Source: Acidimicrobiales bacterium (GTDB lineage Bacteria; Actinomycetota; Acidimicrobiia; Acidimicrobiales; SZUA-35). Taken from it: a DNA stretch of 33,764 nucleotides. Made by a program: the position numbers and the translations under genes. The notes beneath the pieces are model-generated. The model saw only the letters and a list, made by a program, of their open reading frames with translations, was not told the DNA's origin and made no database searches. Shown here piece by piece: positions 1 through 33,764 of this stretch; position 1 is the stretch's first letter; every line of letters begins with the position of its first letter. The DNA is taken from contig JAHEJO010000010.1 in assembly GCA_024638805.1 (NCBI GenBank), positions 1-33,764 of the forward strand. The letters are read 5' to 3'.

Positions 1-82
1 CGGTGACGCCGCCAATCACCGTGATGAGGAGTCGCGCGAAGAGATCGCGCCACCATTTCCGCCTGTCCGCAAGCCTGTCCAT
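1..82 (-). CDS. N-terminus of a probable membrane protein, truncated by the window edge (MDRLADRRKWWRDLFARLLITVIGGVT...)
   Basis: Reverse-strand open frame from ATG at 82 to the window edge; charged N-terminus followed by a hydrophobic stretch. Confidence 0.4.
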   Translation of the reverse strand, partial: MDRLADRRKWWRDLFARLLITVIGGVT

Positions 83-217
83 CGCGACATCCTACTCACG
101 GGACGAGCCCACTCGTCAGCGCCGTCGGCTCCGCCCGGGCTCCCGTGAACAGCCTTCTGAACAGGGAATCTCGGGTACTTGCGTCGTGTGAGGTCTGTTG
201 TGACCCATTTCCCCTGC

Positions 218-667
218 TCACGACCGGCGCTTCATGAAGAGGCTCGCTTCCAGCGACATGACCACCTCGTCCCGCTGATTCAACAGCTCCTGCCTGAACA
301 GGATGATGCCCCGGTCGGGCTTGGAGCTCGAGGTTCGGGTGTCGAGAACCGTGAGGCGTAGTCGAAGTTGGTCACCCGCTCGCACAGGTGCATTCCATCG
401 GAGTTTGTCGACCCCGGGCGAACCCATGCTCGAAGGACCCAGCAGCGTCGTCAGTAGGCGCATCAGCACCGATCCGGTGTGCCAGCCGCTGGCGATGAGG
501 CCGCCGTAGATGCTCGCCGCCGCCGCTTCGGGATCGACGTGGAACGGCTGGGGATCGAACTCGGCGGCGAAAGACCTCATTCGTTCCTCGGTGATCTCGT
601 ACGAATCGGTCACGAACATCTCACCGACGGACCAATCCTCGAAATAGCGTTCCTTCACGTCGACCAT
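218..667 (-). CDS. MaoC-like (hot-dog fold) dehydratase family protein
   Basis: MVDVKERYFEDWSVGEMF..FAAEFDPQPFHVDPEAAAASIYGGLIASGWHTGSVLMRL is typical of MaoC dehydratases; the upstream extension of the ORF runs through intergenic repeat and was trimmed. Confidence 0.85.
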   Translation of the reverse strand: MVDVKERYFEDWSVGEMFVTDSYEITEERMRSFAAEFDPQPFHVDPEAAAASIYGGLIASGWHTGSVLMRLLTTLLGPSSMGSPGVDKLRWNAPVRAGDQLRLRLTVLDTRTSSSKPDRGIILFRQELLNQRDEVVMSLEASLFMKRRS

Positions 668-733
668 GCCCCCGACCCTACGCGCTCGGACCGACCACCC
701 ACTCCCGCAGCGCCGGTCTGCGCCACTCCCACT

Positions 734-969
734 CCGAAATCTCGTGCCCCGCACCACGTTCTGCGTGGGCTGGACTCGACAGAAACCTCGGTCGGTGAGG
801 TGGAGACGGCAGAGGATCCGTCGGACGACAGAACAGGGCTTCCTCCCACACAGGGCGACGGTGTGTGTCGCTTCTGGCGTGACGAACCCATAATCCGTGT
901 CCAGCCCACGTTCGTTGCCCTTCTTCGTGTCCAGCCGACGCAAGACGTTGGCAGCACACGACTTTTCGG
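734..969. repeat. Interspersed palindromic element, copy A (~236 bp)
   Basis: Ends CCGAAATCTCGTGCCC / CACACGACTTTTCGG are inverted; internal GTGGGCTGGACTCGACAGAA and CGCTTCTGGCGTG..CGTGTCCAGCCCAC motifs; collinear with copy B and nearly the same length. Confidence 0.85.
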
Positions 970-1194
970 GGTCGGGAGGGGCTCCGGGTCGGGAAAGGCC
1001 GATGACCTGCCGCTGGTGGTGTTGGTGGACCTGCTGGTCCACGAGTGCGCCCCAAGTAGGCCGGCGATCGTCTCGTCGAGGAACTTGACCTCCTGGGCGG
1101 GAGCAGGGCCCTTCGGCACTGCCAGCGCACCGGCACGAGCCGTATCGTGTGGGGAAGATACACGCCGGCACGACCGGCACGGAGGTGACACGGC

Positions 1195-2313
1195 ATGGAC
1201 CGATTCACGATTCCGACGGCCTATTGGCACGCGCTCGACGATGGGCGAATCCAGTGCGACGTGTGTCCGCGGGAGTGCAAACTCCGTCCCGGCCAGCGGG
1301 GCGTGTGCTTCGTCCGGGCCCGCGACACGATCGAAGGGGTCGATGGCGTAGTGCTGACCACCTACGGCCGTTCGAGCGGTTTCTGTGTCGACCCGATCGA
1401 GAAGAAGCCGCTCAACCACTTCCTCCCCGGGTCCGCTGTGTTCTCGTTCGGCACCGCCGGCTGCAACCTCGCCTGCCGCTTCTGCCAGAACTGGGACATC
1501 TCCAAATCGAAGGAGATCGACACCCTCGCCGACGACGCCTCCCCCACGGCCATCGCACAGACCGCACGCGACCTCGGCTGCCGTAGCGTCGCGTTCACCT
1601 ACAACGACCCGACGATCTTCCTCGAGTACGCGATCGACGTGGCCCAAGCGTGTCACGAGCTCGGTGTCCGCACCGTCGCCGTCACCGCCGGCTACATCAA
1701 CCCCGACCCGCGACGGGACTTCTACCGGCACCTCGACGCAGCCAACGTCGACCTGAAGGCCTTCACCGACGAGTTCTACAAGCACACCGCGATGGCCGAC
1801 CTGAACACCGTGCTGGAGTCGATCGAGTACCTGCACCACGAAACCGACGTCTGGATCGAACTGACCACGCTCCTGATCCCCGGCCACAACGACAGCGACG
1901 TAGAACTGCACCGCATGACCCAGTGGGTCGTCGAGCACGTCGGCCCCGACGTACCGATGCACTTCACGGCATTCCACCCCGACTACAAGATGCTCGACGT
2001 ACCGCCAACCCCACCTGCCACGCTCGCCCGGGCACGGCGGATCGCGATCGAGAACGGCGTGCGGTTCGCCTACACGGGCAATGTCCACGACCGTGAGGGC
2101 GGCAGCTCGTTCTGCCACTCCTGTGGCGCCAAGGTGATCGACCGCGACTGGTACGTGCTCGGCCACTACGGGCTCGACGACACCGGCCACTGCGTCGCGT
2201 GCGGCGCCGAGATGCCCGGCGTCTTCGACGGCCCGGCCGGCACCTGGGGCGCCCGGCGCCAACCGGTGAGGATGCGGCGCCGCGCCGATCGCCAGGGGGT
2301 CACCTCCCCGTGA
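1195..2313 (+). CDS. amrS: AmmeMemoRadiSam system radical SAM enzyme
   Basis: CDVCPRECKLRPGQRGVCFVR N-terminus, CNLACRFCQNWDISK radical SAM CxxxCxxC motif, C-terminal CxxC pairs; 372 aa. Confidence 0.9.
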   Translation: MDRFTIPTAYWHALDDGRIQCDVCPRECKLRPGQRGVCFVRARDTIEGVDGVVLTTYGRSSGFCVDPIEKKPLNHFLPGSAVFSFGTAGCNLACRFCQNWDISKSKEIDTLADDASPTAIAQTARDLGCRSVAFTYNDPTIFLEYAIDVAQACHELGVRTVAVTAGYINPDPRRDFYRHLDAANVDLKAFTDEFYKHTAMADLNTVLESIEYLHHETDVWIELTTLLIPGHNDSDVELHRMTQWVVEHVGPDVPMHFTAFHPDYKMLDVPPTPPATLARARRIAIENGVRFAYTGNVHDREGGSSFCHSCGAKVIDRDWYVLGHYGLDDTGHCVACGAEMPGVFDGPAGTWGARRQPVRMRRRADRQGVTSP

Positions 2314-3104
2314 GCACCCGTCGTCCCGCCGTCGCCGGCATGTTCTACCCGTCCGACCGCGGCGAGCTCCGAAGCTCGATCCAGAGGGCGTTCGCCGACG
2401 CCGTTGCACCGCCCACGCCGCACGCCACGCCACCCAAGGCTTTGGTCGTCCCCCATGCCGGCTACGTCTACTCCGGTGCGGTCGCCGCCAGCGCCATTGG
2501 TTGCCTCGCTTCGACCGCCGAACGGATCGAACGGGTCATCCTGCTCGGTCCGAGCCATCGTGTGTACGTGCGCGGCATGGCCGTCCCCTCCGTCGACTCC
2601 TTCGACACCCCGCTCGGCAGGGTTGCCATCGATACCGAGCTCCGCACCACCGTCCTCGCCCTCCCGTCCGTCGTCGTCGACGACGAACCCCACCGCCAGG
2701 AGCACAGCCTCGAGGTGGAGCTGCCCTTCCTACAGACCGTGCTCGAGCGTTTCACACTGCTCCCCCTGTCGGTGGGCGACACCACCAGCGAAGAGGTCGC
2801 CGCCGTCCTCGACGCCGTGTGGGGCGGACCCGAGACGCTGGTCGTGATCAGCACCGACCTGTCGCACTACCACCAGTACGACGAAGCGGTTCGCCTGGAC
2901 GCCCGCACCGCAGCGGCGATCGTCGCCGCCGACCCCGACGCCATCGGCGACAGCGATGCGTGCGGATCCCGACCGCTGCGCGGCATGCTGCGGGTGGCGG
3001 CGGCGCGCGGCCTGCCCATCGAGCAGATCGACCTGCGCAACTCCGGCGATACCACCGGCGACCCGGACCGGGTAGTGGGATACGGCGCGTTCGCAGTTGG
3101 CTGA
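2310..3104 (+). CDS. amrB: AmmeMemoRadiSam system protein B (MEMO1 family)
   Basis: GTG start overlaps the upstream stop (GTGA); RRPAVAGMFYP..., VVPHAGYVYSGAVAASA, VILLGPSHRVYVRGMAVP, QEHSLEVELPFLQ. Confidence 0.9.
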   Translation: MSTRRPAVAGMFYPSDRGELRSSIQRAFADAVAPPTPHATPPKALVVPHAGYVYSGAVAASAIGCLASTAERIERVILLGPSHRVYVRGMAVPSVDSFDTPLGRVAIDTELRTTVLALPSVVVDDEPHRQEHSLEVELPFLQTVLERFTLLPLSVGDTTSEEVAAVLDAVWGGPETLVVISTDLSHYHQYDEAVRLDARTAAAIVAADPDAIGDSDACGSRPLRGMLRVAAARGLPIEQIDLRNSGDTTGDPDRVVGYGAFAVG

Positions 3105-3169
3105 GCTCCGGCGAAGAACGGACCGCCCAAGGTGCTCCGATCCCGCGCCGCCCCGTCGCGCGCTCCCCG

Positions 3170-3404
3170 CCGAGATATCGTGTCCAGCCCACCGATTTGG
3201 TGGGCTCGGCACGCCAGAACGAGCTCATTGTGGGCTGGAGACGACAGAAGAACCGAGTGACGACAGAAGCGTTGACGTTCGGGCCGGAATGTCGTCGGTC
3301 ATCGCTTCTGGCGTGGCGCAGCCGTTCTGGCGTGCCCAGCCCACATGAGCCACCTTCTGTCGTGACCACCCCACCGAAACCGTGCACTCCACACGATTTT
3401 TCGG
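3170..3404. repeat. Interspersed palindromic element, copy B (~235 bp)
   Basis: Starts CCGAGATATCGTGTCCAGCCCACC and ends CTCCACACGATTTTTCGG; the left arm aligned to the reverse complement of the right arm matches about two thirds of positions by eye, over ~110 nt. Confidence 0.9.
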
Positions 3405-3430
3405 GACGGGAACGGAGAGGTAAGGGACGG

Positions 3431-3955
3431 TCAGGCGGCGCCGCCGGAGATCTCGAGGTTCACGCCGGTGATGTACGACGCGTCATCGGAGAGCAGGAAC
3501 CTCGCCGCCGACGCCACCTCCTCCAGACTGCCGTACCGTCGCAGCGGGACCGAACCGATCATCTGCGCCGCCACCTCTGTGTCGGTGTCGGCGAAGTACT
3601 GGCTCTTGACCGCCGCCTGCTGGGCCACCTGGTTGTCCCACATGTCCCCAGGCCCGATGAAGGCCGGACTGATGGCGTTGACCCGGATACCGAACGGGGC
3701 GAGATCCTTGGCCGCGCTCTTGGTCATGCCGATCACGGCGGCCTTGGAGGCGGAGTAGGCCGGCATGTTCGGCGCCCCGGAGACCCCGGCCATCGAGGCG
3801 GTATTGACGATCGCTCCAGCCGATCCAGCGACGCGCAGGAGTTGCGCACTCGACTGCAGCACATGGAAGACGCCGACCACGTTCACATCCAGCACCCTCA
3901 CCAGGTCGGCCGGGTCGTGGCCATCGTCGATCACTCGAAGTTCAACAAGGAGCAC
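3431..3955 (-). pseudogene. 5'-truncated short-chain dehydrogenase/reductase (C-terminal part only)
   Basis: DVNVVGVFHVLQ..GAIVNTASMAG..AYSASKAAVIGMTKSAAKDLAPFGIRVNAISP..VNLEISGGAA is the SDR C-terminal half; the N-terminal TGxxxGxG Rossmann motif is absent. Confidence 0.8.
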
Positions 3956-4069
3956 TTCGTCAGGTTTGCCGCATGGTCCGAGATCGACACCCTGGTGACC
4001 ACCTCCGAGCTGGACCCGGACATCGTCGCCCAGATCGAGGCGACCGGAACTACGGTGCTGTTGGCGTGA
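3910..4069 (+). pseudogene. 5'-truncated DeoR/GlpR-family regulator (C-terminal ~50 aa only)
   Basis: VVAIVDHSKFNKEHFVRFAAWSEIDTLVTTSELDPDIVAQIEATGTTVLLA* resembles the DeoR sugar-binding C-terminus (..ADSSKFG..LVTD..); no HTH domain upstream. Confidence 0.65.
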
Positions 4070-4887
4070 ACTCGGCGGAAAGCTCCGGTGGGTTCGAGCT
4101 CCCCGGGTGGTCCCCTGCCCGCCACCTCGAACTGGTTGCCGCCGAGGTGGCGACGGTGGCCGCAGATGTGATTCGAGGTTCGCTCGGAGCCGCCGCGCCG
4201 GCGCGCACGAAGACCAGTCCGACCGACGTGGTCACCCACACCGATCTCCGATCGGAGAAAGTGATCAGGGCCGAGCTGTTGCAGCGTTGCCCCGGTTCGG
4301 CGATCGTCGGTGAGGAGCTCGACGACGTTGCCGGTGTGTCGGGGGTCGAGTGGATCGTGGACCCGATCGACGGAACCGTGAACTTCCTCTACGACCTGCC
4401 GGTGGTCTCGGTCAGCATCGCCGCCACGACCGGCGGCAAGGTCGTGGCCGGCGCGGTGGCCGATGTAGTCCGCGGTGAGATCTTCACCGCCACCCTGGGC
4501 GAGGGCGCCCGCCGTGACGGGACCCCGATCACCACCGCGAAACCGTCCGATTTGGCCCAGTCCCTGATCGGCACCGGGTTCTCCTACGACTCCGAGCTGC
4601 GGTCGCTCCAGGTGGAGATCCTTCGGGGCCTGCTACCAGCCTCACGAGACGTTCGCTGCATGGGCTCCGCCGCGCTGCACATGTGCTGGGTGGGCTGCGG
4701 TCGCCTCGACGGCTACTACGAACAGCACACCCAGATCTACGACTATGCCGCCGGCGGATTGATCGCAGCCGAAGCGGGCGCCACCGTGGAGCTTCCCGGT
4801 TCCAACCGGATCGGCCTCGCCATCGGCGCAGCGCCGACGATCTTCGATGATCTCCGGTCGATCGTCAGGGCAACCGCCGGGGGTTGA
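4066..4887 (+). CDS. Inositol monophosphatase family protein
   Basis: GEELDD...EWIVDPIDGTVNFLYDLPVVSVSIA is an IMPase motif; candidate GTG start overlaps the TGA of the DeoR remnant. Confidence 0.88.
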   Translation: MNSAESSGGFELPGWSPARHLELVAAEVATVAADVIRGSLGAAAPARTKTSPTDVVTHTDLRSEKVIRAELLQRCPGSAIVGEELDDVAGVSGVEWIVDPIDGTVNFLYDLPVVSVSIAATTGGKVVAGAVADVVRGEIFTATLGEGARRDGTPITTAKPSDLAQSLIGTGFSYDSELRSLQVEILRGLLPASRDVRCMGSAALHMCWVGCGRLDGYYEQHTQIYDYAAGGLIAAEAGATVELPGSNRIGLAIGAAPTIFDDLRSIVRATAGG

Positions 4888-4910
4888 GCCGGGTTCGAGG
4901 ACACACGGGG

Positions 4911-5714
4911 TCACTGCGGATCACGTCGCCTCCACAGTTCGAGAAGCTCGGACTCCTCGGATCCAACGTCCTCGGCCAACCTCGAGGCGGCGATGACCGA
5001 CTCCCACACGGGCAATACGGCATCGTTGAAATCGAGGATGTCGTGGACCTCGGTCCGGTAATGGGACAGGAAGCGGTTGAGGATCTCGGCTGAGCCGGCG
5101 GGTAGATACGGGTGCTCGGCATCGGCGCCGAGCGGGCGCACCAGCAGCGACGTCCTCACCACATCGGCCGCCGGATGACCGATGGCGGCATCGAACCAGT
5201 CGATCACCACCGGTCCGCGCCGGCTCATGAGCACGTTGCCGGGGTGCAGGTCGCCGTGGAGGAGGGCGGCGCCGTGCGGCAGGGACCGGGCGAGATCACA
5301 GGCCCGATCCTTGTCCTCGGCATCCAACTGGGACGCCGTCTGGATCTTGGCACACATCCGACCGATCAGATCCGGTATCCCCGCCGGCAGGGCAGCCCGG
5401 AAGATCTCCGTCTGGATGGCGGCCAGCTCGGAGGCGTATCCGGCCGTGTCCTCTGGCCGCTCCAGGATCAGCTGCCACATGGAGGGCCCCGTGACACGCT
5501 CGAACACGATCGACTCCCGGCCATCGATGTCGATCGTGCTCCTCACCTCCGGAGACGGGATTCCCAACGCGTTCACCACCGAGGTGAACCGCGCTTCGAG
5601 TTCGGACCAATGCTCGGGCACGCCGGGGCGTTGGACCTTCACCACCGAGTCCGGACCGAACGCGTACACGCGCGACGTGCGACCGTTGGCAACCAACTCG
5701 CCGAGCTGTGGCAC
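4911..5714 (-). CDS. Aminoglycoside phosphotransferase (APH)-family kinase
   Basis: ALLHGDLHPGNVLMSRRGPVVIDWFDAAIGHPAADVVRTSLLV catalytic and metal-binding motifs; GTG start chosen at VPQLGELVANG. Confidence 0.85.
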   Translation of the reverse strand: MPQLGELVANGRTSRVYAFGPDSVVKVQRPGVPEHWSELEARFTSVVNALGIPSPEVRSTIDIDGRESIVFERVTGPSMWQLILERPEDTAGYASELAAIQTEIFRAALPAGIPDLIGRMCAKIQTASQLDAEDKDRACDLARSLPHGAALLHGDLHPGNVLMSRRGPVVIDWFDAAIGHPAADVVRTSLLVRPLGADAEHPYLPAGSAEILNRFLSHYRTEVHDILDFNDAVLPVWESVIAASRLAEDVGSEESELLELWRRRDPQ

Positions 5715-5739
5715 CGCATCAGTGTGGCACCGATGACGA

Positions 5740-5898
5740 CCCCCACACCGAAACCCACTCAGCGTGCTCCGCCCCCACCGGACGGTTTCTGTCGTGCCCA
5801 GTGCACCTCGACCCACTTCTAGCGTGTCCAGCCCACTGTTTCGGTGGGCTGGATACGAAATTTCGGCGGCGGTGTGGGCTGGGCACGAGGTTTGGCGG
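5740..5898. repeat. Interspersed palindromic element, partial or rearranged copy C
   Basis: TTCTAGCGTGTCCAGCCCACTGTTTCGGTGGGCTGGATACGAAATTTCGG (about 5817-5866) matches the reverse complement of the left end of copy B; a further GTGTGGGCTGGGCACGAGGTTTGGCGG follows. Confidence 0.8.
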
Positions 5899-5914
5899 AG
5901 GAGGACCTCGCCGG

Positions 5915-6850
5915 CTAGCGCCAGGTGGACTCTTTGACCGGAGCCGGGAGCGGAGCGACGGATCGACCGGTCACCTCGTCGAGATGAGCCAACACACCGG
6001 GTGCGACGAGAAGGACCGGCAATATCCACGCCATCACGTATCGCGTGAGCTGACCGTCGAACGAACCCACGCTCATGTTCACCAGGATCGAGGCCATCCA
6101 GCCGGCCGAGAACCCGAGCAGCAGCCGCACGGCGACGCTCTGATCCCGCCGGGCTGCTGCGTCGTACTGGGCGTACAGCGGCAAGTGCCGGTCCGAAGTC
6201 GACCCTTCCGCATTGACCAGGCCGATCCTCGGCGCCACACCGAGGGCAAACAGCATGAAACCGAGCATCCACAGCTGAAGAGCTCCGACGTCGGCGCGTC
6301 CACCGATGAGCTCCATAGTCGGGTACGTGATCAGAGCGGTCGCGACGATGCCCGACCACTGACTACTCCGCCTGGCCTGACGCGTTCGACGGAGACGATC
6401 GCCGATGAGGGCGCCGGCGACACCGCCGACGAACACCGAACCGGCCAGAAGTAGAACCGCCACCGAGTCGAGCAGACCTCGAATCTCGCCGTAGGTCTGA
6501 AGTTCGAGGAAACGCCAGATGATCCGTCCGGTCCCAGCCCCGACGAAGACACCGAAGGCTGCCGCCGCGGTCACGATGGCCGACGCCGGCCGATCGGAGC
6601 CGGTCACCGCCGCCAGGGCGACGGCGCCCACGATGGTTGCGATGGGAACGCACAGGAACACCAACATCGGCCGCCAGACATCGGATCGGGCGGCGGAAAC
6701 GTCGGCCAGGACCGGGCCCACGTCGTTGCCGATCACGACGACGCCGAAGGCGGTCACGACTGCGGTGACGAATGCCAGCCCGGTCATCATGGCCGGTGAG
6801 GGCCGGCCGCCGGCTCCCCACGGCCGGGCCGAAGCGATATGGGGTTTCAC
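5915..6850 (-). CDS. Polytopic membrane protein of unknown function
   Basis: 311-aa ORF with several hydrophobic segments. Confidence 0.7.
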   Translation of the reverse strand: MKPHIASARPWGAGGRPSPAMMTGLAFVTAVVTAFGVVVIGNDVGPVLADVSAARSDVWRPMLVFLCVPIATIVGAVALAAVTGSDRPASAIVTAAAAFGVFVGAGTGRIIWRFLELQTYGEIRGLLDSVAVLLLAGSVFVGGVAGALIGDRLRRTRQARRSSQWSGIVATALITYPTMELIGGRADVGALQLWMLGFMLFALGVAPRIGLVNAEGSTSDRHLPLYAQYDAAARRDQSVAVRLLLGFSAGWMASILVNMSVGSFDGQLTRYVMAWILPVLLVAPGVLAHLDEVTGRSVAPLPAPVKESTWR

Positions 6851-6886
6851 GACGTCTGAATCGGCCTGGCCCGGGGTGCCCTTTAG

Positions 6887-7144
6887 TCATCCGGGAGTGT
6901 CGATCACCTGGGCGAACTGGACACCGATCAGATCGTTGTCGCGGCCTGTGATCGTGACATAGGTCGACACGTCGGCCAACTGGAGGTCACCGTTGAACAA
7001 GGTGGAGATGTCCGCCACCTCGAACCAGCCCTTTTCGGCGTCGGGGTTGCGATTCACGATGTCGCCCACCTGGGCGTCCATGAGCCGCACCTTGGCCGTC
7101 TTGATGATTCGCCGTCGCAACGGAACCTCCTGTGCGATACCCAA
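6887..7144 (-). CDS. Small protein of unknown function (85 aa)
   Basis: Open frame with plausible composition, divergent from the gene at 7257. Confidence 0.55.
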   Translation of the reverse strand: MGIAQEVPLRRRIIKTAKVRLMDAQVGDIVNRNPDAEKGWFEVADISTLFNGDLQLADVSTYVTITGRDNDLIGVQFAQVIDTPG

Positions 7145-7208
7145 CCGGAAAACAGCCGGTACGCCCCACTATCGGCGCCAAGTCGGCAGCGATGAACCGT
7201 CGCAATAA

Positions 7209-7224
7209 TCGAACTCCCGTTCGA
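7209..7224. promoter_or_regulatory. LexA/SOS box (TCGAAC-TCCC-GTTCGA)
   Basis: Perfect dyad matching the actinobacterial LexA consensus TCGAAC-N4-GTTCGA, 32 bp upstream of the ATG at 7257. Confidence 0.75.
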
Positions 7225-7256
7225 ACGGTGTCACACCCCTTGGCCATCATGGGTTC

Positions 7257-7580
7257 ATGACTTTCACCTACGTCCCCGCCATCGATCTCACCGACCGAGC
7301 ACTCAGGTCCGATCCCAGCCCGGTCTTCGCCGTCACGCTCAGCTCGGGTCGCACCGTCGAGGTGACCGAGACCGACTTCTACGAGCCCGAAGGGCCCCTC
7401 ACCACTTTCTTTCGCAGCGGGTCGGCCACCAGGACGATCGACGTGTGGAGCGAACGCGTGGCCAGCTTCCGCACCGCCGAAATCGTCTCGATATGCCAAT
7501 CCGATGTCCGATCGCAGGTGCATCCGTCAGCGCAGAATCTCGACGGCGACCGGCCGGCGCTCACCGTCGTGCCCGCGTGA
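7257..7580 (+). CDS. Small protein of unknown function (107 aa), candidate SOS-regulated gene
   Basis: ATG downstream of the LexA-like box; open frame to 7580. Confidence 0.6.
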   Translation: MTFTYVPAIDLTDRALRSDPSPVFAVTLSSGRTVEVTETDFYEPEGPLTTFFRSGSATRTIDVWSERVASFRTAEIVSICQSDVRSQVHPSAQNLDGDRPALTVVPA

Positions 7581-7596
7581 ACAACGCCGACGGCGC

Positions 7597-8709
7597 TCAG
7601 ATCGGATGCAGCAGCGCTGCACCGGTGAAGGTGTCGAACAGATGCAGCCGTGCGGGATCGATGACCACGCCGACCCGGTCCCCCAACCGGGGGCCAAAGC
7701 CTCTGCACGATGCGACCAGGCCGATACCCCGCTCCCCGTCTGCGCTCGCCAATCCATCGGCGCTCAAATGCACGACGGCGCGCGATCCTCGATTCTCTAT
7801 TCGATCCACAACCGCCGGAAGAGAGCGGTCGATGTCGGCACTCACCAATCGAAGATCCTCCGGACGTAGGCCGATGATGGCGGCGCCGCCTGCGAACCGC
7901 TCGGCTGGTCGGTGGTGGGCGGGGACAAGATATCCACCCACCATGTAGTAGCGCAGACCGCCGTCATCGACGACGCCCACAGTCAACAAGTTCATCGGAG
8001 GTTCGCCGAAGAAACCCGCTACCACGGTGTTCACCGGCTGGTGGTACAGGTCCATCGGTGGACCCACCTGCTGGAGGTGGCCGTGATCGAGCACGGCGAC
8101 CCGGTCGGCGAGCACCATGGCGTCCTCCTGATCGGCGGTTATCAGCAGAATCGTCAGCCCATACTCGTTCTGAATGCGGAGCACGTCGTTGCGCAGTCTC
8201 AGGCGAAGGTCCGTATCGATGCGGGCAAGTGGTTCGTCGAGGAGAAGCACTCTGGGTCTCGCCACCAGGGCCCGGGCCAGTTGGACCGCCTGGGTCTCGC
8301 CGCCGGAGAGCTCGTTGCGTCGCCGATCGAGCAGATACCCCACGCCGAGCTGGTCGGCCTCGGCGGTCACGCGTTTGGAGATGTCGTTGTGGTGGAGCAT
8401 CCGAATCTCGAGTGGCAAGGAGATGTTGCCCGCGGCGGTCCGATTGGTCACCAGCGCGTTCTGTTGGGTGACGAGACCGAATCCTCGGTCTCTGGGGAGC
8501 ACCCGGGTGATGACCCGTCCCTCCGCCTTGATGTCGCCGAAATCCGGCGTTTCCAAGCCCCCGGCGATGCGCATGGCAGTACTCTTTCCGCAGCCCGACG
8601 AACCCACGACAGCGAAGAACTCACCGCTCTGAATGTCCAGGTTCAGTCCGACGAGGGCATCCACATCGCCGAACGACTTCGACACGTGTTCGAATGTGAG
8701 ACGGGTCAT
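7597..8709 (-). CDS. ABC transporter ATP-binding protein, MalK/UgpC-like, with altered H-loop
   Basis: Walker A VGSSGCGKST, signature LSGGETQAVQLARAL, Walker B VLLLDEPLA, MalK-like C-terminal regulatory domain (GLRPEDLRL). Confidence 0.85.
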   Translation of the reverse strand: MTRLTFEHVSKSFGDVDALVGLNLDIQSGEFFAVVGSSGCGKSTAMRIAGGLETPDFGDIKAEGRVITRVLPRDRGFGLVTQQNALVTNRTAAGNISLPLEIRMLHHNDISKRVTAEADQLGVGYLLDRRRNELSGGETQAVQLARALVARPRVLLLDEPLARIDTDLRLRLRNDVLRIQNEYGLTILLITADQEDAMVLADRVAVLDHGHLQQVGPPMDLYHQPVNTVVAGFFGEPPMNLLTVGVVDDGGLRYYMVGGYLVPAHHRPAERFAGGAAIIGLRPEDLRLVSADIDRSLPAVVDRIENRGSRAVVHLSADGLASADGERGIGLVASCRGFGPRLGDRVGVVIDPARLHLFDTFTGAALLHPI

Positions 8710-8809
8710 CGCGCCGCAACGAGTGTTGCCCTCCTCGAACGATGCTAGAAGCCCACGGACCGGAATGGCCAGCGGCAAGGGCGCCGGCGCACGCCTCGAT
8801 AGCGGGGTC

Positions 8810-9065
8810 CCGTGTCTGCGCCCGAGGACCTTGTGGCCTCTCGCTACCGACGCGTTTCGGTTGCGATCTACTCCACGATCGCGCTCGTGGCTTTCGAGGG
8901 AACCTAGGTTGCCGCAGCGCTGCCCGAACTGACCGCCGACCTGGGGGTATCGATCTGCTCCCCTGGGTGATCACCGGATATCTTCGTCTCCGGCCTGGCC
9001 ACGGTCGTTTCGGGCCCCCCTCGTCGATTCGCTCGTCGACATCGGCCGCGTGCGTAGGCCCCATC
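8810..9065 (+). pseudogene. 5' fragment of a decayed MFS transporter
   Basis: VASRYRRVSVAIYSTIALVAFEGT*VAAALPELTADLG / LLPWVITGYL / VSGLATVVSG / LVDSLVDIGRVRR, spread over several frames with an in-frame TAG. Confidence 0.75.
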
Positions 9066-9112
9066 GAGCTGTATGCGATTGGTCGACCTGCGCACCACGC
9101 GACGAACCCGGT

Positions 9113-9473
9113 TCAGGCGGCTCGGGTGGCCGCACCGACCAGCGGCTCGTCGCGTTCGTCGTCGATCATCGGCCCGACGTAGTGCACATTCGGGGCGTGG
9201 CTCGAAGTCGATCTCGGCGGCGGTACAGGACAACACGGCAAGGTCGGGGTAGATGTGAGGTTCCAGCCAGTGTTTCCACGACGACATCTGGTCGAGCTCA
9301 ACTCCGTTGAAGGCGGCGACGGCCCGAATGTCTCGAATCGACGGCGAGTTGAGCTGGAAGCGGCCCATGGCGCGCCGTATCGCACGCGGTGAGAAGCGGC
9401 CGATGGTGCGCCGTGCGTGACGCTTGGCCCGCAGCAGCTGCCATACGGCCTCCACTCGAATCCGATCGAGCAT
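9113..9473 (-). pseudogene. Frameshifted fragment of a UDP-glycosyltransferase (MGT-like)
   Basis: GRFSPRAIRRAMGRFQL..WLEPHIYPDLAVLSCTAAEIDFEP in one frame continues as NVHYVGPMIDDERDEPL in the next; no N- or C-terminal domains. Confidence 0.6.
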
Positions 9474-9569
9474 GCGGCGGGGCGGCGTGAGTCTCGGCGC
9501 GTCCTCACGACCCGGCTCGCCGGGATCGCCATCACGTGCTTGCCGAGAGTGCGCCGTTGTCGGCTGCCG

Positions 9570-10502
9570 TCACGAGTCGGTTCGGACGAGTTTCTCGATA
9601 CGGCGCTTCGCTCGTGAGCCGGCCCGCCGCATGGTTCGAGAGATCGGGCTCGTCGTCGTACGTTGGTGCCGATCGAGTGCGTACTGGAGGAAGCCAAGGT
9701 CGTCGACCCGCGATCGAACCGATGCACACCAGCCGGCGATCTCGCCGGCGTCGTAGTCGGTGCCAGTGCAACCCTCGAGCAGGCGATCGGCTTCGAGCAG
9801 TACGCCTGAGACGGCGATCCCGGAGTCGGCTGATCGCCGATTGAGTTCGGGCCGGAAGTTCGCCGCGACGATCTCGTCGATCCGCCCGTCGTCCGCGTTC
9901 AAACCACAGAACGCCGCCAGCTCACCGAGCTGGCGACTCGGGTCGTCGAACCAAGACTGGTAATGCACGAAGAACCATGGTTCGTGCACATCCTCGAGCG
10001 CATGCAGAATTCGATACAGGTACAGGCCCTCCGCCACGTCCTGGGGCAGTGAATAGGAGTGCATCAGCGATCGGACGACGATCGCTGCCTCGCGAGCGCA
10101 GAACACCGGACGCGGTTGTACCGAGGTCTGCTCGAAGACCTCGACCCAAAGTGGCCAGGTGAGGCAGGTTCGCGGATCCTTGAAGCCCCACACCTGGTCA
10201 TCTCGTCCAACCTCGGCGCTGACGACCGCTGCGAGGTCGTTCCGCGTTTGCCCGATCCGGTCGGCCTGCATCCAGATGTCGGGACGTGGTCGATACGGAG
10301 ACAGCTCGAGCGAGGCGATCAGGGCCTGTTGTGTGTGCGCGATCTGAGCATCCTCGAAATGGCCGTCGGGGTTGTCGTCCGACGGCCCGACCAGCGTCGT
10401 CGACAGACGCATCCCCGTGCTCTGGAGCAGCTTCATGGCCAGCGAAGTGCCGGATCGACCGGGTCCGAGTACCGCAATGCACTGACGGCCCGGCTCTTCC
10501 AT
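9570..10502 (-). CDS. Sulfotransferase-like protein
   Basis: CIAVLGPGRSGTSLAMKLLQSTGM 5'-PSB-like loop, WGFKDPRTCLTWPLW; ATG at 10502 preferred, alternative start at 10556. Confidence 0.8.
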   Translation of the reverse strand: MEEPGRQCIAVLGPGRSGTSLAMKLLQSTGMRLSTTLVGPSDDNPDGHFEDAQIAHTQQALIASLELSPYRPRPDIWMQADRIGQTRNDLAAVVSAEVGRDDQVWGFKDPRTCLTWPLWVEVFEQTSVQPRPVFCAREAAIVVRSLMHSYSLPQDVAEGLYLYRILHALEDVHEPWFFVHYQSWFDDPSRQLGELAAFCGLNADDGRIDEIVAANFRPELNRRSADSGIAVSGVLLEADRLLEGCTGTDYDAGEIAGWCASVRSRVDDLGFLQYALDRHQRTTTSPISRTMRRAGSRAKRRIEKLVRTDS

Positions 10503-10589
10503 ATGGTCGCAGCGTATAGTTTGCGGCCCGCCGGTTCGCATGTCGGCGTCACTCAATGGGCATTCCGGTAGCTAGCAGAGAGGTTCCAA

Positions 10590-11260
10590 TGCCGAATCCG
10601 CCTAAGCCAGGGCGGAGCCTCGGGCATGGTGGTCGCCTCCACGATCGCAGCGGTCAACCTGGCCTACCCGGCAGGCCTCACCGGGCGGGCCTTCGCCGCC
10701 AACTCCACGTTCAAGGGCTTGATGGGCGCCGCCGCCCCGGCTCTGGCCGCCCTTCTGCTTCAGGTTGCCTCGTGGCGGCGGATCTTGTTCGTCAATCTGG
10801 CGCTGGGAACGCTCGCAGTGCTCGCCGGAGGTCGGGGCCTGCCCGGGTCCAGGAGAATGCAGAAGCCCCACATGTTGACCGGCGGGGGTCGCTGATCGCA
10901 GGCGTAGTGACCCTGGGAACCATCGCCGCCAGCATGGGTACCGGAGTGGGGCTCACCACCAACGCCGGCTCACGTTAACTGCGCCGATCCACCCAACGCC
11001 GGCCTGATCGGGCGGGCGGGCGCCGCCCACCAGTTCATGCGATACCAGGGCTTCACCATCGGCAGCGCCGGCGGTGGCGCCGTTCTCCTGCTCGTCGTGG
11101 GTCGCCGGATCGGTTCGACCGACCCGGTGCAGAAACTTCTCGCCGGTGACGACATCTCCGTGAGCGCCGACATCGCCGCCGCCGTCAGCGCAGGATACGC
11201 AACGGTCGCGGTGGTCTCATCGGTCGTGATGATCGGGCCGTGTGGCCGTTGTCGGCGTCA
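10590..11260 (+). pseudogene. 3' fragments of the decayed MFS transporter
   Basis: QGGASGMVVASTIAAVNLAYPAGLTGRAFAANSTFKGLMGAAAPALAALLLQVASWRRILFVNLALGTLAVLAG, then GSLIAGVVTLGTIAASMGTGV (frame-shifted), then LIGRAGAAHQFMRYQGFTIGSAGGGAVLLLVVGRR; stops and a probable internal deletion. Confidence 0.75.
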
Positions 11261-11905
11261 CGTCTCGGAGCCGTAACTGACCTGGCAGAACCCGTGGTTG
11301 CAGTAGCCCCTGGGATTCTTGGCGAGATACTGCTGGTGGTGATCCTCGGCGTAGTAGAAGGGACCGGCAAGTGCGATTTCGGTCCTGATCTCGCCGAAAC
11401 CGGCGTCGGCCAGCGACCGCTGGTAGGCGTCACGACTGTCGATCGCCTCAGCCAGTTGGTCGGCGGAGTTGGCGTAGATCGCCGACCGGTACTGGGTGCC
11501 GATGTCGTTGCCTTGCCGATTGGGGGTGGTGGGATCGTGGTTCTCCCAGAAGACCTTGAACAGGGTCTCGAGTTGCACTTGGGAGGGATCGAACACGATC
11601 AGGACCGACTCGGTATGACCGGTGCGACCGGTGCAAGTTTCCTCGTAGGTCGGGTTCGGGGTGGCCCCACCGGCGTACCCGACCGAGGTCGAGTACACAC
11701 CATGCGTTTCCCAGAAGAATCGCTCAGCCCCCCAGAAACAACCCATCGCCACGATGAGGGTGTTCATGCCATCGGGCCACGGCCCCTTCAGCGAATTGCC
11801 GTTGACGTAGTGGGCGGCCGGTACCTCCATCTCCTCGGCTCGTCCCGACAGCGCCTCTCCGGGCTCGGGGACATCCAGATTGGCCGGATCGTTGCGGAAG
11901 AACAT
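11258..11905 (-). CDS. msrA: Peptide-methionine (S)-S-oxide reductase
   Basis: [26 protein letters not shown]...[37 protein letters not shown]. Confidence 0.95.
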
Positions 11906-11959
11906 GGTTGGTACAACCTCGTTCGACCGGCCTTTGTTCCGCCCGATCGGCGACCCGGC

Positions 11960-12226
11960 TCAGCGCAGGTCGATCACGAGATCGACCAACGCGTCGATCG
12001 AGTCCTCGACCGCCATGACATCCACCAGTGCGGCGTCCACGTTCACACGCTCCTGACCCGAAAGCTCGGCCACCGTAATCAAGCCCGCCAGCTTGTCGGC
12101 CACCTCGCCGTGGATGACGTCACCATCATGGCGGAGCTGGGTGACGAATGCCCATGCCGCCCTAACCGAGATGGTCGGTGCCGGCGTCTTCTCTAGTAAG
12201 TGAGCCACAGCAAAACTGTAAGGCAC
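11960..12226 (-). CDS. Hypothetical protein (88 aa)
   Basis: Open frame between msrA and the UPF0182 gene. Confidence 0.5.
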   Translation of the reverse strand: MPYSFAVAHLLEKTPAPTISVRAAWAFVTQLRHDGDVIHGEVADKLAGLITVAELSGQERVNVDAALVDVMAVEDSIDALVDLVIDLR

Positions 12227-12283
12227 GGGTCCGCCCTGGCCGAATGGGGCTAGGGACCCGAACGAGCGGGTGATCCTCCCGTT

Positions 12284-15160
12284 CTAGGTAGTCCGCCCGG
12301 TGAGCAGGTTGGTGACCTGGGCGAGAGCGATGCGGGCATCGGCCCTCAATCGGGCGGCCTCCACCAGATCTCCGTTTTCGGCGGCTTGATCGGCGGCGAC
12401 GAGGAAATCGTCGGCCAGATCGATCAGGTCCGACACGCTGAGGTCCCGCATGTTCGGTGGCAGCTCCGGTGCGGTGATCTCCGGAGGGTCCGGAACAGGG
12501 ACCGTCGGTGTCTCCGGCTCTTCGCCGGCGTCGGTGGTGACCGCTCGCACCGCCTCGTCCAAGCTGCGCCTCATGGCAATCCGATCGCCATTGACCGCGA
12601 TGATCCGGTTGAGTTCGGGTACGGCGTTGTTGCCCTGAGCCTCGACGTAGAGGGGACGCACGTACACCAGCGTGTCCTCGATCAGAACCATGATCATCTC
12701 TCCGAACAGAACATTCGAACCCTGCAAATCGAGCGGGGTGATGTATTCGGAGATCTCGGTCTCGCGTCGAATCTCGGAATCGACCAGGTCGGGCGCGTTC
12801 ACCAGACCACCCGGCAACCGGTACTGAATCAGCTGTCCGTACACCTCGGGATCGGACCGGCCGACCATGATCGCGGTGAGTTCCGGGCGGTCGCTCTGCC
12901 GGTTGGCATCATTGGAACTGGGCACGAACGCACGCTGGAGAATGAACTCGCTTCGGTCCGACCCGGGCAGCCGGGTGAGCACGTATTGAGGGGCCATCGG
13001 CAGCGCCGCGGTCGCCGCTCCTGCTCGCTGGTCACCGGCGGCGGCCTGGGGTTGAGTGGCCACGGTCCAGCTGAGGCTGCCCTCGAGGAACGTGACCGGA
13101 TCGGTGACCTGGTACGTGCCCCACATATCGGTCTGAATGCTGAAGATGTCCTTCGGGTACCGGAAGTTCTGACGCAACTCCAGTGACGGCGGCGCATCGG
13201 AGAACAGTGCCGGGAACGCCGACCGGTACGCCCGGATGATCGGGTCGGTCTCGTCGGCCACATGAATCGTGACGTTGCCGTCGTAGGCGTCGATCACGGC
13301 CTTGGCGCTGTTGCGAACGTAGTTGTATCCCCCGGACAAGTCGCTTGAACCCGGCAGGGACCGATTCCGGACACCCTGGCTGTAGGGAAACTCGTTGGTC
13401 GTGGTGTAGGCATCGATGACCCATTTGACCCGACCATCGGAAAGGATCGGGTAGGGGTCACTGTCGAGTTCGAGGAACGGGGCCACCAGAGCCACCCGTT
13501 CCACCACGTCCCGGTTGTAGATCACCGAGCTCTCGCTTCCGACGAAGGGCGAGATCAGCGGGTTGATGCTCTGGAACCGCAGAGAGAACGCGAGCTGACG
13601 GAGGAGCGAATCGATCGCCACGCCGCCGTCACCGTCGTACCGGAAGTCCGATTCGTCCCGACCCACCGAGTCGGAGGCGAAGTCGACCTCGTTCCGACCG
13701 TCTGCACCGACGATCGCATAACCGCCGAAGTCCTCACCGAAGTAGATGCGGGGCTGCGACAAACCCACAGCGAGGGACTCATCGACCTGTTGGGCCGGCC
13801 CGATACCCGAGACCAGGTAGTCTGGTGTTCCGCCTGAACCGAAGACGTTGGCGGGAGCCAACGCCACGCCGTAGCCGTGTGTGAAGGCGAGATGCTGGTT
13901 CTCCCACCCAGAGTCGACCTCGTCGAGGATCAGCTCACGAACGCTGATCGCCACCGGCTCGATCGTGCCGTCGATTGCATACCGGTCGATGTCCAGATCG
14001 TTGAAGGCGTAGAACCGCCGTTCAGCCTGATTGCGGATGAACGACTCCTGGGCCAGCACAGGGTCCAGGACGAGAATGTCGTCCAGAATGTCCTCGTTGG
14101 CCTCTACTTCGGCGGTCGTGATCCCGGCGGCGTAGTCGAACTGTTGGCTGGCGACACGGTTCGCATCGAGCCCGTAGGCAAACCGGGTCGCTTCGAGATT
14201 GCCGGCGATGTACTGCGCTTCCCTCGTCGACTGGTTGGGTTCTACGGCAAAGCGTTGGTAGAGGCCGGGGAAGATCCCTCCGACCACCACGTGGGTCACG
14301 GCCCACATTCCGAGTGCGACGAGCGGCAGGCCCCAGCCATTTCGGCGCAGATTGACCACGAAGAGCGCAGCGCCGAGGAGTGAGACCAGAACCAGGAGGT
14401 TGAGCGCCGGGAGCTGCACTTCCACATCGGTGGCCAAGGCGCCATCAAACAACCCCCGGCGAGAGTTCACGAGTTCGAAGCGATCGAGGTAATAACTGAT
14501 CGCTCGAAGTACGCCGAGGAGAGCCATGAGAACCGAGAGGTGCAACTTCACCCGATCGCTGATCTTGGACACGGCGACGGCTCGGATGCCGCCGTTGAGA
14601 TAGTGAGCGAGAGCGGAGGCGAAGACGGAGAAGACGACGGCAAACGAGAGCCAGTCGACCAAGAACGTGAGAAACGGCAGTCGGAAGACGTAGAACGACG
14701 CGTCGAGGCCGTGGAGCGGATCGGTCCAACCGAAGTCGTTGGCGTTGGTGAACAGGATCCACTTCTTCCACTCCTGGGACACCTGGAGGCCGAACATCAG
14801 CGCGAGGAACCCCGACACGACCAACCGCACTCGGGTGCCGTGGCGACCGACGAGTTGGTGATACCGCTCGATCAAATCCTCCTCGGGCGAGGGCGGGCGG
14901 ACCGGCGGACGTAAACGATCGGCCACGGTCAGATTCCCGAAGAGAATGGCGAAGAAGGCCGCCGTGAACACCACCGCCAGCATGATCTGGGTGAGGAGAA
15001 TCCTGGCCCACGAGGACGCAAATCCGAGCTGGTCGAAGAATAGATAATCGGTGAACAGGCGGGCGATTCCGCTTGCGGTCAAGAGGATGATCAGGATGAG
15101 ACCGCTGGCCACGAATAGTGGCAGACGCCGACGCGATACGCGCGAAACAGTTGTTGTCAT
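12284..15160 (-). CDS. UPF0182 family large membrane protein (958 aa)
   Basis: N-terminal transmembrane region (LFTDYLFFDQLGFASSW) and a long extracytoplasmic domain typical of actinobacterial UPF0182. Confidence 0.92.
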   Translation of the reverse strand: MTTTVSRVSRRRLPLFVASGLILIILLTASGIARLFTDYLFFDQLGFASSWARILLTQIMLAVVFTAAFFAILFGNLTVADRLRPPVRPPSPEEDLIERYHQLVGRHGTRVRLVVSGFLALMFGLQVSQEWKKWILFTNANDFGWTDPLHGLDASFYVFRLPFLTFLVDWLSFAVVFSVFASALAHYLNGGIRAVAVSKISDRVKLHLSVLMALLGVLRAISYYLDRFELVNSRRGLFDGALATDVEVQLPALNLLVLVSLLGAALFVVNLRRNGWGLPLVALGMWAVTHVVVGGIFPGLYQRFAVEPNQSTREAQYIAGNLEATRFAYGLDANRVASQQFDYAAGITTAEVEANEDILDDILVLDPVLAQESFIRNQAERRFYAFNDLDIDRYAIDGTIEPVAISVRELILDEVDSGWENQHLAFTHGYGVALAPANVFGSGGTPDYLVSGIGPAQQVDESLAVGLSQPRIYFGEDFGGYAIVGADGRNEVDFASDSVGRDESDFRYDGDGGVAIDSLLRQLAFSLRFQSINPLISPFVGSESSVIYNRDVVERVALVAPFLELDSDPYPILSDGRVKWVIDAYTTTNEFPYSQGVRNRSLPGSSDLSGGYNYVRNSAKAVIDAYDGNVTIHVADETDPIIRAYRSAFPALFSDAPPSLELRQNFRYPKDIFSIQTDMWGTYQVTDPVTFLEGSLSWTVATQPQAAAGDQRAGAATAALPMAPQYVLTRLPGSDRSEFILQRAFVPSSNDANRQSDRPELTAIMVGRSDPEVYGQLIQYRLPGGLVNAPDLVDSEIRRETEISEYITPLDLQGSNVLFGEMIMVLIEDTLVYVRPLYVEAQGNNAVPELNRIIAVNGDRIAMRRSLDEAVRAVTTDAGEEPETPTVPVPDPPEITAPELPPNMRDLSVSDLIDLADDFLVAADQAAENGDLVEAARLRADARIALAQVTNLLTGRTT

Positions 15161-15228
15161 TGCGTTAGACGCTAGGGCGAATCGGCAGCGGAGTTGGATC
15201 GGGTCGAGGCACCGAAGGGCGCACCGGT

Positions 15229-17505
15229 TCAGCCAACGCTCTCAGCCCCGTTCTCGGCGCCCAGATCGAACGCCTCGACCAACGCCGAGTCGACGAGATG
15301 GTTCAGACGGTTCGAGCGGATGTCCCGGTAGTGACTGCGAATCGCCTCCAGGGAACGATCCTCGCCTCCATCCCGGTGCACGGCCTCGACGACCACGCCC
15401 CGTACGCTGTCCACGAGCAAGCGAGCGGTGTCGGCAACGAGTCCGTCGACCAGACCTGGCCAGATGCGACCACCGACCGCGGTCGCACCGCCGGTCGCGG
15501 CGGACCGTAGCGACGATTCGAGGGCGTCTGCGAAACGGGCCACCTGACGATCCGCAGCGGGAAGGTCCTCGACCGAGGCACTCTTTCCACCCCGGCTGAC
15601 CGCATCGAGCAGCTCGCTCTGATCGTCGGCGAGCGCACGTTTCAACTGCCGTTTCAGGCCCGGCGCCAACTCCTCACACACCTCAGCGCGTTGGTCCACT
15701 AGATCGACGCTTGGAGCCTCCGGCTCCTCTTCCTCTGCAGCGGGGGTCTTGCCGAACAGCGGCGCGCTCGAATCCGGTGTTTCACGAGCCGGGGAGGTCT
15801 TGCCGAGACCGAACAGACCCGCTGAACGTTGGGGCCGTGGGTCCTCGGATCGATCGTCCGCGGTATCGAACAATCGGGTCCGATCCGCTTCGACCTGCTC
15901 GGGATCGTCCTCGGCCGACTGGTCCTCGGTGTCGACATCGGTGCCCGACTCGAGCTCCTCTGCTCCAGCGACGGCGGGTGTGTCGACAGCGGCGTCGGCG
16001 TCGGGTTCCGTATCGGCGGTGAGTACGTCCGTCCCCGGTTCGCCGGCTTCGGATTCGGCGACGCGCCCCGGCATTTCTGCGCCTCTCGCACGCGATTCGC
16101 CGTCCTGGGCTGCTGCCGGCTCAGCCGGCTCCTCGAAGGGCTCGGGCTCGTCCTGGTGGACGTGATCGACCTCGGAGATGTCGCCGGTGTCGTCGCCCGC
16201 CAGCCTGCGGGCATAGTCCTCGGTCTCGGCGACCTCACCCAGATCAGCGAAGCTCCGAGCCCGCTCAGGCCGAGTCCGATCGAGCGATGCAATCGCGGCG
16301 ATCACCTCGGCATCATCGTCAGCCGACAGAGCCGGAACCCGGTCCATCGCCGCCCTGGCCTCGGGAACGGCTCGGTGCAGTTCATTGGTCGCCTCGTCGA
16401 GCTCTCGTTTGACCTCTTCGAGGCTGCGCAACAACCGATCGCGGGCAGCTCGTGCCTGGTCGATTTGCTGGCGGGCGGCACGGCGACGGCGGACCAGATC
16501 GGTCAGGATCTTCTCCCGCACCGCTCGCGCTTCGGCCACCATCATGCGAGCCTCGTCTCGCACCTCCCGGGTGGCGAGGTCGGCGGCGGCGGTCGCCTCG
16601 GCGCGTGCGATGTTGGCTGCATTCTCGGACTCCGCGGCGATCTTGTCGGCCTCGACGTTGAGCTCGTCGACCCGGGCTTGGGCCGCGGTACGGAGGTCTT
16701 CGGCTTCGGCCTCTGCCTTTGACCGCAACGCTTTGACCTCCTCGTCGGTGCGGCGGCGGAGAGCGAGCGTTTCTTCTTCGGCTTCTCGACGCATCTTGGC
16801 CGAGGCGTCCTCAGCGTTGCGACGCAGCGTCGCGGTTTCTTCTTCGGCCTCGGCCCGCATCGCTGCGGTCGTCTCCTCGGTCTTGCGGGTACGGGTCTCG
16901 TAGAAGCTCTCCGCCTCTGCGGTCCTCGACCGAAGTATCTCCTGAGCTTGAGCTCTGGTCGTCGATGCGTACTCGTCGGCCTTGGCCCGCAGCGACTTGG
17001 TTTCGTCGTCGGCTTCGGTGCGCAGCTTCGTCACCTCGGCCTGGGTTTCGCGACGGATTCGTGCAGTGTCCTCGGCAACAGCACTGCGCTTTTCCTGGAT
17101 CTCGGCATCCACGCGCTGTTCGAGTTCTTTCACCTCTTTGCGCCGCCGGCTCGCCTCTGTCTCGGCCTTGCGGATGATTTCGGAGGCGGCAGCTCGAGCG
17201 CTCTCGATGACCTGGGTGGTTTCGGAGGTGATCAAGCTGGTGACGTGTATGGCGTCGTCGTTCTCGGCGGTCGCGGCGGACCGTTCGAGCTGAGAGACTT
17301 TGCGACGAAGCTGGTCGCGCTCAGCGATCAGAGCTTGGACCGCCTCCTGATGCTCGTTGGACTGACTGGTGTCCCCGCGAGTCGCCTCGGCGATCCCTCG
17401 CAGGTAATGCCGAACCTCGTGGGGATCGTATCCCCGAAACGAAGTGGCAAAATCCCTGTTGGCGATCTCATCCGGGTCGAGTACCGGGTCACGGTTCGTG
17501 GCCAT
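15229..17505 (-). CDS. DivIVA-domain-containing long coiled-coil protein (758 aa)
   Basis: N-terminal IANRDFATSFRGYDPHEVRHYLRGI (DivIVA), long charged coiled coil, acidic linker, distinct helical C-terminus. Confidence 0.85.
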   Translation of the reverse strand: MATNRDPVLDPDEIANRDFATSFRGYDPHEVRHYLRGIAEATRGDTSQSNEHQEAVQALIAERDQLRRKVSQLERSAATAENDDAIHVTSLITSETTQVIESARAAASEIIRKAETEASRRRKEVKELEQRVDAEIQEKRSAVAEDTARIRRETQAEVTKLRTEADDETKSLRAKADEYASTTRAQAQEILRSRTAEAESFYETRTRKTEETTAAMRAEAEEETATLRRNAEDASAKMRREAEEETLALRRRTDEEVKALRSKAEAEAEDLRTAAQARVDELNVEADKIAAESENAANIARAEATAAADLATREVRDEARMMVAEARAVREKILTDLVRRRRAARQQIDQARAARDRLLRSLEEVKRELDEATNELHRAVPEARAAMDRVPALSADDDAEVIAAIASLDRTRPERARSFADLGEVAETEDYARRLAGDDTGDISEVDHVHQDEPEPFEEPAEPAAAQDGESRARGAEMPGRVAESEAGEPGTDVLTADTEPDADAAVDTPAVAGAEELESGTDVDTEDQSAEDDPEQVEADRTRLFDTADDRSEDPRPQRSAGLFGLGKTSPARETPDSSAPLFGKTPAAEEEEPEAPSVDLVDQRAEVCEELAPGLKRQLKRALADDQSELLDAVSRGGKSASVEDLPAADRQVARFADALESSLRSAATGGATAVGGRIWPGLVDGLVADTARLLVDSVRGVVVEAVHRDGGEDRSLEAIRSHYRDIRSNRLNHLVDSALVEAFDLGAENGAESVG

Positions 17506-17631
17506 GCCACGATGCTAGTCGCAGTGGCGGTGACTCGGTCCTTTGCCAATCGACTGCACCCATGCAGGACCACGATGGGGAATCCGACTCTCAGGAGCTC
17601 CTCAGATCTCGTGAGCGCGGTGGGTTCGTGG

Positions 17632-18813
17632 TCAGGAAGTTGAGCTTGCAGCGAACTCGGCGACGGCGTCTACGTCGCCACCGAGACCGGCGAGCACGTG
17701 CAGCGCTCCATCGAGATCGTCGACCGGAATCACCTCCACATCGTCACCGGCCCGTTCTCTGACCCTGGCGATCTCGGCTTCATTGAGTGCGTTGGGGACG
17801 ATGAAGACCGATATGCCTTCGCTACGGACTGCGGCGGCCTTCTGTTCCACACCCCCGACAGCGCCGACGCTGCCGTCGACCTGGATCGTGCCGGTGGCAG
17901 CAACGCGTTGCCCGCCGGTGAGCTCGCCCGGTGTCAACTGATCCAGTACCGCCAGGGTGAAGGCCAGACCTGCCGACGGCCCTCCGATGTTGTCCGATCC
18001 GAGGGCGACGTCGAAACCAACGTCGAGGTCCAGATCGACCCGTTCGCTGGTGGCCACGCCCAGAAAGGCCTTCGCATCGTCATCGTCCCTGCTCGTCAAC
18101 ACCACGGTGATCGTCTCGACCGCACCGTCGGTACGGCGCTCGACCGTCAGATCGATCGAATCGCCTGGCGATCGCCCGCTGATCGCCTCGACCAGCTGGT
18201 TCGAGGACTGAATGGTGACGCCGTCGACCGCCACGATGACGTCGCCACCTTCGAGCAACTCCCGCGCCGGTGTGTTGTCCACCGTCTCCAACACGAAGAC
18301 CCCGTCGGCAACGATCGTGTCGTAGCCGAGTTGGCTGAGCGCAACGGCGATCGCGAGATCCTTGGACGATGCCATCCTCTCGAGGTTCAGCTCTCTGTTC
18401 TGGTCACGGGTGAGATCGCCGAAGACCGCTTCGCGAGTGACCAGCTCGGCATCGTCGTCGACCTGGTACCAGAGATACCCCCACAGCGAGACTCGATCCC
18501 GTACTCTCACCGTCGTGAGGTGTACCTCACCCTCGCTCGGATAGTCCTCGATCCCCTGGACGGTCACGAACGGTTCGGTATCGCGGCTGCTTCCGGGCAC
18601 GAACGCCACGTAGTCGGTTCTCAAGACGAAGCCGGCGGCGATCCCGAGCGACAGTGTGACCAGGAAGATCCCGAGGCTGATCTTCATCAGCCGCCGCTGT
18701 GCCCCGACCGCTCCCGGGCCAGGCGTCATCGGCAGACCGCGGGCGGCGCCGATCGCAGGCGGCCCGGTCGGTTGCTCGTCGATGGTTGGAGGAATATTCA
18801 TCGCACCAGACAT
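17632..18813 (-). CDS. PDZ domain-containing Lon-like serine protease (YlbL family)
   Basis: N-terminal TM, PDZ region (VDNTPARELLEGGDVIVAVDG), Lon S16 motif NIGGPSAGLAFTLAVLDQL with downstream EQKAAAV. Confidence 0.9.
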   Translation of the reverse strand: MSGAMNIPPTIDEQPTGPPAIGAARGLPMTPGPGAVGAQRRLMKISLGIFLVTLSLGIAAGFVLRTDYVAFVPGSSRDTEPFVTVQGIEDYPSEGEVHLTTVRVRDRVSLWGYLWYQVDDDAELVTREAVFGDLTRDQNRELNLERMASSKDLAIAVALSQLGYDTIVADGVFVLETVDNTPARELLEGGDVIVAVDGVTIQSSNQLVEAISGRSPGDSIDLTVERRTDGAVETITVVLTSRDDDDAKAFLGVATSERVDLDLDVGFDVALGSDNIGGPSAGLAFTLAVLDQLTPGELTGGQRVAATGTIQVDGSVGAVGGVEQKAAAVRSEGISVFIVPNALNEAEIARVRERAGDDVEVIPVDDLDGALHVLAGLGGDVDAVAEFAASSTS

Positions 18814-18870
18814 TGTGGTGATCGTCGGCTAAAAGCGGACGAAACCCAAGCGCAGACTATCCTGAAGCCG

Positions 18871-19125
18871 ATGATCACCTCGGACCGCAACACGATGGAC
18901 CGCAACACGATCGACTCCTCGTTCGGCGTTCCGGATGAGTACGAGGCCGCGGCTGCGCCACCGGAGTTCAAACCTGCGAGCAAGGTCCGAACACCTCTGT
19001 GGCGACGGATCGTGGCTCTTGGCACCCTCGGTGGCATCACGGTCGGCATCGGCGTCACCCTGGCCGTCGCCCTGATCGGGGTCGCCGTGTTGACCCTGAT
19101 GCTCCTGGAACAGGCGATCGGCTGA
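18871..19125 (+). CDS. Small single-pass membrane protein (84 aa)
   Basis: C-terminal hydrophobic helix TLGGITVGIGVTLAVALIGVAVLTLMLL. Confidence 0.6.
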   Translation: MITSDRNTMDRNTIDSSFGVPDEYEAAAAPPEFKPASKVRTPLWRRIVALGTLGGITVGIGVTLAVALIGVAVLTLMLLEQAIG

Positions 19126-19132
19126 CATCCAC

Positions 19133-19153
19133 GACGCCGGGTGGTCCGGCGTC
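19133..19153. terminator. Candidate bidirectional terminator hairpin
   Basis: GACGCCGG-GTGGT-CCGGCGTC, perfect 8-bp stem between convergent genes; no U-tract. Confidence 0.5.
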
Positions 19154-19183
19154 GCACCCGTTTGGCGGCCGAGCCGCAATGCT

Positions 19184-19609
19184 CTAGCGGCCGAACAGTC
19201 CTCGGCGAACACCGGTGGAATCCTGCAGGTGCTCCTCGGAGTGCTCGTCGACGTCCTCATCGGACGCAGATCCTTCATCGGTCGTCTCATCGGACGGCTC
19301 CTCACCACCATCGTCGGCGTCGTCGGACGCCTCGGTCGTGTCGAGCACGTCATCTTCATCTTCATCGGACCGATCCGTGTCGGCGTTGTCGCCATTGCCG
19401 GTCGTGACCGCCGCCGAACCGACCTTGAGCTCGACCCGGTAATAGGGCTTGTACTCGAAGGTCACCTCTTCGAGACGGAAGATCCGGGCATGATCGACAT
19501 CCTTTTCGTTGCGGAGGCTTTCCACATGCATGACCGCATCGTGGATGTCGTCGGTTTGGTGGTAGCCCGGCTTGCCGTCGGCGCCACGGTAGATGACCAT
19601 GTGGGACAC
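19184..19609 (-). CDS. Hypothetical protein with highly acidic C-terminal tail
   Basis: 141 aa; ordered N-terminal ~65 aa then D/E/S/T-rich tail. Confidence 0.6.
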   Translation of the reverse strand: MSHMVIYRGADGKPGYHQTDDIHDAVMHVESLRNEKDVDHARIFRLEEVTFEYKPYYRVELKVGSAAVTTGNGDNADTDRSDEDEDDVLDTTEASDDADDGGEEPSDETTDEGSASDEDVDEHSEEHLQDSTGVRRGLFGR

Positions 19610-19739
19610 GATTTGCTCCTTTGGTCCACGAGAGTCATGGGTGCGGGTGTGGACTCTGCGGTGATGGTAAACCTAGCCGGTGAGGGATCATGAGTCGACG
19701 ACCCTTGCCGATTCGGTTGCGGCGGAAGTACATAGAATC

Positions 19740-20474
19740 ATGAGGACGATGGCCCGAGACGACGTCCCCATGTCATCTGCTGCCACAGGGGGTGATGCCG
19801 AGCTGGCGGCGCGACTGCTCATCGACGCAACCGAAGCAGCGTCACCCGATGCGCCCACCCAGCGCCTGGACGACGTCGAGGCCACCGCCCGGGCGTCCCT
19901 CGAGCATCGACATCCCGATGTCCGAACCTGCGCTATCGCCGCACTCACCCGGGTGGGCAGAGCATCAGCGGAGGACCTTCGACTGCTCGTCGAGGACAGT
20001 TCTCCAGCCGTTCGACGCAGAACGGTGGAGGCTGCCATCGACCTCCATCAGCGGGGTCTCGACGATCCTCCGGAGACCCTCGAGTTGCTCGTTGGCCGGC
20101 TCGATGATCTCGGACTGGTGTCCGAGGTCGCAGCGTTCGGGATCGGGGAGCTCGGGCCCGACCTCGCGGTTCCGGCGCCGGCGTTGACCGACGCAGTGGA
20201 GCGTCTCCGGGAGATGGCCTCGGGCCACGACGACCCGTTGTGTCGAGAGTCAGCCGTTGCCGCGCTGGGCGCGCTGCACCGAGGTCGAACAACGATCCTC
20301 GCCGCACTCGGCGACGTAGCAACCGTTCGCCGGCGAGCCGTGCTCGCTCTCGCCCCGTTCGCCGGGCCCGACATCGATGGCGCGCTCGACACCGCATTGT
20401 CGGACCGCGATTGGCAGGTGCGCCAGGCCGCCGAGGACCAGCTGTCCGCTCGTGGGTCTTGCGGATCGAGCTGA
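19740..20474 (+). CDS. HEAT-repeat domain protein
   Basis: Repeated helical units such as HPDVRTCAIAALTRVG, SSPAVRRRTVEAAIDL, DWQVRQAAEDQL. Confidence 0.7.
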   Translation: MRTMARDDVPMSSAATGGDAELAARLLIDATEAASPDAPTQRLDDVEATARASLEHRHPDVRTCAIAALTRVGRASAEDLRLLVEDSSPAVRRRTVEAAIDLHQRGLDDPPETLELLVGRLDDLGLVSEVAAFGIGELGPDLAVPAPALTDAVERLREMASGHDDPLCRESAVAALGALHRGRTTILAALGDVATVRRRAVLALAPFAGPDIDGALDTALSDRDWQVRQAAEDQLSARGSCGSS

Positions 20475-20511
20475 TGGCCGCACCGACCGATCCTCGAACG
20501 ACCGGTCGATC

Positions 20512-20991
20512 CTAGGGAACCTCGGTGATGTGCTGGGCCTCGAGGCCCCAGCTCGAACCGCCGTCCCATTCCTCCTTCTTCCAGATCGGCACGGTTGCCT
20601 TCAGGGTGTCGATCCCGTACCGAGCTGCCTCGAATGCCGCAGACCGGTGGGGCGACGAGGTCGCAACGATGACCGCAGCCTCGGTGATCGGGACGGAACC
20701 GACCCTGTGGACGAGCACGATGCGACCCAGGTCCTGCCAACGGTCCCTCATCGCCGTCGCGAGAGCCCGGAGCCGGGGAACGACCTGCTCCTCGTAGGCC
20801 TCGTACTCGAGAAGCGACACGCCGGTCCTGTCACCGGCATGATCCCGAGCGGTTCCGGTGAAGACGACACTGGCGCCACAGGACGGCAGAACGACCCAGC
20901 GGCTGGCTTCGGCGATCGGCAATGCCCTGTCGGTGAGACCGAGCCACTCGTTCGAACCGGCGGCGGGAGGCACCAGCGTGTCGTCGCTCAC
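20512..20991 (-). CDS. moaE: Molybdopterin synthase catalytic subunit
   Basis: GASVVFTGTARDHAGDRTGVSLLEYEAYEEQ, VHRVGSVPITEAAVIVATSSPHRSAAFEAARYGIDTLKATVPIWKKE; GTG start chosen. Confidence 0.9.
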   Translation of the reverse strand: MSDDTLVPPAAGSNEWLGLTDRALPIAEASRWVVLPSCGASVVFTGTARDHAGDRTGVSLLEYEAYEEQVVPRLRALATAMRDRWQDLGRIVLVHRVGSVPITEAAVIVATSSPHRSAAFEAARYGIDTLKATVPIWKKEEWDGGSSWGLEAQHITEVP

Positions 20992-21080
20992 GAAGCTGAT
21001 CGTACGGGCTATAGAGGTCGAAGGCCCCCTCCGCAGCCAGATCTGTGTCGGTCGTCGGCATGGTCGTCTATTCTCGTGCA

Positions 21081-21872
21081 ATGGCTCCCGCCGACCATCC
21101 AACATATGACCACATACTCGTCGAAGCCGACGACGCGATCGTCACGATCACGATGAATTGGCCGCAACGCCGGAACGCTCTGAGTCTCGACCACATGAAC
21201 GAGTTGATCTCGGCGTTTTCGGCGGTTTCGCGTTCCGACGCGGCAGGCGTCATCCTCGCCGGCAACGGTCCGGTGTTCTCCTCCGGCCACGATTTCTCGG
21301 ACATGGCCGGTGCCGACCTGGGTTTCATGCGGGATCTTCTCGCGACTTGCTCAGAGCTGATGCAGCTCATCCAAGAGGTCCCTCAGGTGGTGATCGCACA
21401 GGTCCACGGGCTGGCCACGGCGGCCGGGTGCCAACTCGTCGCGTCGGCCGATCTGGCCGTGGCGGCCGAGTCCGCCGGTTTCGCCGCCCCGGGCGGCAAG
21501 AGCGGGTGGTTCTGTCACACGCCGATGGTGGCGATCGGCCGAGCGGTCGCCCGGAAACAAGCGATGGAGATGGCGCTCACCGGCGACACGATCGACGCGG
21601 CGACGGCGCTCCGCTGGGGACTCGTCAACCGGGTCGTGCCCGACGAGGTCGTCGCGGCGTCGACCCGTGAGCTGTTGAGTCGAGCCACCCGCGGCAGCCG
21701 GCTGTCCAAGGCGATGGGAAAGCAGACGTTCTACACCCAGATCGATCTCGACCTCCCCGCCGCGTATCGGTATGCCACCGAGGTGATGGCGGCGGCGAGC
21801 CAGACCTACGATGGGCAGGAGAACATGGCGGCGTTCATCGGCAAACGGCATCCGGAGTGGAAACACCGCTGA
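21081..21872 (+). CDS. Enoyl-CoA hydratase/isomerase family protein
   Basis: NWPQRRNALSLDHMNEL, GNGPVFSSGHDFSDM, QVHGLATAAGCQLVASADLAVA. Confidence 0.9.
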   Translation: MAPADHPTYDHILVEADDAIVTITMNWPQRRNALSLDHMNELISAFSAVSRSDAAGVILAGNGPVFSSGHDFSDMAGADLGFMRDLLATCSELMQLIQEVPQVVIAQVHGLATAAGCQLVASADLAVAAESAGFAAPGGKSGWFCHTPMVAIGRAVARKQAMEMALTGDTIDAATALRWGLVNRVVPDEVVAASTRELLSRATRGSRLSKAMGKQTFYTQIDLDLPAAYRYATEVMAAASQTYDGQENMAAFIGKRHPEWKHR

Positions 21873-21979
21873 GGATCACGACCGCACCTCCCCGACGTCC
21901 GCCAAACCTCTGAGAAGCGGGTCCGTGCGCCGAGAGGGCGCGCTCGCTTTGCACCGGGCTCGCGGTAACTTCGGGGGCC

Positions 21980-23371
21980 GTGGGAGCGGATCCGACACCC
22001 GATGGAGAACAGCCTCCCGAACCGGAGGAGAACTGGGATCTCACCGCTGTCGACTGGGCCTCGCTGCCCCTCGACGACCCCGCTTGGGATGCGCTGGACG
22101 ACCTGGACATCGACGTGGGCGGCGACGGCCCCCCGGGAACTCCCCCCGATCCGTCTCAGCGGTCCTGGCGCCACCCGAGCGAGGTCGCCGCCGCCCGGGC
22201 CCATCTCGAACGATCCAACCTCGATGATGCCAAACGAGTGCACCCCGCCGGCGGTCTCGTCACAGCGTCGCGGCAAGGGAACGGCCGGCTTCTCCTCACC
22301 GTCGCCGCAGGTGTCCTCATCGTCGCCGCAGTAGCGATTCGATCCCTCGACGAGGACACGATGCTCGCCGAATCGGCGGCGATGACCGTGACGACCTCGG
22401 GTGCAGTCGTCGCTCCCTCGACCAGCTCCCAACCGAGACCGACGATCCCCGTCATCACGGTATTCGCCTCCGTCCCCGATCCCGACCCCGCCGTCGAGCC
22501 GGCGCAGGTCTACGAGCCGCGCAGACTCCCACCGGCCTATGCCTTCGAGGTGATGAGCGGCGACGACGAATTCACCTCCGCGCCGATCGGCACCGCGTTG
22601 CGCCTGGACGGTCTCGCCCCCGACCTCCTGGTGACCTCGGCAACGGCGTTGGCCGGCCGCTCGTCGGTCACGCTGGCGTCGTACGCCGCCACGCCGGACC
22701 GCCCTCGCCTGGTCGAGGCCACCCTGGTGGCGGAGGACCAATCGTCCGACATCGCGCTACTGCGTATCGTCGACGCTCGGAGTCTGGTTGCCACTTCGGC
22801 GCCGCTCGATACCGCTCGACGCAACGCGGTGGGCTCCGATGTGCAGATACAGGCCGGTCAACCGCACGGACAACACGCCGGCAAGGTGCTCGGGGTCGAC
22901 GAAACCTCGATCGAGACCTCGGCTTCGGTGCCGATCGGTCACTTGGGCAGTGCGGTCGTGAGCAAAGCCGGACGCGTGATGGGGATCGTGGTCAATGGCC
23001 CGTCCATGCTCGCCACCGCCATCCCGGTCGACGTCGCTGCCGAGGTCGCTCAGAACCTTGCCGACTACGGGCATGCGTCACCGAACTGGTTGGGCATGAC
23101 CGTTACTTCAGCTGAAGGGCTGGTCGAGGTCGTTGCGGTTGCCTCTCTGGGTCCTGCCGAGCTGGCCGGGATCACATCCGGTGACAGACTTCTCGGCGCC
23201 TCGGGCCAACTCATCACCTCGCCGTATCAGCTGGCAGAATTCGTATCGAATGCGGTGATGGACGAGTCGATCGATGTGGTCATCGAGCGCCAGGGTTCGG
23301 TCGAGTCGGTGCAGATCGTGATAGGCGAGCGGCCTCGGCTCGAACGCGGCCCGATCCACATCGACACCTAA
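21980..23371 (+). CDS. HtrA-like trypsin-fold + PDZ protein, predicted catalytically inactive
   Basis: Single TM, degenerate trypsin domain (LLVTSATALAGRS / EDQSSDIALLRI / GHLGSAVVSKAGRVMGIVV), C-terminal PDZ (SLGPAELAGITSGDRLLGASGQLI). Confidence 0.75.
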   Translation: MGADPTPDGEQPPEPEENWDLTAVDWASLPLDDPAWDALDDLDIDVGGDGPPGTPPDPSQRSWRHPSEVAAARAHLERSNLDDAKRVHPAGGLVTASRQGNGRLLLTVAAGVLIVAAVAIRSLDEDTMLAESAAMTVTTSGAVVAPSTSSQPRPTIPVITVFASVPDPDPAVEPAQVYEPRRLPPAYAFEVMSGDDEFTSAPIGTALRLDGLAPDLLVTSATALAGRSSVTLASYAATPDRPRLVEATLVAEDQSSDIALLRIVDARSLVATSAPLDTARRNAVGSDVQIQAGQPHGQHAGKVLGVDETSIETSASVPIGHLGSAVVSKAGRVMGIVVNGPSMLATAIPVDVAAEVAQNLADYGHASPNWLGMTVTSAEGLVEVVAVASLGPAELAGITSGDRLLGASGQLITSPYQLAEFVSNAVMDESIDVVIERQGSVESVQIVIGERPRLERGPIHIDT

Positions 23372-23425
23372 CCTCCTGAGCTGTCCTCAGAAATCGACAC
23401 CTAACCTCCTGAGCTGTCCTCAGAA
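23360..23425. repeat. Perfect 33-bp tandem duplication (2 copies)
   Basis: ATCGACACCTAACCTCCTGAGCTGTCCTCAGAA occurs twice, back to back. Confidence 0.97.
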
Positions 23426-24697
23426 GTCGTCGAGACCGGACAGATCATCGGGAATCTCGAAGTCGACGGCTCCGGAGGAGCCCGAACCCATTCCAATGCG
23501 GGCCAACCACAACCCGGGGGCGTCTACCTCGGCTGCGGTCGGTAGGTCGAGTTCGTCGGCCCACAGACGTTCAAGGCCGGCGTCACCGGCTCGTTCGACG
23601 ATGCCGGCGATGAATGCCTCCCCTCGCTCGAGGGTGGCGCTGTCGACGTTGAGACCCAGGAGCTGTTCCATGAAGTTCTCCGCGTCGCTTCGATCGATTC
23701 TCCGAGCTCGGAGTGCGTCACGAATCGCCGGATGACCGGTCATCAGCGATGCGCAGGCATTCATGGTCGCATGCTCGACGAACCCGAGGACCGCGGCAAC
23801 CAGCGCATCGAGTTGAGGCATCAACAGATCATGGGCGGGGGATCGCATCATCCCCAGCACCGTCTCCGGGTCGCTCATCGTCTCGCTGATCTGCATGAGC
23901 TGGGAAAGATCGGTGATGTCGCCCACCTGGTCCATGATCGCTTCAGGGTTCGGTCGGAATGCAGAGGCGAAGTCCATGTACAACGCCTCGAGCCGCACCG
24001 CCACATGGGGAATGGACAAAACGCCGTGAGCGATCAACTCGTGGATCAGCACGTACATCTGGACCTCGGCGATCGGTGCCCCCACGGCCGAGGCGATTTC
24101 TCGCATCCCGGCTGGAACCACCGGCACGGTATTACCCGGTCGGGGGACGGGAAGGTCGTAGGTACCAATGACGCGTTGACCGAGATGGCCGAGCATCGCC
24201 CCCGCTGAGTTGACCACCATCATCGGCGCCAACTGGCTCATCATCTGGCCGAACATCCTGCTCATCGGCTCGAGCATCGACGCGTCGTCGGGCGCCATGT
24301 CCGACCCCATCGTCGTCTCCACGGTTCCGGTCTGGCTCAGGGCTTCGGTGAAACGATCGAAGAAGGGCTGGTAGGCGGTGACCGCCTCGGAGGTCCACGC
24401 GCTACGGCTGACGGGAACGATCCTCACATCCTCGGCGAGATGCACGCCCGGGCGTTGGCGGGCATGAAGGTCCGCCACCCTGGCGAGATCCTCGACTCTG
24501 AGGCGCTCGGTCGGGTCGACGTTGGGTTCGGCACCGCCCTCGGAGGCGATCGCCACGGCGATCTTGCGGGCCTGGTTCCAGGGGTCCGACGGCGTCCGGA
24601 GCGGTCCGCCTCCGATCCCACCGAAGAGCTGGCCGAGTTGCTCCAGCATCTGCTGGAAATCAAAGTTCTCGGGATTGAGTGGATCGTTTCCGCTCAC
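23420..24697 (-). CDS. Zincin-like metalloprotease family (F420-biosynthesis-associated / DUF2342-like)
   Basis: Overall architecture, e.g. MVVNSAGAMLGHLGQRVIGTYDLPVPRPGN and VLIHELIAHGVLSIPHVAVRLEAL. Confidence 0.75.
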   Translation of the reverse strand: MSGNDPLNPENFDFQQMLEQLGQLFGGIGGGPLRTPSDPWNQARKIAVAIASEGGAEPNVDPTERLRVEDLARVADLHARQRPGVHLAEDVRIVPVSRSAWTSEAVTAYQPFFDRFTEALSQTGTVETTMGSDMAPDDASMLEPMSRMFGQMMSQLAPMMVVNSAGAMLGHLGQRVIGTYDLPVPRPGNTVPVVPAGMREIASAVGAPIAEVQMYVLIHELIAHGVLSIPHVAVRLEALYMDFASAFRPNPEAIMDQVGDITDLSQLMQISETMSDPETVLGMMRSPAHDLLMPQLDALVAAVLGFVEHATMNACASLMTGHPAIRDALRARRIDRSDAENFMEQLLGLNVDSATLERGEAFIAGIVERAGDAGLERLWADELDLPTAAEVDAPGLWLARIGMGSGSSGAVDFEIPDDLSGLDDF

Positions 24698-24714
24698 AAC
24701 GGCATGGTAGGCCC

Positions 24715-25749
24715 ATGTTGAGTGTTGCCGTCACCGGTTCTGCCGGATCCCTCGGAAAGCGGGTCGTCGATCTGTTGGTCCAGGATCAGAGCGTGTACCG
24801 GGTCGTTGCCATCGACCGGCGGCATCAGCGATCCACCGACGACAAGGTCTCGGCTGTGCGCCTCGAGCTGTCCGCTCCGACAGGCGAGCCCGACGAGCTG
24901 GCGGCCGCTTTCGTCGGCTGCGACTCCGTCGTTCACTGCGCCTCCGACGAAGGGCGAGTCAGTCACCATCTGGTGGCGGCGGACATACTCGCCCGGGTTC
25001 TCGATGCAGCCACCGAAGCCGAGGTTGGACACGTGGTGATCATCTCCTCGGCGATGGTGTACGGCGCCTGGCCCGACAATCCGGTTCCTCTGGCCGAGGA
25101 TGCGCCCCTGCGGGCCAACGACGATCTTGCATTCGTGGCAGCCAAACGTGAGATGGAACGGTTGGCGTCGACCTGGGCGTCGGGGGGCCGGCGGGCCGCG
25201 GTGCTGCGCCCGACCACGACATTGGCCGAGAGTGGTTCATCGTGGATCGCCCGGTCGTTGCGGATCGCCACCACGATCAGATCCGACCGGGTCGACCCGC
25301 CCGTCCAGTTCGTCCACTACGACGACCTCGCCTCCGCCGCCGCGATCGTGGCAACGCAACGGGCGGCTGGGGTGTACAACGTCAGTCCGGACGGCTTCAT
25401 CGGTTCCGAGGCGTTCCATCAGCTGATCGGAGGTCTCCAACTCCGGGTTCCCGGAGATCTGAGTGATCTGGTCCTCCGGGTAGGGCGTCAACTGGGTGTC
25501 CGACCGACGCCCGAGGGGATCGAACCCTATGTCCATGCGCCGTGGGTCGTGGCCAATGACCGACTGAGATCGCTGGGCTGGTCACCGCGGTTCAGCAACG
25601 AAGAAGCACTGGTGTTGGGCACACCGCCGCCACCCTGGGAGATCCCCCCGGGCCGCAGGCAGGAGCTCGTGCTCGCCGGTTCAGCGCTGTTGGCGGTCGG
25701 TGCAGCAGCTGCGGCAGCCGCTATCGCCCGCCGCCTGGTGCGTCGCTGA
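24715..25749 (+). CDS. NAD-dependent epimerase/dehydratase family protein
   Basis: VAVTGSAGSLGKRVVDLL Rossmann motif, VVIISSAMVYGAW, AAKREMERL; C-terminal TM. Confidence 0.88.
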   Translation: MLSVAVTGSAGSLGKRVVDLLVQDQSVYRVVAIDRRHQRSTDDKVSAVRLELSAPTGEPDELAAAFVGCDSVVHCASDEGRVSHHLVAADILARVLDAATEAEVGHVVIISSAMVYGAWPDNPVPLAEDAPLRANDDLAFVAAKREMERLASTWASGGRRAAVLRPTTTLAESGSSWIARSLRIATTIRSDRVDPPVQFVHYDDLASAAAIVATQRAAGVYNVSPDGFIGSEAFHQLIGGLQLRVPGDLSDLVLRVGRQLGVRPTPEGIEPYVHAPWVVANDRLRSLGWSPRFSNEEALVLGTPPPPWEIPPGRRQELVLAGSALLAVGAAAAAAAIARRLVRR

Positions 25750-27370
25750 ACGGATCATCATCGGCGCGACGGGGGCGCACCGTCGGTATCGGCTGGGTGT
25801 CGGTCAGCGAGGGAAGGTCCTGCCTGGTCGGATCATCCTGCGACGATCGACGATCATCGGCCAGGTTCCGCGCCAACCCGGGATGTTCCGCCGTCGGTTC
25901 AGCAGGCTCGGTATCGGTCGGTGTGCGACGTCCGTTGCGACGGTTGCGCATGGTACCGGTGCGTTCCTTCACGGTCCGAGAAGCTCGGACGCCGGCTGCC
26001 TTTGCGCTGCGGCGGGCGACGTCGGTGTTCGGCGCGGGGTCCCTGCCGAGCCAGTAGCTGACCGCCGCGAATCCAGCGGTCACGGACAGGAGGACGAAAC
26101 CGATGCGGGCCGGGATGGGAAGGATGACGGGGAGAATGGCACCGAGCACCCACACGAGCTGGAAGCGGCTTTCGAACTTGGCGAATGTGTGGCTGAGATC
26201 GGCCGTCGGTGCGTCGCGTTGGACGATGGCGTCGAAACTCTGTTTGCCGACCGCTCCACCCATGGCCACGGCGAAGCCGACCGACATCGCACCGAGGAGA
26301 CCACCAGCGAACGCACCCAGAACGCCCACGACGGCGATGAGCCCGAGCATGCCGGCCAGGTTTCGTTCCTCGGAGAAACGGTGACGGAGGTGAGGGGACA
26401 GGACCGCCCCGATGAAGGCGCCCACGCCAGAGGCCGCGACAACCGCACCGAAATGCCATGTGGGTGAGCCGCCAACGGCGAGGTCGAGACGCGCCTGTCC
26501 CAACGCTTCCCGCACCCGGTGCCCCATCTCCACACCGGCGCCGGTCGGTCCCGCGTCCACACCTCCGCGCAGTGCGAACGCCAGCAGCATGGTCAGGAAC
26601 CCGGTGACACCCCGCACGTAGGCCATCGCGCTCGACGCCAGCAGAATGCCGCCCTTGCGTATGGCCAGACCCGATATCTCCGCAGCGTCCTCACCGCCCG
26701 GTTCGCCGCTCTCGGCCTGGGAATGATGGAGGATATGCGGGATCTGGAGGGCGATGATCCCGCCGACGACGAAAAGGGCGCCGGCGAACACCAGGACCCA
26801 TGGGGCGCCGCCGAGGAGCAGCAGGATTCCACCAGGGATCGCAGCGATCGTGGCCGAGATCGCCGAGATGATCGACAGGCGGCTGTTCGCCCGGACGAGT
26901 TGCGAAGGATCGTCGATCAGGCTGGGCACCAGAGCCGACTTGGCGATGTGGTGCGCCTTACCCATCACCAGCATCGAGAATGCCATCGGGAAGAACAGAA
27001 GCGATTCGACCTGGGTGGCCATCAGGACGGCCATCAGACCTCGACCGAAGCCGACACCGACGATGATGATCTTGTTGCCTCCCGACACCCGGTCGACGAG
27101 CGGACCCAGGAATTGGGCGACCACAGCGAATGGGGCAACGGTGAGGAGCAGATACAGCGATACCCGCCAGCGGGCGTCGTTGGGGTCGAGGGAGAAGAAG
27201 ACCGAATCAGCCAGCGCGATCGCCACGAGCGCGTCGCCGCCGACGGAGAAGCCGTGCGGCCTGGCCAGCCGGGCGAACGGTGACGGCGACATGACGGTCG
27301 AGACCAGCGCCTGCCTATCGAAGCTCCGCGCGGTCCGCCGCTCGGACGGTTTTTCTGCGGTCTCAGCCAT
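25721..27370 (-). CDS. MFS transporter
   Basis: 549 aa, many TM segments, VAQFLGPLVDRVSGGNKIIIVGVGFGRGLMA; disordered C-terminal tail; 29-bp tail-to-tail overlap with the epimerase gene. Confidence 0.85.
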   Translation of the reverse strand: MAETAEKPSERRTARSFDRQALVSTVMSPSPFARLARPHGFSVGGDALVAIALADSVFFSLDPNDARWRVSLYLLLTVAPFAVVAQFLGPLVDRVSGGNKIIIVGVGFGRGLMAVLMATQVESLLFFPMAFSMLVMGKAHHIAKSALVPSLIDDPSQLVRANSRLSIISAISATIAAIPGGILLLLGGAPWVLVFAGALFVVGGIIALQIPHILHHSQAESGEPGGEDAAEISGLAIRKGGILLASSAMAYVRGVTGFLTMLLAFALRGGVDAGPTGAGVEMGHRVREALGQARLDLAVGGSPTWHFGAVVAASGVGAFIGAVLSPHLRHRFSEERNLAGMLGLIAVVGVLGAFAGGLLGAMSVGFAVAMGGAVGKQSFDAIVQRDAPTADLSHTFAKFESRFQLVWVLGAILPVILPIPARIGFVLLSVTAGFAAVSYWLGRDPAPNTDVARRSAKAAGVRASRTVKERTGTMRNRRNGRRTPTDTEPAEPTAEHPGLARNLADDRRSSQDDPTRQDLPSLTDTQPIPTVRPRRADDDPFSDAPGGGR

Positions 27371-27382
27371 GTGCCCGACAGC

Positions 27383-27645
27383 CTAGTGTGACGGCGACGA
27401 GCACGGCTGGGCGCCCGCCGGGGTCGACCCGACGAACCTGTAGCCGAGTCCCCGAATCGTGATGAGCCGCGCCGGGTTGGACGGATCGGTCTCCACCTTT
27501 GAGCGCAGACGCTTCACATGAACATCGAGGGTCTTGGAATCACCTACGTAGTGGTAGCTCCACACCCGATCGAAGAGCACGTCCCTGGTGACCACCCTGC
27601 CGGCATTGGCCATCAAGATCTCCAGGAGTTCGAACGGCCGGCAGA
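27383..27645 (-). pseudogene. Response regulator truncated to its OmpR/PhoB winged-helix domain
   Basis: FELLEILMANAGRVVTRDVLFDRVWSYHYVGDSKTLDVHVKRLRSKVETDPSNPARLITIRGLGYRFV; no receiver domain upstream. Confidence 0.8.
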
Positions 27646-27784
27646 CAGATCGAACAGAAGCCGACCTCCAAAGACGTGGCAGGCCCCACAGAGCCCACGG
27701 GCCAGACCCGCACAACGCTACGCACCACATGGCAACGCCCATCAGAAGTACTGAGCAGGCCCCAACGGCCCCCAGCGCCTCCGA

Positions 27785-28852
27785 TCAGCGAGAGTCCCAG
27801 CGAGCGGCTGTCTCGGCCCGTTCGCCCGGTGCGAGCGGCACGAATTCGGAACGGAGGACCGAGTCGTCGAGGGCCACGTTCAAGTAGTACAACAGGAAGT
27901 CGTCGACGATCGGATCGTCGCTGGCTCCGTCGACGTAGAGATACAGGTCCCGCGACATCGGATAGATCCCTTGCTCCACGGCTGCATCGTTGGGAAGCAC
28001 GCAACCACTGCCATTGGACACGCCGATCAGCCGGACCCGGTCGGCGTTCCGTACCGCATACGACGATCCCACGATCCCCAGCGCTGCTGGATCGGCGGCA
28101 ACGGCCTCCACCAGCTCCGCGTTGGAATCGAGACCGCGGTAGTCCACCCGCATGAAGGCCCCCACGCCGCGTCCCTCCGCAATCGGTTCCAGAACCGATT
28201 GGACGAACAGCTGATGGGTACCGTGACCGGGCCCAGGCGCAACGAGCGAGACATGACCTTGGCCCCAAGCGGTGTACGAACCGAGTTCGGCGGCCAGATC
28301 GCTGACATCGTCCCGAGTGGTGATGCCGGTCGATTCGGGACCGGCCAGCGCATACAGGTCGGCAAAGGTCACGCATTGCAGACTTGATGTCCTGTTGGCG
28401 ACGACCGCAATTCCATCGCGTGCGATTCGAAGCTCGATCGGTACGACGCCGTTGGCGAGGCAGCCTGCGCTCTCCTGACCGTTGATGGGGCGCGACGAAC
28501 CGACAACACGTACGGCGGGATCGTTGCAGAGATCAGCCAGACCCACCCCGCTCCCGACCGTTTCGATGTCGACGGTCACACCCGGCTGGCGTTGCGAATA
28601 GCCGTCGACAACCGCTCGAGTGATCGCTTCGACCGTGCTCGAACCAGTGATCCGGATCGTTCCCGACAACTCGGCAACAGGATCGGTGATGGGCTCGACG
28701 ACCGACTCGGTGGTGACACCGAGCACCGTGAGATCAGCCCCGTCGGTGGCCGAGTCGGACGCGTCGGGGTTCGCCGCGGTGCAGGCGGCGATCAGCGCTG
28801 CGATCGCCATGAGTAGTCCGCCGAGTTGTGGCGAGGGTTTGCACGTCCTCAC
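27785..28852 (-). CDS. pstS: Phosphate ABC transporter substrate-binding protein (PstS-like lipoprotein)
   Basis: Lipobox LIAAC, GTIRITGSSTVEAITRAVVDGYSQRQPGVTVDIETVGSGVGL. Confidence 0.85.
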   Translation of the reverse strand: MRTCKPSPQLGGLLMAIAALIAACTAANPDASDSATDGADLTVLGVTTESVVEPITDPVAELSGTIRITGSSTVEAITRAVVDGYSQRQPGVTVDIETVGSGVGLADLCNDPAVRVVGSSRPINGQESAGCLANGVVPIELRIARDGIAVVANRTSSLQCVTFADLYALAGPESTGITTRDDVSDLAAELGSYTAWGQGHVSLVAPGPGHGTHQLFVQSVLEPIAEGRGVGAFMRVDYRGLDSNAELVEAVAADPAALGIVGSSYAVRNADRVRLIGVSNGSGCVLPNDAAVEQGIYPMSRDLYLYVDGASDDPIVDDFLLYYLNVALDDSVLRSEFVPLAPGERAETAARWDSR

Positions 28853-29244
28853 CCCAATGAGTCAAGCAGAACTCGGTCGTGACTGTACGACAGCATGTCT
28901 TTTGCCTGGTCGAGCGGGACCCAGATCAGCTGATCGACCTCGTCGTTGGGTGTGAATCGCCCGCCGGTACGTTCCATCGACCAGTAGCGGACGACCTTGG
29001 GGCGACCTTTGTTGTCCGCGTACCGGACGGTGGGCAACTCGGTGTGAATCGTCCCGCGGATACCGGTCTCTTCGAGAACCTCCCGGACCGCACATCCGAG
29101 ATCATGCTCACCGCTGGCGCGTTTGCCTTTGGGATGGGACCAGTCGTCGTAGCGATCCCGATGCACCAGCGCCACCTCCAGCTGGCCCCCCTGAAGGCGC
29201 CACACCACACAACCGGCGGCGTGGACCACGTCGTCGTCAGCCAT
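28849..29244 (-). CDS. NUDIX hydrolase
   Basis: Nudix-box region GKRASGEHDLGCAVREVLEETGI; 4-nt overlap with pstS. Confidence 0.92.
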   Translation of the reverse strand: MADDDVVHAAGCVVWRLQGGQLEVALVHRDRYDDWSHPKGKRASGEHDLGCAVREVLEETGIRGTIHTELPTVRYADNKGRPKVVRYWSMERTGGRFTPNDEVDQLIWVPLDQAKDMLSYSHDRVLLDSLG

Positions 29245-31364
29245 CAGTCGAGACCGAACGTGGGCCGCAGTCCCTGTGGGGTGACCGGAACCGTCTCCGC
29301 CGCCTGGGCCTCGAGCACATCGTGGAGGTTGCGGCCCTCGGTGACCGTAGCCGGGACCTCACGGGTGTACGTGCCGTCGGCGTGCAGAGTCCAGGACAGC
29401 AGTTCATCAGCCAGGTTCTGTTCGAGCACGTCACCGAGCCGGTCTTGTAATGGGCCGGGGCCGATCCGTACGAGAGCCTCGACCCGGCGGTCGAGATTCC
29501 TGGGCATCAGGTCTGCCGAACCGATGAGATACTCGGCTTCGCCCGGACCGCGCCCGTTGGCAAAGCTGTAGACCCTCGAGTGCTCCAGGTAACGACCTAC
29601 AACCGATTTGACCCGGATGTTCTCGGACAGCCCGGGCACCCCTGGGCGCAGACAACAAATCCCTCTGACCACCAGGTCGATCCGTACACCCGCCTGACTC
29701 GCGCCGTACAGGCTGTCGATCACGCGGGCGTCGACGAGACTGTTCATCTTCATGACGATCCGACCCTCGCGGCCGAACTTCATCTCGTTCTCGATGAGAC
29801 CGGTAATCCCCGGGCGGACCGTGGTGGGCGAAACGAGCAGCCTCTCGTACTGCACGCCGCGTGAGTAACCGGTCAGGAAGTTGAACAGCGCGGTGACGTC
29901 GTCACCCACGTCCGGGTCGGACGTGATCAGGCCGAAGTCCTCATAGAACCTCGCCGTCTTCGGGTTGTAGTTGCCGGTTCCCACATGGCAGTACCGTCGA
30001 AGACCGGCGGTTTCTTCCCGTACCACGAGCGTCGTCTTGCAATGGATCTTCAACCCGACCAGCCCGTAGACCACGTGTACCCCCGCCTCCTCCAACCGTC
30101 GCGCCCACCGGATGTTGGCGCTCTCGTCGAAACGAGCTTTGAGCTCGACCAGAGCGGCCACCTGCTTTCCTGCCTCGGCAGCCCGGATCAGCGCATCGAT
30201 GATCGGTGAGTCACCCGAGGTTCGGTACAGGGTCAGTTTGATCGCCACGACCTTGGGGTCTCGAGCGGCCGCCCGCACGAACTCGCTGACCGATTCGCTG
30301 AAGCTCGTGTACGGGTGGTGCACGAGCAGGTCCCTTTCGCGAATGAGCCGAAAGAACTCGCTGCCGGTTTCGAGGTTGGCAAGTTCGGGAGGTTGTACAC
30401 CGCCGAAGATCGGCTGCATCAGATCGGGACGATCGAGTTCGAGAAACTGATTGAAGCCGGTGTTATCCAGATAGCCGTCGACCACGAGAACGTCTTCGGG
30501 CTCGAGATCGAGCTCGCGCAGCAGAATCTGGAGGGCGGTCTCGGGCATGTCGTCGTGAAGTTCGAGGCGAATCGCCCGACCGAAACGGCGTCGGCGGAGC
30601 TCCATTTCGACCGCTTCGAGGAGGTCGTCTGCTTCTTCGTCGTCGAGGGTGAGATCGGCATTGCGGGTGACCCGGAACGGCCACGCGCCGACGATGTCCA
30701 TTCCGGTGAACAGACGGTCCAGGTTGGCGGTGATCACTTCTTCGAGGGCGACGTACCGACCCGACGGCACGCCGATGAACCTCGGCAAGGAGGGGGGCAC
30801 CTTGATCCGGGCGAAGTGCTGGGAACCGTCGCTCGGATCACTCACGATGGCGGCCAGGTTCAACGAGAGGTTCGAGATATAGGGAAACGGGTGACCGGGA
30901 TCGACCGCCAGCGGCGTCAGCACCCCGAAGATCCGATTGTCGAACAGCTGAGTGGCCGCAGCTACATCGTCGTCCGACAGTTCCCCGTAGTGCACGATTT
31001 CAACACCCTCATCGGTGAGGGCGGGCCACAGCTCGCCGATGAACACCCGGGCCAGTCGGTCGAAATGACCTATCACGATCGTCCGGATCTCCTCGAGCTG
31101 CATGGTTGGCGTGAGACCGTCGGGTGGCGTCTTGACAATCCCGGCTGCCACCTGGTCCTTGAGGCCCGCAACGCGCACCATGTAGAACTCGTCGAGGTTG
31201 TTGGCGTAGATGGCGCAGAATTTGAGCCGCTCGATCAAGGGCAGTCGCCGGTCCTCGGCCTGAGCCAGCACGCGGTCGTTGAAGGCCAGCCAGCTGATCT
31301 CCCGATTGGTGAAGCGTTCCGGTTGTGAGGCGATGTCCGCCGGCTCCACGTCGAGTCCGCTCAT
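29244..31364 (-). CDS. ppk1: Polyphosphate kinase
   Basis: NREISWLAFNDRVLAQAEDRRLPLIERLKFCAIYANNLDEFYMVRVAGL, LRRYCHVGTGNYNPKTARFYEDFGLIT. Confidence 0.97.
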   Translation of the reverse strand: MSGLDVEPADIASQPERFTNREISWLAFNDRVLAQAEDRRLPLIERLKFCAIYANNLDEFYMVRVAGLKDQVAAGIVKTPPDGLTPTMQLEEIRTIVIGHFDRLARVFIGELWPALTDEGVEIVHYGELSDDDVAAATQLFDNRIFGVLTPLAVDPGHPFPYISNLSLNLAAIVSDPSDGSQHFARIKVPPSLPRFIGVPSGRYVALEEVITANLDRLFTGMDIVGAWPFRVTRNADLTLDDEEADDLLEAVEMELRRRRFGRAIRLELHDDMPETALQILLRELDLEPEDVLVVDGYLDNTGFNQFLELDRPDLMQPIFGGVQPPELANLETGSEFFRLIRERDLLVHHPYTSFSESVSEFVRAAARDPKVVAIKLTLYRTSGDSPIIDALIRAAEAGKQVAALVELKARFDESANIRWARRLEEAGVHVVYGLVGLKIHCKTTLVVREETAGLRRYCHVGTGNYNPKTARFYEDFGLITSDPDVGDDVTALFNFLTGYSRGVQYERLLVSPTTVRPGITGLIENEMKFGREGRIVMKMNSLVDARVIDSLYGASQAGVRIDLVVRGICCLRPGVPGLSENIRVKSVVGRYLEHSRVYSFANGRGPGEAEYLIGSADLMPRNLDRRVEALVRIGPGPLQDRLGDVLEQNLADELLSWTLHADGTYTREVPATVTEGRNLHDVLEAQAAETVPVTPQGLRPTFGLD

Positions 31365-31415
31365 GTCTCTACGTTAGGCGTTCCCGGACGAAATGATCCG
31401 GTCGACGCGCCTGCG

Positions 31416-32684
31416 CTACTGCGCCGCGAACCGGCGCAGCTGATCGTGCAGCATCCGTTCCTGTACGAAAAGGTCGTGCTCGATGCGATCGTGGTCGAAC
31501 TGAGGTGCCTTGAAGTAGAAGCTCAACCAGTCCTGGACACCGCTCGCACCGCAGCGCCCCGCCAGATCCATGAACAAGGCCAGGTCGAGGACAAGGGGGG
31601 CCGCCAGGATCGAGTCGCGACAGAGGAAATCGACCTTGATCTGCATCGGGTAGCCGAGCCAACCGAAGATGTCGATCGCATCCCAACCTTCCTTGTTGTC
31701 ACCGCGCGGCGGGTAGTAGTTGATCCGGACCACGTGGTCGATGTTTCCGTAGAGTTCCGGATTCTGATCCGGCTCGAAGATCGACCCCAGCACTCCCAAT
31801 TTGGATTGTTCCTTCGTCTTGAAGTTCTCCGGAGCGTCGAGCACCTCACCATCACGGTTGCCAAGGATGTTGGTGCTGTACCAACCTCGGAGCCCCAGCA
31901 TGCGGGACTTGAGTCCGGGCGCGATGAGGGTCTTCATCAACGTCTGACCGGTCTTGAAGTCCTTGCCGCAGATCGGCACGCCACGCGTCTGGGCCAGTTC
32001 GACCATGGCCGGGATGTCAACACTGAGGTTGGGAGCGCCGTTGGCGTAGGGGACGTTGCTCTGGAGGGCAGCGTAAGCGTAGATCTGACTCGGGGAGATG
32101 TTGGGATCGTTCTCCTTCAATCCCGTCTCGAATGCAGCAACGCTTTCGTGCACCTCGCTCGGCTCCTGGAACGCTTCGGTGGAGCCGCACCAGACCATGA
32201 CGAGCCGGTCACACTCGTTCTCAGTGCGGAACCGCTCGATATCGTCGATCAGTGCCAGCGCCTGGTCCCATTTGCTGGGGAGGTCCTTGACACGGACACC
32301 CTCGAGACGGGACACCCACCTTTGATCGAAGACGGCGTCCATCGCCACGACAGCCTCGAGTTCTGCGGAGATGGTCGCCAGATCGGGGCCGTCGAGCACG
32401 TTGGCAACCTGAGCGGCCTCCAGAGCGTTGGCGGAGATCGGATCCCAGCCGCCGAAGACGAGATTGTCGAGCGATGCGATCGGCAGGAATTCCCGGATGA
32501 GAGGTGTGTCCGAGCCGGGATCGGTGGGGTCGACCTGGATGCGTCCCATCTGGGACAACGAACCGATCGGAGCGACCGATCCCTTGCGGGCGGCCATGAC
32601 ACCGGCGATCAACGTGGATGCGACCGCCCCGACACCGGGCATGAGAATCCCGAGGCGGTCGGTTGGGGATGAGTGTGAGGACAT
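31416..32684 (-). CDS. ino1: myo-inositol-1-phosphate synthase
   Basis: SVAPIGSLSQMGRI, DFKTGQTLMKTLIAPGLKSRMLGLRGWYSTNILGNRDGEVLDAPENFKTKEQSK. Confidence 0.93.
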   Translation of the reverse strand: MSSHSSPTDRLGILMPGVGAVASTLIAGVMAARKGSVAPIGSLSQMGRIQVDPTDPGSDTPLIREFLPIASLDNLVFGGWDPISANALEAAQVANVLDGPDLATISAELEAVVAMDAVFDQRWVSRLEGVRVKDLPSKWDQALALIDDIERFRTENECDRLVMVWCGSTEAFQEPSEVHESVAAFETGLKENDPNISPSQIYAYAALQSNVPYANGAPNLSVDIPAMVELAQTRGVPICGKDFKTGQTLMKTLIAPGLKSRMLGLRGWYSTNILGNRDGEVLDAPENFKTKEQSKLGVLGSIFEPDQNPELYGNIDHVVRINYYPPRGDNKEGWDAIDIFGWLGYPMQIKVDFLCRDSILAAPLVLDLALFMDLAGRCGASGVQDWLSFYFKAPQFDHDRIEHDLFVQERMLHDQLRRFAAQ

Positions 32685-32697
32685 AGTCAGTAGTCTA

Positions 32698-32737
32698 GAG
32701 AATCTTTATCACTACAACAAATAATTAAGATATTCTC
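32698..32737. promoter_or_regulatory. Imperfect inverted repeat, candidate operator in the ino1-lysR divergent region
   Basis: GAGAATCTT...AAGATATTCTC within an AT-rich spacer. Confidence 0.45.
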
Positions 32738-32760
32738 ATCAATGTGACAAAGGCCCAATC

Positions 32761-33645
32761 GTGACGTCGCTTCCTCAGATCTCGATCCAACAGCTCACCT
32801 ACCTCGTTGCGGTAACAACCGAGCCGAGCTGGGCCGCTGCCGCTGCGAACCTCCACGTCACACCATCGGCACTCTCACAGGGAATCGCCGAACTCGAACG
32901 TCGGCTGGGCATCGATCTGTTCGTGCGCGAAGGCCGGCGACGCCTCCCACGCGCCGAGGCCGCGCCCGTGTTCGAGTTCGCGCGATCGGTGGTCGTGCAG
33001 GCGGAGGATCTGGTCGAATGGACGACCACGAGACGAACCGGTCGTTCGGGACGGTTGCGCCTTGGCATGATCGACGTCGCCGCCATCCATCACTACCCCA
33101 AGCGTTTGAAACGCTTCACCGAGGAGCGACCCGAGATTCGTCTGGAACTGTCGGTGGCTCCGTCCTCAGAACTGGTGAGTCGCATCCGCAACGGCGAATT
33201 GGACCTGGCCGTGGTCGTGGCCACGCCTGGAACCCTGGACGGTTTGGAGGTGCTCCCGCTCCTGTCCGAACCGTTGGCGGTCTACCACCCGCCCGGGCGA
33301 TCGTCGTCGAGCAATCCGAGCGACTGGGGCCCCTGGGTGGCGTTTCCTTCGTCGTCACATACCAGGGCATTGATCGATGACGCTCTGACCGAGCTGGGCG
33401 CCACTTTCGAAGTGGTCGCCGAGTCACATCAGCCCGAGGTGCTCCAGCAAATGGTCCGGTTCGGCATGGGTTGGACCGTCCTACCGGTGTCGCAGGCCGA
33501 GGGAGGGCCGGCTCCGCTCCTGAGGGCCCGCCGGCGACCGCTGCTGGAACGAACACTGGTGGCGGTGCACCGCTCCGACCGACTCGATCACCCCGCCGCC
33601 GACGCACTCCGCGATCTGCTGCGCATGGGCTCTGCGGCACGGTGA
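32761..33645 (+). CDS. LysR family transcriptional regulator
   Basis: ISIQQLTYLVAVTTEPSWAAAAANLHVTPSALSQGIAELERRLGIDLFVREGRR LysR HTH; GTG start. Confidence 0.92.
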   Translation: MTSLPQISIQQLTYLVAVTTEPSWAAAAANLHVTPSALSQGIAELERRLGIDLFVREGRRRLPRAEAAPVFEFARSVVVQAEDLVEWTTTRRTGRSGRLRLGMIDVAAIHHYPKRLKRFTEERPEIRLELSVAPSSELVSRIRNGELDLAVVVATPGTLDGLEVLPLLSEPLAVYHPPGRSSSSNPSDWGPWVAFPSSSHTRALIDDALTELGATFEVVAESHQPEVLQQMVRFGMGWTVLPVSQAEGGPAPLLRARRRPLLERTLVAVHRSDRLDHPAADALRDLLRMGSAAR

Positions 33646-33675
33646 CGCCGCAGGCGCTCGGGCTCGGGCTCGGGA

Positions 33676-33764
33676 TCAGCCGAACAGGTCGGCGGCGAGG
33701 ATGGCCGCACCGACGACCCCGGCGTCATCCAACCGTTCGGCAAGTTTCAATTCGCAGACATCGC
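33676..33764 (-). CDS. C-terminus of a ROK-family kinase (glucokinase-like), truncated by the window edge
   Basis: Reverse-strand ...DVCELKLAERLDDAGVVGAAILAADLFG*. Confidence 0.6.
   Translation of the reverse strand, partial: DVCELKLAERLDDAGVVGAAILAADLFG

Follow-up and report, generated by a model that had tools for sequence, protein, structure and literature searches.

We describe a gene encoding a 107-aa protein, within a 33,764-nucleotide stretch of DNA (hereafter the window) from what is probably, by its gene content, an acidimicrobial actinobacterium, that is very likely inducible by DNA damage and whose promoter, as read from its sequence, is probably controlled by both LexA and PafBC. 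The reading of this gene as damage-inducible through a two-input promoter is given a probability of about 0.72, the case for PafBC being the stronger and the case for LexA good. All the evidence is sequence, from which we infer LexA and PafBC binding, induction and the transcription start site. The features concerned are listed in the table.

Features of the intergenic region upstream of the 107-aa gene and of its two flanking genes (positions in the window)
Feature	Position	Strand	Basis or remark
Divergent gene, 77 aa from TTG 7120	6887..7120	-	dN/dS 0.06-0.13
Shine-Dalgarno AGGAGG of divergent gene	7126..7131	-	sequence read directly
LexA-type operator TCGAAC-TCCC-GTTCGA, TCGAACTCCCGTTCGA	7209..7224	none	direct read and same-position boxes in orthologues
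Incidental perfect palindrome CCGTTCGAACGG	7217..7228	none	overlaps the LexA-type box; not kept in orthologues
PafBC/RecA-NDp '-26' element TGTCACAC	7229..7236	+	published consensus; kept in 13/13 clade members
-10 hexamer CATCAT	7245..7250	+	exactly 8 nt beyond the -26 element
107-aa gene	7257..7580	+	probably leaderless; dN/dS 0.16-0.34 vs orthologues

A PafBC/RecA-NDp-type promoter

The RecA-NDp/PafBC promoters of mycobacteria follow the consensus tTGTCRgtg-8nt-TannnT (PMC5656591), and their -26 element is recognised by PafB via sigma adaptation (PMC11804915). An arrangement of this kind, TGTCACAC-N8-CATCAT, which the sequence-only reading had missed, was found at 7229-7250, 4 bp downstream of the LexA-type box; it includes the TGTCR -26 element, the 8-nt gap and the -10 hexamer, and is devoid of the usual -35. 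Two departures from the mycobacterial motif were noted, the -10 hexamer starting with C rather than T and 'gtg' being replaced by 'CAC'. The ATG is located 28 nt from the start of TGTCACA and is not preceded by a Shine-Dalgarno sequence, and the transcript of the 107-aa gene is probably leaderless by this layout.

In the genome, the pattern TGTCACA-N9-YANNNT has eight occurrences, whereas the reversed control has three. It precedes recA and other repair genes (sbcD and recC), a DUF222 gene, a small ORF with an SNase gene, a 334-aa gene and the 107-aa gene itself, while the eighth place has no plausible gene downstream. At five of these eight places an ATG stands at precisely +28, a layout that implies transcripts without a leader. 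The 334-aa protein (L054, G000:C49:70151) has no Pfam match and its gene, which carries the same presumably leaderless promoter with the ATG at +28, is a candidate damage gene. The DUF222 gene is found at L055 (G000:C65:36175), and at L057 (G000:C97:347) the PafBC-type promoter stands before a 68-aa ORF, after which comes a staphylococcal-nuclease-like gene.

Regarding the regulator itself, two relatives (G003 and G010) show the gene order pafA-pafB-pafC, and other relatives have WYL genes in tandem. The search for a WYL or PafC gene in the assembly of the window's genome, which is 85% complete, found none, and this may reflect an assembly gap. One match to the PafC profile, on contig C162, was rejected as its sequence is that of a DeoR-like regulator.

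The LexA-type box and the choice of its target

The box upstream of the 107-aa gene matches the actinobacterial consensus TCGAAC-N4-GTTCGA with 0 mismatches, as had been claimed, and the distance of 32 bp claimed between the box and the ATG at 7257 was likewise confirmed. The match is weaker than it looks, its spacer TCCC being atypical. The sequence-only reading had proposed that the genome's own lexA and recA be inspected for the motif, and boxes of the GAAC-N4-GTTC type were indeed found before both: three upstream of lexA (TCGAACAAACGTGCGC, CCGAACATACGTTCTC and GCGAACGTTCGTTCTG), with the GAAC-N4-GTTC core or one change from it, and one upstream of recA (TCGAACAGGTGTTCGG). The lexA genes of four further species of the genus likewise have such boxes upstream. 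The 7209 box has the same GAAC-N4-GTTC core as these lexA and recA boxes and is in this respect of the LexA type used by the genome itself. By a weight matrix derived from the lexA boxes of the genus and the recA box, it ranks first in the window with a score of 12.0 bits, below the lexA and recA sites (16-20 bits for the sites that built the matrix); the low score is due to the TCCC centre, which is atypical in comparison with the genome's lexA boxes. The matrix rank 2 in the window is a one-mismatch LexA-like site at 20494-20509 (TCGAACGACCGGTCGA). At the lexA locus (L007:1700-1870), a LysM-domain gene runs divergently from lexA, and TGTCACACCCC lies directly upstream of the start of the LysM-domain gene, with no -10 at the expected spacing.

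Two further species of the genus, G010 and G012, have orthologues of the 107-aa gene with 64-67% identity; none was found in the assemblies of two more, G009 and G011, which are 81% and 88% complete, respectively. Both orthologues have a LexA-type palindrome beginning 49 nt upstream of the ATG, namely GCGAACAACCGTTCGC in G010 (19.8 bits, a score reached by 0/400 shuffled upstream regions) and GGGAACAGGCGTTCGG in G012 (14.7 bits, reached by 1/400), and this position is kept though the spacers and the surrounding intergenic DNA differ. The check on orthologues that had been suggested was thus positive within the genus, the box being absent from most other genera: GAAC-N4-GTTC is present upstream of five of the 13 members of the clade sharing the PafBC-type promoter, and most members outside the genus have no LexA-type box. 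One member from another taxonomic family (L109, in G264) has the LexA-type TCGAACACCTGTTCGC followed by TTGTCACAG-N8-GAGACT.

These data bear on a reading in which damage induction proceeds through the PafBC-type promoter alone and the palindrome is bound by another dimeric repressor or activator. The persistence of the PafBC element without a LexA-type box in most clade members outside the genus would fit such a view, as would the difference in centre between the 7209 box and the genome's lexA boxes. However, the same-position palindromes of G010 and G012 fit the lexA-box matrix of the genus well, and the member from G264 has a LexA-type box of its own, so that we consider PafBC acting alone unlikely.

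A second question is whether the box serves the divergent gene, or both genes. The sequence-only reading had placed a divergent 85-aa ORF at a start 64 bp from the box; an ORF with TTG 7144 does exist, but TTG 7120 is the better start, being preceded by AGGAGG on the minus strand and matched by the codon at which the orthologues begin, which widens the gap to 88 bp. In favour of this view, three species of the genus share the divergent layout, and strong purifying selection acts on the divergent gene. Against this, its start is remote from the box and has its own Shine-Dalgarno sequence, whereas the box is only 4 bp from the -26 element and 32 bp from the ATG of the 107-aa gene; moreover, the 107-aa family keeps its promoter in other genera, whereas a search of the fetched loci for relatives of the divergent gene gave none. 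The divergent gene is real, but nothing in this comparison links the LexA-type box to it, and we regard its control by the box, singly or jointly, as quite improbable. The proposal that one or both genes could be damage-inducible is accordingly retained for the 107-aa gene, with its box of the lexA/recA type, its orthologue boxes and its PafBC-type element, and is not supported for the divergent gene.

We also considered whether the box might be a chance match. The exact motif is present in six copies in the 2.79-Mb assembly (85% complete), four of which are within coding genes, the only intergenic ones being the 7209 box and C177:59311. The reversed-pattern control is a weak null for this motif because TCGA is over-represented, and spacer variation was chosen instead: spacers of 0 to 30 gave 54 places in total, with six for N4 and a mean of 1.6 for the other spacers. 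The frequency of TCGA, the copies in coding genes, this spacing control and the approximately 1.2 chance matches expected per 33.8 kb at a score of 12.0 bits all speak for coincidence, and the 7209 box by itself is not significant. Its positional conservation in the two orthologues, despite their differing spacers and intergenic DNA, is, and makes a chance match very unlikely on the sequences compared. The other intergenic copy, TCGAACAAACGTTCGA (L083:3312-3327; G000:C177:59311), lies directly upstream of TAGTGT and of an ORF of 50 aa, MEQPPVTHADTAEDWEQVRRSVAMLPPGAWALKREQALRALAALIRLLKE, which is probably leaderless, has no Pfam match and is a candidate for a small SOS protein. Finally, the 12-bp palindrome CCGTTCGAACGG could in principle be the true operator, for another regulator, but the probability of this is close to nil, since this palindrome, perfect in the window's genome, is replaced in the orthologues by CCGTTCGCCCAC and GCGTTCGGAACC while GAAC-N4-GTTC is conserved.

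Proposed mechanism and relation to known systems

In the favoured two-input reading, a LexA dimer would occupy the box in unstressed cells, at -48 to -33 relative to the predicted transcription start, and would hinder access to the region needed by sigma domain 4 and the activator. Upon accumulation of ssDNA, RecA filaments would promote LexA self-cleavage, and ssDNA-loaded PafBC would allow the housekeeping RNA polymerase to use the -26 element TGTCACAC together with the -10 hexamer CATCAT. Transcription would then start at or beside the A of ATG 7257 and yield a leaderless mRNA.

The mycobacterial recA promoter offers a close parallel in that a RecA-NDp/PafBC element occurs there together with a LexA box, its P1 being PafBC-dependent and its P2 LexA-dependent (PMC5656591, PMC11804915), and further mycobacterial genes are known that combine a RecA-NDp promoter with an SOS box (PMC8223512). 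The recA gene of the window's genome has the same pair, with the difference that 61 bp separate the first base of its LexA box from the -26 element downstream, whereas the box of the 107-aa gene adjoins that element. Unlike mycobacterial recA, the 107-aa gene has a single, probably leaderless promoter and does not encode any known repair protein. Resemblance to the mycobacterial PafBC regulon (PMC5656591, PMC6789036, PMC11804915) extends to TGTCR at -26, the 8-nt gap to the -10, recA as a target and pafBC in relatives; the consensus of the 107-aa clade reads TGTCACAc/g-N8-CAnnnT, compared with tTGTCRgtg-N8-TannnT in mycobacteria. The LexA regulon of Streptomyces venezuelae, whose operator is tCGAAC-N4-GNNCGa (PMC9380542), shares with the present case the operator sequence and its position near the promoter, and differs from it in that the spacer TCCC of the 107-aa box is atypical for the genus and the product belongs to a family without description.

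We searched the literature for control by LexA or PafBC in this large actinobacterial group and found nothing relevant. If the present reading is true, a conserved unnamed protein family joins the damage response of the group, through a compact natural promoter which would combine LexA repression and PafBC activation on one start site. The PafBC-type promoter (TGTCACA-N9-CANNNT with leaderless starts) would also be extended to the group, so that its damage regulon could be predicted from sequence.

The protein family and its promoter classes

The 107-aa gene is under purifying selection and encodes a small protein of a family without earlier description. The sequence-only reading had seen no recognisable DNA-repair domain in either this protein or the divergent one, and no Pfam or NCBIfam domain above cut-off was detected in them; nor did the 107-aa family have a Pfam, NCBIfam or PDB relative over cut-off that would place it in a known DNA-repair family, or relatives among viral contigs, phages and plasmids. 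Its members share the core sequence DAYQ-EGPLTTFF...IDSWS-R-ASYRTADI-AI-R. Of 396 genomes sampled across the class, 52 have a member, and within the taxonomic family all 39 genomes searched have one. A structure predicted for the 107-aa protein as a single sequence was unusable (mean pLDDT 35.9), and gene neighbourhoods at 33 loci gave no clue to the function of the damage-controlled branch. An accessory cytosolic role in the repair or recovery phase is a guess, and a doubtful one.

In a family tree of 63 members, the 13 whose genes have a PafBC-type promoter group together in a single clade (support 95/81), with members from two taxonomic families. All 13 carry the PafBC element, versus two incidental matches (L029 and L040) among the 50 other members; L029, picked up as PafBC-type by pattern, was rejected since its score places it in the other promoter class and it sits outside the clade. 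The non-damage branch has a promoter of its own with rigid spacing, shared by no clade member, of which the gap-free consensus is AATCCACAGGGTT-N3-CCTCT-N6-CNCACAGG-N10-TANNNT, as obtained from class-wide paralogues (L030-L033, L035-L047 and L113-L137) and from L061:1650-1720 in the window's genome. We tentatively suggest that the 107-aa protein represents a damage-controlled branch, the other being under a second, activator-type promoter, and that the whole family might answer to replication or damage signals via two regulators. The CACAG repeat of the non-damage promoters occupies the -26 position of the PafBC promoters, and CTGTGGATAA, a DnaA-box-like inverted repeat, is present upstream in approximately half of them.
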